Assembly: GCA_016209015.1 (NCBI GenBank)
Contig: JACQWY010000013.1
Span: 1-64,000, forward strand
DNA from: Gammaproteobacteria bacterium
Lineage (GTDB): Bacteria > Pseudomonadota > Gammaproteobacteria > Ga0077536
Direction: 5' to 3'
DNA length: 64,000 nt
In this document: positions 1 through 64,000 of the stretch, one piece after another
How positions within the stretch are numbered: the stretch's first letter is position 1
Layout: the number at the start of each line of letters is the position of its first letter
Notes under the pieces: model-generated
The model's input: the letters and a program-made list of their open reading frames with translations, nothing else
Told to the model about the DNA's origin: nothing
Databases searched by the model: none
Position numbers and translations under genes: made by a program

Positions 1-139
1 GCGCTCAACCGAGCGTCGCGCTTCCCGTCGCCGCCTTCTGATAGCTACACTTATCCACAGTCGCTCTCAGACGAGCGGCTTTCCATCCCTGGTCATTTTT
101 GAATGCGCACGGCTGGTCAGTTTTAAACGCGCAGCAACA
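1..139. mobile_element. End of an IS21-family insertion sequence (partial)
   Basis: Two 22-bp direct repeats starting CTGGTCA lie 24 bp apart (89-110 and 113-134), and the element appears to end at CAACA (139), so read inward it starts TGTTGCTGCG. Spaced CTGGTCA(N)TTTT repeats followed by a TG/CA terminus are characteristic of IS21-family ends. No transposase coding is visible here; the body must lie left of the window. The insertion follows directly on the 13th codon of a short reading frame (140-178) and so breaks the island operon. The family call rests on the terminal repeat pattern alone. Confidence 0.55.
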
Positions 140-178
140 CGTTGCATTAATCCCGGCTTGTACTGCTTCAGCGGTCAT
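140..178 (-). pseudogene. Start of an island gene truncated by the IS21-type end
   Basis: An ATG at 176-178 overlaps the TGA of the primase-like gene (ATGA), the usual sign of translational coupling. Only 13 codons (MTAEAVQAGINAT) remain before the IS terminus; reading continues into IS DNA and closes there at about position 5. The residue stretch is too short to identify. In comparable phage or plasmid operons the gene after a Toprim primase often encodes a helicase, but that is inference only. Confidence 0.35.
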
Positions 179-1032
179 GCTGCGCGGGCCTCGTCGTTCC
201 AGTCCATTCCAGGCGGCGGCGCGGCTAGTGCAACATCGCGTCCGGCGGCAAGCCATCGGGATTCACACTGCGTCGCGGCCTTCATGCCGGCAGCGTCGTT
301 GTCTGCGGCGATGAGTAGCGACTCGATGCCATCGAGCACCGGGAACGTCGCAAGGTTGCCCGCGTCGATGCAGCACCACACGGGCGTATAGGCGTGCGCG
401 GCACTGAGCGCCGTTTCGATGCCCTCGGCTATCGCCAAGCCGTGCGTGACGGCCTCGTCAGGCCAGAGACGGATTACGCCACCCGCTTTGCGGTGCTGGC
501 CAATCAATAGGCGCGGCTTCTTTACCTCGGCTTTGCCTGCGCCGTCCGGCCGCAGGTAGGTCCGATGCAGTGACGTCGGGGTATTAGTGCGCGCGTCGGT
601 GATGAGCCCGATAAGCGCCGGGAACGCTGCTCGCTCGGCAGGATGCCGGCATTCAGGGTGCCAGCGGAGGTCGCCGTCCTCAGGCGGCAGGACGCATCCG
701 CGTCCGTTGAGATATCGCCCGGCCGGGCTCGATGTCGTGATTGGCCTGCACTCCGTCCAGAAGCCGCGCCAGAAGTCCGCTAGCGTGTCGTGCTGGATTC
801 GCGCGGGGCTCGGTGCCTGTGAGCGCTCCCCGTGCGCTACGAGGCCGCTCGTTGCCCCTTTGAAGCCGCACCGGAAGCACTGCCAGACGGCGGCGCCGTC
901 CGCCTCGACGGTAACGGCCAGTGCAGTATCACGGGCGCCCTTGTCGCAGTCGGGGCAGGGGAGGCGTTGCGTCCCGGTGTGGTCGTGGCGCAGCTCGATT
1001 CCGTGCGCGCTGAGTTGTTCGTATAGGGTCAT
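175..1032 (-). CDS. Toprim-domain primase-like protein of a mobile element
   Basis: 285 residues from the ATG at 1032, chosen because GGGAGG lies just upstream. The N-terminus has a zinc-ribbon pattern, C26-P-D-C29 and C52-F-R-C55, as in the zinc-binding region of phage and P4-type primases. The C-terminal half has Toprim signatures: LAIAEGIETALSAAHAY with the catalytic-type Glu, and LLIAADNDAAGMKAA with the D-x-D pair. Known family role: synthesis of RNA primers for replication of a phage, plasmid or integrative element. There is no helicase domain, so the protein is shorter than primase-helicase fusions; the lost downstream gene may have supplied one. The end DWNDEARAA looks natural rather than truncated. 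Confidence 0.75.
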   Translation of the reverse strand: MTLYEQLSAHGIELRHDHTGTQRLPCPDCDKGARDTALAVTVEADGAAVWQCFRCGFKGATSGLVAHGERSQAPSPARIQHDTLADFWRGFWTECRPITTSSPAGRYLNGRGCVLPPEDGDLRWHPECRHPAERAAFPALIGLITDARTNTPTSLHRTYLRPDGAGKAEVKKPRLLIGQHRKAGGVIRLWPDEAVTHGLAIAEGIETALSAAHAYTPVWCCIDAGNLATFPVLDGIESLLIAADNDAAGMKAATQCESRWLAAGRDVALAAPPPGMDWNDEARAA

Positions 1033-1186
1033 GCGCCCCTCCCGTGCTGGTTTCGAGCTCCGTTTGTGGGTACTTCCGTAGGTAGGCACACGGGCATCGC
1101 AGCGCATCCTTGCGCCCTCAACGCATTAGCCGACTGGATCGGCGGACAGGACTTCCGCATGCCGCTCGGATTCGAGGTTCGCGGGT

Positions 1187-1774
1187 TCATACTGCCTGTC
1201 CCGCTAAGATGTTCAGCGCATCACCTAACCGCCGCTCGTTTATCAGGCCCCAGGCTCGCGCGGTAACTTCAAGGCGGCGCGCCGCCTCTGCGACGCGCGC
1301 ACAACCCTGCAAGTCGATGTGGGCCAGGATTGAATCCAGGTCGTCCCGTACGGCACTCATGCGGCCGGCGATTTCTGCGCATCTCTCGGTGTCACTCGGG
1401 AGCGGGTCCGACACAGCTAGCTGATCGATATCGCTCGCCAGGACTTCCAAGCGGCGGCAGTACAGCGCGACGGGTGATGGATTGGATAGCGCCTCCAGCG
1501 CGGCACGTAGCGGCAAATCCGAAACGCGTTGCGCTTCTGGTCCTTCGAGCTTCGGCAACTCGCGGGCAACGCGCATGTACGCCTGCGCCGTGCGCTCGCT
1601 GAACTCGACGTGTGCGGCCAGCCAGGGCAACCACTCGCCGTGCACGATGTTCGCCTTCGCCTCTAGTAGCAGTTCGCCGGCCCGCCTCGCGTGTTCTACC
1701 GCCTTCGAGGCGCAGGCGTGCGCCGCTCTGTGCTCTCGGTTGATGTCGTGGGCTATCGCGACAAGGGTGCTCAT
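1187..1774 (-). CDS. DUF3102-like mobile-element protein
   Basis: 195 residues. The N-terminal third contains a helical stretch followed by GELLLEAKANIVHGEWLPWL and ERTAQAYMRVARELP, which matches the pattern of DUF3102-type phage and plasmid proteins (repeated LLxAK...HGxWxxWL, then TAQxYMR). The second half is helical and unrecognised. AAGGGGG precedes the ATG, and that ATG overlaps the stop of the upstream small ORF (ATGA), so it sits in the AlpA operon. Biochemical function is unknown; a role in element maintenance or replication control is inferred from context. Confidence 0.65.
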   Translation of the reverse strand: MSTLVAIAHDINREHRAAHACASKAVEHARRAGELLLEAKANIVHGEWLPWLAAHVEFSERTAQAYMRVARELPKLEGPEAQRVSDLPLRAALEALSNPSPVALYCRRLEVLASDIDQLAVSDPLPSDTERCAEIAGRMSAVRDDLDSILAHIDLQGCARVAEAARRLEVTARAWGLINERRLGDALNILAGQAV

Positions 1775-2004
1775 TCACACCCCCTTTGCTCACGCTCTCG
1801 CTCACTACGTAAGGCGAAGTACAACGCCTGCCATGAGCGGCGTAGTTCAGGTGATGAATTCACGAGCATTCGCAGGACTTCGCGCTCGCGGATTCGTGAG
1901 TGTCGATGTTTGCGGGGCTGCGTGCGGAGCAGTATGATTCGGCTGCCAAGCTCTGAATCATTGCCAATGTTGCCGCAGCGCCCGCCTAGTGCGGGCGCTT
2001 GCAT
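1771..2004 (-). CDS. Small hypothetical protein between AlpA-like and DUF3102-like genes
   Basis: 77 residues and unrecognised. Supported by its junctions: the ATG at 2002-2004 follows the AlpA-like stop by one base (TGAAATG), and its TGA overlaps the next ATG (ATGA), which fits a real coupled cistron. The C-terminal part (SPELRRSWQALYFALRSERE) is charged and helical; the N-terminal half looks disordered. An internal start at 1869 giving 32 residues is possible. No function is suggested. Confidence 0.45.
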   Translation of the reverse strand: MQAPALGGRCGNIGNDSELGSRIILLRTQPRKHRHSRIREREVLRMLVNSSPELRRSWQALYFALRSEREREQRGCE

Positions 2005-2005
2005 T

Positions 2006-2293
2006 TCAGTTGGTCGCGCGGCGCAATGCAGAAGCAGCGCCCGCCGCGTCTCCGTTATTTGCCCGATCTCGAAGTTGTCGGCTCACGATTTCGCGAACGC
2101 TTTTATCGTCCGCGCCTGCTGCCCGCGCCGCGAGAATTTCGTCAAGCTCGTGGGCGAACATGCCGGATGCTCGACTTCCTATAATCTTGAAGAACGGGGG
2201 AAGCAGGCCGTCCGCGCTTGCTTGGTACATCGCAGTCGTCCCAATGCTTGCGGCTGCCTTAACGTCAGCGGGTCGCAGAATTCGTAGGGTCAT
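2006..2293 (-). CDS. AlpA-family transcriptional regulator
   Basis: 95 residues with strong Shine-Dalgarno GAGGAG. It has the AlpA/excisionase-like winged-helix pattern: ILRPADVKAAASIGTTAMY (recognition helix region), a turn DGLLPPFFKI, then FAHELDEILAARAAG. AlpA-type proteins activate integrase or excision genes of P4-like and CP4-57-like elements. It heads a run of coupled minus-strand genes, and the integrase lies upstream on the same strand. The C-terminal 30 residues are Arg/Ala-rich and not part of the core family. Confidence 0.75.
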   Translation of the reverse strand: MTLRILRPADVKAAASIGTTAMYQASADGLLPPFFKIIGSRASGMFAHELDEILAARAAGADDKSVREIVSRQLRDRANNGDAAGAASALRRATN

Positions 2294-2423
2294 TCGGATC
2301 TCCTCGACTTAGCCGGAGGTCCGCGTGGCGGCTATAGCCGAAACTGACGGACTGTCAGCGAACCTCGGCGCCTATTATCGAAGTCCAGGAATCCGGAAAA
2401 AGAGGCTGAAATTCGGAGCGGAA

Positions 2424-3011
2424 TTATTCTTTAATTTCCGGATTAGCGCGGAAGGCATCTGCCAGGCGTTTCTCTAGGTTCGGTAACTCGTTTGCGATCG
2501 CGGAACGGATTTGGGATGCGCTGTAACCTTGCCTCTGGCAAATCTTAGTAATGAATATGCGCAGCGCTTCTTTATTCTTCCCTCGCCCCGAAAGCCCTTC
2601 TTCCTTCTGTATTCGCTGAACCACCCTAATGAGATTTTGCTGCCTCTCCTTGGTGTGAATAGGAGGGCGGCCAGCCGCCTTCTTCGGCGCAAGCATGTCG
2701 CCGAGTAGCCCGACGTACACAGCCTTGGTTTTCGGTCTGCCGACTGGCCGCACCCCCTCCTCAGAAATTGCAAAGCCGGGAACGTGATCGAGCGCGAGTT
2801 GATAGGCCAGCCGCAACCAGGGATCGGAACGGTCGTCAACGATCTTGTAATGATCCAAAAGCTTGCGCAGCAGGCGGGCGTGCGTCTCATTAAGCCAATC
2901 GTCGATGCTGAAGTCTGGGGCCGGAGAGCGCAGCATTTCCGCCAGAAGCTTGTTACGAGGGATTGGCTTTGCTAGTTCGCCGGTGTACTTGGGCTTGGTT
3001 CTCTTAGCCAT
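2424..3011 (-). CDS. Hypothetical mobile-element protein
   Basis: 195 residues, not recognised. It begins MAKRTKPKYTGELAKPIPRN and is rich in basic residues. The central part (WLRLAYQLALDHVPGF) is helical, and a linker GRPPIHTKERQQNL precedes a C-terminal helical segment. Its base composition is clearly more AT-rich than the chromosome to the right, which supports horizontal acquisition with the integrase next door. It could bind nucleic acid, given the basic N-terminus, but that is a guess. Confidence 0.6.
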   Translation of the reverse strand: MAKRTKPKYTGELAKPIPRNKLLAEMLRSPAPDFSIDDWLNETHARLLRKLLDHYKIVDDRSDPWLRLAYQLALDHVPGFAISEEGVRPVGRPKTKAVYVGLLGDMLAPKKAAGRPPIHTKERQQNLIRVVQRIQKEEGLSGRGKNKEALRIFITKICQRQGYSASQIRSAIANELPNLEKRLADAFRANPEIKE

Positions 3012-3155
3012 TCGCGCATCCTCATGCGCCCTCGAATGGAATCGCGCCGGCCGGCGAGGAAACCGGCTTTTCGGGAGCTACCCTAGGCGCTGGGTAATTA
3101 TCTCTCTGAACGGGTGGGCGGGCGACACCGATTCCATGGGTGCAGTTGTACCCGG

Positions 3156-4406
3156 TTAAGAATTCTTCGCCTTCCCACGAATCGGCGTCACGCTCGCCGG
3201 CTTCTGCTCCTTCGCGCAGTAGTCCGCCCATGCCTGCATAAGCTTCGCGCGCTTCTCTAGCATATCGCCGCGCCGGTAGGCGGCTTCGGCCTTGTCCTTG
3301 ATGACGTGCGCCAGCGCGGCCTCGGCTACTTCGTTCGCAAACGCGGTGCGCTCCGCTGCCCAATCTCTGAACGTGCTACGGAAGCCGTGTACCGTGAGGT
3401 CGTTATGCCCCATGTCGTGCAACAGATTGAGGCAGGCGGCGCCGGTAACGTGCTTGTTCCGGTGGGCGCTCGGAAACACATAATCCCCGGGCTGGCGTTT
3501 CTTCTGTAAGCGCTTCAGGAGCGCCACAGCGGCCGGCGATAGGGGCACACGATGCTCGCGATGCCCTTTCATTCGCGCGGCCGGTACGGTCCACACTGCG
3601 GCATCGAGGTCAATTTCGTCCCATTTCGCCGCGACGGCTTCAGAGATACGCGCCGCAGTTAGAATCGTGAATTCGAGCGCTTCAACGGACATGCCCTTGT
3701 GGCCGCGTAGACGAACCATGAAAGCCGGTGCTTCGGTGTAGGGCAGAGCGGCGTGATGCTTCTGCGGCGCGACCTTCGAGCGCTTCGGTAGCAGCTTGTC
3801 TAGGTGGCCGCGCCAGCGGGCCGGGTTTTCCCCCTGGCGATAGCCTCGCACCGTCGCCCAATCGAGAATTGATTCAATCCGGCCGCGCAGGCGGGTAGCG
3901 GTTTCCGTCTTCACGCGCCACAGCGGTTCGAGCACGGCCATTACGAGCGTGGTATCGACGGCTTGCACGGGCAGGGCGCCAAAAGTGGGGGAGGCATAGG
4001 TGTTGAGCGTGGCAGTCCACTGTGCGGCATGCTTGGCATTCCGCCAGCCGGCCCGATGCGATTCGACATACGCTGTAGCGCATTCATCGAACGTCTTGGC
4101 CTTTGCGCCCTCTATCAACTCCTGGGCGCGCTTAGCCTTCCGCAGCTCGATTGGATCGACGGGGGCGTCCCCCTTCAATAGCTGCCTTTGCGCGTCGCGT
4201 TTGCCTCGTGCTCCCTCTAGGGTCACATCGTGGCACGACCCTAAGCCCATCCAGCGCGGCTTACCGTTGAGCATGTACCGAAAGGCCCACGTCTTGGCGC
4301 CGGTCTTGGTAACTTGTAGATACAGGCCGAGCCCGTCATGGTGAAATCCGGGCTTCTTCATGTGCTCAACGGCTTTCGGGGTTAGCCGGTCGATTACCTT
4401 TGCCAT
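3156..4406 (-). CDS. P4-type tyrosine recombinase (integrase)
   Basis: 416 residues, normal for the P4/CP4-57 integrase group. The N-terminal arm-binding (DUF4102-like) region is seen in GFHHDGLGLYLQVTKTGAKT and the core-binding region around 105-195. Catalytic residues are visible: R253 (AARISEAV), H340 and R343 (LTVHGFRSTFRDWA), H367 (ALAHVIKDK) and nucleophile Y377 (EAAYRRGD). It would catalyse site-specific integration and excision, commonly at tRNA 3' ends. A tRNA-Ser-like 3' end lies about 125-155 bp upstream of the start, which fits an attachment site. The gene looks intact, though the island has lost its left side to an IS. Confidence 0.93.
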   Translation of the reverse strand: MAKVIDRLTPKAVEHMKKPGFHHDGLGLYLQVTKTGAKTWAFRYMLNGKPRWMGLGSCHDVTLEGARGKRDAQRQLLKGDAPVDPIELRKAKRAQELIEGAKAKTFDECATAYVESHRAGWRNAKHAAQWTATLNTYASPTFGALPVQAVDTTLVMAVLEPLWRVKTETATRLRGRIESILDWATVRGYRQGENPARWRGHLDKLLPKRSKVAPQKHHAALPYTEAPAFMVRLRGHKGMSVEALEFTILTAARISEAVAAKWDEIDLDAAVWTVPAARMKGHREHRVPLSPAAVALLKRLQKKRQPGDYVFPSAHRNKHVTGAACLNLLHDMGHNDLTVHGFRSTFRDWAAERTAFANEVAEAALAHVIKDKAEAAYRRGDMLEKRAKLMQAWADYCAKEQKPASVTPIRGKAKNS

Positions 4407-4530
4407 GCTTGCCGTCCATATACGTATCTATCTACAAATTATAGGCGGCTTCTGGCGAATGTAAACGAAAGAAAATGAACCAAAAGCTCTATATATGCTT
4501 GGCGATAATGGACCTTAATGAAGCGTGGCG

Positions 4531-4561
4531 GAAAGGGTTCAGGCGGACGCCCTCTCCGCCA
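4531..4561 (+). other. Possible attachment-site remnant: tRNA-Ser 3' end
   Basis: GAAAGGGTTC at 4531-4540 followed by CCCTCTCCGCCA at 4550-4561 resembles the T-loop start and the acceptor 3' strand of bacterial tRNA-Ser. The bases between do not form a proper T arm and no 5' half is present, so this is not a tRNA gene. Its place just outside the integrase start suits a duplicated att core left by integration at a tRNA-Ser gene. The match is short and could be chance. Confidence 0.35.
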
Positions 4562-4792
4562 TTCGGCCGCCACCGAGCGCATCCCGTCCCGCTTCTTTGT
4601 TGTCGCGTTGCCATTCGGTCTTCGATACCGCCGCGCGAGCGCAGATTCGGATGACGCGCACGACCGTGTGCACTGGACGACGCGGAACCCACGCACGATC
4701 CATCCCACCGACCAGTGACGATCGGCCGGTTTCGGCCGTGACGTCGTCTCTCCTCCCATACTCGATCCTCCTTCACGACCGAAGCGCGACGT

Positions 4793-5270
4793 TCACGCCG
4801 GCCTGAACACCGGCAGGCGCTGACCGGTCGGTTCCGCGACCTCGATCTCCGCCACGAGACGGGGCACGCGCGTACGTGCCGTCGGATGCACGGGATGCGT
4901 GATTTCGGTGTCGGCCGGCCGTGCAGGATCGCGTCCGGATTCAAATTTGCGTGATGCCGGCACGTCATCGCGATTTTCCGCGAAGTCTTCGCTGCGCGTG
5001 ACGTAGAGCTGCATGTGGCGGCGCGCGGCGAGCGCGACCATCTGCGCCGGTGCGAACAGGCCGTAAGGCGCGAGACAGCTTGCCGTGCCGGCGGCACCGG
5101 GCGCGAGCGCGGCCCGACCGGACCGCGGCGTGCCGCGTCCCGGCGCTCGTTCATGGCCCGGAATGCGACGACGGCTTGTGCCTGGCCGGTCGCGACCGTC
5201 ATCGCGGCGAGCAGATCGCGGTCCGGTCGCGCAACAGCGCCATCGAATTGCTCCGGGTACGATCCTGATC
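4793..5270 (-). pseudogene. Degenerate coding remnant, unrecognised
   Basis: Protein-like text appears in two minus-strand frames: DRDLLAAMTVATGQAQAVVA in one, then LAPYGLFAPAQMVALAARRH and ITHPVHPTARTRVPRLVAEI in another, ending at a TGA at 4793-4795. The shift of frame near 5130 and the absence of a start outside the adjoining repeat suggest a frameshifted relic. The wider stretch 4407-5282 holds no convincing intact gene: AT-rich DNA next to the integrase, then GC-rich DNA with only shadow ORFs. I cannot name the ancestral gene. Confidence 0.3.
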
Positions 5271-5282
5271 CGCGGTGTTCCG

Positions 5283-5442
5283 TTAAGGAAGCTCTGAACA
5301 AGTTCAGAGCTTCCGGCGGCACAGGGATGTGCCGCCGTGAACAGTGGCGTAAGCCATTGTTCACGTAAGGTCGGCAAGAACCACGCTTCTTGCCGACCGT
5401 GCTCTGAAAAATCCAGGATGGACTTATTCAGAGCTTCCTTAA
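5283..5442. repeat. 160-bp multi-hairpin element with 16-bp terminal inverted repeats
   Basis: The 16-bp sequence TTAAGGAAGCTCTGAA at 5283-5298 is repeated exactly inverted at 5427-5442. Between them are consecutive stems: 5287-5314 (13-bp arms, 2-nt loop), 5314-5337 (9-bp arms CGGCGGCAC), 5337-5364 (12-bp arms with one G-T pair), 5369-5398 (12-bp perfect arms GGTCGGCAAGAA) and 5401-5434 (8-bp arms GCTCTGAA, small TCCA/TGGA stem inside). Nearly every base is paired. The left terminal repeat can pair with its neighbour or with the far end, so alternative folds exist. It looks like a MITE or REP-cluster-type element; no ORF fits it. Confidence 0.85.
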
Positions 5443-5467
5443 CCGGGGCGTGCCGGCAGGCGCGCGC

Positions 5468-6469
5468 TTAGCTTCCGGGCCACCACTGCGCGACGTTCCA
5501 CGGGCGCCCGAACCCGGCGTCTGCCGTCGCCGGCGAATACGTCGCGAGCGCGTTGAGCTCGCAGTAGGTCAATTCCGCGAGATGGATGGCGCCGTCCGGC
5601 GCCAACATGAAATCGACGCGTACGGCGTGCCGCCCGCGTCCGATCGCTTCGGCTGCGGCGAGCAGCGCAGCGGGACCCGCGGGTCTCGGCACGTCGGGAT
5701 TCGGTGAGCCCTCGAACTGAAAGGGCAGCTTGTGCCAGACACCGGCGCGCAACGCATCGACGTCGTAGTAACTGCGCGTCCGGCGTTTGCTGTCCGGCGG
5801 GTACCGGGTGACGAGCAGATAGGTGGCGCGATCGTTCGCGACGAAGAACTTGAAGTCGTACGGGCAGGCATTCCGATCGCCGAGGTGGCGACAGAGCAGC
5901 ACTTCCCGCGCCGCGGTCGCATACCACCATTCGCCCCAGCGCAGGCCGAAGGGGCGTGCGAGCCAGAGTCCCGCCGCGTGCCCGGCGGCAGCGCGCGCCG
6001 CGGACGAGGGCGGCCAGTCGATTTTCAGGTTCATCTCCGAGCCGAACGCGGCCTTGAGCCAGTAGACGCCGGGCGCGAGCGCGTCGTCCGGCGGCAACGC
6101 GGCCGTCGGCGATGACCAGGCAGTCGGCAGCGGCCGCGCCGCGGCCGCCAGGGCCGCGGGGATCGCCGCGCCGACGCGCAGCTTGTCGGCGAGCGTCGGC
6201 ACTTCGATCGGCATGAAGAATTTCGCGAGATAGAGCTTGTCGGTGAGGCGCTCCGGGCCGTCGAGCGCCGGCACGCGGCCGTGCACGCGCTTGAACCGCC
6301 GCAGCGAGTGGGCGACGACTTCGCGCAGCGCGGGCGCGGCGTAGAAATCGACGCCGCGCTGCGTGCCCGGGGCGGGCGGACGCGCGCGCGCGGCGGCGGC
6401 CCGCTCGATGAGCGCGTCGCGGCAGCGGACGACGTCGTGGTCCCAGATCTGGCGCTGAATTCCGGACAT
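5468..6469 (-). CDS. TupA-like ATP-grasp protein
   Basis: 333 residues. The order of motifs matches TupA-like ATP-grasp proteins: ERLTDKLYLAKFFMPIEVP and TLADKLRV near the N-terminus, YWLKAAFGSEMN (lysine of the ATP site), LRWGEWWYATAAREVLLCR, YDFKFFVANDRATYLLVTRY, and the late acidic metal-binding stretch AVRVDFMLAPDGAIHLAELT. Related proteins ligate carboxylates to amines in cell-surface polymers such as teichuronopeptide or polysaccharide decoration; the substrate here is unknown. No glycosyltransferase neighbours are seen. It lies downstream of kdpE on the same strand with a 230-bp gap, so it is probably a separate unit. Confidence 0.65.
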   Translation of the reverse strand: MSGIQRQIWDHDVVRCRDALIERAAAARARPPAPGTQRGVDFYAAPALREVVAHSLRRFKRVHGRVPALDGPERLTDKLYLAKFFMPIEVPTLADKLRVGAAIPAALAAAARPLPTAWSSPTAALPPDDALAPGVYWLKAAFGSEMNLKIDWPPSSAARAAAGHAAGLWLARPFGLRWGEWWYATAAREVLLCRHLGDRNACPYDFKFFVANDRATYLLVTRYPPDSKRRTRSYYDVDALRAGVWHKLPFQFEGSPNPDVPRPAGPAALLAAAEAIGRGRHAVRVDFMLAPDGAIHLAELTYCELNALATYSPATADAGFGRPWNVAQWWPGS

Positions 6470-6699
6470 CCGGCGCAGGTCTCCGCAGGTGATGCTCGCC
6501 GGGCGAGTGTGGCGGCCGTCTCGAGACGTGTACAGCGCCGCTCGCGTCGCGCGCTGACCGGCCCTGGCACACGGCGCACGCGGGGGAGGGGCGTAAGCTG
6601 TGATCGAACCGCTCTTTCAAGCACACCCCGATTCGTCACGGAGCGGTCCTTTCGCGGGCCCGCGTCCGAATTCCGGCCCGCGCCGTCTGTCCGGGCCCT

Positions 6700-7407
6700 T
6701 CATCCCAGCAGCCGATACCCCACCGCCGTTTCCGTGAGCAGGAAGCGCGGCCGCGCCGGATCCGTTTCGAGCTTGCGCCTCAGGCGTCCCATGTGCACGC
6801 GCAGATAGTGCGTGTCCTCGCCGTGCGTCGGACCCCACACTTCGCGCAGGAGCTGGCGGTGTGTCAGCACGCGCCCCGCGTTCGCGATGAGCACGCAGAG
6901 CAGCCGGTATTCGATGCGCGTGAGATGCACGGCCGCACCGTTCTTCTCGACCGTGCGCGCCGCGAGATCGACGCACACGTCGTCGAAGCGATAGACGCTG
7001 TCCTTCGCACCCGAGCCCTGCGCGCGACGGCGCTCCGCGGCGCGCACGCGGGCGAGCAACTCGCCGACGCCGAAGGGTTTCGTCAGGTAATCGTCGGCGC
7101 CCGCGTCGAGCGCGGCGATTTTGTCGGCTTCCGCGGCCCGCGCCGAGAGCACGATGACCGGCACGGGCGACCAGCCGCGGAACTCGGTGATGAATTCCAC
7201 ACCGTCGCCGTCCGGCAGGCCGAGATCGAGGATCACGAGATCGGGTTGACGGGTCGCGGCCGTGGTCAGGCCCTGCTTGAGGGTGACGGCTTCGAACACG
7301 CGCCAGCCCTCGCTCTCGAGTGCGGATTTCACGAAGCGCCGGATTTGCGCGTCGTCCTCGATGAAGACCACGCTGCGTACACCCGCGACTTCGCTCGCGG
7401 CGCTCAC
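6700..7407 (-). CDS. kdpE: KdpE, potassium-responsive response regulator
   Basis: 235 residues from a GTG at 7405-7407 that overlaps the kdpD stop (GTGA). The OmpR/PhoB-type receiver has phospho-acceptor D61 (LVILDLGLPDGDG) and K110 (DYLTKPFG). The C-terminal winged helix includes HLTRIEYRLLCVLIANAGRV, HYLRVHMGRLRRKLE and ETAVGYRLL. It is phosphorylated by KdpD and activates kdpFABC when potassium is limiting. It ends the kdp operon. The GTG start is preferred over internal options because it gives coupling and full receiver length. Confidence 0.95.
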   Translation of the reverse strand: MSAASEVAGVRSVVFIEDDAQIRRFVKSALESEGWRVFEAVTLKQGLTTAATRQPDLVILDLGLPDGDGVEFITEFRGWSPVPVIVLSARAAEADKIAALDAGADDYLTKPFGVGELLARVRAAERRRAQGSGAKDSVYRFDDVCVDLAARTVEKNGAAVHLTRIEYRLLCVLIANAGRVLTHRQLLREVWGPTHGEDTHYLRVHMGRLRRKLETDPARPRFLLTETAVGYRLLG

Positions 7408-10139
7408 GGCGGCGCCGCGGCCGCCGGCTCGACGCCGTCGTCCTCGGGGGCATCGAGCGCCGCCGGCATCGCTTCGAGCGGCAGGGTGAACGTGAAGCGC
7501 GCGCCGCCCCCCGGCGGATTCGCCGCGACGATGTGCCCGCGATGGGCGGTGACGATCGCACGGCAGATCGCGAGGCCGAGGCCGACGCCCGGCGTCGCCG
7601 ATTCCTTCTCGCCGCGCACGAACTGCTCGAAGATGGCTTCCTCCTGACCGGCCGGTACGCCCGGCCCGTCGTCGCTGACGGTCACGGTGAGCGCGTTGCC
7701 CGCGACTTCCGCCGCGATGCGCACGGTCGCGCCGCGCGGAGTGTATTTTGCGGCATTCTCGAGCAGATTCACGAGTACGCGCTCCACGAGTGCGGCGTCG
7801 AAACGCGCGAACGGCAGATCCGACGGCATCGCGATTTCGATGTGATGGTCCGCGAGCAGCCGCGCCGTCTCGCGCAACGCACTGCCGACGACTTCCTCGA
7901 GCGGCTGCCATTCGAGCCTGAGTTTGACCTGTCCGCTCTGCAGACGCGCCATGTCGAGCATGTTGTTGACGAGCGCGCTCATGTTCATCGCCGAGTCGCG
8001 AATCGCGGTCGCGAGCTCGCGCGTCGCGGCCGGCAGCGTCTCGCCCTGCCGCTGCAACACGTCCGCGAGCCCCACGAGCGCGGCGAGCGGCGTGCGCAGA
8101 TCGTGCGAGAGCGCCGCGAGCAGCGAATTGCGCAAGCGCTCCGATTCGATCTGGATGAGCGCCTGCTGCGCGACCTCGATGTAGTGCACTCGTTCGAGCG
8201 CGATCGCGGTCAGCGTCGCGAACGTATCGAGGAGCTGGCGCTGCTCCGGCAGCAGCAGGAGCTGCTCGCGATGGGCACGGATGGCGAGCACGCCGCGCGT
8301 GCGCATCGGCGCCCTGAGCGGCACGTAGAGGACGTCCGTGCCGGGCAGGGTATCGGTGCCGGCGCCCGCTGCCTGCGCCTTGTCGAACGCCCATTGCGCG
8401 ATGCCCGCGTCGATTGGGAACGGCGCATCCGCGTCGTCGACGACGAGCCGATCGTCGGCATCCGGCAGCACGATGCGGACGTCCGAGCCGAACGTCCGGC
8501 GCAGTGCCGCGTCGCTGATGTCCGTCACCTGCTCGGGCAGGAGCGCGCCGGAGAGCTCGCGCGCGAATTCGTAGAGCGCACGGGCCCGCTCTTCGCGCCG
8601 CGCGGCGACGCGTGCCTGGAAGCGCGCCCCGCCGGCGAGCTGGCCGGTCACGAGCGCGACGATGAGCATCACGGCGAACGTCAGCAGGTATTGCACGTCC
8701 GTCACCGCGAACGACAGCCGCGGCGGCACGAACAGGAAATCGAACAAGGCGACGCTCAGGAACGCCGCGCTCACCGCCGGACCGCGGCCCCATTTCACGC
8801 CGCTCACCACGACGGCGAGCAGGAACAACATGACGATGTTCGCAAGATCGAAATGGTGGCGGAGCGGCGCGGCGACGAGCGCCGTCAGCAGGCACGCGGC
8901 CGCCGCATAGCCGTAACGGCGCATGCGGCGCGCCTTCGCCGGCTCGCCGTCGAGATCGAAGGCCGCGCGCGCTGCCCTGTGTTGATCTCCGCCCTGCGCG
9001 ATGCCGACCTCGAGCACGTCGATGTCGGGCGCTAGCCGGCCGATCTCCGCATGCGTGCGGCGCGCCCACGGCGGACGCCAGCGTTTCGGGGGCCGGCCGA
9101 GCACGAGCTTCGAGAGGTTGTGCTTGCGGCTGTACTCGATGACCGCCTCGACGATCGACGGCGCGGACAGCACGGCCGTCTTCGCGCCAAGTGATTCCGC
9201 CAGCTTGAGGGTCTTCAGGATCCGCTCGCGCTCGATATCGGGCAGACGTTGCAGCGGCGGCGTCTCGACGTAGATCGCATGCCAGGGCACGGCGAGCTGA
9301 TTCGCGAGCCGTGCCGCGCTGCGCGCCACGCCGATGTCCGGTGCCGCCGGCCCGATACACGCGAGCACGGCGGCCTCGGTCTTCCAGACGGGCGAGATCG
9401 CCCGATCGCTGCGATAGGCCTGCACGTCCTCTTCGACGCGATCGGCGGTGCGCCGGAGCGCGATTTCGCGCAGCGCCATGAGGTTCCCGCGCCGGAAGAA
9501 ATTGCTCGCCGCGCGATCCGCCTGCTCCGGTAGATAGACCTTGCCGGCCTCGAGTCGCGCGATGAGCTCCTCGGCCGGGATGTCGACGAGCACGACTTCG
9601 TCCGCATCGTCGAACACCTTGTCGGGCACGGTCTCCCAGACGCGGATGCCGGTGATGCCGCCGACCACGTCGTTCAGGCTCTCCAGATGCTGGACGTTGA
9701 GCGTGGTGAAGACATCGATGCCGACCGACAGCAGCTCGGTGATGTCCTGCCAGCGTTTCGGATGGCGCGAGCCGGGGACGTTCGAATGCGCGAGCTCGTC
9801 GACGAGGACGAGCGCCGGGCGGCGGGCGAGGATGCCGTCGAGGTCGAATTCGCCGAGCGTGCGGTCACGGTAACGGATTTCGCGCAGCGGATGAACTTCG
9901 AGACCGCGCAGCAGCATCGCGGTGTCCGTCCGCCCATGCGTCTCCACGATGCCGACGACGACGTCGCGGCCCCCGGCCGCGAGCTTCTGCGCCTGCACGA
10001 GCATCGCATAAGTCTTGCCGACGCCGGCCGAGGCGCCGAAGTAGATGCGCAGGCGGCCGCGCCCGGCCTGCGCTTCGGCGCGCTGCACGCGCTTCAGGAC
10101 TTCGTCGGCGTCGGGCCGCAGCGTGGGCTCGGCGGGCAT
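7404..10139 (-). CDS. kdpD: KdpD, potassium-sensing histidine kinase
   Basis: 911 residues, the usual size. In order: the KdpD N-terminal domain with Walker A GASAGVGKTY (35-44) and VLVDELAHSNVPGSRHPKRW, a universal-stress-protein-like domain, four membrane helices, a GAF-like segment, HisKA with H679 (ALSHDLRTPLAALVG) and HATPase motifs VNLLENAAKYTP, DDGPGVP and GVGLGLAIC. It sits in the inner membrane and controls KdpE phosphorylation in response to potassium and ionic strength. It starts 3 bp after the kdpC stop, so it is cotranscribed with the pump genes. Confidence 0.97.
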   Translation of the reverse strand: MPAEPTLRPDADEVLKRVQRAEAQAGRGRLRIYFGASAGVGKTYAMLVQAQKLAAGGRDVVVGIVETHGRTDTAMLLRGLEVHPLREIRYRDRTLGEFDLDGILARRPALVLVDELAHSNVPGSRHPKRWQDITELLSVGIDVFTTLNVQHLESLNDVVGGITGIRVWETVPDKVFDDADEVVLVDIPAEELIARLEAGKVYLPEQADRAASNFFRRGNLMALREIALRRTADRVEEDVQAYRSDRAISPVWKTEAAVLACIGPAAPDIGVARSAARLANQLAVPWHAIYVETPPLQRLPDIERERILKTLKLAESLGAKTAVLSAPSIVEAVIEYSRKHNLSKLVLGRPPKRWRPPWARRTHAEIGRLAPDIDVLEVGIAQGGDQHRAARAAFDLDGEPAKARRMRRYGYAAAACLLTALVAAPLRHHFDLANIVMLFLLAVVVSGVKWGRGPAVSAAFLSVALFDFLFVPPRLSFAVTDVQYLLTFAVMLIVALVTGQLAGGARFQARVAARREERARALYEFARELSGALLPEQVTDISDAALRRTFGSDVRIVLPDADDRLVVDDADAPFPIDAGIAQWAFDKAQAAGAGTDTLPGTDVLYVPLRAPMRTRGVLAIRAHREQLLLLPEQRQLLDTFATLTAIALERVHYIEVAQQALIQIESERLRNSLLAALSHDLRTPLAALVGLADVLQRQGETLPAATRELATAIRDSAMNMSALVNNMLDMARLQSGQVKLRLEWQPLEEVVGSALRETARLLADHHIEIAMPSDLPFARFDAALVERVLVNLLENAAKYTPRGATVRIAAEVAGNALTVTVSDDGPGVPAGQEEAIFEQFVRGEKESATPGVGLGLAICRAIVTAHRGHIVAANPPGGGARFTFTLPLEAMPAALDAPEDDGVEPAAAAPP

Positions 10140-10142
10140 GGG

Positions 10143-10715
10143 CTAGTGCGCGGCGTCGAGGGCGAGGTTCAGCTCGAGGACGTTCACGCGCGGTTCTCCG
10201 AACACGCCGAACAGGCGGTGCGCGGTATGCGCACGGACGAGCGTCTCGACGCGTTCCGTGTCGAAGCCGCGTGCCTTCGCGACGCGCGCGAGCTGATAGG
10301 CCGCTGCGGCAGGACTGATGTGCGGATCGAGTCCACTGCCCGAGGCCGTCACGAGCTCGACGGGGATCGCCGCGGCGTTGCCGGGATCCGCGGCGCGCAG
10401 GACCTCGATACGCTGCTTCACGGCCGCGAGCAGCGCGGGATTCAGCGGGCCGAGGTTCGAGCCGCTCGAGGCCGCGGCGTTGTTCGGCAGCGGCGAGGTC
10501 GCGGATGGCCGGCCCCAGAAATAGCCCGGTGAGGTGAAATTCTGGCCGATGAGGCGCGAGCCGATCGGTTTGCCATCGCGCATCACGAGACTCCCCGCCG
10601 CCGCGTCGGCGAAGGCCGCCCTGCCGATCGCGGTGACGAGAAGCGGATAGGCGAGGCCCGTGATGACGCTCAGCACGACGAACAGGGAGACGGCGGGGCG
10701 AATGAGCTTGAGCAT
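10143..10715 (-). CDS. kdpC: KdpC, K+-transporting ATPase subunit C
   Basis: 190 residues with one N-terminal membrane helix ([20 protein letters not shown]), as expected. Family signatures are [20 protein letters not shown], the Ser/Asn-rich [11 protein letters not shown] and the [18 protein letters not shown] motif. KdpC holds KdpA and KdpB together and increases ATP affinity. It lies 27 bp downstream of kdpB and 3 bp upstream of kdpD. Confidence 0.97.
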
Positions 10716-10742
10716 GTTTCTCTCCTCAGGCTGCGGGCGCGA

Positions 10743-12809
10743 TCAGGCCAGGTGGGCCGCGGCGAGCAGCACGTCGATGAGCTTGATGCCGATGAACGGC
10801 ACGATGATGCCTCCGAGGCCGTAAATCAACAGATTCCGCTTCAGGAGCGCGGCCGCGCCGAGCGCGCGATACGCGACGCCGCGGAGTGCGAGCGGAATGA
10901 GCACGACGATGATCAGCGCATTGAAGATCACTGCCGAGAGTATCGCGGACGACGGACTCGCGAGCCCCATCACGTTCAGCGCGTTCAATTGCGGATACGT
11001 CGACGCGAACGCGGCCGGGATGATCGCGAAATATTTCGCGATGTCGTTCGCGATGCTGAACGTGGTGAGCGAGCCGCGGGTGATCAGCATCTGCTTGCCG
11101 ATTTCCACGATCTCGATGAGCTTCGTCGGGTTGGAATCGAGGTCGACCATGTTGCCGGCCTCTTTCGCGGCCTGCGTGCCGGTGTTCATGGCGACCGCGA
11201 CGTCGGCTTGCGCGAGTGCGGGCGCGTCGTTCGTGCCGTCGCCCGTCATCGCGACGAGCCGGCCCTCGCCCTGGTGTCTGCGGATGAGCGAGAGCTTCGC
11301 CTCGGGTGTCGCCTCGGCGAGGAAGTCGTCGACACCGGATTCGGCGGCGATCGCCGCGGCCGTGAGCCGGTTGTCGCCGGTGATCATCACGGTCCGGATG
11401 CCCATCTGACGCAGCTCCGCGAAGCGTTCCTTGATGCCGCCCTTCACGATGTCCTTGAGCTCGATGACGCCGAGCACGCGCGCACTGTCGGCGACGACGA
11501 GCGGCGTGCTGCCGCGGCGCGCGACGTCGTCGACCGCGTGCTGGGCAGAGGCCGGGAAGTCGCCGCCCGAGTCACCGACGAACGTGCGGATGGCGTCCGC
11601 GGCACCCTTGCGGATCCGCCGTGCGCCGAGGTTCACGCCGCTCATCCGGGTGTGCGCGCTGAACGCCACGAACTCGGCGCCGAGCGCCTGCACGTCGCGC
11701 TCGCGGAGCCCGTGACGCTCCTTCGCGAGCACGACGATGCTGCGGCCCTCCGGCGTTTCGTCCGCGAGCGAGGCGAGCTGCGCGCAGTCCGCGAGCTCCG
11801 CTTCCGTGACGCCCGCGACCGGCAGGAAGGCATGCGCCTGCCGGTTGCCGAGCGTGATCGTGCCGGTCTTGTCGAGCAGCAGCACGTCGACGTCGCCGGC
11901 CGCTTCCACCGCGCGGCCCGAGGTCGCGATGACGTTCGCCTGCATCATGCGGCTCATGCCGGCGATGCCGATTGCGGACAGGAGCCCGCCGATCGTCGTC
12001 GGGATGAGGCAGACGAGGAGCGCGATGAGCACCGCGAGCGTCACCGCGGTGCCGGCCTTCGCGGTCGCGACGCTGTAGGCCGAGTAGGGCAGCAGCGTCG
12101 CGGTGACGACGAGGAAGACGATCGTCAGCGCGACGAGCAGGATGGTGAGCGCAATCTCGTTCGGCGTCTTGCGGCGCTTCGCGCTCTCGACCATCGCGAT
12201 CATGCGATCGATGAACGTCTCGCCCGGATTCGCGGTCACCTGAACCACGATCCAGTCCGAAAGCACGCGTGTGCCGCCGGTCACGGCGGAGAAGTCGCCG
12301 CCGGACTCGCGGATGACGGGCGCGGATTCGCCCGTGATCGCGCTCTCGTCGACGGAGGCGACGCCTTCGATGACCTGGCCGTCGGCGGGAATCACGTCGC
12401 CCGCCTCGACGACCACGACGTCGCCCTTGCGCAACTCGTGCGCGGGCACCGTGTACCACTTCGAGCCGCGGTGCGGCTCCCAGAGCTTCTTCGCCCAGGT
12501 GCTCTTCTTCACGCCGCGCAGCGCGTCCGCCTGCGCCTTGCTGCGGCCTTCGGCGAGGGCTTCGGCGAAATTCGCGAACAACACCGTGAACCAGAGCCAC
12601 AGCGCGATGCCGAGGATGAAGCCGGCCGGCGCTTCGCCATGCCCGGCGAGCGCCTCGACGAACAGTCCCGTGGTCACGATGCTGCCGATGTAGACGACGA
12701 ACATCACGGGATTCCGCCATTGCGCGGTCGGGCTCAGCTTGCGGAAGGAATCGAGAACCGCGGGTCGCAGCAGCGCGGCGTCGAACATGCCGAAAGTCTT
12801 GCGGGTCAT
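10743..12809 (-). CDS. kdpB: KdpB, P-type ATPase subunit
   Basis: 688 residues from the ATG at 12807-12809; the open frame extends further upstream into shadow coding of kdpA, so the start was set by family length and by MTRKTFGMF. Visible: actuator motif TGES (159-162), phosphorylation site D313 in [11 protein letters not shown], the hinge [20 protein letters not shown], and four-plus membrane helices. It couples ATP hydrolysis to potassium uptake through KdpA in the inner membrane. It follows kdpA after 38 bp. Confidence 0.97.
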
Positions 12810-12847
12810 GAGGGTGTTCTTTCGTTGCGTGTCGTGATGCGGCGCAT

Positions 12848-14644
12848 TCAGGGCGCGGCGGTCATCATCAGGTGCTCGACGATCGGCCCGAGGGCGTCCG
12901 CCGGGAAGTAGTTCAACGCGCCGACGAGCAGCACCGTGCCGATCAGCAGCACGACGAAAAGGGGTCCGTGCGTCGGCATCGTGCCGGCCCCGACGGGTAT
13001 GCGCTTCTTCGCGGCGAGCGAGCCGGCGATGGCGAGAATCGGCACGATCATCGCGAAGCGGCCGAACCACATCGCGATTGCGAGCGTCACGTTGTAGTAC
13101 GGCGTGTTCGCGGACAGGCCGGCGAACGCGCTGCCGTTGTTGTTTCCGGCCGAGGTGTAGGCATAGAGGATTTCCGAGAAGCCGTGCGCGCCGGGATTCA
13201 GCACGCCGGCCCGGCCGGCGTCCGTCGCGACGGCGAGCGCTGCACCCACGAGCACGAGCGCCGGCGTCACCAGGATCGCGATGGAGGTCATCTTGATGTC
13301 GTAGGCCTCGAACTTCTTGCCGAGATATTCCGGCGTGCGACCGATCATGAGGCCGGCGATGAAGACCGCGAGCACGGCGAAGATGAGCATTGTGTAGAGT
13401 CCGGTGCCGACGCCGCCGAAGACGACCTCGCCCAACTGCATCAGGAACAGCGGCACGAGGCCGCCGAGCGGCGTGAAGGAATCGTGCATGCCGTTCACTG
13501 CGCCGCAGGACGCGGACGTCGTGATCGCGGCGAAGAGGCCGGAGTCCGCGATGCCGAAGCGGGCTTCCTTGCCTTCCATGTTGCCGCCCGGCTGAAGGAG
13601 GCTCGCGCTCTGGTCGACGTCCAGCTTCACGAACGCCGGATTGCCGCGCTGCTCGAAATGCACGGCGGCGACCGCCATGACGGCGAATACGATCAGCATC
13701 GCTGCGAACAGCGTCCAGCCCTGGCGCGTATCGCCGACCATGCGGCCGAACGTGTAAGTCAGGCCCGCGCCGATCGCGAAGATGGCGAGCATCTCCACGA
13801 GGTTGGACAGCGGGGTCGGATTCTCGTAGGGATGTGCGGAGTTCGCGTTGAGGAAGCCGCCGCCGTTCGTGCCGACCATCTTGATTGCGAGCTGGGAGGC
13901 GAGCGGACCCCCCGGCAACGTCTGCGTGGCGCTCGCCGCGGGATCGGTGACGGGATTGCCCTGGGCATCCTTCACCGGCTGACCGGCGTCGTCGACCCTG
14001 GGATTCTGGTAGCTCGTCGGCTCGAGTGTCGCCACCTCCTCGTAGGCGTCGAAGTTCTGGATCACGCCCTGCTGCATGCTGACGAGCGCGATCAGGAGCG
14101 AGAGCGGCAACAGCAGGAACAGCGTGGCGCGCGTGAGGTCGAGCCAGAAGTTGCCGATCGTCACCGAGCTGCGGCGCGCGAAACCGCGGACGAGCGCGAT
14201 GGCGACCGCGATGCCGGTCGCGGCGGACAGGAAGTTCTGCACCGCGAGCCCGAGCATCTGGGTGAGATAGCTCATCGTCGTCTCGCCGCCGTAGCCCTGC
14301 CAATTCGTGTTCGTGACGAAACTGACCGCGGTGTCGAACGCGGAGTCGGCGGTGACGTTCGCCATGTTCTGCGGATTGAGGGGCAGGAAGGCCTGCAGAC
14401 GCTGCAAGGCGTAGACGCCGACGGCGCCGAGGAGACTGACGAGCAGCACGGAGAGCGCGTACTCGCGCCAATCCTGCTCGCGTTCGGGATTGCAGCCGCA
14501 GGCACGACACACCGCGCCTTCGATGCGCGTGAGGAACGGCAGCCGGCCTTCCATCACCTGCTCGATGTAGAGACCCATGGGCTTCGTGATCGCGACGACG
14601 AGTGCAACGTAGACACCGATGACGAGCCAGTCGTGCGGAGTCAT
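12848..14644 (-). CDS. kdpA: KdpA, potassium-translocating subunit
   Basis: 598 residues, a superfamily-K+-transporter-type protein with about ten membrane helices. Recognisable stretches are [60 protein letters not shown] and [18 protein letters not shown], the selectivity-filter-bearing repeats. It conducts K+ with high affinity. Its ATG overlaps the kdpF stop (TAATG). Confidence 0.97.
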
Positions 14645-14733
14645 TACAAATCCTCCGGATAGAAGAGCGCGAAGAGGAGATAGCCGACGAGGGCCACAGT
14701 CACGACCGCGGCCAGCGCTTGGACCCAGCTCAA
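14644..14733 (-). CDS. kdpF: KdpF, small membrane subunit
   Basis: 29 residues: a TTG start, then [20 protein letters not shown] and the end ALFYPEDL, a single hydrophobic helix with the typical GYLLFALxxPE tail of KdpF. The TTG overlaps the stop of the preceding 30-residue ORF (TTGA), and its own TAA overlaps the kdpA ATG. KdpF stabilises the KdpABC complex. Too short for most ORF callers; identified by position and sequence pattern. Confidence 0.85.
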
Positions 14734-14822
14734 TTCGGCTTGCCGAGTGCGTGACAGCCGTGGGTCATGCCGATCATCAGCGCGCAGAGGAGAGCGATTG
14801 CGAGGAGATAGACGACGTCCAT
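14730..14822 (-). CDS. 30-residue membrane peptide heading the kdp operon
   Basis: It starts MDVVYLLAIALLCALMIGMT and ends [11 protein letters not shown] single hydrophobic helix preceded by GGGAGG, five bases before the ATG. It overlaps kdpF by four bases (TTGA), so it is the first cistron of the operon. Short hydrophobic ORFs of this kind occur before kdpF in other proteobacteria; no function is established to my knowledge. It could assist Kdp assembly or act as a coupling leader. Confidence 0.65.
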   Translation of the reverse strand: MDVVYLLAIALLCALMIGMTHGCHALGKPN

Positions 14823-15007
14823 GAAACCTCCCTGGGGTTTGCCGGATTCGACGTCAGCATAGGTGGCCCGGCGCGACATGCGAATCAAAACGCGGCACCG
14901 GGATATCAATGAAGCATAAATTTCGTCGCGCAGCAGCCGGCTGTCCGGGACGTGGTGTTATCATCGCGGCGCCGCGGGGGGCGGCAGGATACGGGAGCGT
15001 GGTTCTG
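14823..15007. promoter_or_regulatory. Divergent kdp / kup intergenic region
   Basis: 185 bp between the first kdp cistron (minus) and kup (plus). It is more AT-rich than its surroundings around 14880-14930 and must hold the promoter for the Kdp operon, where KdpE would bind, and possibly that for Kup. No clear -10/-35 pair or KdpE site can be assigned by eye. Two K+ importers of high and moderate affinity sharing one regulatory region is the notable point. Confidence 0.4.
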
Positions 15008-16894
15008 ATGGCTGCTCACGGCAAGGGGGAAAGGCGCCCGCTGGCGCCGCTGACGCTGGGCGCGCTCGGCGTGGTCTACGGCGATATCGGTACGAGTCCG
15101 CTCTACGCGCTGAAAGAAGTCTTCGCCGGCGCCCATCATCCCGTGCCCATCACGACCGCGAACATCCTCGGCATCCTCTCGCTCATGGTCTGGTCGCTCG
15201 TGATGATCGTCGCGGTGAAGTACGTGATGTTCATCATGCGTGCCGACAACAGGGGCGAAGGCGGCATCATGGCCCTGATGGCGCTCGTGCTGGGCGCGCA
15301 GGGCGATCGGCCGCTCGCGCGCACGCTCATGCTGTTCGGTCTGTTCGGTACGGCGCTCTTCTACGGCGACAGCGTGATCACGCCGGCGATCTCCGTGCTC
15401 TCGGCGGTCGAAGGCCTCGAAGTCGGCAACGAGGGGCTCGCGCCTTTCGTCATCCCGGTGACGCTCGCGGTGCTGACCGCGCTCTTCTTCGTGCAGAAGC
15501 GCGGCACGGCGAGCGTCGGCGCATGGTTCGGGCCGGTGATGGTGGTGTGGTTCGCGGCGCTCGCGGTGCTCGGCCTCGTCAACATCGTCCAGGCGCCCCG
15601 GGTGCTCGCCGCGCTCGATCCTCGCCACATTGCGGCGTTCTTCACTGCGAATCCCAAGCTCGCGTTTCTCTCGCTCGGCGCGGTGGTGCTCGCCGTGACC
15701 GGTGCCGAGGCACTCTACGCCGACATGGGGCATTTCGGACGCAGGCCGATCCAGATCGCCTGGTTCGGTCTCGTGCTGCCGGCGCTCGTGCTGAACTACT
15801 TCGGGCAGGGCGCACTGCTGCTGCAGGATCCGAAAGCGGTGGACAACCCGTTCTACCTGCTCGGGCCGGACTGGGCCGTGCACCCGCTCGTGCTGCTGGC
15901 GACAGCAGCGACCGTCATCGCTTCGCAGGCCGTGATCTCCGGGGCCTATTCCATCGCACGGCAGGCGACTCAGCTCGGCTACGCGCCGCGCGTCCACATC
16001 CAGCACACTTCGCGCGAGGAGATCGGCCAGATCTACCTGCCGGGTCTGAACTGGCTGCTGTTTGCCGCCGTGGTGGCGCTCGTGCTCGGCTTTCGGTCCT
16101 CGACGAATCTCGCCTCGGCCTATGGCATCGCGGTGACGGGCACGATGGCGATCACGACCATCCTCGCGTTCGCGGCGATCGATCGCGTCACCGGTCGCCA
16201 TCGCGTGCTCGGTCTCTGCGCGCTCGCCGTGTTCCTGTGCATCGACGTCGCCTATCTCAGCGCAAACTTCCCGAAGATCCGCGACGGGGGCTGGTTCCCG
16301 CTCGTCTTCGCGCTCGTCGTCTTCACGCTCATGACGACCTGGAAGCGCGGCCGGGCGCTCTTGCGCGAACGGCTCGAGGCCGAGGCCATGCCGCTCGATC
16401 CGTTCCTCGTCGGCATCCTGCGCGACGAGACGACGGCGCGCGTGCCGGGCACGGCGGTATTCCTCACCCAGAATCCCCGGCAGGTGCCAACGGCGCTGCT
16501 CCACAGCCTGAAGCACTACAAATCGCTGCACGAGCGGGTCGTCGTCCTCACCGTCGTCACCGCGAGCGTTCCTCACGTCGATCCCGCGGATCGCGTCGAG
16601 ATGGAATCTGTCGACGAGCGCTGCCAGATCGTGCGCGTGCACTACGGTTTCATGGACGAACCGAACCTGCCGGCCGCGCTGCGCGGCTGTGCGCAGAACG
16701 GACTCGAGTTCGATCTCATGGAGACCTCGTTCTTCCTCGGTCGGGAGACGGTGATCCCGAAGCTCGGTGCCGGCATGGCGCTGTGGCGCCAGAAGATTTT
16801 CCTCGCGCTCTACCGCAATGCGGGCAGCGCGGTCGCGTATTTCCAACTCCCTCCGAACCGCGTGGTGGAACTCGGCACGCAGGTCGTGCTGTGA
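15008..16894 (+). CDS. kup: Kup potassium uptake protein
   Basis: 628 residues from the ATG at 15008 (MAAHGKGERRPLAPL); the frame is open further upstream but family length favours this start. The family hallmark VVYGDIGTSPLYALKEVF opens helix 1, followed by NRGEGGIMALMAL and GDSVITPAISVLSAVEGLEV, then about 12 membrane helices and a C-terminal cytosolic domain (HYGFMDEPNLPAALRGCAQN). Kup/Trk-D proteins import K+ with H+. It is the constitutive-type partner of the adjacent high-affinity Kdp system. Confidence 0.96.
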   Translation: MAAHGKGERRPLAPLTLGALGVVYGDIGTSPLYALKEVFAGAHHPVPITTANILGILSLMVWSLVMIVAVKYVMFIMRADNRGEGGIMALMALVLGAQGDRPLARTLMLFGLFGTALFYGDSVITPAISVLSAVEGLEVGNEGLAPFVIPVTLAVLTALFFVQKRGTASVGAWFGPVMVVWFAALAVLGLVNIVQAPRVLAALDPRHIAAFFTANPKLAFLSLGAVVLAVTGAEALYADMGHFGRRPIQIAWFGLVLPALVLNYFGQGALLLQDPKAVDNPFYLLGPDWAVHPLVLLATAATVIASQAVISGAYSIARQATQLGYAPRVHIQHTSREEIGQIYLPGLNWLLFAAVVALVLGFRSSTNLASAYGIAVTGTMAITTILAFAAIDRVTGRHRVLGLCALAVFLCIDVAYLSANFPKIRDGGWFPLVFALVVFTLMTTWKRGRALLRERLEAEAMPLDPFLVGILRDETTARVPGTAVFLTQNPRQVPTALLHSLKHYKSLHERVVVLTVVTASVPHVDPADRVEMESVDERCQIVRVHYGFMDEPNLPAALRGCAQNGLEFDLMETSFFLGRETVIPKLGAGMALWRQKIFLALYRNAGSAVAYFQLPPNRVVELGTQVVL

Positions 16895-16984
16895 GGTTCC
16901 GCGACGCTTGATGCGCGGTCGACGCGCGGACCACAATAGGCCGCGCCCGACCGTCCGCTCTTCGCCCGCGTGGAGGCCTCGCCC

Positions 16985-19222
16985 ATGATCGCCGAACGCA
17001 CCCGTCCCGCCGTCTGCACCGCCTGCGGGCAGCAATGCGGCATCCTCGTCCGTCTCGCGGGCGATCGGGTCGTCGCCCTCGACGGCGATCCCGAACATCC
17101 GTCGAGCCGCGGCTTCATCTGTCCGAAAGGCGCGGCGGCACACGAGCTGCACTACGATCCCGCCCGCGTCCACGAACCGCTGAAACGCCTCGGTCCGCGT
17201 GGCGGCGGTCGCTGGCAGACGATCTCCTGGGAGCAGGCGCTCGACGAAATCGCCGCGCGCATCGCCGAACTGGCCGCGCGCCACGGCCGCGAGACGCTCG
17301 CCTACGGTTACGGCACGCTGCACGGCGCCGATTGGAGTATCGGCGAGCGCTTCATGAATCTCTTCGGCAGCCCGAACGGCGTCGGCCAGGACAAGATCTG
17401 CTACGCACCCGCAGGCCTCGGCGAAGCGCTGACCTATGGCTTCGGTCCGACGTTCTACACCTATCCGGTGCCGGGCGTGACGCGCTGTCTCACGCTCTGG
17501 GGCATGCGGCCGAGCGCCTCTATGCCGCTGCTCTGGATGCAGATCGAGCAGGCGCGGCACGCCGGCGCGAAGCTCGTCGTGATCGATCCGCTCGCGACGC
17601 GTGAGGCGAAACGCGCGGATTTGTGGCTGCGGCCGCGGCCCGGCACGGACGGCGCGCTCGCGCTCGCGATGATCGAGGTGTTGATCTCGCGCGGCCACTA
17701 CGATCCCGCGTTCGTCGCCGCGCGCACCGAAGGCTTCGAAGCGCTGCGCGATCGCGTCGCCGATTTTCCGCCCGCGCGGGTCGCCGGCATCACCGGCGTG
17801 CCGGCGGCGGACATCGTCGCGGCGGCGGAAATGATCGCCGCGAACCGGCCGGGCATCATCCACGCGGGCAACGGTGTGTGCCAGAGCGGTTCGCCCGCGA
17901 CGCAGACCGGACGTGCGATCGCCTGTCTCGTCGCACTGTCCGGTAATCTCGACGTACCGGGCGGCCATGCGATCGCCGGACCGCCGCGCGACGTGATCGC
18001 GAACGGCGCGGCGATCGCCGTCGGGGCGCTCGATCCCGTGCAGCGTGCGAAACGGCTCGGCGGTGATCGCTATCCGTTCATCGGTGCCGGCCACGCCGAC
18101 GTCGATGCCGCGCTCGCGCGCCGCTGGTACGGCCAGCAGGGCGTGCTGGCCTGGATGGCGACGGCGCACGAGCCCACGTTGTGGCGCGCGATCGAGCACC
18201 GCGATCCCTATCCGGTCACGGCGCTGATTCTCCAGCATCACAATCCCGTGGGCGCTTCACCCGATCTCGGCGCCGTGCGCCGGGCGCTGCTGTCGCCGAA
18301 TCTCGAGCTCTTCGTCTCTCACGATCTCTTCCTCAACGCGACGAGCAGCCTCGCCGACTACGTCCTGCCCGCAGCGCACTGGCTCGAGAAGCCGTTCTTC
18401 TCGACGGCCTTCGGCGTGCTCGGTTTCGCGGGCGATTACGCGGAGGCGGCGCAGGCGCCGATTGCGCCCGAAGAAGCGCATCGCAGTGATTACGATCTGT
18501 GGCGCGATCTCGGCGCCCGGCTCGGTCAGGAACGCGACTGGCCGGCGCGCGCCGAAGAGTTCTGGAACGACTGCCTCGCTCCCGCCGGCCTCACGTTCGA
18601 CGGCCTCGCGGCGCGGCGCGGACCCGCGGTCGGCGAGGCGGCGCGTGATCCGCACCGGCCGCCCGACGTACCGACGGTCGGTTACGGCACGCCGTCCGGC
18701 TGCATCGAATTCCGATCCCGGCTCATGGAAAGCTGGGGCCTCGATCCCCTGCCCGGCTGGTCGCCGCCCGCGCTATTCGCCGGGGCCGGCGCGGATTTCC
18801 CGCTCGTGCTGACGACCGGCGGCCGGCGCCTCGAGGGCTTCCATCAGCACGCGCCCCAGCAGTCACCGTATCGACGCAGGTATCCCGAGCCGTGCGTCAG
18901 CCTGCATCCCGAAACCGCACGCGCGGCGGGTATCGCGGACGGAGCCTGGATCGCCATCGAGACACCGATCGGCGCCGTTCGCCAGCGCGCGCTCGTCACG
19001 GACGCGGTGGGACCCGACGTCATCCATGCGGACCGCTGGTGGTACCCCGAGGGCGGCTGCGCGCCGGACGATCCCTACGGCGTGCTCGCGGTGAACATCA
19101 ATGTCTGCACGGACGGTGCGGACGCGAGCTGCGATCCGGTGTTCGGCGCGTGGCTGCTGCGCGGCGTGCCGTGCCGGGTGCGGGCGCTTCCGGCAGGCGC
19201 CGCCGGTCCGCGGCCCGCGTAA
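16985..19222 (+). CDS. Molybdopterin oxidoreductase of the DMSO-reductase superfamily
   Basis: 745 residues; ATG 16985 is chosen because GGAGG lies eight bases upstream (a GTG at 16970 is possible). A 4Fe-4S site is formed by C11, C14, C18 and C46 (CTACGQQCG, GFICPKG). C139 (GQDKICYAPA) is a candidate Mo/W ligand. Cofactor-binding stretches include AKLVVIDPLATREAKRADLW, HAGNGVCQSGS and the C-terminal domain VLTTGGRRLEGFHQH. There is no Tat signal, so the protein is probably cytoplasmic. No electron-transfer or membrane-anchor subunits adjoin it. The substrate cannot be told; related families include formate dehydrogenase-like, thiosulfate reductase-like and acetylene hydratase-like enzymes. 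Confidence 0.85.
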   Translation: MIAERTRPAVCTACGQQCGILVRLAGDRVVALDGDPEHPSSRGFICPKGAAAHELHYDPARVHEPLKRLGPRGGGRWQTISWEQALDEIAARIAELAARHGRETLAYGYGTLHGADWSIGERFMNLFGSPNGVGQDKICYAPAGLGEALTYGFGPTFYTYPVPGVTRCLTLWGMRPSASMPLLWMQIEQARHAGAKLVVIDPLATREAKRADLWLRPRPGTDGALALAMIEVLISRGHYDPAFVAARTEGFEALRDRVADFPPARVAGITGVPAADIVAAAEMIAANRPGIIHAGNGVCQSGSPATQTGRAIACLVALSGNLDVPGGHAIAGPPRDVIANGAAIAVGALDPVQRAKRLGGDRYPFIGAGHADVDAALARRWYGQQGVLAWMATAHEPTLWRAIEHRDPYPVTALILQHHNPVGASPDLGAVRRALLSPNLELFVSHDLFLNATSSLADYVLPAAHWLEKPFFSTAFGVLGFAGDYAEAAQAPIAPEEAHRSDYDLWRDLGARLGQERDWPARAEEFWNDCLAPAGLTFDGLAARRGPAVGEAARDPHRPPDVPTVGYGTPSGCIEFRSRLMESWGLDPLPGWSPPALFAGAGADFPLVLTTGGRRLEGFHQHAPQQSPYRRRYPEPCVSLHPETARAAGIADGAWIAIETPIGAVRQRALVTDAVGPDVIHADRWWYPEGGCAPDDPYGVLAVNINVCTDGADASCDPVFGAWLLRGVPCRVRALPAGAAGPRPA

Positions 19223-19330
19223 GACGCGCACCCCATATCGCGATCGTGTGATCGACATCAGCTTTAGGGGCATGATCGGGCCTCCGAATGGCGCTAGGCT
19301 AGGTGCCCGCTCGCACTGCAGGAAGCAGTC

Positions 19331-20431
19331 ATGTACGAAGATTTCTACGGGCTTCGGGCCAAGCCGTTCAGTCTGCTGCCTGATCCCGCCTATCTGTTCC
19401 AGAGCGCGAAGCACCAGATGGCGCTCGCCATGTTGCAATACGCCGTGCAGAGCCGGCTCGCGCTGTGCGTCATCACGGGCGAGGTGGGCTCGGGCAAGAC
19501 GACGCTCGTGCGCCGCCTCATCAACGACGTCGGCGATGCCGTCACGGTGGGGCTGATCTCGAATACCCACCGTTCGTTCGGCAATCTCATGCAATGGGTC
19601 GCGCTCGCTTTCGGGCTGCCGTTCAAGGGCCGCGAGAAAGTCGAGCTCTACCAGGACTTCGTCGACTTCCTGTGCCGGGAATACGCGGCAGGCCGGCACG
19701 TCCTGCTGATCGTCGACGAGGCCCAGAATCTCGACGCCGAGATCCTCGAAGAGCTGCGTCTGCTGACGAACGTGAACTCCGACGATCACATGGTCGTGCA
19801 GATGATGCTCGTCGGACAGTCGGAGCTGCACGACACGCTGAAACGCCACGAGCTGCGCCAGCTCGCGCAACGCATCTCGGTCGCCTACCGGCTCGAGCCG
19901 CTGGACGAACCGGAGACCGCGGCCTACGTGCGACACCGCGTCGCCTCGGCCGGCGGCAATCCCAACCTCTTCCACAAGAACGCGCTGCGCCTCATCCACA
20001 GCAACAGCGGCGGCATTCCGCGCGTGATCAACACGCTCTGCGATCTCGCGCTCGTCTACGGCTTCGCCGACGGCAAGAAGCAGATCGACGCCGTGCTGAT
20101 CGCGGACATCGCGCGCGATCGCATCGACACCGGGCTCTACGGCGACACCGTGTACGAGGTCAGCTCGTTGAATCTTCCCGAGCGCCGCGGCCGGCGCGAG
20201 AAGCGGCGCGACGAGGAAGCGCCGCCGGTCGCCCGCACCGCGGGGCCGGTGACCTCGGTCGATCTCCTGCTCGAGGGCGGGGACCCGCCCGCCGACGCGG
20301 AGGAGGCGGGCGAAGCGGCCGACATCCACGACGCGCCGGAGGAACCGGAGAACGCGCCCGGCGCCGACGACGCGCAACTCGTCACGAACGTCGCCGCGTT
20401 CCCCCAGGAGGGTCGCAATCGCCGCCGTTAG
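19331..20431 (+). CDS. ExeA/GspA-like AAA ATPase
   Basis: 366 residues. It starts MYEDFYGLRAKPFSLLPDPA, typical of ExeA-like ATPases. Walker A is GEVGSGKTT (50-58) and Walker B LLIVDEAQ (125-132), followed by the sensor segment RQLAQRISVAYRLEPLDEPE and the helical lid ending near residue 275. The last 90 residues are acidic, Pro/Ala-rich and likely disordered, with no membrane helix or peptidoglycan domain. Such ATPases accompany type II secretion, exopolysaccharide/exosortase loci or act alone; no such genes flank this one. AGGAAG precedes the ATG. Confidence 0.8.
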   Translation: MYEDFYGLRAKPFSLLPDPAYLFQSAKHQMALAMLQYAVQSRLALCVITGEVGSGKTTLVRRLINDVGDAVTVGLISNTHRSFGNLMQWVALAFGLPFKGREKVELYQDFVDFLCREYAAGRHVLLIVDEAQNLDAEILEELRLLTNVNSDDHMVVQMMLVGQSELHDTLKRHELRQLAQRISVAYRLEPLDEPETAAYVRHRVASAGGNPNLFHKNALRLIHSNSGGIPRVINTLCDLALVYGFADGKKQIDAVLIADIARDRIDTGLYGDTVYEVSSLNLPERRGRREKRRDEEAPPVARTAGPVTSVDLLLEGGDPPADAEEAGEAADIHDAPEEPENAPGADDAQLVTNVAAFPQEGRNRRR

Positions 20432-20561
20432 GCGGCATGTCACCTCGTGTCTAAGAATCGTCCCGTGAACGCCGGGCAAGCTGAGACGATGATCGAATTG
20501 TGGTGCGCGCGCCGGTCCGTCATCTTGCCGCGGGACGTCGTGCATGCGATATGATTCCCCA

Positions 20562-20836
20562 CGAGCCGTATCGGCCGCGCCCCGGACCCTCGACGTCAAT
20601 CGGGAGTGTGCGACGCAAGCCCGGAGCGTGGACAGGATGCGGTGGTCGTGATGGCGTGATGTGCGCCCGTGATCCGCAGCCGCCGGAACTCCCGGCGGAC
20701 GCGGCATCGAATCGCGGACAATGAGAACTGCGCACGGTGCGTTGAGCGTAGCCATTCCAGCAGGGGCGGAGAGCGCACCGTGTCGCAGGCCCGCGCTGGA
20801 CTGAGCTTGAGGCCCTTCGGGGCCTTTTCGTTTTTT
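20562..20836 (+). ncRNA. Candidate small RNA with intrinsic terminator
   Basis: The 440 bp between the ExeA-like gene and the convergent kinase holds no convincing gene. It does hold a possible promoter (TTGCCG 20525-20530, TATGAT 20550-20555, a long 19-bp spacer), an internal 9-bp inverted repeat (CACGGTGCG 20733-20741 with CGCACCGTG 20774-20782) and a terminator at 20810-20836. A terminator 380 nt past the last plus-strand gene is easier to explain by a separate short transcript. The 5' end is a guess. Confidence 0.3.
20810..20836 (+). terminator. UUCG-tetraloop intrinsic terminator
   Basis: The stem AGGCCC / GGGCCT closes a TTCG tetraloop (20810-20825) and is followed by TTTTCG and a run of six T. 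Oriented for plus-strand transcripts; it lies 36 bp before the 3' end of the minus-strand kinase gene. Confidence 0.75.
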
Positions 20837-20871
20837 CGGGCGCCGGATTCCCGGCGCTGCACGATCTGCTC

Positions 20872-23800
20872 CTACTCGTGGGCCGCCAGCGGCCCCAGTT
20901 CGCGGAGCGCGGCAAGCGCGGCCGGGAATTCGAATGCCTCGATGAGTCTCCCGATGCGTGCTTCGGATTCGGCACCGTGCCCGGCGGCGATCACGACCCT
21001 GGCCGCGGTCCAGGCTTCGCCCGCGCGCAAGTCGTCGGACTCGAGCCAGCGCTCCAGATCGGCGAGCGCACGACGTGCCGTGGCCGCATCGGGCGCCGGG
21101 GCCGGCAGCGGCGCCGGCCCAGCGGTCGCCGCCTCCGCGATGGCGCGCTTCGCCTCCGCCACGCCGCTCGCGAGCGTCGTGAGCCGTGCCGGTACCTCGT
21201 CCGCCCCGGCGCCGGATTTCAAGGCGCGCTCCATGTCCTGCGCGAGGAGTGCGAGGCGCCGCAGGCCCATCGTCGCGGCCGCGCCCTTGAGCGTGTGCGC
21301 GAGACGTTCCGCGTCGTCGTGACGGCCCGCCGCGAGCGCGGCCCGGATGGCCTCTGCATCGTCGAGGTGGAACTCCGAGAAGCGCGCCAGCATCCGGAAA
21401 TAAGTGTCGCGGCGCCCGGCGAGATTGCGCAGTCCGGCCGCCACGTCGAGCACGGGCGCGGTCGCAGCGTCGTCCTCGGCGGGACGCGGCGGCGGCGCGA
21501 CGTCCTCGCCCGGCAGAACGGTGCTCGGCAGCCAGCGCGCGAGCGAGGCGTAGAGGAAATCCGGATCGATCGGCTTCACGACGTGATCGTTCATGCCGGC
21601 ATCGAGACACTTCTGCCGGTCCTCGGCGAACGCGTTCGCGGTGATGGCGATGATCGGCACGTCGCGGCCGTGGGGCAGCGTGCGGATCACCGTCGTCGCC
21701 TCCACGCCGTTCATGACCGGCATCTGCATGTCCATCAGGATCAGATCGAAGTGCGCCTCGCGCACCTTGTCGACCGCTTCCCGGCCGTGCTCGGCCATCA
21801 CGACGCGCAGTCCGACGTCGTGCAGCAGATCGCGGATCACTTCGCGGTTGATTTCGTTGTCCTCGACGAGCAGCACGATGCCGGCGTAGTGGCGGCCGAC
21901 GCTCGTCGCTTCGGGCGCCGCGATCGGCCCGGTTCCGCGCGCGACGCGCACGGTGAACCAGAAAGTGCTGCCGATGCCGTAGCGGCTCGATACGCCGGTC
22001 TCGCCCCCCATCAGATGCGCGAGCCGGCGGCTGATCGCGAGTCCGAGTCCGGTGCCGCCGTACTTGCGCTGCGTCGATTCACTGCCTTGTTCGAAGGCCT
22101 CGAAGATCCGCGACTCCTGTTCCGGCGTGAGGCCGACGCCGGTGTCCTCCACCTCGAAGCGGAGCAGCAGGCCGGTGTCCTCCTCGGCGGCGATCGCCGC
22201 GCCGAGCCGGATGACGCCGCGGTCGGTGAACTTGATGGCATTGCTCAGATAGTTCACGAGCACCTGACCGATGCGGAAGGGATCGCCGGCGAGCGGCAGC
22301 GTGGCGAGCGCGGGCTCGATCTCGGTCCGCAACTCGAGACGCTTCTCCGTCGCGCGATGGCCGATCATGCTCTGCACGTGGTCGACGACCTGCGTCACGC
22401 TGAACGGTACGGATTCGATGCCGAGGCTCTCGGCCTCGATCTTCGAGAGATCGAGGATGTCGTTCAGGATCGCGAGCAGATGGCGCGCCGAGCTCGAAAT
22501 CTTGCGCACGCGATCGAGATGTCGCGGCTCGGCGAGATCGTGCTGCAGCAGGTGGGCGAGCCCGATGATTGCGTTCATCGGCGTGCGGATCTCGTGGCTC
22601 ATGTTCGCGAGGAAGACGCTCTTCGCGCGGTTCGCGACCTCGGCTGCCTCCTTCGCCTGCTCGAGCTCGAGCGTGCGACTCTGCACGAGCTCCTCGAGAT
22701 GGTGGCGATAGGCTTCGAGCTCGGTCGCGATGCGCGTCTTCTCGGTGATGTCGCGATCGATGCCCTGGAAGCCGGTGAGACGCCCGCCGGCGTCGAAGTT
22801 CGGCGTCGCGTTCGATTCCATGGCGCGCACGGTCCCGTCGCGGCAGATCCAGCGCAGTACGACCCCGCGCCAGCCGCGCTGCTCGTCCCGCGCTCGCTCG
22901 AACGTGGCACGATAGAGCGCGAGATCGTCGGGATGGACGAGCTCCGCCTCGCTCATCTGATCGAGCTCGGCCGGCGTGTAACCCAAGAGCTCCGTGCCGG
23001 CGCGGTTCGTGTAGATGCGGCGGCCGTCGGCGTCGATGGCCCACAAGCAGTCGGCCGTGCCTTCCGCGATGTTCCGGAAGCGCTGCTCGCTCTGCCGCAG
23101 CAGGTCCTCGGCTTGGCGGCGCTCGGTCACGTCGACGTGCGTGCCGCTGAGGACGAGTGGGCGGCCTTCGTCATCGCGGCTCGTGACCCGCCCGCGGTCG
23201 GAGATCCACATCCACGCGCCGCTCTTGTGCCGCATCCGCATCTCGCACTCGTAGAACTGCGTGCGGCCGGTGAGGTGGGCCTGCAGGATTTCGTCGGTCC
23301 GCTGGCGATCGTCGGGATGCACGAGCCCCTGCCAGGTATCGACGCTGGCCGGGGCGAGCTCGTCGAGGCTGTAGCCGAGCATTTCGGCCCAGCGTTCGTT
23401 GAACGTACACGCGCCGCTGCGGTAATCCCATTCCCAGGTGCCGGCGCGCGTCGCGCCGATGATGTCGTGCAGGCGCTGCCGGTCATGACTGAGCAGCGCG
23501 TGCAGGCGGTTGCGCTCGGTCACGTCGTGCCAGACCGCGACCCAGTATTCGCGTCCCGCGACGACGAGCTGCCGGGCCCGCATGTCGATGTCGCAGCGGC
23601 TGCCGTCGCGGCGCCGATGCACGACCTCGCCGGCGATGCTGCCCGCTTCCGCCATGCCGTCGCGCCAGCCCGCGATGCGGCTGCCGTCGCCGGGATCGAG
23701 GATCGTGCCGAGCGTCAGCGCCGAGAATTCCTCGCGGTCGTAGCCGAGCACGCGGCAGGCGGCGTCGTTGAAGTCGACGAGACGCATCGTGATCGGATCG

Positions 23801-24876
23801 ATCACGACGATGCCCTCGGCCGCCTGTGCGAAGACGCTCTGTATGAGGCGGTGCTGCTCGCGTCGGCGGATCATGCTGACGACGACGGTCACGAGCAATA
23901 GCAGCACGGCGTCGACCGCGACGAACAGCGCGATCATGGGGGAGCGATGCTCGCGCCAGACGTCCGCGAAGGTGATGGCCGGCAGCACGTCGTAGGGCGG
24001 CAGGCGCAACTCGCGCAGCGCGTCGCGCACCGGCTCGTAGTTGAACGGGATCTCGAAGCCGTGGATGCCGGGCGGCGCGGCCACTTCCGGCTCGTGCGGC
24101 ATGTCGAGCAGTGCCGCCGCGACGGCTGCAGCGTCCGCGGGATCGACGTGGCGGAGCGCGGCTATGGGCCATTCCGGATAGAGGCGCGTCGACACGGCAT
24201 AGGGATAGCCGGGCAGGTTCTGGCGATTCAGCACTTCGAGCGCGCCGCGCGGAACGCGACCCTCGCGCAGCATCGCTTCCAGCACGCCGCCGCGCACGAA
24301 GGCGGCATCCGCGCGGTTCTCGAGCACCGCCCGCAACGCCTCCTCGTGCGGCAGGCTCGTGCGCAGCGTGCGCCGCGCGTCCGGCAGCGGCACGCCCGCT
24401 GCCTGCAGCTCGTAGGCCTGGGCGATGTAGCCGCCGAGCGATTGCGGCGAGACGATCGCGATGCGTTTGCCGGCGAGGTCCTCGAGCGTACGCAGATCCG
24501 CGCGGTCGGACCTGACGACGATCGCCCCGCCGAAGCCGCGCAGGCGCAGGCCGTGCTCCTCGGAGACGATGCTCACGAGCGGCGAAGTGACGAGACCCTG
24601 CGCGCTCAGCATCACGTATTCCGCGGGATTCGTCGCGAGGAGATCGACCTCCCGGCTCTCGATCGCCTCATGCAGCGAAGCGTAGTCGAAGAGGGTGACG
24701 TGGACGTTGCGATTCGGCAGGCGCTGCTGCAGATAGTGCTCGATCGGCTTCCAGGCGGCCTCGTTCGCCGTCGCCTCGCGGTAGCCGAGCACGCCGAGCG
24801 TGAGGTCCGCCGCCGCGAGCGCCGGCATCGCCATCACGATCGCGAGGACGGCGACGGCGGGCCGCAGGCTGCTCAT
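20872..24876 (-). CDS. Hybrid histidine kinase: PhnD-like sensor, PAS repeats, REC and HPt
   Basis: 1334 residues from ATG 24874-24876. Signal peptide 1-22, then a periplasmic PhnD/TtrS-like binding-protein domain (LTLGVLGYREATANEAAWKP, VDLLATNPAEYVML) to about 300, and a membrane helix near 311-333 (ALFVAVDAVLLLLVTVVV). Next come about four PAS/PAC units, HisKA with H761 (MSHEIRTPMNAIIG), HATPase (VNYLSNAIKFTDRG, GGTGLGLAISRRL), a receiver with D1049 (LILMDMQMPVMNG) and an HPt domain with H1194 (LAHTLKGAAATMG). It should sense an extracytoplasmic ligand, perhaps an anion by analogy with PhnD and TtrS, and drive a phosphorelay. It is coupled to the response regulator upstream (TGATG). Confidence 0.9.
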   Translation of the reverse strand: MSSLRPAVAVLAIVMAMPALAAADLTLGVLGYREATANEAAWKPIEHYLQQRLPNRNVHVTLFDYASLHEAIESREVDLLATNPAEYVMLSAQGLVTSPLVSIVSEEHGLRLRGFGGAIVVRSDRADLRTLEDLAGKRIAIVSPQSLGGYIAQAYELQAAGVPLPDARRTLRTSLPHEEALRAVLENRADAAFVRGGVLEAMLREGRVPRGALEVLNRQNLPGYPYAVSTRLYPEWPIAALRHVDPADAAAVAAALLDMPHEPEVAAPPGIHGFEIPFNYEPVRDALRELRLPPYDVLPAITFADVWREHRSPMIALFVAVDAVLLLLVTVVVSMIRRREQHRLIQSVFAQAAEGIVVIDPITMRLVDFNDAACRVLGYDREEFSALTLGTILDPGDGSRIAGWRDGMAEAGSIAGEVVHRRRDGSRCDIDMRARQLVVAGREYWVAVWHDVTERNRLHALLSHDRQRLHDIIGATRAGTWEWDYRSGACTFNERWAEMLGYSLDELAPASVDTWQGLVHPDDRQRTDEILQAHLTGRTQFYECEMRMRHKSGAWMWISDRGRVTSRDDEGRPLVLSGTHVDVTERRQAEDLLRQSEQRFRNIAEGTADCLWAIDADGRRIYTNRAGTELLGYTPAELDQMSEAELVHPDDLALYRATFERARDEQRGWRGVVLRWICRDGTVRAMESNATPNFDAGGRLTGFQGIDRDITEKTRIATELEAYRHHLEELVQSRTLELEQAKEAAEVANRAKSVFLANMSHEIRTPMNAIIGLAHLLQHDLAEPRHLDRVRKISSSARHLLAILNDILDLSKIEAESLGIESVPFSVTQVVDHVQSMIGHRATEKRLELRTEIEPALATLPLAGDPFRIGQVLVNYLSNAIKFTDRGVIRLGAAIAAEEDTGLLLRFEVEDTGVGLTPEQESRIFEAFEQGSESTQRKYGGTGLGLAISRRLAHLMGGETGVSSRYGIGSTFWFTVRVARGTGPIAAPEATSVGRHYAGIVLLVEDNEINREVIRDLLHDVGLRVVMAEHGREAVDKVREAHFDLILMDMQMPVMNGVEATTVIRTLPHGRDVPIIAITANAFAEDRQKCLDAGMNDHVVKPIDPDFLYASLARWLPSTVLPGEDVAPPPRPAEDDAATAPVLDVAAGLRNLAGRRDTYFRMLARFSEFHLDDAEAIRAALAAGRHDDAERLAHTLKGAAATMGLRRLALLAQDMERALKSGAGADEVPARLTTLASGVAEAKRAIAEAATAGPAPLPAPAPDAATARRALADLERWLESDDLRAGEAWTAARVVIAAGHGAESEARIGRLIEAFEFPAALAALRELGPLAAHE

Positions 24877-25685
24877 CACGGCAGGCTCGCGGGCAGGAAG
24901 GCGGGATCGAACGCGAGCGCGGTCGCGAGATGCCGCCGCGCCGCCGCCGGCAGCTCGACCACGGCAGCGAGGTCGGCGATGGCCGCGCGGAGCCCGCGCG
25001 CGGGGGCGCCGAGCAGATGGCGGTTGCAGTCCGGCTCGGGCAGCGCGATGCCGCGGAATTGCGTCGTGATCCGTTCGGCCGGGATCGGGTAGTGGCGGGC
25101 GAGGCGATAGGCCGTGTCGACCGGATTCGCATTCCAGGCGTGGAGCGCACGGAATTGAGCCGCGATGAGCGCCGCGACGTGCTCCGCCTCGTCGCCTTCG
25201 TCGGGACGGCGCAGCCTGAATTCGCAGGACTGGAGCATGCGCAGCGCCGCGTCGCCGGGGACGACCTGCGGGCCGCTCGAGCGGAAGCGCTGCGCATCGG
25301 GGATCGCGGCCCGGATCACCGGGACGAGCAGGCGCTGATTGCAGGGCTTCGTGAGGTAGCAACAGACGCCCGCGCGGATGCCCTCGACGATTTCCTCCAG
25401 CGCGATCGGCGAGGTCTGGAAGATGACGGGCAGCCCGCGCAGGCGCTCGTGCGCGCGGACTTTCGCGAGCGGCGCCATGCCGTCGAGCACCGGCATCTTG
25501 CGATCCGTGACGATCACGTCGATGCGCTGCCGACCCGATTCGAGCATTCGCCAGGCTTCGCCGCCGTCGCGGGCGACGTGCACTTCGAAGTTCTCGGGCT
25601 CGAGACAGGCGCTGACGAGATCGCACATCGAGGGGTCGTCGTCGACCACCAGAATCGCGGGGCGATGAGCTTCTGACGTTGGCAT
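24876..25685 (-). CDS. Response regulator with unclassified C-terminal domain
   Basis: 269 residues from ATG 25683-25685. The receiver domain occupies 9-130: acidic pocket VVDDD, phospho-acceptor D61 (IVTDRKMPVLDG), K113 (YLTKPCN). The rest (130-269) is helical with no DNA-binding motif I recognise, so it may act on a protein or enzyme target. Its TGA overlaps the kinase ATG by one base, so the pair form a two-component unit. Together with the kinase's own REC-HPt this suggests a branched phosphorelay. Confidence 0.8.
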   Translation of the reverse strand: MPTSEAHRPAILVVDDDPSMCDLVSACLEPENFEVHVARDGGEAWRMLESGRQRIDVIVTDRKMPVLDGMAPLAKVRAHERLRGLPVIFQTSPIALEEIVEGIRAGVCCYLTKPCNQRLLVPVIRAAIPDAQRFRSSGPQVVPGDAALRMLQSCEFRLRRPDEGDEAEHVAALIAAQFRALHAWNANPVDTAYRLARHYPIPAERITTQFRGIALPEPDCNRHLLGAPARGLRAAIADLAAVVELPAAARRHLATALAFDPAFLPASLP

Positions 25686-25983
25686 GCAGGACGCATTCTT
25701 CTGTTGGCGCTCCGGAGGCTGCGGAGTCGGCCGCGGCTCTGCGCGTCGGATCCGGCCCTGGGCACCAAGGTGCCTCGAATTTTCGGCGTGCATTCGCGAT
25801 CGGCCTCGCCGGGGCACGCTCTGGTGTTCCGTATCGGCCGGAGACTCGAAAAGTCGACCGGCGCACCGGCGGTTGCGACGCCTGACTTAGCGCGTTCCGG
25901 AGCCGGTGCTACTATGGCCGCCCGGCCGGGCACGCCCGCCTGTTGCCGTCCCGGCACCGACAACGACGACACGAGGAGGTCAT
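25686..25983. other. Divergent intergenic region, no gene seen
   Basis: 298 bp between the response regulator (minus) and the monooxygenase (plus). ORFs here are shadows or N-terminal extensions. It should hold promoters for both directions but no clear boxes can be assigned. Confidence 0.5.
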
Positions 25984-27060
25984 ATGGATTTCGGATTCGT
26001 ATTCATGGGCGATTGCCACATCCACGGCGACGTGAAGTTCGCCGAGGATCATGGCTTCTCGCATGCGTGGCTGTACGACAGCCAGATGCTCGGCAGCGAG
26101 GTCTATGCCGCGCTGGCGCTGTGCGCCGATCGGACCAGTCGCATCAAACTCGGGCCGGGCGTGACGAATCCGGCCTCGCGCATCGCGCCGCTCTCGGCCT
26201 GTGGCATGGCGACGATCAACGAGCTCGCGCCGGGCCGCGCGATCATGGGGATCGGCACGGGCAACACGACGCGCCGCACGCTGGGCATGCCGGCGGCGAA
26301 AGTCTCCGAGCTCGAGGAGCACGTGCGCATCTGCCGCGATCTGTTCGACGGCAAGATCACCGACTACACGGAAGGCGATCGCCACCGCAAGATCAAATTC
26401 CTCAACCCGAACCTCAACTACATCAACATCAAGGATCGCATCCCGATCTACATCTCGGCGAGCGGCCCGAAGGTCGCCGAGCTCGCCGGGAAGGTCGCCG
26501 ACGGCGTGATCCTGTTCGGTGCCGTGCACCCGGAGCTCGTGAAGTGGATGGTCGGCTGCGTGCGCAAGGGCGCGGAGCAGGCCGGACGCGATCCGGACAG
26601 CGTCTACGTGCTGTCGATGACGGCGTTCTATCTCACGCAGTCCGACGAGGAGATCGAGACGCGCGCCGTGCGCGAGGCGGTCGGGCCGATGGTCGCGTCG
26701 AGCAGCAACATCTTCGCGCTGTCCTGCCACAAGGATCCGACAGCGATCCCGGGTGCGCTGCGCCAGGATCTGATGGGCTTCGTCGACGTCTACCGCGAAC
26801 CGGACGCGCCGATCGAGAGCCGGCATCTCAAGCTCTACGAGGGCTATCTGCAGCACCTCAGGGACGAGCACGAGAAGCTCATGACGAAGAAGATCATCCA
26901 GGCCACGACGCTGACCGGCACGAAGCAGGAAGTGCTCGGCATGATCGAGGCGATGCGCGACTGCGGCGTGCATCAGGTCGCGATCCAGCCGATCCGTCCG
27001 ACCCGCGAGGTCGTGGAGCAGGTCGCGAAGGAAATCATGCCGAAGTTCGCGAAGAAGTGA
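25984..27060 (+). CDS. Luciferase-like (F420-type) monooxygenase/reductase
   Basis: 358 residues from ATG 25984, preceded by the strong GAGGAGG. It shows the TIM-barrel pattern of the luciferase-like family: GFVFMGDCHIHGDVKFAED, AWLYDSQMLGSEVYAALALC, IKLGPGVTNPASRIAPLSA, the GRAIMGIGTGNT phosphate-binding loop and PIYISASGPKVAELAGKVAD. The closest group is the methylene-H4MPT-reductase-like, F420-dependent oxidoreductases, but FMN use is possible. A paralogue lies at 59337-60419. No pathway genes adjoin it. Confidence 0.85.
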   Translation: MDFGFVFMGDCHIHGDVKFAEDHGFSHAWLYDSQMLGSEVYAALALCADRTSRIKLGPGVTNPASRIAPLSACGMATINELAPGRAIMGIGTGNTTRRTLGMPAAKVSELEEHVRICRDLFDGKITDYTEGDRHRKIKFLNPNLNYINIKDRIPIYISASGPKVAELAGKVADGVILFGAVHPELVKWMVGCVRKGAEQAGRDPDSVYVLSMTAFYLTQSDEEIETRAVREAVGPMVASSSNIFALSCHKDPTAIPGALRQDLMGFVDVYREPDAPIESRHLKLYEGYLQHLRDEHEKLMTKKIIQATTLTGTKQEVLGMIEAMRDCGVHQVAIQPIRPTREVVEQVAKEIMPKFAKK

Positions 27061-27063
27061 TCC

Positions 27064-27125
27064 CGGGAAAGCTCTGAACTCGTTCAGGGCCTCCCTGACG
27101 GGGCGCGGCCCGACGCCGCGCCCCG
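27064..27125. repeat. Degenerate copy of the 5287-5314 hairpin plus GC-rich stem between convergent genes
   Basis: GCTCTGAACTCGTTCAGGGC at 27071-27090 is an imperfect palindrome closely matching the first hairpin of the 160-bp element (GCTCTGAACAAGTTCAGAGC). It is followed by an 11-bp stem, CGGGGCGCGGC / GCCGCGCCCCG (27099-27109, 27115-27125). The position between convergent stop codons suggests a bidirectional terminator; there is no T tract. Confidence 0.6.
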
Positions 27126-27131
27126 CGTCCC

Positions 27132-28370
27132 TCAGCCGCGCGTCGGCACGGCGCTGCCCTTCCCGCTACGCGCCGCTCCCGCCGCGGCGGCGCGCGCGGT
27201 CGTCAGTTCGCGGAGCCACCACTGCGCGGCGTCGCGTGTGGCGAGCACTTTCCCCGCCGTCGCGAGCGCATCTTCCGCGAGATCGAAATCCCCGCTGCGC
27301 AGCGCCGCGATCCCGAGCAGGAGATTCGCGCCCGCCGGATCGCGCAGCACCGGCTGGTCGAGCGCGAGCTCGAGCGCCGCGACCGCTTCGCGCCAGCGTT
27401 CGAGCTCGACCGCGAGCGTGCCGATGTCGAAATAGAGATTGCCGTCGGCCTTCGCGGCCGCGGCCTCGCGATACGCGGCGAGCGCCCTGTCGCGCTCGCG
27501 GGCCTGACGCCAGGCATCGCCGAGCAGCAGCAGCGTGGCGCGCTCGCGCGGCAGGCGCCCGTCGGCGAGTGCCGCGCTGAGCGTCACCGCCGCCTTGTTC
27601 GGCAAGCCCGCCGCGAGGCAGCCGCGCGCGAGCTCGTGGAATTCGGCGGGACCTGCCATGCCGCGGCGCGCGAGCACCTCGAGCAGGGCGAGCGCTTCGG
27701 CGTCGCGGTGCGCTGCGCGATAACGCGCGATCGCCTCGAGCCAGCGCGCCTTGGAATCGGGCTCGCGTCGCAGCAGCTCGCGCACCGCGCCGTCGTCGCT
27801 GTCGTCCTGCGCCGCTGCGCGCTCGCATTCCCCGAGCGCGCGCTGCCAGACCGGTTCCGCGCCGGGTGCCCGCGCCGCGATCCGCAGGTGCGGCAGGGCG
27901 ACGCGACAGCGGTTGATGCGCGTGAGCGCGACGGCGGCGAGCTGATGGGCGGCGAGGCCTGGCGCTTTCTCGGCGCGCAGCCAGCGTTCGAGATAGCCGA
28001 GTCCCTCCTGGTAACGTCCGTCGCGGATCGCGATCTGCGCGAGGTTGTAGGTAATACCGTGCACGAAAGCGGGCGGCAGCGCCGCGCTCGCGAGCGCGTG
28101 CACGAACGCGGCGCCGGCCGCCGCGAGATTGCCTTCCCCGGCCCGCGCCTGGCCGAGCAGCTCATAGGCGAGTGCGCGCGCGTACGGCGCATCCGCGAGC
28201 TGCGGCAGGAGGAGCTCGAGCTGCGTCGCAGCCGCGCTCGCATGACGGGTCGCGATGAGACGCTGCGCGGTCGCGAGCGCATCCTGGTGTTGCGGATCGA
28301 GCACGGGCTCGGCCGCGAGCGCGGTGCCGAGGGCGAGCGACAGCACGACGGCGGCGAGTGGGGCTCCCAT
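27132..28370 (-). CDS. Periplasmic TPR protein of the TonB operon
   Basis: 412 residues from ATG 28368-28370, which overlaps the tonB stop (TGATG). Signal peptide MGAPLAAVVLSLALGTALAA, then helical TPR-like repeats throughout (for example AYELLGQARAGEGNLAAAGA, LGYLERWLRAEKAPGLAAHQ, LYFDIGTLAVELERWREAVA). TPR proteins close the DUF3450-ExbB-ExbB-ExbD-TonB operons of marine gammaproteobacteria and are thought to assist the TonB complex. Last gene of the operon. Confidence 0.75.
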   Translation of the reverse strand: MGAPLAAVVLSLALGTALAAEPVLDPQHQDALATAQRLIATRHASAAATQLELLLPQLADAPYARALAYELLGQARAGEGNLAAAGAAFVHALASAALPPAFVHGITYNLAQIAIRDGRYQEGLGYLERWLRAEKAPGLAAHQLAAVALTRINRCRVALPHLRIAARAPGAEPVWQRALGECERAAAQDDSDDGAVRELLRREPDSKARWLEAIARYRAAHRDAEALALLEVLARRGMAGPAEFHELARGCLAAGLPNKAAVTLSAALADGRLPRERATLLLLGDAWRQARERDRALAAYREAAAAKADGNLYFDIGTLAVELERWREAVAALELALDQPVLRDPAGANLLLGIAALRSGDFDLAEDALATAGKVLATRDAAQWWLRELTTARAAAAGAARSGKGSAVPTRG

Positions 28371-29137
28371 CAGCGGTGGAGCTGGAAACGGACGTCCTGA
28401 CGGGCACGACGTCCGGTCGGCCGGCCATCGACGATCTTCGGACTGAAACGCCATTGCTCCATCACGCGCAGTACCGCTTCGTCGAAGATCCCCGGGGGCT
28501 CGGCTTTCAACACTTTCGGATCGTGCACGGTGCCGGCCGCATCGACCGTGAATTCGACGGTCACGACGCCCTCGATGCCGTCGCGGAGCGCGCGCGCCGG
28601 ATAGCCGGGCGGCACGCGATACGTCGGCACGAGATTGACGTCCTCGTCGGCCGCCGCGCCGGTCGCGGCACCGGCCGCGCTGCCGCCGCCCGCCGCGCCG
28701 TCGCCCGTCGCACCGCCGTTTCCGGCGCCTTCGGGCGCCGCCCCCGCGGTGCCCGCAGGCGCGACGGCGAGTGCTTGCGGCAGCGGCGGGAGCGGCACGA
28801 GCGCGAACGGCAGCGGCAGGCCCGCGGCGCTCGGCGCGGCCGCAGCGGGCGCCGGGCGACGCGCTGCGGCGGGCGCGGGTGGTGCAGGCGGCGCGGCTGC
28901 GGCGCTGGCGAGGACGGGTGGCGGCGGCGGGGCTTCGTGCCGCTCGGGAGGCTCGGTCGCGTGCGGCGCGAGACGGACGAACTCGACGAAACGCAGCAGC
29001 TCGCGGGCCGGCGGCGGCGTGCCGTGCGGTCTGACGAGGCCGTGGATCGCCGCGGCAATGACGAGATTGATCACGAGCGCGCCGCCGAGGACGGCGGCGT
29101 GACGGTGGCGCAGCACGAGCTGCTCGAGGGCGCTCAT
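28370..29137 (-). CDS. tonB: TonB energy transducer
   Basis: 255 residues from ATG 29135-29137. An N-terminal membrane anchor (AVLGGALVINLVIAAAIHGL) and a Pro/Ala-rich periplasmic spacer (about 50-165) precede the C-terminal TonB fold with YPARALRDGIEGVVTVEFTV, GTVHDPKVLKAEPPGIFDEA and VMEQWRFSPKIVDGRPTGRR. It transmits proton-motive energy to outer-membrane receptors. It overlaps exbD upstream (ATGA) and the TPR gene downstream (TGATG). Confidence 0.92.
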   Translation of the reverse strand: MSALEQLVLRHRHAAVLGGALVINLVIAAAIHGLVRPHGTPPPARELLRFVEFVRLAPHATEPPERHEAPPPPPVLASAAAAPPAPPAPAAARRPAPAAAAPSAAGLPLPFALVPLPPLPQALAVAPAGTAGAAPEGAGNGGATGDGAAGGGSAAGAATGAAADEDVNLVPTYRVPPGYPARALRDGIEGVVTVEFTVDAAGTVHDPKVLKAEPPGIFDEAVLRVMEQWRFSPKIVDGRPTGRRARQDVRFQLHR

Positions 29138-29553
29138 GGCCCGGCGTCGGCGGCGGCGGCGGCGGCGATCGCGACGTTCGTCACACCGGCGAGGCGCACC
29201 TGGTCGAGCGCAGCCACGAGGAGGCGCGTGCTGGCTTCGCCATCGGCGGCGACGACGACCGTGCTGTCCGGATTTTCGACGGCGAGGCGCTCGACTTCGG
29301 CGCGCACGGTGCGCATGTCGACGCGCCGGCCGCCGACCCAGACTTCGCCGCTGCGGGTGACGGTCACGACGATGTTCGCCTTCTCCTGCGTCGCGGCCGT
29401 CTGCGCGCTCGGACGATTCACGTCCACGCCCGACTCCTTGACGAACGAGGCGGTCGCGACGAAGAACAGCACGAGGAAGAACATCACGTCGATGAGCGGC
29501 ACGACGTTGATGCTCACGCCGGCGTAATCGTCCTCGGTGTGGCTGCGGCGCAT
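29134..29553 (-). CDS. exbD: ExbD-family proton channel subunit
   Basis: 139 residues. The single helix carries the essential Asp: NVVPLIDVMFFLVLFFVATA. A periplasmic domain follows with IVVTVTRSGEVWVGGRRVDM. ExbD pairs with ExbB to power TonB. The stop overlaps the tonB start. Confidence 0.93.
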   Translation of the reverse strand: MRRSHTEDDYAGVSINVVPLIDVMFFLVLFFVATASFVKESGVDVNRPSAQTAATQEKANIVVTVTRSGEVWVGGRRVDMRTVRAEVERLAVENPDSTVVVAADGEASTRLLVAALDQVRLAGVTNVAIAAAAAADAGP

Positions 29554-29558
29554 GGGAC

Positions 29559-30077
29559 TCAGACGGGGTCGAGGCGCCCGGCCTCGTCACAGGCAGCGCG
29601 CGCGTGCTGCTCGAGATCCGCGCTCGGCCAGAGCCCGGACATTCCGGTGACGAGCCCCGCGAGCGTCGCGACGAGCGCCTCGGAAATGCCGGACGCGATG
29701 CCGCGCCGGTTCGCGCCGCCGAAAATGCTCAACATCTCGAACGTATGGATGAGGCCGCTGACCGTGCCGAGCAAGCCGAGCAGCGGCAAGGTCTGGATCA
29801 GCGTCCTGATGAGCGGCAGATGGCGGCGCGCGGCGAAGCGCAGATCCGCGACGTGCTGGGCACGCAGGCGGCGGGCGATTCTCGAGCCGGTGTCGCGTCG
29901 TTGCTGCCAGGCGGCGGCAGTGCGTTCGACGAGCCGTGGATGGCGCCAGCGGAAGTACACATAGCGATCGAGGATCATCGTCCACATCACGACGGACGAG
30001 CCGAGTATCCACGGCATGACCGCGCCGCCTTCGCGCAGCAGCTCGCGCCCGAGATCAGCGAACGCCTGCGGCGACAC
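29559..30077 (-). CDS. exbB: ExbB-family protein (short form)
   Basis: 172 residues from a GTG at 30075-30077, chosen because GAGGAA lies a few bases upstream; ATG 30017 is an alternative. MotA/TolQ/ExbB features: N-terminal helix PWILGSSVVMWTMILDRYVY, then IQTLPLLGLLGTVSGLIHTF and GISEALVATLAGLVTGM. It forms the proton channel with ExbD. The GTG start overlaps the end of the large ExbB-like gene by about 23 bases. Confidence 0.85.
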   Translation of the reverse strand: MSPQAFADLGRELLREGGAVMPWILGSSVVMWTMILDRYVYFRWRHPRLVERTAAAWQQRRDTGSRIARRLRAQHVADLRFAARRHLPLIRTLIQTLPLLGLLGTVSGLIHTFEMLSIFGGANRRGIASGISEALVATLAGLVTGMSGLWPSADLEQHARAACDEAGRLDPV

Positions 30078-31434
30078 GCTTGTGTTCCTCGCGGTGCGCG
30101 ACGAGTGCCGCGGCTTCCTGCTCGAGCAGGTGGACGACACGATTGCTGACGCCGTGCAGCCAGGCGTGACTGAGCAGGATCGGGATCGCGACGACGAGGC
30201 CGAGCTCGGTCGCGACGAGCGCGAGCGAGATGCCGCCCGAGACGACCTTCGGATCGCCGCTGCCGAAGAGCGTCATGGACTGGAACGTCTCGATCATGCC
30301 GGCCACCGTGCCGAGCAGGCCGACGAGCGGGGCGGCCGTCGCGAGCACGCCGAGCATGGACAGGCGGCGGCGCAGCGCCGGCAATTCGGCCAGGATGGCC
30401 TCGTCGAGCTTCAGTGCGAGCGTCTCCGCGTCGACCGCGGCGTTGCCGCGCGCGACGAGCAGCAGCCGGCCGAGTGGATTCGCGCCGTTCGGGATGTCCG
30501 CCTGCCGTTGCTGCGTGACGTCGCGGAGCACGCGGTGCAGGCGCCAGGCCCGTTCGCCGATCGCGCCCAGCGCGACGAGGCCGAGCGCGAGGATGAAATA
30601 ACCGACCACGCCCGCCTGGCGGACGCGGTCGATGACGCCCGGCCGCTGCGCCAGCACCGCGAGCAGCGCGCCGCGCGTCGGATCGATCGGCGCGGGTACG
30701 ATGCCGCCGGGGGCGGACTCGAGATCCCCGGCCAGCCCGCGCAGCGGCGATTCCGGCTGACGCGCCGGCTCGACGAGCCGGCCGGTTTCCGGCAGATACC
30801 GCAGGAACCGGCCCTGACCGAGCGCGGTGAACGCACCGACGCGCAGCACCTCCCGGCGCTCGGCCTTGCCGCCCGGCCCCGCGACGTCGTGCGCGAAACG
30901 CACGGTCTTGCCGCTCTCCACGGCTTCCTGCAGCAGCAGGTGCCAGAGCTCCTGGAGATCGTCGATCGTCGGCACGCCGTCTTGCGCGGCGATCGTCTCG
31001 GCCTTCGTCGCGCGATCCGGGAATTGGGCCGTGACGAGCGAGGCACGCAGCAGGCTGCCGACGTCGCCGCCGATCCGTTTGACCGTCGCCCGCAGCTCGG
31101 CGGCACCGCCGGCGGCCTCGCGGATCGCGGCGCGCGATTTCTCGAGCGCGTCCTGTTGGGTGGAGAACGTCGAGCGCAGCCGCTCACCGCGCGCCTGTTC
31201 GGCGGCGAGGAGCGCGCGCGCCTCGTCGACGCGGGCCTGCTGTTGATCGCGCTCCGCGAGGAAGCGCTGCTCGCGCGCCGCGTCGGCCGCGCTCTCGCGA
31301 TCGTTCGCTTCGAGCACGTCCTTCAGCAGCGCGTCGAGGGACTGCAGATCGGCCGGCGCGGCCGGCGCGCCGCAGACATTGCCGGCGAGGCAGGCGAGCG
31401 CGAACGCCGCGGCGCGCCAGGGTCGCGCGATCAC
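30055..31434 (-). CDS. Large ExbB-like (TtpC-type) proton channel protein
   Basis: 459 residues from GTG 31432-31434, overlapping the DUF3450 stop (GTGA). Signal peptide 1-22, a long periplasmic coiled-coil region (25-120), then a MotA/TolQ/ExbB core: AGVVGYFILALGLVALGAIG, LSMLGVLATAAPLVGLLGTV and SLALVATELGLVVAIPILLS. This matches TtpC-like ExbB1 proteins that act with a second ExbB in specialised TonB systems. It probably links the energy complex to its TonB or to peptidoglycan. Confidence 0.85.
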   Translation of the reverse strand: MIARPWRAAAFALACLAGNVCGAPAAPADLQSLDALLKDVLEANDRESAADAAREQRFLAERDQQQARVDEARALLAAEQARGERLRSTFSTQQDALEKSRAAIREAAGGAAELRATVKRIGGDVGSLLRASLVTAQFPDRATKAETIAAQDGVPTIDDLQELWHLLLQEAVESGKTVRFAHDVAGPGGKAERREVLRVGAFTALGQGRFLRYLPETGRLVEPARQPESPLRGLAGDLESAPGGIVPAPIDPTRGALLAVLAQRPGVIDRVRQAGVVGYFILALGLVALGAIGERAWRLHRVLRDVTQQRQADIPNGANPLGRLLLVARGNAAVDAETLALKLDEAILAELPALRRRLSMLGVLATAAPLVGLLGTVAGMIETFQSMTLFGSGDPKVVSGGISLALVATELGLVVAIPILLSHAWLHGVSNRVVHLLEQEAAALVAHREEHKRVAAGVR

Positions 31435-32186
31435 GGTCTGGCCTCCGGGGCGACGACCGGCAGGGTGAGGATTTCAGGCGGTGCGGCGCGGCTCGCAATC
31501 TGCAGACCGCGGGCGATGCGGTGATTGTATTCCGGGGGCAGGACCTTCCAGGCGCGGTCGTGGCGATCCCAGTAGCCGGCCTCGGCGCGATCGAACGTGA
31601 GGTACAGCAGGGCGACGCGGCCGACGCGCAGCACGTCCACCGTGCGCGGCTGGCCGCCGATCTGCAGGGCCTCGCTGTAGCTCTCGAGCGTGTGCCCGTA
31701 GTCGGCCTCGATCTGCCAGGCCTCCATCAGCCGCCGGTATTTCTCTGCGGGCGGGACGTCCGGATCGTCGAGCAATGCCTTCATCGCCGCGACGCGTGCC
31801 TGGCGTTCCGCGCCGAGGAACGGCAGGTCGAGGCGCACGAATTCTTCGAGCGTGCGCGCCATTGTCTGCATGAGCGGGAGGAGCTTGTCGTGGGTGAGTT
31901 GCGCGGCCGCGACGCGCGAGCCGTAGGAGTCGAGCTCCGCTTTCTGGCCGGCCACGAGGCGCTCGAGCTGGTCATCGTAGACGCGCAGCGTGTCGACCTG
32001 CTGCGCGAGACGCCGGTATTCGTCGGCGAGGTCGCGGGTTTCCGAAGCGACGCCGTCGATGCGCTGCTGGGACTGCGCCGCGCTCTGCTGCGCTTCGAGC
32101 GTCTTGTCGATGGCCTGGTTCAGCGCATCGGCGGCGAATGCCGGCAGCGCCGCACACCAGGCCGCCGCGAGTAGCGTCGCGCGCAT
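31431..32186 (-). CDS. DUF3450 periplasmic coiled-coil protein
   Basis: 251 residues from ATG 32184-32186 (GAGGTG upstream); an ATG at 32210 is possible. Signal peptide MRATLLAAAWCAALPAFAA, coiled coil 20-110 (AAQSQQRIDGVASETRDLAD), then the DUF3450 signature FVRLDLPFLGAERQARVAAM, KYRRLMEAWQIEADYGHTLE and the C-terminal YYW-type region. First gene of the TonB-energising operon, as in other gammaproteobacteria. Molecular role unknown. Confidence 0.85.
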   Translation of the reverse strand: MRATLLAAAWCAALPAFAADALNQAIDKTLEAQQSAAQSQQRIDGVASETRDLADEYRRLAQQVDTLRVYDDQLERLVAGQKAELDSYGSRVAAAQLTHDKLLPLMQTMARTLEEFVRLDLPFLGAERQARVAAMKALLDDPDVPPAEKYRRLMEAWQIEADYGHTLESYSEALQIGGQPRTVDVLRVGRVALLYLTFDRAEAGYWDRHDRAWKVLPPEYNHRIARGLQIASRAAPPEILTLPVVAPEARP

Positions 32187-32245
32187 GCCGATTAGCACCT
32201 CGTGTCCCATCGGAGAGAGCCCTCTGCCGTGCGCGGCCGGGCGCT

Positions 32246-34276
32246 TCAGAAGAGTCCGAACAGCTTGCGCCGCTTGAGCGCTTCGCTGATCGCAGCGGCC
32301 GTCTCGGTCCGCCCGTTCGCGGTCGCGGCCATCACGGCGTTCTCGCGCTGCTTGTTCAGGATGCGCGGCTCCGCGCCGGCCTTCAGCAGCACGTTCGCGG
32401 CGTCCGTGTAGCCGTGCGACGCGGCGAGGATCAGCGCCGTGTTGCCGGCGACATTCGCCACGTCCACCGGTGCGCCGGCATCGACGAGCGCCTGCACGGT
32501 GGCGGCCCGTCCCGCGCCAGCCGCGAGCATCAGCGGCGTATTGCCCAGCTTCGTCGTCACGCCGACCTTCGCTCCGGCCTTCAGCAGGCGGAGCGCCGCG
32601 CTCGTGTGGCCGCCGTGCGCCGCGCGGCAGAGCGGCGTGTAGCCGTCCTTGTCCGCCGCGTCGATTTCGACCCCGGAGGCGAGCAACTGCGTGACGCCTT
32701 CTTCCCAACCCGCGTCTGCGGCGTACCACAGCGGCGTGCGTTGCTCGGCGTCCGCGCGCTTCGCGTCGGCGCCCTTGTCGAGCAGGCGGCGCAGCACTTC
32801 CTCCTGCCGCTGCCGGGTAGCGGCGATCACGAGATTCGGCGCGCGCGGCTGATCGGATGCGACCTCGGCGCCGGCATCGAGCAGCATCGCGGCGATCGCG
32901 GCCTCGTTGCGTTCGATGGCGAGGCTCAGCGCGCTCGCGCCGTCGTCGCGGCGTACGTTCGGATCGGCCTTCGCGTCGAGGAGCGCGCGCACGGTGTCCG
33001 CGTGGCCGGCGATCGCGAGCACGAGAGCGGTGCTGCCGTCGGGCAAGTGGGCGCCGACGTCGGCGCCGGCCGCGACGAGCTGACGGACGATCTTCGGCTG
33101 GCCGCGCGCTGCTGCGCGCAGCAGCGGGGTGTAGCCCTCGGCGTCGCGCCCGTCGAGCGCTTCGTGTTGGGCGAGGAGCGCTTTGACGAGCGCTTCGTTG
33201 CCGCGCCAGGCCGCCATGTTGAGCGGGGGCCAGCCGTTGTAGAGCGTCTGGTCGGCGCCGTTGCCGCGCTTGCCGCTGTCCTTCAGCACCGCGACGAGCG
33301 AGGGCGTGAGGTCCCTTGCCGGCGCCTTCGGCGGCTCGATGCCCTGCGCTTTCAGGAGCTCGAGCACGGAGCTGCGCTCGCCGGCGAGCGCGAGGCACAG
33401 CGTGTCGCAGCCCTTGCGATCCGCCAGCCGCGGATTCGCGCCGCGATCGAGCAATTCATGCACGCAGTTCGCATGGCCGCGTCGCGTTGCGATCATGAGC
33501 GGCGTGTCGCCGGCGGCATCCGCGACGTCGACCGCGGCTCCCGCTTTCAGCAGGGTTTCGACGATCGCCGCATGGCCGCCGCGAACGGCGAGCACGAGCG
33601 CAGTGTCGCCGGCCGCATCGCGCGCGTTCGGATCGGCGTGTTGCCCGAGCAGAATGCCCGCGACCGTGTTGTTGCCGCTCTCGGCGGCGGCGAGCAGCGC
33701 GGTGCGCCCGCCGGCATCGCGGCTGTCGACCCCGACGCCGGCGCCGAGCTGGCGTCGCACTTCGGCCATGTTGCCGGCTTTCGCGGCCTCGACGAGAAAA
33801 GGCGCGGGGGAGGCCGCGGCCTGTGTCGAGCGTGGCGCGGACGGGCTCGCCGGCGTGCTGCCGAGCTTCGCCAGGCGATCGCCTGCGAGTGGCGCGCCCG
33901 CGGCCTCGGCCTTCTCGAGCCAGTGACGGGCGAGCGCGGAATCACGCGCCGTGCCCGAGCCGTCCATGTACATGACGCCGAGCGAGTAGGCTGCTTCGGG
34001 CCCTCCCGCGGCCGCCGCTTTCTCCATCCACTCGAACGCGCGACGTTCGTCGCGCGGCACGCCGCGTCCGAGCTTCAGCAGCGCCGCGAGCTCGTACTGC
34101 GCATCGGAAGCGCCGTTCGAGGCGAGCGGTTCGAGAAGCGCCACGGCGCGGGCGTAGTCACGCGCACGGAGCGCCGAGCGCACCTCGCTCATCGGCTCTG
34201 CGGCCGCTGCCTGCAGCGCACACGCGAGGCCGAGCCACAACAGGGCGGTCCGGCCGCGCCGCTCACGCAGTCCCAT
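32246..34276 (-). CDS. Secreted Sel1 / ankyrin-repeat protein
   Basis: 676 residues. Signal peptide LLWLGLACALQAAAAEP, then two Sel1-type repeats (ALLKLGRGVPRDERRAFEWM, YSLGVMYMDGSGTARDSALA) to about 140, then a dozen or more ankyrin repeats to the C-terminus (DAGGRTALLAAAESGNNTVA, NVAGNTALILAASHGYTDAA). It should be a periplasmic or surface scaffold for protein contacts; the partner is unknown. Its start overlaps the oxidoreductase gene by 14 bases, so the two form an operon that runs divergently from the cytochrome locus. Confidence 0.85.
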   Translation of the reverse strand: MGLRERRGRTALLWLGLACALQAAAAEPMSEVRSALRARDYARAVALLEPLASNGASDAQYELAALLKLGRGVPRDERRAFEWMEKAAAAGGPEAAYSLGVMYMDGSGTARDSALARHWLEKAEAAGAPLAGDRLAKLGSTPASPSAPRSTQAAASPAPFLVEAAKAGNMAEVRRQLGAGVGVDSRDAGGRTALLAAAESGNNTVAGILLGQHADPNARDAAGDTALVLAVRGGHAAIVETLLKAGAAVDVADAAGDTPLMIATRRGHANCVHELLDRGANPRLADRKGCDTLCLALAGERSSVLELLKAQGIEPPKAPARDLTPSLVAVLKDSGKRGNGADQTLYNGWPPLNMAAWRGNEALVKALLAQHEALDGRDAEGYTPLLRAAARGQPKIVRQLVAAGADVGAHLPDGSTALVLAIAGHADTVRALLDAKADPNVRRDDGASALSLAIERNEAAIAAMLLDAGAEVASDQPRAPNLVIAATRQRQEEVLRRLLDKGADAKRADAEQRTPLWYAADAGWEEGVTQLLASGVEIDAADKDGYTPLCRAAHGGHTSAALRLLKAGAKVGVTTKLGNTPLMLAAGAGRAATVQALVDAGAPVDVANVAGNTALILAASHGYTDAANVLLKAGAEPRILNKQRENAVMAATANGRTETAAAISEALKRRKLFGLF

Positions 34277-35588
34277 ATTTCGTCTCCACTTCGATTCCGC
34301 ATTCCTTGAGAAACGCCGTCGGGAGGATGCCTCCCGCGCATACGATGACGGCGTCGTTCGGGAGATTATGGATCACATTGTCCTGTTCCACCCGGACGTG
34401 CGTCTCGGTGATCTCCTTCACGCCGGAACGCAACAGCACCTGCAGCCGCCCGTTCTGTTCCGCCGCGGCGACGCGTTTGCGATTCTTGTCCTTCGCGCGG
34501 CCGAAGCCGTCGCTGCGATACGAAATCGTGACCGTGGTGCCGGGCTCCGCTGCGATGCTCGTCGCTGCCTCGAGCGCGGAATCGCCGCCGCCGACGACGA
34601 GCACGTGCTGGCCCCGGTACTGCTCGGGGTCGATCAGACGGTAGACGACCTTGTTCATGTTCTCCCCCTTCACGTCGAGCGTGCGCGGCGTGCCGCGGCG
34701 GCCGATGCAGAGCATCACGGTCTGGGCCTCGTAGTTGCCGCGCGTGCTCTTGATCGTGAATCCGCGCGGGCCGCGCTCGATGCTCTCGATGCGCTCCTGG
34801 AACTGGATCTGCAGTCCCGTCTTCGCGACGACGCTCTCCCAGAACGCGAGCAGCTCCTCCTTCGTGGTCTCCGTGAATTTCACTTCACCGACCATCGGCA
34901 GTTGCACCGGTTTCGTCATCACGAGCTTGCCGCGCGGGAAGTGCGCTACGGTGCCGCCGAGCGAATCCTGCTCGATGGTGCGGAATTTCAACTTGTGCGA
35001 CATCGCGGTCAGCGACGCCGAGAAGCCGGAGGGGCCCGCGCCGACGATGAGGACGTCGAGGACCTCGGGGCCGGCGTTCGGGGTGATGAGCTTGCGTGCC
35101 GCTTCCATCGCCTGGCGTCCCTGTTCGATGGCGTTACGAATCAATCCCATTCCCCCGAGCTCGCCCGCGATGAACATGCCGGGCACGTTCGTCTCGAAGT
35201 TCGGTTTGACGAGCGGGATGTCGACGCCGCGCTTCTCGGTGCCGAACACGAGCGTGATGGCGTCCATCGGGCAGGCGGTGCGGCACGCGCCGTGACCGAT
35301 GCAATGCGTGGGATTGATGAGCTGGGCCTTGGCGTCGACGATGCCGAGCACCTCGTGCAAGGCCTCGGGACAGGCATAGACGCACGACGCGCAGCCGATG
35401 CAGCGCGCGGGATCGATCACGGGATGGAGCGATGCGGGCTCGGTCAGGCCCGCGGCCACGGCGTCTTGGCGCACCTGCACGCTGCGCTCGCTGCCGCGAC
35501 GTCGCAGGCTGCCGTAGATGGCATAGATGGCCGCCGCGACGAGCGGATACACGGTGAACGGCAGAAGACTGGACAATATTTGTTCCAT
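34263..35588 (-). CDS. Membrane-anchored ferredoxin / FAD pyridine-nucleotide oxidoreductase
   Basis: 441 residues. N-terminal helix (LLPFTVYPLVAAAIYAIYGS), then a ferredoxin domain: C63, C66, C69, C73 (CIGCASCVYACP) and a second motif C96-IGH-GAC102-RTAC106-P in which the usual second Cys is His99. Next, GMFIAGELGGMGLIRNAIEQ, normally the last FAD-binding element of such reductases, precedes the Rossmann motif LIVGAGPSGFSAS (180-192) and the NAD(P) motif VLVVGGGDSALEAA. This order suggests circular permutation. It should move electrons between NAD(P)H and an Fe-S or membrane partner. It lies divergent to the cytochrome locus, so it may feed it, but this is inference. Confidence 0.8.
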   Translation of the reverse strand: MEQILSSLLPFTVYPLVAAAIYAIYGSLRRRGSERSVQVRQDAVAAGLTEPASLHPVIDPARCIGCASCVYACPEALHEVLGIVDAKAQLINPTHCIGHGACRTACPMDAITLVFGTEKRGVDIPLVKPNFETNVPGMFIAGELGGMGLIRNAIEQGRQAMEAARKLITPNAGPEVLDVLIVGAGPSGFSASLTAMSHKLKFRTIEQDSLGGTVAHFPRGKLVMTKPVQLPMVGEVKFTETTKEELLAFWESVVAKTGLQIQFQERIESIERGPRGFTIKSTRGNYEAQTVMLCIGRRGTPRTLDVKGENMNKVVYRLIDPEQYRGQHVLVVGGGDSALEAATSIAAEPGTTVTISYRSDGFGRAKDKNRKRVAAAEQNGRLQVLLRSGVKEITETHVRVEQDNVIHNLPNDAVIVCAGGILPTAFLKECGIEVETKYGTA

Positions 35589-36122
35589 GGCGCCGGGCTG
35601 AAGTCGTCGATGGGCCGAGGTCGTCGATTGTCTTGCTTAACGTGCGCGCTTGGAATGATCAGAGCGTCGAGCGCAATCCCCGGTGATTCCTACTTTGCGC
35701 AATCAGTCACGAAAGCGCTTCGTCGCCCCCTGTCGGACAGTCTCTACATGCGCTCCAGTTTGAGTACTATAAAGGGGAGACCGGAAAAAAATAACGCGGT
35801 GCACCCGGTGCGAGCCGAAGTATGCGACCGCGATGGCACAGGACCCCGTGCGACCGCGACCGAGCCGATGCGGCGTCGCGAGCGGATCGCCGTATGTCCC
35901 TGCCCTTGAACCGGAAGAAGTACTAGGGGTGTTCCCAGGGCATTCTGCCCGGCGTTCCCGATTGGGACGCACGTCGCTGTCTGGTGCGGATCGATGGCTT
36001 CATCGATCGAGTGACTGCGAGCTGACCAAAACTCGCGAATTCGATCGTTCGCCGCGAAGTCGGGTGAGGCTCTTCGTCGATCCGCGACCGGACAAGGAGA
36101 TCGTTATGGGATCGGGGGCTGT
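35589..36122. promoter_or_regulatory. Intergenic region upstream of ccmF and the oxidoreductase
   Basis: 534 bp without a convincing gene. AT-rich sequence with a TATA-like box (TACTATAAA, 35765-35773) and a run of A (35784-35790) suggests promoters for one or both divergent units. Short hairpins lie near 35935-35985. A 97-residue frame (35833-36126) has basic, low-quality sequence and is doubted. No confident -35 element was found. Confidence 0.4.
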
Positions 36123-36126
36123 TTGA
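36106..36126 (+). CDS. Six-codon leader peptide overlapping the ccmF start
   Basis: ATG at 36106 behind AAGGAGA (36093-36099) encodes MGSGAV and stops at TGA 36124-36126, which overlaps the TTG start of ccmF (TTGA). The good ribosome site sits on the mini-ORF, not on ccmF, so ccmF may be translated by re-initiation. A downstream ATG for ccmF or a frameshift are alternatives. Confidence 0.35.
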   Translation: MGSGAV

Positions 36127-38114
36127 TTCCCGAAATCGGGCATTTCGCGCTCGTGCTGGCGCTCGTCCTGGCGTTGACCCAGGGCGTGCTGCCGTTACTC
36201 GGGCTGGCACGCGGCGATCCGGCGAGCGTCGCGCTCGCCCGCGCGGCCGCCCACGGCCAGTTCGTCTTCCTGCTGTTCGGGATCCTGTGTCTCGCCGCGT
36301 CGTTCGTCGCGAACGATTTCTCCGTCTCCTACGTCGCCCAGCATTCGAATTCCGCGCTGCCGCTCGTCTATCGCATCTCCGCGGTGTGGGGCGGTCACGA
36401 AGGCTCGCTCCTGTTGTGGGCCTTCATTCTCTCGGGATGGGGCACTGCGGTTTCGCTCCGCAGCGCGGCGCTGCCCGCCTCCTTCGTCGCCCGGGTGCTC
36501 GCGGTGATGGGACTCGTCGGCGCCGGTTTCGAGCTGTTCATGCTGCTCACTTCGAATCCTTTCGATCGGCTCCTGCCCGCCGCCGTGGAGGGCGTCGATT
36601 TGAATCCGCTGCTGCAGGATCCCCTGCTCGCGATTCATCCGCCGATGCTGTACATGGGCTACGTCGGCTTTTCCGTCGCCTACGGCTTCGCGATGGCGGG
36701 ACTGCTCGAAGGGCGCTTCGACGCCGCGTGGGCGCGCTGGTCGCGGCCCTGGACACTTGCCGCCTGGGTGTGCCTCTCGCTCGGCATCTGCCTCGGCAGC
36801 TTCTGGGCCTATTACGAGCTCGGGTGGGGCGGCTGGTGGTTCTGGGATCCGGTCGAGAACGCCTCGTTCATGCCCTGGCTCGCGGGCACGGCGCTGATCC
36901 ATTCGCTCGCCGTCACGGAGAAGCGCGGCTGCTTCCGCAATTGGACGGTGATCCTCGCGATACTCGCGTTCGGGCTGAGCCTGCTCGGGACGTTCCTCGT
37001 GCGCTCCGGCGTCCTGACCTCGGTTCACGCCTTCGCGACCGATCCGGCCCGCGGCATGTTCGTGCTCGCCTTCCTCGGGACGACGATCGGCGTCTCGCTC
37101 GCACTCTATGCCTGGCGTGCACCGCGCATCGCGCCCGGCGGGAGTTTCGCGGTGACCTCGCGCGAGACGCTGCTGCTCGCGAACAACGTGTTGCTGTCGG
37201 TCGCGACGGCGACCGTGCTGCTCGGCACGCTCTATCCGCTCGTCCTCGATGCGCTCGGCCTCGGCAAGATCTCGGTCGGTCCCCCGTACTTCAAAGCGGT
37301 CTTCGTGCCGGTCATGTCACCGCTCGTATTCATGATGGCGATCGGCCCGCACGTGCGCTGGAAGCGCGCCGAACTGCCGGAACTCGGCCGCCGGCTGCGC
37401 TGGGCGCTCGCCGTCGGCCTCGTGGCTGCCGTATTGCCCGTCGTGCGCGGGGGCTCGCCCTGGATTGGTCTCGGCTGCCTGCTCTCGAGCTGGGTCGTGC
37501 TCTGCGTCGCATTCGATTTCGTCGACCGCGCGCGCCGTCTCGGCGAAGGAACTTTCGCAGCCGGCCTGCGCCGTTTGCCGCGCGCCTATCTCGGCATGGC
37601 CTGTGCGCACCTCGGTATCGCCGTATTCGTGTTCGGCGTGACGATCTCGGGCGGTTACAGCGTCGAGACCGATCGCCGCGTCGGCAGGGGTGAGACGGTC
37701 GAGCTCGCGGGTTACGGCTTCACGTTCGAGGGCACGAAGGAAGTCACGGGCCCGAACTACTTCGCGGAGCAGGGCCGGGTCGTCGTCCGGCGCGACGGTC
37801 GCGAAGTCGCCGTGCTCGAGCCCCAGAAGCGTCGCTACTCGGCCCAGGGCCGGGTCATGACGGAAGCGGCGATCGATCCCGGGTTCACCCGTCATCTCTA
37901 CGTCGCGCTCGGCGAACCGCTCGACGGCGGGGCCTGGGGTCTGCGGCTCTACGTGAAGCCCGCGGTGCAATGGATTTGGGTCGGCGTGGTGTTCATGGCC
38001 CTCGGCGGAAGCCTCGCGGCAAGCGACAGACGCTATCGTCTGTCGCTGGCGCGCATGCGGCCGGCCCCCTCTGCGGTGTCGCCATCGGTCGGGGCGATCG
38101 GGGTCGGCGCATGA
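36123..38114 (+). CDS. ccmF: CcmF, cytochrome c heme lyase subunit
   Basis: 663 residues from TTG 36123-36125 (IPEIGHFALVLAL). About 15 membrane helices. The heme-handling WWD motif is clear: GWGGWWFWDPVENASFMPWL near residues 233-252, with SAVWGGHEGSLLLWAFILSG and NPLLQDPLLAIHPPMLYMGY earlier and the late periplasmic domain before the last helix. With CcmH/CcmI it attaches heme to apocytochrome CXXCH motifs in the periplasm. ccmABCDE and ccmG are not adjacent, so this is a detached lyase module heading the multiheme locus. Confidence 0.95.
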   Translation: MIPEIGHFALVLALVLALTQGVLPLLGLARGDPASVALARAAAHGQFVFLLFGILCLAASFVANDFSVSYVAQHSNSALPLVYRISAVWGGHEGSLLLWAFILSGWGTAVSLRSAALPASFVARVLAVMGLVGAGFELFMLLTSNPFDRLLPAAVEGVDLNPLLQDPLLAIHPPMLYMGYVGFSVAYGFAMAGLLEGRFDAAWARWSRPWTLAAWVCLSLGICLGSFWAYYELGWGGWWFWDPVENASFMPWLAGTALIHSLAVTEKRGCFRNWTVILAILAFGLSLLGTFLVRSGVLTSVHAFATDPARGMFVLAFLGTTIGVSLALYAWRAPRIAPGGSFAVTSRETLLLANNVLLSVATATVLLGTLYPLVLDALGLGKISVGPPYFKAVFVPVMSPLVFMMAIGPHVRWKRAELPELGRRLRWALAVGLVAAVLPVVRGGSPWIGLGCLLSSWVVLCVAFDFVDRARRLGEGTFAAGLRRLPRAYLGMACAHLGIAVFVFGVTISGGYSVETDRRVGRGETVELAGYGFTFEGTKEVTGPNYFAEQGRVVVRRDGREVAVLEPQKRRYSAQGRVMTEAAIDPGFTRHLYVALGEPLDGGAWGLRLYVKPAVQWIWVGVVFMALGGSLAASDRRYRLSLARMRPAPSAVSPSVGAIGVGA

Positions 38115-38656
38115 GCGAGTTGAGGTCGCCGTCGCGTTTTTGCCCTACGACCGGGAACCTCGCGGCCGCTAAGCCCGGGGGGCGCGGTGCGACGCTCGGG
38201 GCCTGGATTTGCGTGATCGCGCTGTGCTCCGTGGTCGTGGCCGCCCGGGCGGTCGAAGCCGATCCGTTCGAGGCGCGGATGCGGATGCTCGGCGAGGAGC
38301 TGCGCTGCCTCGTCTGTCAGAACCAGACGCTCGCGGATTCGCAGTCCGGACTCGCCGAGGACATGCGACGCGAGATGCGCACGATGATGAGCAAAGGAAT
38401 GACGGATCGCGAAATCGTGGACTTCCTGGTGCAGCGTTACGGGGACTTCGTCCGCTATCGGCCGCCGGTCAAGGCGACGACAGCCGTCCTGTGGTACGGC
38501 CCGGCCCTCGCACTGCTCGCGGGACTCTTCTTCTTGTGGCGCCGAATCGCGCGCCGTGCTGCCGCAGTGGACGCCGCGGCCGCTGATCTCAGCGCCGAGG
38601 AGCGGGCGCAACTCCAATCGCTGATGACGGATGGGACCGCGGAGGCTCCTCGATGA
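38111..38656 (+). CDS. ccmH: CcmH, apocytochrome thioredox protein
   Basis: 181 residues, starting in the ccmF stop (ATGA). A signal/anchor helix (30-47), then EELRCLVCQNQTLADSQSGL with the redox pair C66/C69, REMRTMMSKGMTDREIVDFL and RYGDFVRYRPP, and a C-terminal helix (AVLWYGPALALLAGLFFLWR). It reduces apocytochrome CXXCH disulfides and works with CcmF. Short CcmL-type form, with CcmI separate. Confidence 0.94.
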   Translation: MSELRSPSRFCPTTGNLAAAKPGGRGATLGAWICVIALCSVVVAARAVEADPFEARMRMLGEELRCLVCQNQTLADSQSGLAEDMRREMRTMMSKGMTDREIVDFLVQRYGDFVRYRPPVKATTAVLWYGPALALLAGLFFLWRRIARRAAAVDAAAADLSAEERAQLQSLMTDGTAEAPR

Positions 38657-40161
38657 TGATGACTTTCTGGGGAATAGCCTCAGCCCTGATGGCTGCTGCA
38701 CTGTGGTTCGTGATTCCGCCCCTGCTGGTATCGCGACACGGCGTCGAGCAGTCGCGCCGTGACATCAACATGGCGCTCTACCGCGACAAGCTCGCCGAGC
38801 TCGAAGCCGACAAAGCCCGCGGCACTCTGAGCGTCGATCAATTCGACCAGGCGCGCGCCGATCTCGAACGCCAGTTGCTGCAGGACCTCCTTTCCGACCA
38901 GACGAGCATCGCACCGGTCGCGAAACTGCGGCCGCGCGGCCTCGCTCAGACGCTCGCGATCGCGTTGCCGATGAGCGCAGTCGCGTTCTACCTCGGGCAC
39001 GGCTCGCGCGATGCGCCGGTCGAGCAGGCGGTCGCGACCGCGCCGGCAGCCGCCGCCGCGACGCCGGCCGTCGCGGCCATGGCGAAGGGCATGATGGGCG
39101 GCGCGCCAGCCATCGGCGGGCCTGCGATGGGCGCGGGCGACAAGAAGGCGATGCCGATGGAAGAGGCGGTCGCCCGTCTGAAGGAACGCCTGGACAAGAA
39201 CCCCACGGATGGCGAGGGTTGGTTGCTGCTCGGCAACTCCTATCGCTTTCTCGGCAAGAGCGACGAGGCGAAGGCCGCGTTCGACAAGGCTGCAGCGCTC
39301 GGCAAGGAGGTGCCGCCGGCGAAGGCGGGACCGGCGCCTGCGACGGGCGCTGCGCCGGCGCCGGATGCGACGGCGCAGATCGCCCTGCTCGAAAAGGATC
39401 TCGCCGCCAAGCCGGACGATGCCGCGGGTTGGGACAAGCTCGGGCGGCTGCACCAGCAACGCAAGGACTACGACGCGGCCATCGCCGCGTTCGAGCATGC
39501 GGTGAAGCTCGATGACAAGAACGCGGACTGGCTGGCCGATGCCGCCGACGCGCAGGCCGCGAAGGCGAAATCCCTGGAAGGCGAACCGCTGCAGCTCATC
39601 GAGCGCGCGCTCGCGGCGAATCCGAAGCACGTGAAAGCGTTGTGGCTCGCAGCCTCCGCCGCGCGGGCCCGCGGCGACAAGCCCGCGGAGATCAAATCCT
39701 GGACGACACTCCACGACGAGCTCGAGCCCGGCTCTGCGGACGAGCGCATGGTCGCGGCCAATCTCGCCGAGGCGAAAGGCGAGAAGCCGCCGGCCGCGGC
39801 GACGCCCGCGACCGACAGTGCGAGCGTCAAGGGCTCGGTGTCCGTCGACAGCGGTCTCGCGGGCGACGTGAAGGGCGACGAGACGGTGTTCATTTTCGCC
39901 CGCGCCGTCACCGGACCGCCGATGCCGCTCGCGGTACTGCGCAAACAGGCCCGGGACCTTCCGCTCGAATTCACGCTCGACGACACCATGGCCATCATGC
40001 CCGCGCTGAAGCTCTCGTCGGCGCGCGAGGTCGTCGTCGGCGCACGGATCTCCAAGACCGGCAACGCGATGCCGCAGCCCGGCGACCTCGAAGGGTTGAG
40101 CGGCAAGGTTTCCATCGGCGACGGTGCTCCGGTGCGCATCGTCATCGACCACCGCACTTGA
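38653..40161 (+). CDS. ccmI: CcmI/CycH-type apocytochrome chaperone
   Basis: 502 residues, overlapping ccmH by four bases (ATGATG start). N-terminal CcmI pattern: a membrane helix (WGIASALMAAALWFVIPPLL), the cytosolic loop DINMALYRDKLAELEADKAR and a second helix. Then periplasmic TPR units (DGEGWLLLGNSYRFLGKSDE, DAAGWDKLGRLHQQRKDYDA) and a C-terminal beta domain (DETVFIFARAVTGPPMPLAV) as in CycH/NrfG-like proteins. It presents the C-termini of apocytochromes to CcmFH. A Met/Ala/Gly-rich linker (130-165) is unusual. Confidence 0.9.
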   Translation: MMMTFWGIASALMAAALWFVIPPLLVSRHGVEQSRRDINMALYRDKLAELEADKARGTLSVDQFDQARADLERQLLQDLLSDQTSIAPVAKLRPRGLAQTLAIALPMSAVAFYLGHGSRDAPVEQAVATAPAAAAATPAVAAMAKGMMGGAPAIGGPAMGAGDKKAMPMEEAVARLKERLDKNPTDGEGWLLLGNSYRFLGKSDEAKAAFDKAAALGKEVPPAKAGPAPATGAAPAPDATAQIALLEKDLAAKPDDAAGWDKLGRLHQQRKDYDAAIAAFEHAVKLDDKNADWLADAADAQAAKAKSLEGEPLQLIERALAANPKHVKALWLAASAARARGDKPAEIKSWTTLHDELEPGSADERMVAANLAEAKGEKPPAAATPATDSASVKGSVSVDSGLAGDVKGDETVFIFARAVTGPPMPLAVLRKQARDLPLEFTLDDTMAIMPALKLSSAREVVVGARISKTGNAMPQPGDLEGLSGKVSIGDGAPVRIVIDHRT

Positions 40162-40173
40162 TCGGGTAACGCC

Positions 40174-41184
40174 ATGTCAGCAGTCATCAAGCCCTTGCCC
40201 CTGCGGCCCCAGACCGACAATCTCGCGCCGGCGCAGCCGATCCCGGTACTGCCGCCGAAAGCGGCGCCGGTCGTCGCGCCACCCGGCGAACATCGGGATC
40301 CGAACCGCTCGGGCCTGCGCCAGCATGTCGCCGAGCTCTTCTATTCGACCGGTGACCGGCTCGGGACGCTGTTCTTCTTCCTCGTCATGACCGCCGTCAT
40401 CGTCGCGGGCTACAGACTGCGTCTCGACCGCTTCATCACGCCCGAATACGGATCCGGCTACCTGCTCGGCATCGCCGGCGGGAGCCTGATGTTGCTGCTC
40501 CTGATCTACCCGTTGCGCAAGCGTTATCCGCGCCTGGCGTGGCTCGGTTCGGCCCGCGGCTGGTTCCAGGCGCACATGATGATGGGCGTCGTCGGCCCCG
40601 CGTGCATTCTCTATCACTGCAACTACCAGCTCGGCGCCTTGAACAGCAACATCGCGCTCATCTGCATGCTCGTCGTCGCGGGCAGCGGTCTCTTCGGACG
40701 CTACTTCTACACCCGCATCCACTATGGTCTCTACGGCACGCAAATCACGCGCGTCCAGCTCAAGCAGGACATGGAGCTCACCCGCTCGCGCCTGAAGGAG
40801 CTTTTCCTGTTCGAATCCGCGCTCGCCGATTGCCTGCATGCCTTCGAGAAGAATGCCGTGCCGCCGGATGGCGAGACGGCGCGACTGGTGCACGCGCTCT
40901 CCATGGGGCTGCGCACGCACTGGGTCTACGGCAAGGCGGTGCCCTTGCTGCGCCGTGCGGTATTCGCGGAAGGCGAATCGCTGGATTGGGATCCGAAGCA
41001 CACGCGCCGGCGCTACGCGGACGCGCTGCGGGTCCTGACGGTGCACCTGGATCTCGTCCGCAAGCTCTCCCAGATCAGTTTCTTCGAACGGCTGTTCTCG
41101 CTCTGGCACATCCTCCACGTGCCGCTGTTCGTGATGATGGTCATCACCGCCGTGGCTCACATCATCGCGGTGCACGTGTTTTGA
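40174..41184 (+). CDS. Diheme cytochrome b-like inner-membrane protein
   Basis: 336 residues. A Pro-rich cytosolic N-terminus (1-50) is followed by about five helices. Two helices carry His pairs exactly 14 residues apart: H134/H148 (FQAHMMMGVVGPACILYHCN) and H315/H329 (HVPLFVMMVITAVAHIIAVH), the pattern of a four-helix bundle with two bis-His b hemes. A soluble helical insert (about 190-300) lies between them. Likely role: take electrons from quinol and pass them to the periplasmic cytochromes encoded next. It is not an obvious match to CymA or NrfD; ferric-reductase-like or cytochrome b561-like membrane proteins are the nearest in pattern. Confidence 0.7.
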   Translation: MSAVIKPLPLRPQTDNLAPAQPIPVLPPKAAPVVAPPGEHRDPNRSGLRQHVAELFYSTGDRLGTLFFFLVMTAVIVAGYRLRLDRFITPEYGSGYLLGIAGGSLMLLLLIYPLRKRYPRLAWLGSARGWFQAHMMMGVVGPACILYHCNYQLGALNSNIALICMLVVAGSGLFGRYFYTRIHYGLYGTQITRVQLKQDMELTRSRLKELFLFESALADCLHAFEKNAVPPDGETARLVHALSMGLRTHWVYGKAVPLLRRAVFAEGESLDWDPKHTRRRYADALRVLTVHLDLVRKLSQISFFERLFSLWHILHVPLFVMMVITAVAHIIAVHVF

Positions 41185-41202
41185 GATGCCGTGCTGCCTG
41201 AC

Positions 41203-42975
41203 ATGCGCTGGACCAGACTACTCCTGCTCGGAGCGGGCCTGATGCTGTGGGCGGCCGGCGCATGGGCAGAGAATCGGATCGAGCGTCTCGTCATGCCGGG
41301 CGCGCTCGTGCAGAGCCATGCGAAATACGAGGACCAGTGCGAGAAGTGCCACGAGTTCCTGAGCAAGAAGGCACAGACGGGTCTCTGCCGGACCTGCCAC
41401 GACAAGATCGACGCCGACATCAAGGCACACAAGGGTTTCCACGGCCGCATCGACGACGTGGACACCATGGAGTGCCGACGCTGCCATACGGATCACATCG
41501 GCCGCAAAGGCGACATCGTCCTGCTCGACGAGGGCACGTTCGTCCATTCGAAAACGGACTTCGAGCTCGAGGGCGCGCATCAGCACGTGAAATGCGCGGA
41601 GTGCCACGAGTCCGGCAAGCCGCGCCGCGAAGCGCCCCACGACTGCTATTCCTGCCACCGCAAGGTCGATGCCCACGACGGGAAGCTCGGCAAGAAGTGC
41701 GGCGACTGTCACGACGCGAAGGCCTGGCTCGAGGCGCGCGACAAATTCGATCACGACAAGACGAAATTCCCGCTCAAGACCAAGCATCGCGACGCGGCCT
41801 GCGCGAGCTGCCATCCCGCGCAGCGCTACAAGGACATCCCGCGCGACTGCCACGCCTGCCACAAGCTGAACGACGCGCACGGCGGGCGTTACGACGAGAA
41901 ATGCGAGAAGTGCCACAAGGAGGAAGGTTGGAAGAAGCTCGTCTTCGATCACACGAAGGACACGAAGTATCCCCTCGAGGGCAAGCACAAGGACGTCGCC
42001 TGCGATTCCTGCCATCCGGGGCGCATGTATCACGACAAGGCGAAGACCGACTGCCACGGTTGCCACGAGAAGGACGACGACCACAGGGGCCGCAATGGTG
42101 CGAACTGCAAGTCCTGCCATCGCCCCGAGGGCTGGGAGAAGGTGAAGTTCAACCACGACACGGACACGAAGTGGCCCTTGCGCGGCCGGCACGAACAGGT
42201 CGATTGCAACGCCTGCCACAAGCCGGAATCCGATCCGAAGAAGACGCCGCACGAATGCTTCGGCTGCCACGAGCACGACGACCGGCACGAGGGCCGTTTC
42301 GGCAAGAAGTGCGAGACCTGTCACCGCGTGGAGAGCTGGCAGGTACTGCACTTCGATCACAACAAGGACACGAAGTACCCGCTGTTCGGCAGGCACGCGC
42401 TCGCGAAGTGCGAGTCCTGTCACACGGGTGGCGTGTACGACAAGAAGAAGCTCGGCAAGCTCTGCAACGACTGCCACGAGACCGACGATCCGCACAAGGG
42501 CAAGCAGGGCAAGGAATGCGATCACTGTCATCAACTGACGGGCTGGACGGACGTGCGCTTCGATCACGACCTGACGCGCTTCCCGTTGATCGGCCTGCAT
42601 GCCGCGCAGCCCTGCGAGAGCTGTCACGCGACGCCGGCTTACAAGGACACGCCGCAGAAGTGCGGCGAGTGCCACAAGAACGACGACGTCCACGGCGGCC
42701 GGCTCGGCAAGGCCTGCGGGGACTGCCACAATCCGAACGATTGGAAGCTCTGGGACTTCGACCACAACAAGCGGACGAAGTACAAGCTCGACGGACGGCA
42801 TGCCGGGCTCAGTTGCACGGCCTGTCACACGACGCTGGTCGAGGATCGCATTCGGCTCGCCAAGGATTGCTACGGCTGTCACGAAGCGGACGACGTGCAC
42901 CACGAGGTGTTCGGCAAAGCCTGCGATCAGTGTCACACCACGCAGTCCTTCAAGAAGGCCGACGTGAGACGTTGA
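41203..42975 (+). CDS. Periplasmic 24-heme cytochrome c
   Basis: 590 residues from ATG 41203 (GTG 41191 possible). Signal peptide LLLLGAGLMLWAAGAWA. I count 24 CXXCH motifs, one per about 24 residues. The repeating unit has the form FDHxxTxxPLxGxHxxxxCxxCH, then a second CXXCH about 15 residues on, as in FDHTKDTKYPLEGKHKDVAC. It is very rich in Lys, Asp and His, so soluble and charged. It should relay electrons across the periplasm between the cytochrome b-like protein and the giant cytochrome. The FDH and GxH histidines are likely distal heme ligands. Confidence 0.9.
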   Translation: MRWTRLLLLGAGLMLWAAGAWAENRIERLVMPGALVQSHAKYEDQCEKCHEFLSKKAQTGLCRTCHDKIDADIKAHKGFHGRIDDVDTMECRRCHTDHIGRKGDIVLLDEGTFVHSKTDFELEGAHQHVKCAECHESGKPRREAPHDCYSCHRKVDAHDGKLGKKCGDCHDAKAWLEARDKFDHDKTKFPLKTKHRDAACASCHPAQRYKDIPRDCHACHKLNDAHGGRYDEKCEKCHKEEGWKKLVFDHTKDTKYPLEGKHKDVACDSCHPGRMYHDKAKTDCHGCHEKDDDHRGRNGANCKSCHRPEGWEKVKFNHDTDTKWPLRGRHEQVDCNACHKPESDPKKTPHECFGCHEHDDRHEGRFGKKCETCHRVESWQVLHFDHNKDTKYPLFGRHALAKCESCHTGGVYDKKKLGKLCNDCHETDDPHKGKQGKECDHCHQLTGWTDVRFDHDLTRFPLIGLHAAQPCESCHATPAYKDTPQKCGECHKNDDVHGGRLGKACGDCHNPNDWKLWDFDHNKRTKYKLDGRHAGLSCTACHTTLVEDRIRLAKDCYGCHEADDVHHEVFGKACDQCHTTQSFKKADVRR

Positions 42976-43026
42976 GCTAGAGTTCGAAGGACAAAGGGAA
43001 GCGACGTACAGACGACGAGTGTGGGG

Positions 43027-46000
43027 ATGAGTCGGGGTACAAATAAGGATTTCGCATGGCTGCAGGCCTGGACGCGCGTCTTCGCGACGCTCGCGCTGAT
43101 CCTGTGCGCCCTCGTGCTGCCCCGGACTGCGCCGGCGCTGTCGGTTCAGATGAGCTCCTTCGACCACGAGCAGACCGTCTTCCCGCTGCGCGACGCGCAC
43201 CGGCTGCTGGAGTGCGAGAACTGCCACCAGCGCGCGACGTTCAAGGGACTCTCACCGGAATGCCGCTCCTGCCACCGCCTGGGACAGATCGCCGCCACTT
43301 ATCGCCGCAACGATCACATGCCGACGTCGGATCAGTGCCAGCAGTGCCACTCGACGAAGGACTGGACGACGGTCATCCGCACCGACCACAAGGAAGTGAC
43401 AGCGGCCCGCTGCGAAGCCTGCCACGACGGCACGCTGGCGCCCGGCAAGCCGACTGTTCACCCCGATACCGGCGAGGATTGCGGCACCTGCCACACCACG
43501 GCGGAGTTCGTGAGCGGGATCTTCAACCACACGGGCGTGACGACGGACTGCGTGCGTTGCCACAACAACGCGAACGCGACGGGCAAGGATCCGGGGCACA
43601 TGCCCACGAACGATCGCTGCGAGGACTGCCATGATCCGGGATCCTGGTGGAACGCGCACCTCGATCACGCGGACATCACGCCCGGCACGAGCTGTGCGAC
43701 CTGCCACAACGGCACGCGCGCGAACGGCAAGTCACCGACGCACATCGTGACGTCGGAGGACTGCGGTGCCTGCCACAGCACGACGACGTGGAACAGCGCG
43801 GTGTTCAATCACACCGGCGTGACGAGCGATTGCGCGACCTGCCACGACGGCACGCACGCCCAGGGCAAGGGCGGTCAGCATCTCAGCACGAGCAACACCT
43901 GCGAGACCTGCCATACGCCCCTGGGCTGGTCACCCGCGACGAAGGTCGATCACTCCCAGGTCAACGGCGTGTGTTCGAGCTGCCACGATGGCGCGACCCA
44001 CGACGGCGTCGTGGTCACGGGCCGGCCGGCGACGATCGCGGACGGCACTCCGCATCCCGCGGCCGGCGAGTGCTCGGGCTGTCACGTGCCGGGCGATCCG
44101 ACCTGGAAGGCGAATCCGCATACGCCTGGCAATCTCGCGAACGGCTGCTATTCCTGCCACAACGGCACGTCGGCAGTGACGAAGGGGCCGGCGCACCTCG
44201 GCACCTCGACGCTCTGCGAGAGCTGCCATGCGACGACGGCCTGGTCGCCGCGCACGGCCATGGATCACACCCAGGTCACACAGCTCACGCCGTGCATCGC
44301 CTGCCACGACGGCGCGGTGCACGACGCGATCACCGTCGTAGGCAAGGGCCAGACGCATCTGCCGACGTTCGCGGGCTGCGATAGCTGCCACGGCACCGCG
44401 GCCTGGACGCCGGTCACGACGTTCGCCCATACGGGCATCACCACGGGCTGCATCGATTGCCATACGGGTACATTCCCGCCGGCCCTGGGCAAGAATCCTG
44501 CGACGCACATCGCCTCCTCGACGCGTTGCCAGATGTGCCATCAGGGCACGACGGCCTGGACGCCGCTCCTGGCCGCCCAGGTCGATCACACGCAAGTCAC
44601 CGGCAACTGCACGAGCTGCCACGGCAGCGCGCTCACGCTCGATACGCTGACGACCGAGGTCAAACCGCTCGGCCACCTCTCGACCACCTCCGAATGCAGC
44701 GTCTGTCACAGCACGACGGCCTGGAAGCCCGCGAGCGGCTTCGATCACCAGGGCATCTCGACCGGCTGCTCGGCGGCGGGTTGCCACGTCGACGGCCGCA
44801 CGAGCTCGCCGCTCGGCCGCGGCGCGAACCATTTCGCCACGAACGCGACCTGCGAAGACTGCCATTCGATGGGGGTCTCGTTCACGCCCCACACGACGGT
44901 CAAGCATGCGAACTTCACGGCACCGACGCCGTGCAAGACCTGTCACGACGGCGGCACGCACGACGGCATCACCGTCACGGGCAAGACGCAGAACCACATT
45001 CCGACGACTGCCGACTGCGGCGGCTGCCACGTGGGTGCCGAGACCTCGCTGTCCTTCGTCGGCGGGACGTTCGATCACACCGGCACGACGAGCGGCTGCG
45101 CGAGCTGCCACGACAAGGTGCACGAGCAGGGCATGAGCCCGACCCACATCGCGACGACGGCGGACTGCGTGACCTGCCACGCGACCGCTGCCGCGCTCCT
45201 GAGCTGGACCGGCGGCACGTTCGATCACGCCGGCACGAGCACCGGCTGCGTGACGTGTCACGACGGCTCGCATGCGCCCGCGGACGGCAAGGGTCCGAGC
45301 CACGTCGCGAGCACGAATTCCTGCGAGCTCTGCCACACCGATTCCGCCGTGACGCAGCTCTGGACGAGCACGCCGACCAGCGGACACATGGATCACGGTC
45401 AGCTCACCTCGGTCACGCCGTGCGCGAAATGCCATGCGACGACGGCCGGCAGCTCGCTCACGATCGACGGCATGACCGTCACGGGCCGGCCGACGAACAC
45501 CGCGAGCGGTGAACCGCATCCCGCGACCGGCGACTGCAACGCCTGTCACAGCACGACGGGCTGGACGGGCGTCACGTTCGCGCACAGCGGCGTGACGAGC
45601 GGTTGCTCGGCTTCGGGCTGCCACGTCGATCGCAATACCTCGCCGCCGCTCGGCCGCGCCGCGAGCCACATCGCGACGAATACGAACTGCCAGGACTGCC
45701 ATTCGATCGGCGGCACGTTCACGCCGCACACGACGGTCAACCATGCCGACATCACGAACGTCTCGCCGTGCAAGAACTGTCATGACGGACTGGTCCACGA
45801 CGGCGTGACCGTCACCGGCAAGACCCCGACCCACATTCCGACGGGCGCCGACTGCGCGACCTGCCATGCCGGTGCCGAGACCTCGCTCTCCTGGGTCGGC
45901 GGCGTCTTCGATCACACCGGCACGACGAGCGGCTGCTCGACCTGCCACGACGGCACGCACGTCGCGGGTACCGGCCCCCTGCACATCGGCACGACGACGG

Positions 46001-49000
46001 TCTGCGAGGCCTGCCACACGAATTCGGCGGCAACGCTGTCCTGGACCAGCACGCCCACGGCGGGCAACGTCGATCACAATCACATCACGAACACCGTGCC
46101 CTGCACCGCCTGCCATGCGAACGCGGCAGGGGCGAGCCTCGCGATCGACGGCATGGTGATTACGGGGCGGCCCGTGACGACCATCGGCGGCACGCCGCAC
46201 CCGGCGACCGGCGATTGCGGTGGTTGCCACAACCGCTCGAACTGGCAGGGCGCGAGCTTCGATCACACCGGCGTGACGAGCGGTTGCGCGGCGTCCGGCT
46301 GCCATACCGACGGCCGCACGAGCTCGCCGCTCGGCCGTGCCGCGAGCCACATCGCGACGAACACGAACTGCCAGGACTGCCACTACGTCGGCGTCTCCTT
46401 CACGCCGCACACCACCGTCAAGCACGCGGACATCACGGCCCCGACGCCCTGCGCGGCCTGCCACGACGGCGCGGTGCACGACGGCATCACGATCACCGGC
46501 AAGAGCTCACCGCACATCCCGACCAATGTTCCGACCGCGACGGACTGCGGCACCTGCCACGTCGGCGCACAGAACTCGCTGAACTGGGCGGGTGGTGTCT
46601 ATCACTCGAAAGTCACCGTGACCTCGGGATGCACGACCTGCCACGACGGCTCGCTGATCGCAGCCGGTGCGGACGCCAAGGGCGCGAATCACATCGACTC
46701 GAGCTCGAACTGCGAGACTTGTCACGGCACCTCGGTGTGGAGTCCGACGACGACCATCGATCACACCCAGGTCACCGGCACGTGCGTGAGCTGTCACGAC
46801 AACGCGAGTCACGATGGCCACCTGATAGGCGGCAAGGGTCCGGAGCACATCGGGTCGAGCAATGCCTGCGACGTCTGCCATACGGATTCGGCTTCCACGC
46901 TGTCCTGGACCTCGTCGCCGGCGGCGGGCAACGTGCCGCATGCCCAGATCACCAACACGACGCCGTGTACGGCGTGTCACGCGACCGGTGCAGCCAGCAG
47001 CGTCGTCGACGGCATGACGGTACAGGGCCGGCCCGCCACGGTAGCGGGCGGCGGTCCGCACCCCACGACCGGCGACTGCCAGTTGTGTCATTCGACGTCG
47101 AACTGGGCGAGCGTAAATTTCGACCACGCCGGGGTGACGAGCGGCTGCGCGAATTCGGGCTGCCACGTCGACGGCCGGACCTCCTCGCCGCTCGGGCGTT
47201 CCGCGAACCACTTCGTGACGAACACGAAGTGCGAGGACTGCCACTACACGGGTAACGCATTCACCCCGCGCATGGCGGTGAAGCACGCCGACTTCACCTC
47301 GTTGACGCCCTGCTCGGCCTGCCACGACGGCGGAACCCACGACGGCATCGTGGTGACGGGCAAGTCGCAGGATCACGTCCCGACGGTCGCGGACTGCGCG
47401 GGGTGTCACGTCGGCGCCGAGACGACGCTGTCCTGGGTGGGCGGTACGTTCGACCACAGCGGCACGACGAACGGCTGTTCCAACTGTCACGACAATACGC
47501 ACCACGCGGGCCGCGGCCCGAATCACATCGGCACCAGCGCGCTCTGCGAGGCCTGTCATACGGACTCGGCGTCGACCCTGGATTGGACGTCTACGCCGAC
47601 CGCCGGCAATGTACCGCACGCGCAGATCTCGAACACCGTGCCATGTACGGGCTGCCATGCGAGCGGCGCGCTCAGCAGCACGGTCGACGGGATGACGGTG
47701 CAGGGCCGTCCGGCGCTGAAGGCGGACAATTCGCAGCATCCGACGACGGGCGACTGCGCGGGCTGCCACAACACCACGAACTGGACGAGTGTCGTCTTCG
47801 ACCATTCCGGCGTAGCAAACAACTGTTCGCAGTCCGGGTGTCACGAGGACGGCCGCGCCGCGGCGCCGCTCGGGCGCTCGGCGAACCATTTCGCGACGAA
47901 CATGAACTGTCAGGACTGCCACAACATCGGCGGCTCGTTCACCCCGCACACGACGGTCGTCCATGCGGACTTCACGACGCTGACACCGTGCGCAACCTGC
48001 CACGACGGCGCGGTGCACGACGGCGTGACGGTGACGGGCAAGAGCACGCCTCACATCCCGACGACCGTGCCTTCGGCGACCGACTGCACGACCTGCCACA
48101 CCGGTTCGCAGAACACGCTGTCGTGGTCCGGCGGTCAGTACCACAGCAAGGTGACGGTGACCTCGGGTTGCACGACATGTCATGACGGTACGCTGACCGC
48201 CACCGGCGCCCAACCGAAGAGCGCGCACCACGTGGCGACGTCGAACTCCTGCGAGAAGTGCCACGGCACCGCGAACTGGCTGCCGCTCTCGGGCATCGAT
48301 CACGCCGAGGTGACGGGCACCTGCGTGAGCTGCCACGACGGCGCCGCCCACGAGAGTCTGACGATCTCCGGCAAGGGGCCGCAGCACATCGGGAGCAGCA
48401 ACACCTGCGACGGCTGCCACACGGATTCGGCTGCGACCCTGCTGTGGACTTCGACACCGACGGCCGGCAACGTGCCGCACGCGCTGATCGCGCCCGTCAC
48501 GCCGTGCACGACCTGTCACTCGAGCAGCGCGGCGAGCAGCGTGGTGGATGGCATGACGGTGCAGGGCCGGCCGGCCCTGAAAGCCGACCATGCCCCTCAT
48601 CCGGCGTCCGGTGACTGCGTGCTCTGCCACAGCACGAACTCCTGGCTCGGTGCGGCGTTCAGCCATACCGGCGTGACGAACGGCTGCGCCGATGCCGGCT
48701 GCCACGTCGACGGAAATGCCGCGGCGCCGCTCGGACGCTCGGCGAACCACTTCGCGACGAACACGAACTGTCAGGACTGCCACAACGTCGGCGGCACGTT
48801 CACGCCGCGCAAGACCGTGGTACACGCCGACTTCACGACGCTCACGCCCTGCGCGGCCTGCCACGACGGCGGCACGCACGACGGCATCGTGGTGACCGGC
48901 ACGAGCCCGGGTCACATTGTGACGAACATCCCGACGGCGACGGACTGCGGTACGTGCCACGTCGGTGCGCAGAACACGCTGTCCTGGGCGGGCGGTCAGT

Positions 49001-52000
49001 ATCACAGCAAGGTCACCGTGACCTCGGGCTGCGCGAGCTGCCACGCGGATGGCAGCGCGAGCTCGCCGCTCGGACGCTCGGCGAACCACTTCGCGACGAA
49101 CACGAACTGTCAGGACTGCCATGCCGCGAACGGCACGTCCTTCACGCCGCACACGACCGTGAAGCACTCCGACTTCACGACGCTCAAGCCCTGCGCGAGC
49201 TGCCACGACGGCGCAGTGCACGACGGCGTCACCGTGAGCGGCACGAACCCGGGCCATATCGCGACGAACCTCCCGATCCCGACGGACTGCGCGACCTGCC
49301 ACGTCGGCGCCGAGACGTCGCTGAGCTGGGCGAACGGCCGTTACCACGAGAAGGTCGAGATCGGCACGAACTGCACGAGCTGCCATTCCGACGGACACGC
49401 GACCTCGCCGCTCGGCCGCTCGGCGCAGCACTTCGCGACGAATACGAGCTGCCAGGACTGCCATACCTCGGGCGGCGCGTTCTCGCCGCGCAAGACCGTG
49501 GTGCACGCCGACTTCACGACCCTGACCCCCTGCGCGAGCTGTCACGACGGCGCAACCCACGACGGCATCACGGTCACGGGCAAGAGCACGCCGCACATCC
49601 CGACGAACCTGCCGTCGGCGACGGACTGTGCGACCTGCCACACCGGCGCCCAGAACACGCTGTCCTGGACGGGCGGGCTCTATCATTCGAAGGTCACGGT
49701 GACGAGCGGCTGCACGAGCTGCCACGACGGCACGCAGACCGCGGCCGGTGCGCAGGCCAAGGGCACGAACCACGTGGCGAGCTCGAACAGTTGCGAGAAG
49801 TGCCACGGCACCGCGGCCTGGAGCCCGCTCTCCGGGATCGACCACACCCAGGTCACGGGCACTTGCGTGAGCTGCCACGACAACGCGGCCCACGACGGCC
49901 TGACGATCGGCGGCAAGGGCCCGCAGCACATAGGCACGAGCAATCTCTGCGAGATCTGCCACACGGATTCGGCCTCGAGCCTGCTGTGGACCTCGACGCC
50001 GACCGCCGGGAACATGCCGCACGCGCAGATCACCTCGACGACGCCCTGCACGACCTGCCATGCGACGGGCGCGCCGAGCAGCGTCGTCGACGGCATGACG
50101 GTGCAGGGTCGTCCGGCGCTCGACGGACACGGCAATGCGCACGTCGCGACGGGCGATTGCGTGAACTGCCACAACACCTCGAACTGGACGAGCGCCTCGT
50201 TCAACCACACCGGCGTGTCGAGCGGCTGCACGGCCGTGGGCTGTCATACCGACGGCCGGGCCACGGCGCCGCTCGGACGCTCGGCGAACCACTTCGCGAC
50301 GAACACGAACTGTCAGGACTGCCACAACGTCGGCGGCTCGTTCACGCCGCGCAAGACCGTGGTGCACGCCGACTTCACGACCCTGACGCCGTGCGCGAGC
50401 TGCCACGACGGCAGCACGCACGACGGCATCGTGGTGACCGGCACGAACGTGGGGCACATCGCGACGAACGTTCCGGCGGCGACCGACTGCGCGACCTGCC
50501 ACGTCGGCGCCCAGAACACGCTGTCCTTCGTCGGCGGGCAGTACCACAGCAAGGTGACCGTCACCACCGGCTGCACGAGCTGTCACACGGATGGCCGCAC
50601 GAGCTCGCCGCTCGGGCGTTCGGCGAACCACTTCGCGACGAACACGAAGTGCGAGGACTGCCACTACGTCGGTAACACGTTCACGCCCCACACGACGGTC
50701 AAGCACGCCGATTTCACGACGCTCACGCCCTGCAAGACCTGCCACGACGGCGCGGTGCACGACGGTGTGACGGTGACCGGCAAGACGACGAACCACATCG
50801 CGACGACGGCGGATTGCGCGGGCTGTCACGTCGGCGCGGAGACGACACTGAACTGGGCGGGCGGTACGTTCGATCACACCGGCACGAGCACCGGCTGCGC
50901 GACCTGCCACGACGGCACGCATGCCGGCGGCACGGGCCCGCAGCACATCGGCACGACCACGCTCTGCGAGGCCTGCCATACCAACTCCGCGACGACGAAG
51001 CTCTGGACCTCGACGCCGACCACGGGCAACGTGCCGCACGGCCAGATCACCTCGACCACGCCGTGCACGACCTGCCACGCGACCGCGACCGGCACGAGCT
51101 TCACGATCGACGGCATGACGATCACCGGCCGGCCGCTCAAGGAGGCGGATGGCTCGACGCACCCGACGACGGGCGATTGCGTGAACTGTCACGGCACGAC
51201 GAGCTGGCAGGGTGCGGTGTTCAACCACAGCGGCGTGACGAGCGGCTGCTCGGCCTCGGGCTGCCACACCGACGGCAACGTGAGCTCGCCGCTCGGGCGC
51301 TCGGCGAATCACTTCGCGACGAACACGAACTGCCAGGACTGCCACAACGTCGGCAGCGCGTTCACGCCGCGGAAGACCATGAAGCACGCCGATCTGACCG
51401 CGTTGACGCCCTGCGCGAGCTGCCACGACGGTGCGGTGCACGACGGCGTGACGGTGACGGGCACGAGCGCTTTCCCCGGCCACATCCCGACGAACATCCC
51501 GACGCCGACGGATTGCGGCACCTGCCATACCGGCGCGGAGACCTCGCTGTCGTTCGCCGGCGGTCAGTACCACAGCAAGGTCGCAGTCAGCACGAACTGC
51601 ACGAACTGCCACAGCGACGGCCGCACGAGCTCGCCGCTCGGCCGCGCGGCGACGCACATCGGCACGAACTCGCAGTGCCAGGACTGCCACACCACGTCGG
51701 CCTGGGCGCCCGCCAAGAGCCCGATCCAGCACGGCGACATCACGACGCTCGTGCCCTGCCTCGCCTGCCACGACAACGCGGCGCACGACGGCAACACGAT
51801 CGCCGGCAAGGGCCCGAACCACATCGCGAGCTCGAGCCTCTGCCAGAACTGCCACAATACGAACGTCTGGTCGCCGCACACGACGATCGACCACACCCAG
51901 GTGACCGGGACCTGCGTGAGCTGCCACGACAATGCGAGCCACGACGGCATCACGATCGGGGGCAAGGGTGCGCAGCACATCGGCAGCAGCAATACCTGCG

Positions 52001-55000
52001 ACGGTTGCCACACCGATTCGTCCGCGACGCTGTCCTGGGAGTCGACACCGACGGCCGGCAACGTGAACCACCTGCTGATCACCTCGACCTCGCCGTGCAC
52101 GACCTGCCATGCGACGGCCGCCGGCACGAGCCTCACGGTCGACGGCATGGTCGTCACCGGTCGCCCCGTGAAGAAGGCGGACAACACCGCCCATCCGGCG
52201 GCGAGCGACTGCGTGGGTTGCCACAGCACCACGGCCTGGACGCCGGCGACGGGCTTCGATCACACGGGTGTGAACAGCGGCTGTACTGCAGCGGGCTGCC
52301 ACGTCGACGGCAACGCGAGCTCGCCGATGGGACGCGGCGCGAACCACATCGCGACGAACACGAACTGCCAGGATTGCCACAACACCGGTGCCGCCTGGAC
52401 GCCGCGCAAGACCATGGTGCATGCGGACCTCACGGCGCTGACCCCGTGCGCGAGCTGTCACGACGGCGCGACCCACGACGGGATCGTCATCCTCGGCAAG
52501 AACGGCGGCCACATCGCGACGAACATCCCGTCGGCGACGGATTGCGGCACCTGCCACGTCGGCGCGCAGAACACGCTGTCGTTCGCGGGCGGCGCGTACC
52601 ACGCGAACGTGACGGTCACGAGTCAGTGCACGAGCTGCCACACCGACGGCCGGACGAGCTCGCCGATCGGCCGCGCCGCGACGCACATCGGCACGAACAC
52701 GCGCTGCCAGGATTGCCACACGACGACGGCCTGGACGCCGGCGAAGGCGACGATCAACCACGCCGATATCACGGCGCTGACGCCGTGCCTCGCCTGTCAC
52801 GACAACGCATCACACGACGGCAACGTGATTACCGGCAAGAGCGGGCAGCACATCGCGACGACGAGCCTCTGCCAGAACTGCCACAACACGAGTGTCTGGC
52901 GCCCGGCGACGAGCGTCGATCACACCCAGGTCTCCGGCACCTGCGTGAGCTGCCACGACAACGCGAGCCACGACGGCCAGACGATCGCCGGCAAGAGCGC
53001 ACAGCACATCGGCACGAGCAATGCCTGCGACGCCTGCCATACGAATTCGGCATCCGCGCTGTCCTGGACCTCGACGCCGACCGCGGGCAACGTGAATCAT
53101 GCGTACATCACGGCGACCACGCCGTGCACGGCCTGCCATGCGACGAACCAGCCGAGCCGCACCATCGAGAGCATGACCGTGCAGGGCCGGCCGGCGCTGA
53201 AGGCCAACGGCACGCAGCATCCCGTGACCGGCGACTGCGGCGCCTGCCACAGCATGACGGCCTGGGTGCCGGCCGTGACTTTCGATCACAGCGGCATCGT
53301 GAACAACTGTTCGCAGTCCGGGTGCCACATCGACGGCAATACGAGTCCGCCGAGCGGCCGCGGTGCGCAGCACATCCCGACGAATGCGAATTGCCAGGAT
53401 TGCCACGCCATCGGCACGACGTTCACGCCGCACACGACCGTGAAGCATTCGGACATCACGACGCTCACGCCCTGCGCGAGCTGTCACAACGGCACGGTGC
53501 GCGACGGCATCACCATCTCCGGCCTGAGCAACGGCCACATCCCGGTCAACGTGCCCTCGGCGACGGATTGCACGACCTGCCACGTCGGTTCGCAGAACAC
53601 GCTGAGCTGGGCGCCGGGCGTCTATCACACCCACGTCACGGCGACGGCGGGCTGTCTGACCTGCCATTCCGGCACGTACACCTCGCAGGGCGCAGAGGCG
53701 AAGAACGTCGGCCACATCACGAGCTCGAACAACTGCGAGAAGTGCCACAGCACGTCCGTGTTCAAGCCCGTCGTGAAGGTCGATCACAACGAGCTCACGC
53801 TCGGCTCGGGCTGCTACGGCTGCCACAACAACACGACGGCGCAGGGCAAGGGCCCGCAGCACATCAAGACGAGCAATACCTGCGAGTCCTGCCACAAGAC
53901 CTCGGCGTCGACACAGTTGTGGGTCCCGGTCAACGCGAGCGATGTCGATCACACCCAGATCACCACACTGACGCCGTGCTCGAGCTGCCATGACGGCGCC
54001 GTGCACGACGGCATGACCATCGAGGGCAAGGACGTCCAGCACCTCAACACCTCGAACATCTGCGAGAACTGCCATACCGGCAATGCGGTCGCGCCGGGCT
54101 GGGCGATTCCTTCGCCGGCGGGCGTGAAGCACACCGACGTGATCGGCACCTGCTTCACCTGCCACAAGGACAACGGCACGAACCACACCGGGCTCGGCAC
54201 GGTGATCGAGGGCCGCAACACCGCCGCGCACATCGCGACGAACACGGTCTGCGAGGACTGCCATTCGACGTCGGCCTGGCGGCCGTACACCCAGGTCAAC
54301 CACGCGGATGTGACGGGCACCTGCACGAGCTGCCACAACGGCGCCGTCCACGACGGCATCACGGTCCAGGGCCGGCCGAACGATGCCGTCCACAACAACG
54401 CGAACACGCAGGCGAAGCAGTGCGACGACTGCCACACGACCACGACCTGGGTGACGACCGTCTTCGACCACACCGGCATTACGACCGGCTGCGCGAGCTG
54501 CCATGCGACCGCACTCGCCACGAACAAGCCGAGCGACAAGGTGCACCTCGCGCTCAAGGCGACTGCGCCCTGCGAGACCTGCCACAAGACGACGCTCGCC
54601 TGGACCGTCACGGCCGTCGATCACACCCAGTTCACGACGACCACGCCGTGTGCGAACTGCCACGACGGCGCGACGGCCACGCACAAGCCCTCCGACACGA
54701 TCCACAACCAGACGACGTCGGACTGCGTGAACTGCCACGCCACGACGTCCTGGGTCGTGACGTTCTTCGATCACACCGGCATCACGGGCGCCTGCTCGGG
54801 CTGCCACAACGGCACGACGGCGACCGGCAAGACGCAGGCGACGCACTTCATCACGGTACGCGAGTGCAATTACTGCCACTCGACGTCGGCCTGGAGCGTC
54901 CCGATCACGGGCTTCGCGCACCAGGCGGCGAACTTCACCGTGATGAAGCTCAACACGCATCGCGCCTACAGCTCGTTCTCCTGCAAGACCTGCCATGTCG

Positions 55001-55236
55001 GCAACGCCGAGACCACGGCCTATGTGACGCCGGCCTACTCTGGCAAGTGCGCGGGCTGCCATGCCGTCAGGTCGACCTATGTGCCGTCTTCCGACGAAGT
55101 TTGGAAGGCCAGCAGCCACAGCAGCGACGTCCCGAACGACCTCGCCAGTCATGCGGATTGCGCCGGCGTATGCCATCCGAAGAGCGCGACCGCGACCAAG
55201 TCGGGCGAACACAGGGTCAGTTCGAGCAGCTTCTGA
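43027..55236 (+). CDS. Giant multiheme cytochrome c, about 4069 residues and over 130 heme motifs
   Basis: One uninterrupted frame from ATG 43027 (GTG 43021 possible). Signal peptide at about 15-40 (FATLALILCALVLPRTAPAL). Residues 45-95 match the unit of the 24-heme protein (FDHEQTVFPLRDAHRLLECE). The rest is built from units such as FDHTGVTSGCATCHDGTHAG, CVSCHDNASHDG and NHFATNTNCQDCH. Hand count: 133 CXXCH, ten CX4CH (pattern CSASGCH) and one CX3CH near the C-terminus (CAGVCH), about one per 28 residues. FDH, HDG and NHF histidines could supply distal ligands. It is secreted, Thr/Ser/Gly-rich, with no membrane helix beyond the signal and no barrel or sorting domain seen. Likely a heme wire at the outer membrane or outside the cell. 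Function is inferred. Confidence 0.93.
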   Translation: MSRGTNKDFAWLQAWTRVFATLALILCALVLPRTAPALSVQMSSFDHEQTVFPLRDAHRLLECENCHQRATFKGLSPECRSCHRLGQIAATYRRNDHMPTSDQCQQCHSTKDWTTVIRTDHKEVTAARCEACHDGTLAPGKPTVHPDTGEDCGTCHTTAEFVSGIFNHTGVTTDCVRCHNNANATGKDPGHMPTNDRCEDCHDPGSWWNAHLDHADITPGTSCATCHNGTRANGKSPTHIVTSEDCGACHSTTTWNSAVFNHTGVTSDCATCHDGTHAQGKGGQHLSTSNTCETCHTPLGWSPATKVDHSQVNGVCSSCHDGATHDGVVVTGRPATIADGTPHPAAGECSGCHVPGDPTWKANPHTPGNLANGCYSCHNGTSAVTKGPAHLGTSTLCESCHATTAWSPRTAMDHTQVTQLTPCIACHDGAVHDAITVVGKGQTHLPTFAGCDSCHGTAAWTPVTTFAHTGITTGCIDCHTGTFPPALGKNPATHIASSTRCQMCHQGTTAWTPLLAAQVDHTQVTGNCTSCHGSALTLDTLTTEVKPLGHLSTTSECSVCHSTTAWKPASGFDHQGISTGCSAAGCHVDGRTSSPLGRGANHFATNATCEDCHSMGVSFTPHTTVKHANFTAPTPCKTCHDGGTHDGITVTGKTQNHIPTTADCGGCHVGAETSLSFVGGTFDHTGTTSGCASCHDKVHEQGMSPTHIATTADCVTCHATAAALLSWTGGTFDHAGTSTGCVTCHDGSHAPADGKGPSHVASTNSCELCHTDSAVTQLWTSTPTSGHMDHGQLTSVTPCAKCHATTAGSSLTIDGMTVTGRPTNTASGEPHPATGDCNACHSTTGWTGVTFAHSGVTSGCSASGCHVDRNTSPPLGRAASHIATNTNCQDCHSIGGTFTPHTTVNHADITNVSPCKNCHDGLVHDGVTVTGKTPTHIPTGADCATCHAGAETSLSWVGGVFDHTGTTSGCSTCHDGTHVAGTGPLHIGTTTVCEACHTNSAATLSWTSTPTAGNVDHNHITNTVPCTACHANAAGASLAIDGMVITGRPVTTIGGTPHPATGDCGGCHNRSNWQGASFDHTGVTSGCAASGCHTDGRTSSPLGRAASHIATNTNCQDCHYVGVSFTPHTTVKHADITAPTPCAACHDGAVHDGITITGKSSPHIPTNVPTATDCGTCHVGAQNSLNWAGGVYHSKVTVTSGCTTCHDGSLIAAGADAKGANHIDSSSNCETCHGTSVWSPTTTIDHTQVTGTCVSCHDNASHDGHLIGGKGPEHIGSSNACDVCHTDSASTLSWTSSPAAGNVPHAQITNTTPCTACHATGAASSVVDGMTVQGRPATVAGGGPHPTTGDCQLCHSTSNWASVNFDHAGVTSGCANSGCHVDGRTSSPLGRSANHFVTNTKCEDCHYTGNAFTPRMAVKHADFTSLTPCSACHDGGTHDGIVVTGKSQDHVPTVADCAGCHVGAETTLSWVGGTFDHSGTTNGCSNCHDNTHHAGRGPNHIGTSALCEACHTDSASTLDWTSTPTAGNVPHAQISNTVPCTGCHASGALSSTVDGMTVQGRPALKADNSQHPTTGDCAGCHNTTNWTSVVFDHSGVANNCSQSGCHEDGRAAAPLGRSANHFATNMNCQDCHNIGGSFTPHTTVVHADFTTLTPCATCHDGAVHDGVTVTGKSTPHIPTTVPSATDCTTCHTGSQNTLSWSGGQYHSKVTVTSGCTTCHDGTLTATGAQPKSAHHVATSNSCEKCHGTANWLPLSGIDHAEVTGTCVSCHDGAAHESLTISGKGPQHIGSSNTCDGCHTDSAATLLWTSTPTAGNVPHALIAPVTPCTTCHSSSAASSVVDGMTVQGRPALKADHAPHPASGDCVLCHSTNSWLGAAFSHTGVTNGCADAGCHVDGNAAAPLGRSANHFATNTNCQDCHNVGGTFTPRKTVVHADFTTLTPCAACHDGGTHDGIVVTGTSPGHIVTNIPTATDCGTCHVGAQNTLSWAGGQYHSKVTVTSGCASCHADGSASSPLGRSANHFATNTNCQDCHAANGTSFTPHTTVKHSDFTTLKPCASCHDGAVHDGVTVSGTNPGHIATNLPIPTDCATCHVGAETSLSWANGRYHEKVEIGTNCTSCHSDGHATSPLGRSAQHFATNTSCQDCHTSGGAFSPRKTVVHADFTTLTPCASCHDGATHDGITVTGKSTPHIPTNLPSATDCATCHTGAQNTLSWTGGLYHSKVTVTSGCTSCHDGTQTAAGAQAKGTNHVASSNSCEKCHGTAAWSPLSGIDHTQVTGTCVSCHDNAAHDGLTIGGKGPQHIGTSNLCEICHTDSASSLLWTSTPTAGNMPHAQITSTTPCTTCHATGAPSSVVDGMTVQGRPALDGHGNAHVATGDCVNCHNTSNWTSASFNHTGVSSGCTAVGCHTDGRATAPLGRSANHFATNTNCQDCHNVGGSFTPRKTVVHADFTTLTPCASCHDGSTHDGIVVTGTNVGHIATNVPAATDCATCHVGAQNTLSFVGGQYHSKVTVTTGCTSCHTDGRTSSPLGRSANHFATNTKCEDCHYVGNTFTPHTTVKHADFTTLTPCKTCHDGAVHDGVTVTGKTTNHIATTADCAGCHVGAETTLNWAGGTFDHTGTSTGCATCHDGTHAGGTGPQHIGTTTLCEACHTNSATTKLWTSTPTTGNVPHGQITSTTPCTTCHATATGTSFTIDGMTITGRPLKEADGSTHPTTGDCVNCHGTTSWQGAVFNHSGVTSGCSASGCHTDGNVSSPLGRSANHFATNTNCQDCHNVGSAFTPRKTMKHADLTALTPCASCHDGAVHDGVTVTGTSAFPGHIPTNIPTPTDCGTCHTGAETSLSFAGGQYHSKVAVSTNCTNCHSDGRTSSPLGRAATHIGTNSQCQDCHTTSAWAPAKSPIQHGDITTLVPCLACHDNAAHDGNTIAGKGPNHIASSSLCQNCHNTNVWSPHTTIDHTQVTGTCVSCHDNASHDGITIGGKGAQHIGSSNTCDGCHTDSSATLSWESTPTAGNVNHLLITSTSPCTTCHATAAGTSLTVDGMVVTGRPVKKADNTAHPAASDCVGCHSTTAWTPATGFDHTGVNSGCTAAGCHVDGNASSPMGRGANHIATNTNCQDCHNTGAAWTPRKTMVHADLTALTPCASCHDGATHDGIVILGKNGGHIATNIPSATDCGTCHVGAQNTLSFAGGAYHANVTVTSQCTSCHTDGRTSSPIGRAATHIGTNTRCQDCHTTTAWTPAKATINHADITALTPCLACHDNASHDGNVITGKSGQHIATTSLCQNCHNTSVWRPATSVDHTQVSGTCVSCHDNASHDGQTIAGKSAQHIGTSNACDACHTNSASALSWTSTPTAGNVNHAYITATTPCTACHATNQPSRTIESMTVQGRPALKANGTQHPVTGDCGACHSMTAWVPAVTFDHSGIVNNCSQSGCHIDGNTSPPSGRGAQHIPTNANCQDCHAIGTTFTPHTTVKHSDITTLTPCASCHNGTVRDGITISGLSNGHIPVNVPSATDCTTCHVGSQNTLSWAPGVYHTHVTATAGCLTCHSGTYTSQGAEAKNVGHITSSNNCEKCHSTSVFKPVVKVDHNELTLGSGCYGCHNNTTAQGKGPQHIKTSNTCESCHKTSASTQLWVPVNASDVDHTQITTLTPCSSCHDGAVHDGMTIEGKDVQHLNTSNICENCHTGNAVAPGWAIPSPAGVKHTDVIGTCFTCHKDNGTNHTGLGTVIEGRNTAAHIATNTVCEDCHSTSAWRPYTQVNHADVTGTCTSCHNGAVHDGITVQGRPNDAVHNNANTQAKQCDDCHTTTTWVTTVFDHTGITTGCASCHATALATNKPSDKVHLALKATAPCETCHKTTLAWTVTAVDHTQFTTTTPCANCHDGATATHKPSDTIHNQTTSDCVNCHATTSWVVTFFDHTGITGACSGCHNGTTATGKTQATHFITVRECNYCHSTSAWSVPITGFAHQAANFTVMKLNTHRAYSSFSCKTCHVGNAETTAYVTPAYSGKCAGCHAVRSTYVPSSDEVWKASSHSSDVPNDLASHADCAGVCHPKSATATKSGEHRVSSSSF
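43390..54930 (+). repeat. Coding heme-motif repeat array within the giant cytochrome gene
   Basis: Tandem coding repeats of roughly 55-110 bp per heme motif, grouped into larger blocks of about 0.7-1.6 kb that begin near each CX4CH motif (for example 44767, 45608, 46290, 47150, 47827, 51250, 53308). Some DNA blocks are almost identical, such as 48733-48850 and 50275-50395. The array is the reason for long shadow ORFs on the opposite strand. Confidence 0.85.
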
Positions 55237-55305
55237 GCCTCCGGCGCCGGACTCGTGCCGGCGCCAGGTCCCCCGAGACGCGCGTCCCGACTTCACCTCA
55301 GATTA

Positions 55306-55334
55306 TTGATAAGAAAAATGGCGGATGCTATTGT
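55306..55334 (+). promoter_or_regulatory. Sigma70-type promoter for the barrel gene, possibly leaderless
   Basis: TTGATA (55306-55311) and TATTGT (55329-55334) are separated by exactly 17 bp in an AT-rich pocket. A start site 6-7 bp past the -10 would fall at about 55340-55341, the A of the ATG. No Shine-Dalgarno sequence precedes that ATG, so a leaderless mRNA is suggested. Confidence 0.55.
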
Positions 55335-55340
55335 TCCCAA

Positions 55341-58079
55341 ATGAACTATTCATGGCGTAGGCCCCCGAGGGAGCAGCGGGCGGCCGGTCGGGCATCGCGC
55401 CCGTCCGGAGGGTTGCGCCTGGGCGCGTGCCTGCGTGCCCTGCTGTTCGCTGCCGGGCTCGCCGGGTCCTTCACCGCCGCGGCGGTCGAGCACGTCATGG
55501 ATGAGCTCGACGTGCAGCCGGACGCCAAGGGCAGTGCGGTGAAGATCACCTTGATGTTCCCCATGCGCGTGCTGAGCTGGCAGCCCCCGAAGCACGGTGA
55601 CCTGCTGCACGTCCAGGTCCAGCCCATCCTCCAGCCCGGCATCGACGCCTGCGCGCTGACCGAGCGTCAGACGCTGCTGTGGAGCGCGACCGATCAGGTG
55701 CCGCTCGTCGAGGCGACCTACGAGCCGCAGACGCTGCAGGTGCTGGACCGCACCGGTCAGAGTCCCTGCCAGAACGGCGAGAACGTCGACCCGTTCGCGG
55801 TCAATACGGCGGGCACGCGCGCGCTCGGCTCGGCGGAGATCGCGCTGCGCTTCAATCGTGCGGTGTGGTACGAGGTCCAGCAGACGGACAACCCGCGCGA
55901 GCTGACGGTCGTCCTGCTCGGTGCGAGCGAGGGCAAAGTCGACGTCGACACGACCCAGGAAGTGGAGGGCGAGAAGCTCACGCCGATCGTCACCGAGCCC
56001 GCGAACGAGCCGCTGAACGTGCCGCGCACGCCGGCGCCGCCGCCGGAATCCGCGGCGCCACCCGAGCAGCCGCTCGCCGAGCAGAACTTCTTTCTCTCGC
56101 TCGTCTCCTCGCGTGAAACATTCGGCACCGGCGGTGTGCCCCAGAACCCCGCGTTCGAGGGCAAGCGTTTCTTCAGCAGCGAGATCCGCAAGGACGGCAA
56201 GCCCTGGTACGTCCTGAACGTCGGTTTCTTCGCCGACCGCGCGGCGGCCGACGCGGTGCTGGCCAAGGTGAAGATCCAGTTTCCGGAAGCGCAGGTGCTC
56301 GCCGCGACGGACCGCGATCGCGAGTCGGCGAAGGCCGCCAACATCCGGCCAATCGGTGCCACGCCGCCCGCGCCGGAAGTGCCGAAGCCCGCGGGCGACC
56401 GTACGGCCCAGCTCGTCGGAGAAGCACGCGACGACATCATGGCGAAGGACTTCTCGACGGCGCTGCGCAAGCTCGACGCCGTCGCCCAGGACGACAAGAC
56501 CCCGTACCGCAAGGAAGCGCTCGAGCTCATCGGCGTCGCGCGCGAACGCGCGCTGCAGTACGAGCTCGCCGTCGTCGCCTACCGGCGCTTCCTGAAGAAT
56601 TATCCGGACGGTCCGGACTCGGACCGCGTCAAGCAGCGCCTACAGGGCCTGCTGACGCAGACCCAGGAGACCCGGGAGACGCTGCGCCTCTCGCGTCAGG
56701 AGAAGGCCGCGGGCGGCAAATTGAAGCCCGCGACGGCGGCGAAGAAGCCGGCCGCGCCGCCGGAGGACCAGAAGTGGTCGACCGACGTCATGGGCGGCGT
56801 GTCGCAGACCTGGCGGCGCGAGAACCAGTACACGTCGGGCGGCGGCATGGAGCCCGTGACGTCGATGCTCCAGAACTATCTCGACGTCAATACGCGCATG
56901 CAGAAGAACAACCTGCGCGGCAGGGCCCGTCTCAACGCGGGCTACACGACCGATCTGCTCGCGAACACCCGCTTCAAGAACCGCAATCAGTTCTCGAACG
57001 TGTACTTCGAGATGACCACGAAGGATCGCGGCTGGCTCGGGCGGGTCGGCCGACAGTCGACCGGCAGCGGCGGCGTGCTGGGCCGGTTCGACGGCGGCGT
57101 CGCGAGCTATGCCGTCAACAAGAAAGTGAAACTGAACGTCGTCGGGGGACTGCCCGTCGAGTCGAGCTCCAACGCGCCGCCGAACGACGACAAGTTTTTC
57201 TACGGCATCAACGCCGACATCGGCCAGTTGTGGGGGGCGTGGGATTTCAACGCCTATCTCATCGAGCAGCGGGCGTACGGTTTCCTCGATCGCCGCGCCG
57301 TGGGCGGCGAGGCGCGCTACTTCAAGAACAACCTCTCGGTGTTCTCGCTCATCGACGTCGATGCGTCGTACGGCGAGCTGAATTCGCTGCTGCTGCTCGG
57401 CAACTACCTCTTCCAGAACCGTGCCTCGATGAACGCGAGCTTCGACTTCCGCAAGAGTCCCTATGTGCTCACGACGGACGCGCTGCAGGGACAGGGGGTG
57501 ACGAACCTGACCGAGCTCAGGCAGACGTTCACCGAGAACCAGATCCGCGACCTCGCCGCGGATCGCGCCGCGGCGCGCAGCACGACGCTGTCGATCGGCG
57601 GCTACTACCCGTTCAACGACCGCGTCTCGATCAATTCCGATTTCACGACGTCCCGGGTCTCCGGTACGCCCGAATCGGGCGGAGTCCCACGGACGCCCGC
57701 GACGGACTGGGACTTCATCTACTCGACGCAGCTCCTCGTCAGCAATCTGCCGCGCGAGTCGGACACGGCGATCCTCGGCGCGCAATACGGCGACTTCAAC
57801 ACGACGAGCATGGTGACGTGCTTCATCGGCACGCGTAACGCGATCACGCCGCAGCTGCGCATCGCGCCGACGCTGCGCTTCTCGCACTCCGAGAAGCTCG
57901 ACGGCACGGAGGACTGGACGCTCGCGCCCGACATCCAGCTCGACTATCGTCTGCGCCGGAACATCCAGTTGCAGCTCGAGGGCGGCATGGGTTACGGCCT
58001 GCTCGGCCAAGCCGCGCCGCTCGGCTACTCGCACTTCAACGAATACTTCATCATCGCCGGCTGGCGCCTCGATTTCTGA
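55341..58079 (+). CDS. Outer-membrane beta-barrel protein with SPOR-like and TPR domains
   Basis: 912 residues. Signal peptide LRALLFAAGLAGSFTAAAVE after a basic N-region. An N-terminal beta domain (about 50-230), a Pro-rich linker, a SPOR-like segment (277-325; WYVLNVGFFADRAAADAVLA), TPR helices (356-433; YELAVVAYRRFLKNYPDGPD), a basic linker, then a beta-barrel from about 478 of alternating aromatic strands (LRGRARLNAGYTTDLLANTR) ending FIIAGWRLDF with terminal Phe, the usual outer-membrane assembly signal. Placed right after the giant cytochrome, it may be a porin-like sheath or anchor, analogous in role to MtrB/PioB though not similar in sequence as far as I can see. Confidence 0.8.
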   Translation: MNYSWRRPPREQRAAGRASRPSGGLRLGACLRALLFAAGLAGSFTAAAVEHVMDELDVQPDAKGSAVKITLMFPMRVLSWQPPKHGDLLHVQVQPILQPGIDACALTERQTLLWSATDQVPLVEATYEPQTLQVLDRTGQSPCQNGENVDPFAVNTAGTRALGSAEIALRFNRAVWYEVQQTDNPRELTVVLLGASEGKVDVDTTQEVEGEKLTPIVTEPANEPLNVPRTPAPPPESAAPPEQPLAEQNFFLSLVSSRETFGTGGVPQNPAFEGKRFFSSEIRKDGKPWYVLNVGFFADRAAADAVLAKVKIQFPEAQVLAATDRDRESAKAANIRPIGATPPAPEVPKPAGDRTAQLVGEARDDIMAKDFSTALRKLDAVAQDDKTPYRKEALELIGVARERALQYELAVVAYRRFLKNYPDGPDSDRVKQRLQGLLTQTQETRETLRLSRQEKAAGGKLKPATAAKKPAAPPEDQKWSTDVMGGVSQTWRRENQYTSGGGMEPVTSMLQNYLDVNTRMQKNNLRGRARLNAGYTTDLLANTRFKNRNQFSNVYFEMTTKDRGWLGRVGRQSTGSGGVLGRFDGGVASYAVNKKVKLNVVGGLPVESSSNAPPNDDKFFYGINADIGQLWGAWDFNAYLIEQRAYGFLDRRAVGGEARYFKNNLSVFSLIDVDASYGELNSLLLLGNYLFQNRASMNASFDFRKSPYVLTTDALQGQGVTNLTELRQTFTENQIRDLAADRAAARSTTLSIGGYYPFNDRVSINSDFTTSRVSGTPESGGVPRTPATDWDFIYSTQLLVSNLPRESDTAILGAQYGDFNTTSMVTCFIGTRNAITPQLRIAPTLRFSHSEKLDGTEDWTLAPDIQLDYRLRRNIQLQLEGGMGYGLLGQAAPLGYSHFNEYFIIAGWRLDF

Positions 58080-58080
58080 T

Positions 58081-58097
58081 CGCGCCGCCGCGGCGCG
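58081..58097. terminator. GC-rich hairpin between convergent genes
   Basis: CGCGCCG-CCG-CGGCGCG (7-bp stem, 3-nt loop) lies two bases past the barrel gene stop and before the LpxR-like stop. No T tract on either strand; at most a weak bidirectional terminator. Confidence 0.3.
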
Positions 58098-58103
58098 CGC
58101 TGC

Positions 58104-59144
58104 TCAGAACGTATAGGAGAGGCTCATCGAGCCGAAGTTGTGCGGGTCATTCTGGCCGCGGAACTCGCGGCTGCGCAGGTTCTGCGTGTAGGAGAGCTTG
58201 AAGGAGCCGAACGTGATCGCGGCACCGACGAGCGCATCGCCCACGAGATTCTCCTTGTCGACGGAATGCCCGCCCGCGAAGGAATTGCCGTCGAGGAAGA
58301 TGTCGTGGAGCACCCAGCGTCCCGACACGCCGCCGAAGAAATAGATCCCGAGCGCCTCGCGGCCGCGTTTCAGGCGGGGATCGTTGACCGAGCTCGGCGC
58401 ATTCGGATCGCCGCCCGCGCGGATGATCGCCGTGCCGTAATCGCCAGGCAGGTTCCAGCCGAAGCGCACTTCGCTGCCGGCATTGAGATACGTCGAGACA
58501 TTGCCGACCGAGCCGCCGAGATGGCTGATCACGTCGTAGCCGAGCCCCGTCGCATTCGTGCTCCGGAACAGCCGCCGCTTGTTCTGATAGATGAGGTTCA
58601 TGCCCGGCTCGTTGTCGAGCTGATGCGACCAGCCTCTCGGCGAATCGAAGCCGCGCAGATCGTGCACGAGCTTCTGGCCCTCTTCCGCGAGCGCCCAGGG
58701 GCCGACGACGCCGAGCTGCAGCTCGACGGTGTCCAGCACGTGCTCGTTCTTGCTGATGAAGCTCAGGCCGCCGTAGAGCCAGCCGGCATACGGTCTGTCG
58801 TTCTCGACGACGTTGCGTGCCTGCGTGTCCTCGGGCGTGAAGATCTGCTGGCCGATCGTGAAACCGACGTTGTGCTGGGCGTCCGGCACGTTCACGAACG
58901 GCAGCCGGTGGACGAGCGGCAGCAGCCAGTGCGGCAGGCGGGCCTCGTCCTCGTAGGTCTTGAGATCGGGCGACAGCCAGCCGATCTGCACGCCGTTCGT
59001 GTATTCGCCGTCCGTGCCGGCGAACAGATCGTTCTCGAAGATGACCGTGAACGTCGAGGTGTCGGTCGGGGCTTCGCCGTTCGTGGCCGCGGCGGCGGTG
59101 GAGGCCGCGAACGCGAGCGCGGCGAGGCAGTGTGATCGGTTCAT
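58104..59144 (-). CDS. LpxR-like lipid A deacylase (DUF2219 family)
   Basis: 346 residues from ATG 59142-59144. Signal peptide NRSHCLAALAFAASTAAAA. Family motifs: FTVIFENDLFAGTDGEYTNG (catalytic-region Asn-Asp), GFTIGQQIFTPEDTQARNVV, NDRPYAGWLYGGLSFISKNE, GWSHQLDNEPGMNLIYQNKR, and a C-terminal barrel strand FGSMSLSYTF ending in Phe. LpxR removes the 3'-acyloxyacyl group of lipid A at the outer-membrane surface. It is convergent with the barrel gene of the cytochrome locus, so probably separately expressed. Confidence 0.85.
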   Translation of the reverse strand: MNRSHCLAALAFAASTAAAATNGEAPTDTSTFTVIFENDLFAGTDGEYTNGVQIGWLSPDLKTYEDEARLPHWLLPLVHRLPFVNVPDAQHNVGFTIGQQIFTPEDTQARNVVENDRPYAGWLYGGLSFISKNEHVLDTVELQLGVVGPWALAEEGQKLVHDLRGFDSPRGWSHQLDNEPGMNLIYQNKRRLFRSTNATGLGYDVISHLGGSVGNVSTYLNAGSEVRFGWNLPGDYGTAIIRAGGDPNAPSSVNDPRLKRGREALGIYFFGGVSGRWVLHDIFLDGNSFAGGHSVDKENLVGDALVGAAITFGSFKLSYTQNLRSREFRGQNDPHNFGSMSLSYTF

Positions 59145-59336
59145 GGGCTTCGGGTTCTCCTTCGGCGGCATCCTAGACCGGATCCGGGCGCGTGCCCTGT
59201 CGGCGCGACGGCAATTGCGCATACCGTCGCGAACCCGACTGCCCAATCCGGCCATCACGCTCCATAATCGCCCGCGGACGCCGCGGCGTCTTCAGCACAA
59301 TCACATCCGGCCGCGCTGCGGCCTGCGGGAGGAAAC

Positions 59337-60419
59337 ATGGAATTCGGCATCGGCGTCAGCGCCCACATCACGAACTGGGACATCATTCGTTACGCCGAGG
59401 AGCTCGGTTACGACCGTGCCTGGGTCGGCGACTCCCAGATGATCTGGTCGGACTGCTACGCGACCATGGCGCTCGCCGCGCAGAACACGAAACGCATCCA
59501 GATCGGCACGGGCGTCTCGATCGCCGGCACGCGCATCGCGCCCGTCACGGCGCATTCGATCGCGAGCATCAATGCGCTCGCTCCGGGCCGCGTCTTCCTC
59601 GGCCTCGGCACGGGCCACACCGCGATGCGCGTCATGGGACAGGACCCCATGCGGGTCGGCGAGTTCCGCGACTACCTCCGCGTCGTGCGCGGCCTGCTCG
59701 ACGGCAAGGCGGTCGATTACACGTATCGTGGTCAGACCCGTGAGATTGAATTCCTGCACCGCGAGCGCAAGTTCGTGAACCTCGACAACCGTATCCCGAT
59801 CTACGTCGCGGCGAACGGCCCGAAGGCGCTCGAGGCGGCGGGTCAGTACGCCGACGGCTGGATCACGGTCGGCGGCGAGCCGGAGGTCACGGCTCCCAAG
59901 TTGGCGCATATCGCGGACGGCGCGCGGAAGAGCGGGCGGGATCTGCCGGCGGAGTTCCACACGGCGTTCATCACCACGAGCTGCGTGCTGCGGCCGGGCG
60001 ACGAGCTGACGGACGAGCGCATCATCGCCGAAACGGGGAGCTGGGTGAGCTGCGAGCTGCACTTCATCTACGAAGTGTGGAAGGACATGGGCTGCAACGA
60101 CGCGGTGATCCCCCCCTATTTCCGCGGCATCTGGCCGGAATATCTCGCCCACGTCGCCGCCATGACCCTGCCCGAGGCCGCGCGCTTCCGGCAGATCCAC
60201 GACGGGCATCTCGTCTACCTGCAGCCCGGTGAGCGGCGCTTCATCACCCCCGACGCCATCCGGGCCAGCGCCCTGGTGGGCGAGCCCGACGAGCTCGTCG
60301 CGCACGTGCGCCGGCTCGAGGCCGGGGGCATCAAGGAGGTCACGCTGTGGCCGCCCATGGACGGCGAGCGCAAGGTGCTGCGGGATTTCGCGGAGTTCGT
60401 GATGCCGGCGTTCCGCTGA
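59337..60419 (+). CDS. Luciferase-like (F420-type) monooxygenase/reductase, second copy
   Basis: 360 residues, with GGGAGGAA just before the ATG. Same fold pattern as the protein at 25984-27060: RYAEELGYDRAWVGDSQMIW, IQIGTGVSIAGTRIAPVTAH, GRVFLGLGTGHTAMRVMGQD and PIYVAANGPKALEAAGQYAD. The two are clearly homologous but diverged, especially in the C-terminal half, so different substrates are likely. The cofactor (F420 or FMN) is not decided by sequence. No pathway partner adjoins it. Confidence 0.85.
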   Translation: MEFGIGVSAHITNWDIIRYAEELGYDRAWVGDSQMIWSDCYATMALAAQNTKRIQIGTGVSIAGTRIAPVTAHSIASINALAPGRVFLGLGTGHTAMRVMGQDPMRVGEFRDYLRVVRGLLDGKAVDYTYRGQTREIEFLHRERKFVNLDNRIPIYVAANGPKALEAAGQYADGWITVGGEPEVTAPKLAHIADGARKSGRDLPAEFHTAFITTSCVLRPGDELTDERIIAETGSWVSCELHFIYEVWKDMGCNDAVIPPYFRGIWPEYLAHVAAMTLPEAARFRQIHDGHLVYLQPGERRFITPDAIRASALVGEPDELVAHVRRLEAGGIKEVTLWPPMDGERKVLRDFAEFVMPAFR

Positions 60420-60599
60420 GCGCCACCCGTCCGGGCGGTGCCGGACCGGTCCCGTGATGGGATAGAATGCCGGCACCCGGCGGCGCCATGCGGCGCCGCC
60501 CGACCGACCCGGAACCATCACCGTCGCCGCCGCCTCCAAGCGTGGGGCGCACGCACTCCGCCGCTCGGCCTCGACCCCCAAACCCGTTGGAGAGATTAC

Positions 60600-61469
60600 T
60601 TGGATCGTCGATCGTTTTTGATGCGGAGCGCGGCTCTCGTGGCCGGGGCCGCTGCCTGGAATCCTTTACGCGCCAGCACCTTCCTGCCCTTCACCTGGGA
60701 CCTCGCCCTGCCCGCGGACGACCGCAAGGCCTTCGTCGACTGGATGGTCGCGAACCGGCTCGAAGACGCGAAGTTCCTCGGTCAGCGCTGGGACCGTCTG
60801 CAGGTCATGGTCCGCAACAAGGACGTCTGGGAGGACAGCGTCAAGCGCGCGTTCCTCATGACGCCGCGCGACGAGTTCGTGCCGACCCGCAACCGCTCGC
60901 ACGCCTACGACAACAACTTCCTCGACATCGGCTACGGCGTGACGATCTCCGGGCCCCATCTCGTCGGCCACATGACGAGCAGCCTCGGCGTCGCGCGCGG
61001 CGCGAAGGTGCTCGAGATCGGCACCGGCTCGGGCTACCAGTCCGCCGTGCTCGCGCACCTCACCGATCAGGTGTTCTCGATCGAAATCATCAAGCCGCTC
61101 GCCGAACGCACGCGCGGCATCTACGACGGACTCATCAGCCGCGGCTACGACGAGTTCAAGGCCGTGACGACGAAGAACGCGGACGGTTACTACGGCTGGG
61201 AGGAGCACGCGCCCTTCGATCGCATCATCGTCACCTGCGGCATCGACCACGTGCCGCCGCCGCTCCTGCAGCAGTTGAAGCCGCAGGGCGCGATGCTCGT
61301 GCCCGTCGGCCCGCCCGGCGCGCAGCGCGTGTTGCGCATCGTCAAGGAGCAGACCGCCGACGGCGGCGCGCGCATCTCGCGCTCGGACATCTACAACGGC
61401 CGCATCGTGCCCTTCGTGCCGTTCAAGAAGCTCGAGGGCGACAAGATCTCCGGCACGCACAACACCTGA
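60600..61469 (+). CDS. Tat-exported protein-L-isoaspartate O-methyltransferase-like protein
   Basis: 289 residues from TTG 60600-60602, supported by GGAGA seven bases upstream. A twin-arginine-type signal opens the protein: DRRSFLMRSAALVAGAAAW. The PCMT/SAM domain follows: GYGVTISGPHLVGHMTSSLG, GAKVLEIGTGSGYQSAVLAH (motif I), VFSIEIIKPLAERTRGIYDG, PFDRIIVTCGIDHVPPPLLQ. Known role of the family: methyl-esterification of damaged isoaspartyl residues for repair. Export is unusual because SAM is cytoplasmic; a lysine-rich C-terminus (FKKLEGDKISGTHNT) differs from canonical Pcm. Confidence 0.75.
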   Translation: MDRRSFLMRSAALVAGAAAWNPLRASTFLPFTWDLALPADDRKAFVDWMVANRLEDAKFLGQRWDRLQVMVRNKDVWEDSVKRAFLMTPRDEFVPTRNRSHAYDNNFLDIGYGVTISGPHLVGHMTSSLGVARGAKVLEIGTGSGYQSAVLAHLTDQVFSIEIIKPLAERTRGIYDGLISRGYDEFKAVTTKNADGYYGWEEHAPFDRIIVTCGIDHVPPPLLQQLKPQGAMLVPVGPPGAQRVLRIVKEQTADGGARISRSDIYNGRIVPFVPFKKLEGDKISGTHNT

Positions 61470-61517
61470 GCACGCTCTGATCCGCCGCGACGTACAGCAC
61501 CGGCCGGGATCCGCGGC

Positions 61518-64000
61518 GTGAGGGCGACACACGAGAGCGGCGATCCGGGTTTCGGAACGCCGCTGTACGTCGCGGTCGGCCTGCTCGCGGGCGCGATCAT
61601 CGCGCTGCAGATCACCGTCATGCGGATCTTCGCCGCGGGCAACTGGGCGCACTTCGGCTCGTTCATCGTGAGCGTCGCGATGCTCGGGGTCGGCATCTCG
61701 AGCACCGTGATGTGCGTGCGCCAGCCCTGGTTCGAGCGGCACTGGCGAGGCGTCGCGGGGGCGGCCCTGATCGCGTTCGGGCCGGTCGCTGCGGGCGCGA
61801 ACCTCGGCGCGCAGCAAGTTCCGTTCAACGCGATGTTCCTCATCGCCGATCCCCAGCAGAAGTGGCGGCTCGCCGCGAACTTCGGGCTCTATCTCCTGCC
61901 GTTCGTCACGGGCAGCCTCTTCCTCGGCAGCGTGTTCCTGAAAGCGCGCGAGCGTTTCGCCCGCGTCTACTTCGCGGATCTCGTCGGCTGCGGCGTGTGC
62001 GGCCTCGGGCTCCTCGGCGGAATGTTCCTCTACACGCCGGAGCAGCTCATCCAGATCCCGCTGTTCATGTGGGTCGCGGCCGGCGCGTGCTGGGCGCTCG
62101 CGATGCGGAGCACGCGTCTCGCCCTCGCCGTCGCGGCGGCCGGTGCGCTCGCGTTCGCAATCCACCTGCCGCTCGCCGATGCCTTCGATCTGCCGCGGCT
62201 CGCGGTGTCCGACTACAAAGGCGTGTCCTATGCGCGCCGCTTCCCGGACAGCAAACAGGTCTACGAGCGGGCCACGCCTTTCGGTTATCTCGAGGTCTAC
62301 TCGAGCTCGTATCTGCACTTCGCGCCGGGCCTCTCGGACAATGCCGCGCTCGATCTGCCGGAGATGCCCTCGAACGCCTATCTCGGTCTGTACGTTGACG
62401 GCGACGGACCGAACGGCATCATCCGTGAGCTGCCGGCGGCGCAGACGAAGTACTTCGACTACCTGCCGATGGCGCTGCCGTTCCTGCTGAAGGATCAGCC
62501 GGACGTCTTCGTCGTGCAGTTCGGGGGCGGGCTCTCGGCCGCGGCCGCGCTGCGCAAGGGCGCGCGCTCCGTGACGGTCGCGGACAGCAATCCCGCCGTG
62601 CTCTCGGCGTTCCGCCACGACGCCGGCCTGCGCGGCTTCACGGGCGACATCCTGCACAAGCCGCGGCTGAAGACCGTGGCGCAGGACGGCCGCATCCATC
62701 TCTCGCACGGCGCCGGGCGCTACGACGTGGTCGACCTGAGCCTCGCGGATTCCGCGGGCCTCTCGAGCCCGGGCGGTTTCGCGATCGCCGAGAAGTACAA
62801 CTACACGCGTGAAGCGATGCAGGTCTACATGCGCGGCTTGAAGGAGGGCGGCATCCTCTCCGTCACGCTCTGGAACAAGGAGGAACCGCCGAAGTCCGTG
62901 CTGAGACTCTATGCGACGCTCGTCGAAGCGGCGCGCGCCATGGGCGAGCCGGACGTCCGCCGCTGCTTCTTCGTGACCTCGAGCTATCTGTCGACCGCGA
63001 CGGTGCTCTATCAGCGCGGCGGATTCGGCGACGAGGCGATCGCGAAGCTGCAGGCGCGCACGGCGGCGCTGTCCTTCGACGAGATTTATGCGCCAGGCGC
63101 GAAGTACGAGGTCGATCCGCTCGAGACGATCCTCGCCGCGTATCGCGCCCAGCTCTTCGGCGCCGTGCCGAAGACGCTGCCGCATCCGCCGCTGCCGAAC
63201 GCGGCCGATACCGAGGATCAGGCGTCGCCCGTCGAGGACGCGGCGCCCGCGGAGGAAGAGGCCGTGCCGGAAGACGGGGCGGGCGCGGACGGGCCGACGC
63301 CGAAGACCATGCCCTCGATCGCGCTCGCGCGCCATGCCTGGCAGGCGCTCATGGACGGATCCTGGCCTGCGCTCGCCGCGGGCTACCCGTTCGACCTGCA
63401 TCCGCTGTCGAACGAGAAGCCGTATTTCGCCGCGTATCTCCGGCCCCGCGATCTGCCGGCGGTGCTCGACCGTCTCGATCTGCTGCAGGACGAGTGGGGC
63501 TATCTGCTGTTGTGGGCGACGCTCTTCATCGCCTGCGCGAGCGGTCTGCTGCTCATCGCACTGCCGGCGATCTTCGGCTGGCGGAGTCTCTTCGCGCGCT
63601 GTCCGGGCAAGGCCGGGACGCTGCTGTATTTCGCCTGCCTCGGCATGGGCTACATCATGGTCGAGGTCGCGCTGATCAGCCATTTCACGCTCGCCTTGAG
63701 CAACGCGACGGTGTCCGCCGCCGTGCTCATCACCGGCATGCTCGTCTTCTCGGGCATCGGCAGCCTCGTCGCCGAGCGCCATCTCGATCGCGCGCGCACG
63801 CGGCTGCCGTTCGTGTTCGCGACGATCGCGATACTGCTCGTCGCCTACGGCGTCGGCATCGATCGTGCGCTCGACTGGGTCGGCACGCTGCCCTATGCCT
63901 GGCGTCTGCCGTGCTGTTTCGCGCTGATCTTCCCGCCGGCCTTCCTCATGGGCATGCCGATGCCGACCGGCATGACCTGGCTCGCGCGTCTCGGCAAGGC
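61518..64000 (+). CDS. Membrane-bound spermidine synthase-like protein (3' end outside window)
   Basis: Open to the window edge; at least 827 codons from GTG 61518, 48 bases after the preceding stop. N-terminal membrane helices (YVAVGLLAGAIIALQITVMR, FGSFIVSVAMLGVGISSTVM, NFGLYLLPFVTGSLFLGSVF) are followed by a soluble SpeE-like Rossmann domain with VFVVQFGGGLSAAAALRKGA and VTVADSNPAVLSAF, then an acidic linker and a second set of helices (YLLLWATLFIACASGLLLIA, ACLGMGYIMVEVALISHFTL). This two-block layout is that of multi-pass spermidine synthase-like proteins of unknown substrate. The start is uncertain because no good ribosome site is seen. Confidence 0.7.
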   Translation, partial: MRATHESGDPGFGTPLYVAVGLLAGAIIALQITVMRIFAAGNWAHFGSFIVSVAMLGVGISSTVMCVRQPWFERHWRGVAGAALIAFGPVAAGANLGAQQVPFNAMFLIADPQQKWRLAANFGLYLLPFVTGSLFLGSVFLKARERFARVYFADLVGCGVCGLGLLGGMFLYTPEQLIQIPLFMWVAAGACWALAMRSTRLALAVAAAGALAFAIHLPLADAFDLPRLAVSDYKGVSYARRFPDSKQVYERATPFGYLEVYSSSYLHFAPGLSDNAALDLPEMPSNAYLGLYVDGDGPNGIIRELPAAQTKYFDYLPMALPFLLKDQPDVFVVQFGGGLSAAAALRKGARSVTVADSNPAVLSAFRHDAGLRGFTGDILHKPRLKTVAQDGRIHLSHGAGRYDVVDLSLADSAGLSSPGGFAIAEKYNYTREAMQVYMRGLKEGGILSVTLWNKEEPPKSVLRLYATLVEAARAMGEPDVRRCFFVTSSYLSTATVLYQRGGFGDEAIAKLQARTAALSFDEIYAPGAKYEVDPLETILAAYRAQLFGAVPKTLPHPPLPNAADTEDQASPVEDAAPAEEEAVPEDGAGADGPTPKTMPSIALARHAWQALMDGSWPALAAGYPFDLHPLSNEKPYFAAYLRPRDLPAVLDRLDLLQDEWGYLLLWATLFIACASGLLLIALPAIFGWRSLFARCPGKAGTLLYFACLGMGYIMVEVALISHFTLALSNATVSAAVLITGMLVFSGIGSLVAERHLDRARTRLPFVFATIAILLVAYGVGIDRALDWVGTLPYAWRLPCCFALIFPPAFLMGMPMPTGMTWLARLGK

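Follow-up and report, generated by a model that had tools for sequence, protein, structure and literature searches.

An IS5-related MITE with a conserved five-hairpin interior and candidate CsrA/RsmA-type loops

In a 64,000-nt stretch of gammaproteobacterial DNA (hereafter, the window), a 160-bp segment bounded by perfect inverted repeats folds into hairpins and encodes no protein. This locus raises two questions: what kind of element it is, and why an element without a gene should keep an elaborate interior. A sequence-only reading had proposed a non-autonomous mobile element and had also named clustered REP-type DNA and a structured RNA.

A 152-bp element and its copies

The perfect 16-bp inverted repeats are TTAAGGAAGCTCTGAA (5283–5298) and TTCAGAGCTTCCTTAA (5427–5442). 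Because four of the 16 repeat bases are the TTAA target duplication, the element proper is the 152 bp at 5287–5438 (5283–5442 with the TTAA copies) and has 12 perfect terminal bases; extended inward, the terminal repeats agree at 92% over 25 nt. Coding capacity is absent, as the frames of at least 70 aa that touch the element merely start or end inside it. Its features are as follows.

5283–5286, no strand: left target-site duplication TTAA (sequence; identical 4-bp flanks in 29/36 two-ended copies)
5287–5438, + strand: MITE of 152 bp, with no room for its own gene (covariance-model match, 152.1 bits)
5287–5298, + strand: left terminal inverted repeat GGAAGCTCTGAA (resembles IS5-family ends in relatives)
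5287–5314, + strand: hairpin 1, palindrome of the left end (repeat analysis and span-limited folding)
5315–5336, + strand: hairpin 2, stem GGCGGCACA/TGTGCCGCC (folding and model-fitted alignment)
5322–5329, + strand: CAGGGATG (= CANGGANG), candidate CsrA/RsmA-type site at the tip of hairpin 2 (motif printed in the available text of PMC4353343)
5337–5364, + strand: hairpin 3, loop GTAA; pairing kept, stem sequence varying by lineage (folding and fitted alignment)
5369–5398, + strand: hairpin 4, loop CCACGC; covarying stem (folding and both alignments)
5401–5434, + strand: hairpin 5 (folding and fitted alignment)
5414–5420, + strand: second CsrA/RsmA-like candidate site, CAGGATG in the hairpin 5 tip, one base shorter than CANGGANG
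5427–5438, − strand: right terminal inverted repeat (sequence and repeat analysis)
5439–5442, no strand: right target-site duplication TTAA (sequence)

In unrestricted folding of the window copy, the left end pairs with the right and three internal hairpins remain, and folding with the pairing span limited to 42 gives all five local hairpins. Sequence and span-limited fold thus agree on a five-hairpin element with perfect 16-bp terminal repeats, and both pairings proposed for its ends, local and mutual, are obtained, depending on the span limit. The five local hairpins stand, but the right one is not the mirror of the left: hairpin 1 has perfect 13-bp arms that take in the entire left end, whereas hairpin 5 has only GCTCTGAA in common with it, contains its own short TCC/GGA stem, and leaves the last four element bases, TTCC, outside. 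The folding energy lies far below that of dinucleotide shuffles, with a z of −13.3 for both DNA and RNA and none of 200 shuffles as good; these shuffles and the genome-wide copies described below rule out a chance structure or a single-copy sequence.

The segment had also been placed beside an integrase scar. A tyrosine recombinase gene (Phage_integrase with an arm-binding domain) does lie at window 3156–4406, about 0.9 kb away, but a tRNA search of window 1–12000 found none, and no link between this gene and the element was found.

The source genome (5.7 Mb, 65 contigs) contains many copies. With blastn, dozens of long matches at ≥90% identity were present among the 40 of 132 candidates that were scored; the pattern GCTCTGAAN{1,31}TTCAGAGC hit 113 sites and 0 in the reversed control; and the covariance model gave 130 matches at E ≤ 0.01, some of them antisense or partial echoes of the palindromic ends. 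When the 87 rows aligned from 110 fetched, partly overlapping loci were mapped back to the contigs, they resolved into 85 distinct places, of which one is a weak antisense echo; the element is therefore not single-copy. Both ends are present at 36 places, the left end is missing at 24, the right at 16 and both at 3, and 6 places lie at a contig edge. Identical 4-bp sequences flank 29 of the 36 two-ended copies, and 26 of these 29 conform to YTAR (CTAA 14, TTAA 7, CTAG 3, TTAG 2). The complete genome G159 has 131 model matches at E ≤ 1e-6, many scoring identically, with identical 4-bp flanks in 48 of 53 full copies (from 40 fetched stretches). Among aligned rows from other lineages (mixed sets), 40 of 84 have a duplication of 4 bp or longer. 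We interpret the identical 4-bp flanks as target-site duplications, indicating that the element has moved as a unit. Plasmid and phage records searched with blastn at 1e-5 gave no match to the element, and neither did a first exact pattern run against the genome contig collection.

Among left-truncated copies in the source genome, 14 of 24 begin at consensus positions 15–18, the loop of hairpin 1 being at 13–16; L303 of these retains CTAAGGA in front, and L299 and L310 abut another copy. Among right-truncated copies, 11 of 16 stop at 132–140, seven of them at 135–136, the tip of hairpin 5 being at about 129–133. Examples are L316, L318, L321, L319, L313, L320 and L317 (left) and L325, L327, L326, L333, L334 and L328 (right). 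Many intact ends still abut YTAR. Breaks at the tips of the terminal hairpins could reflect hairpin-specific cleavage or an assembly artefact. Beside its 153-bp element, G159 also contains matches of about 205 bp (e.g. C1:108771–108975 and 142490–142694) and lower-scoring ones of about 150 bp, probably further variants of the element.

Insertion sequences with similar ends

We scanned 11 loci with transposase relatives. Four have element-type ends, a length of 1.15–1.16 kb and exact 4-bp duplications (TTAG in G008, TTAA in G031, ATTA in G020, CTAA in G061); the left and right ends of these insertion sequences (ISs) agree at 12–14 of 16 bases, and the transposase gene of the G020 IS contains one stop. 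The remaining seven loci yielded no such end pair in the same scan. A looser scan of 30 PF01609 loci returned three positives, namely the first G008 IS again, a second, frame-broken G008 IS (1191 bp, CTAA duplication), and a frame-broken IS in G057 (1092 bp, unequal flanks TTAA/TTAG). The G008 and G031 transposases carry Pfam DDE_Tnp_1 and DUF772 and are typed as IS5-family transposases (NF033581; 337 and 345 bits; cut-off 140), of the IS5 group.

Because these IS5-family ISs of relatives share similar ends and 4-bp duplications with the element, the window element is almost certainly one copy of an IS5-related MITE. The earlier proposal of a non-autonomous mobile element is therefore borne out by the copy number, the mostly YTAR 4-bp duplications, and the IS5-family ends in relatives. 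A transposase with matching ends exists in relatives, but none was found in the source genome, either with the PF01609 profile or with a relative's protein as query. As the assembly consists of 65 contigs, a collapsed transposase repeat could be missing; the transposase has either been lost from this genome or is missing from the assembly. Conversely, the IS carriers G020 and G061 have no five-hairpin element in the samples searched. Left and right ends from the same element scarcely exceed those from different elements in likeness (10.2 v 10.0 and 8.0 v 7.1 of 14, same-element v different-element), giving no support for their co-evolution.

MITEs are usually viewed as internally deleted ISs whose interior has no conserved role. 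The five-hairpin model finds 0 matches in the seven IS loci at E up to 1, indicating that the cassette is no remnant of the IS and that transposition as such needs no cassette. A 48-bp element at L049 1505–1552 (G112:C143), with ends of similar sequence, GGAAGCTCTGAACAAG...CTTATTCAGAGCTTCC, and flanks TTAA/TTAG, lacks the hairpin cassette; ends alone may suffice for its mobility.

Five hairpins and two GGA loops kept across families

Covariance model R1, built from 26 sequences, matches 75 of 369 class-sampled genomes at E ≤ 1e-4 (56 of 272 genera; 46 families by hand count, a few with weak matches only) and 47 of 398 phylum-sampled genomes, 36 of these 47 belonging to one family of another class (f207); the source genome is counted in both samples. 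Among the matches listed, carriers of the DNA pattern are Gammaproteobacteria or unclassified Proteobacteria, many from groundwater, and include the Olavius algarvensis Gamma 3 endosymbiont.

Compensatory changes between homologues had been set beforehand as a test, and they are present in both alignments. When 26 elements are aligned by sequence only, the paired fraction of cells is 86.0%, against 76.9 in shuffles and at most 54.9 after sliding; double changes occur in 30 of 59 pairs, a number that none of 500 shuffles reached (mean 18.5), while sliding gave 23 at most. One of five covariation measures, further pair types, fails to beat the shuffles (53 of 500). Hairpin 3 is poorly aligned here and pairs in 63.5% of cells, and RNAalifold returns hairpins 1, 2 and 4 only, with double changes in 15 of 29 pairs. 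In the model-fitted alignment of 56 matches (53 distinct, some genomes entering twice via two collections), 95.0% of cells pair and 53 of 59 pairs contain double changes, in an alignment that leans towards the structure. Folded singly with the span limit, the 26 elements form the same five hairpins by eye, and five hairpins are found in 53 of 56 and 30 of 31 rows of two later sets. Furthermore, the length stays mostly at 147–153 bp across genomes although the stems of hairpins 3 and 4 change in sequence. The fold of the five-hairpin cassette thus persists in many families and reaches at least one further class of the phylum, and we have little doubt that the cassette is selected for structure.

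In L284 (G417), L288 (G509), L292 (G472) and L289 (G399), the five-hairpin layout stands between different outer ends (e.g. AGCAGCCCGTTGAT), a pattern expected if other transposon ends had captured the cassette or if the ends had diverged together with their transposase. In G054, the unit of hairpins 2–5 recurs in tandem about every 124 bp (L382, at G054 13500–15000; L383, at G054 2568700–2570000), the L382 array lying directly downstream of a tRNA-Ser gene; such arrays multiply GGA hairpins, as in sponge RNAs.

The loops of hairpins 2 and 5 resemble the site of a known regulator. The RsmA/RsmE motif is printed as A/U-CANGGANG-U/A in the available text of PMC4353343, and the available portions of PMC4383904 and PMC4333381 describe CsrA as a dimer whose sites are GGA hairpins, generally in pairs. 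Since the search pattern had fixed GGA in hairpin 2, but not in hairpin 5, of the named MAG sequences entering the model, conservation was judged on held-out matches from genomes outside the model; the model itself slightly favours GGA loops. The per-loop counts leave out the 3 of 56 and 1 of 31 rows that lack five hairpins. Hairpin 2 carries GGA at its tip in 51 of 53 elements of the first set and in 24 of 30 held-out ones, and hairpin 5 in 50 of 53 and 26 of 30; GGA is missing from hairpin 2 in 2/53 and 6/30, and from hairpin 5 in 3/53 and 4/30. Both loops have GGA in 21 of the 30 held-out elements (hand count). At the tips of hairpins 1, 3 and 4, GGA occurs in 0, 1 and 1 of the 30, and these three tips together have it in 4/159 and 2/90 cases.

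The wider context CA(N)GGA(N)G is present in hairpin 2 of 51/53 elements but only 20/30 held-out ones, and in hairpin 5 of 43/53 but only 18/30. When hairpin 2 is centred on GGA (rows outside 140–165 nt also dropped), the order C (50/51), A (50/51), N, GGA, N, G (51/51) emerges, with C in 21/24, A in 23/24 and G in 24/24 held-out rows, while the base before GGA is free (G, U, C or A). At the stem pair beside this loop, A-U predominates in the first set and C-G in the held-out one, indicating that the loop is kept while the stem changes. Hairpin 5 mostly reads CAGGATG, one base short of the printed motif, and in the window copy exact CANGGANG occurs in hairpin 2 only. By our reading of the listing, the loop of hairpin 3 is often GNRA-like and that of hairpin 4 often YCRCRY-like.

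Readings of the cassette and comparison with known systems

We favour, at a probability of roughly 0.55, a MITE that disseminates a conserved RNA cassette with the capacity to bind CsrA, a reading in which transcription and CsrA binding are inferred. On this reading, an IS5-family transposase would recognise the GGAAGCTCTGAA ends of a MITE of about 152 bp and mobilise it in trans, each insertion duplicating a 4-bp target, usually YTAR. The cassette would most likely work as the + strand RNA of the element: transcripts running through it would fold, and hairpins 2 and 5, which present two CsrA/RsmA-type sites, would bind one CsrA dimer or two, so that a read-through transcript would be expected to bind CsrA/RsmA. 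We put such binding at even odds. Many copies might then lower free CsrA/RsmA by titration. That titration is the reason for the spread of the element is a tentative suggestion, and we hold as equally speculative the wider picture of a transposon family that spreads a CsrA/RsmA decoy RNA through Pseudomonadota, with titration rising with copy number, favouring the element or its host and so preserving the two CsrA sites and the five-hairpin scaffold. The structured RNA of the earlier reading gains support from the conserved, covarying fold, which falls short of proof.

No sigma-70-like promoter or intrinsic terminator was detected in window 5200–5520, and there is no sense preference relative to neighbours, the upstream gene being co-directional in 30 of 53 G159 copies and in 14 of 33 scorable copies (of 36) in the source genome. 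G-U and A-C mismatches are nearly balanced in the unfitted alignment (46 v 38, p 0.45) and unequal in the fitted alignments (85 v 46, p 0.0008; 63 v 39, p 0.02), where fitting favours G-U; a within-genome control gives 17 and 16 types. The source genome has CsrA. In the phylum sample, CsrA is present in 45 of 47 element carriers versus 175 of 351 other genomes, an association confounded by descent because 36 of the 47 carriers are f207; in the class sample, it is present in 67 of 75 carriers versus 245 of 294 others, with no clear association. The class carriers without a CsrA match are G043, G127, G157, G198, G217, G230, G271 and G375; several are incomplete genomes, but completeness reaches 98% in G230 and 95% in G157. 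Genus g132, to which both G157 and G271 belong, has no CsrA-positive genome listed. Five genomes (G506, G331, G280, G249 and G374) have 7–9 CsrA matches each.

The absence of a promoter, of an orientation bias, and of a discriminating CsrA or mismatch signal leaves room for a plain structured MITE in which the hairpins are retained for their role as DNA: as cruciforms or in single strands they may help transposition, shield the ends or attract a host protein, and the GGA loops would then reflect coincidence or a DNA-structure preference. Mobility and target duplications fit this explanation, as do the lack of orientation bias and the near balance of G-U and A-C in the unfitted alignment, and DNA loops of the GNA/GNNA type are stable when closed by C-G. 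However, ISs with similar ends have no such hairpins, and the nearly fixed C, A and G of hairpin 2 around a free pre-GGA base are predicted by the RsmA/CsrA motif and not by the GNA/GNNA rule. We regard the DNA-level explanation as possible but doubtful.

A cis-acting RNA module retained by the host, such as an mRNA stabiliser, a processing site or a CsrA-responsive leader or trailer for a neighbouring gene, would account for the location of the copies. By our own codon-usage caller, the 36 two-ended copies of the source genome are all intergenic, as are the 53 full copies of G159, in stretches that are 71% and 79% called-coding, respectively. Any tolerated insertion would be expected between genes, however, and 6 of the 40 one-ended copies in the source genome lie inside called genes; both orientations and all gene arrangements occur, and the many identical-scoring G159 copies point to recent spread rather than host retention. 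A cis-acting role is accordingly improbable. Least of all do we expect REP/BIME-type palindromic repeats moved by a Y1 (RAYT) transposase. Hairpins, intergenic position and high copy number are reminiscent of them, but a fixed 152-bp unit with five hairpins in fixed order, terminal repeats, 4-bp duplications and a DDE (IS5-family) partner in relatives are not, and the clustered REP-type DNA of the sequence-only reading is therefore unsupported. The MITE with a CsrA-binding RNA cassette remains our preferred reading.

Among the results listed by searches of a mainly non-subscription literature, we found no description of this element or of a CsrA-binding MITE, although one may exist elsewhere, for instance in ISfinder or in subscription journals; element sequences used as a literature text query retrieved seven papers, all on eukaryotes by title. 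Rfam gave no family above threshold for window 4801–6000 and eight loci, Csr/Rsm sRNA families included; the only Csr/Rsm hit, RsmV on the tandem array L383, is at chance level (17.6 bits, gathering 100, E 0.32). The TwoAYGGAY RNA (RF01731) likewise has two GGA hairpins and is proposed to bind CsrA, but is not described as mobile in the available text of PMC4333381, and its model has no match to the element at E up to 1.

The element is known in kind, as an IS5-related MITE; what is new is its deeply conserved structured interior with CsrA-type loops. It shares GGAA-CTCTGA-type ends and 4-bp, mostly YTAR, duplications with IS5-family ISs (NF033581), which differ in their length of about 1.1–1.2 kb, their transposase gene and their lack of the five-hairpin cassette. 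Csr/Rsm sponge RNAs (CsrB, RsmX/Y/Z), as far as the available sources describe them, are similar in having several hairpins with GGA in the loop, usually paired. Sponge RNAs are single genes with promoters and are not known as transposons. The QMITE of Coxiella burnetii is, like the element, short and gene-less, with terminal and direct repeats and a stable fold, and sRNAs from QMITEs are reported; the main text of that review, as available, has 0 occurrences of CsrA (PMC10969869). Unlike QMITE, the present element has the same architecture in many families, its stems covarying and its loops conserved. A transposon-derived regulatory RNA is not new as such: the IS200 5'tnpA sRNA of Salmonella is a precedent, for which its authors, in the available text, count three GGA sites and consider CsrA worth testing (PMC12594629). 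That RNA is part of a transposase transcript from another IS family and, as described there, has no conserved five-hairpin MITE.

In the present element, the interior retains its structure over distances that leave some stems with an entirely different sequence, and two of its loops resemble the binding site of a known regulator. If CsrA binds, a mobile element would act directly on a post-transcriptional regulator that is among the most global in these bacteria, with a dose effect of copy number that can be tested. Dozens of five-hairpin repeats in many genomes of the phylum would then acquire a meaning. If titration also drives the spread, the family would amount to a Csr/Rsm sponge on a mobile element, from which stand-alone sponge RNAs may have arisen.
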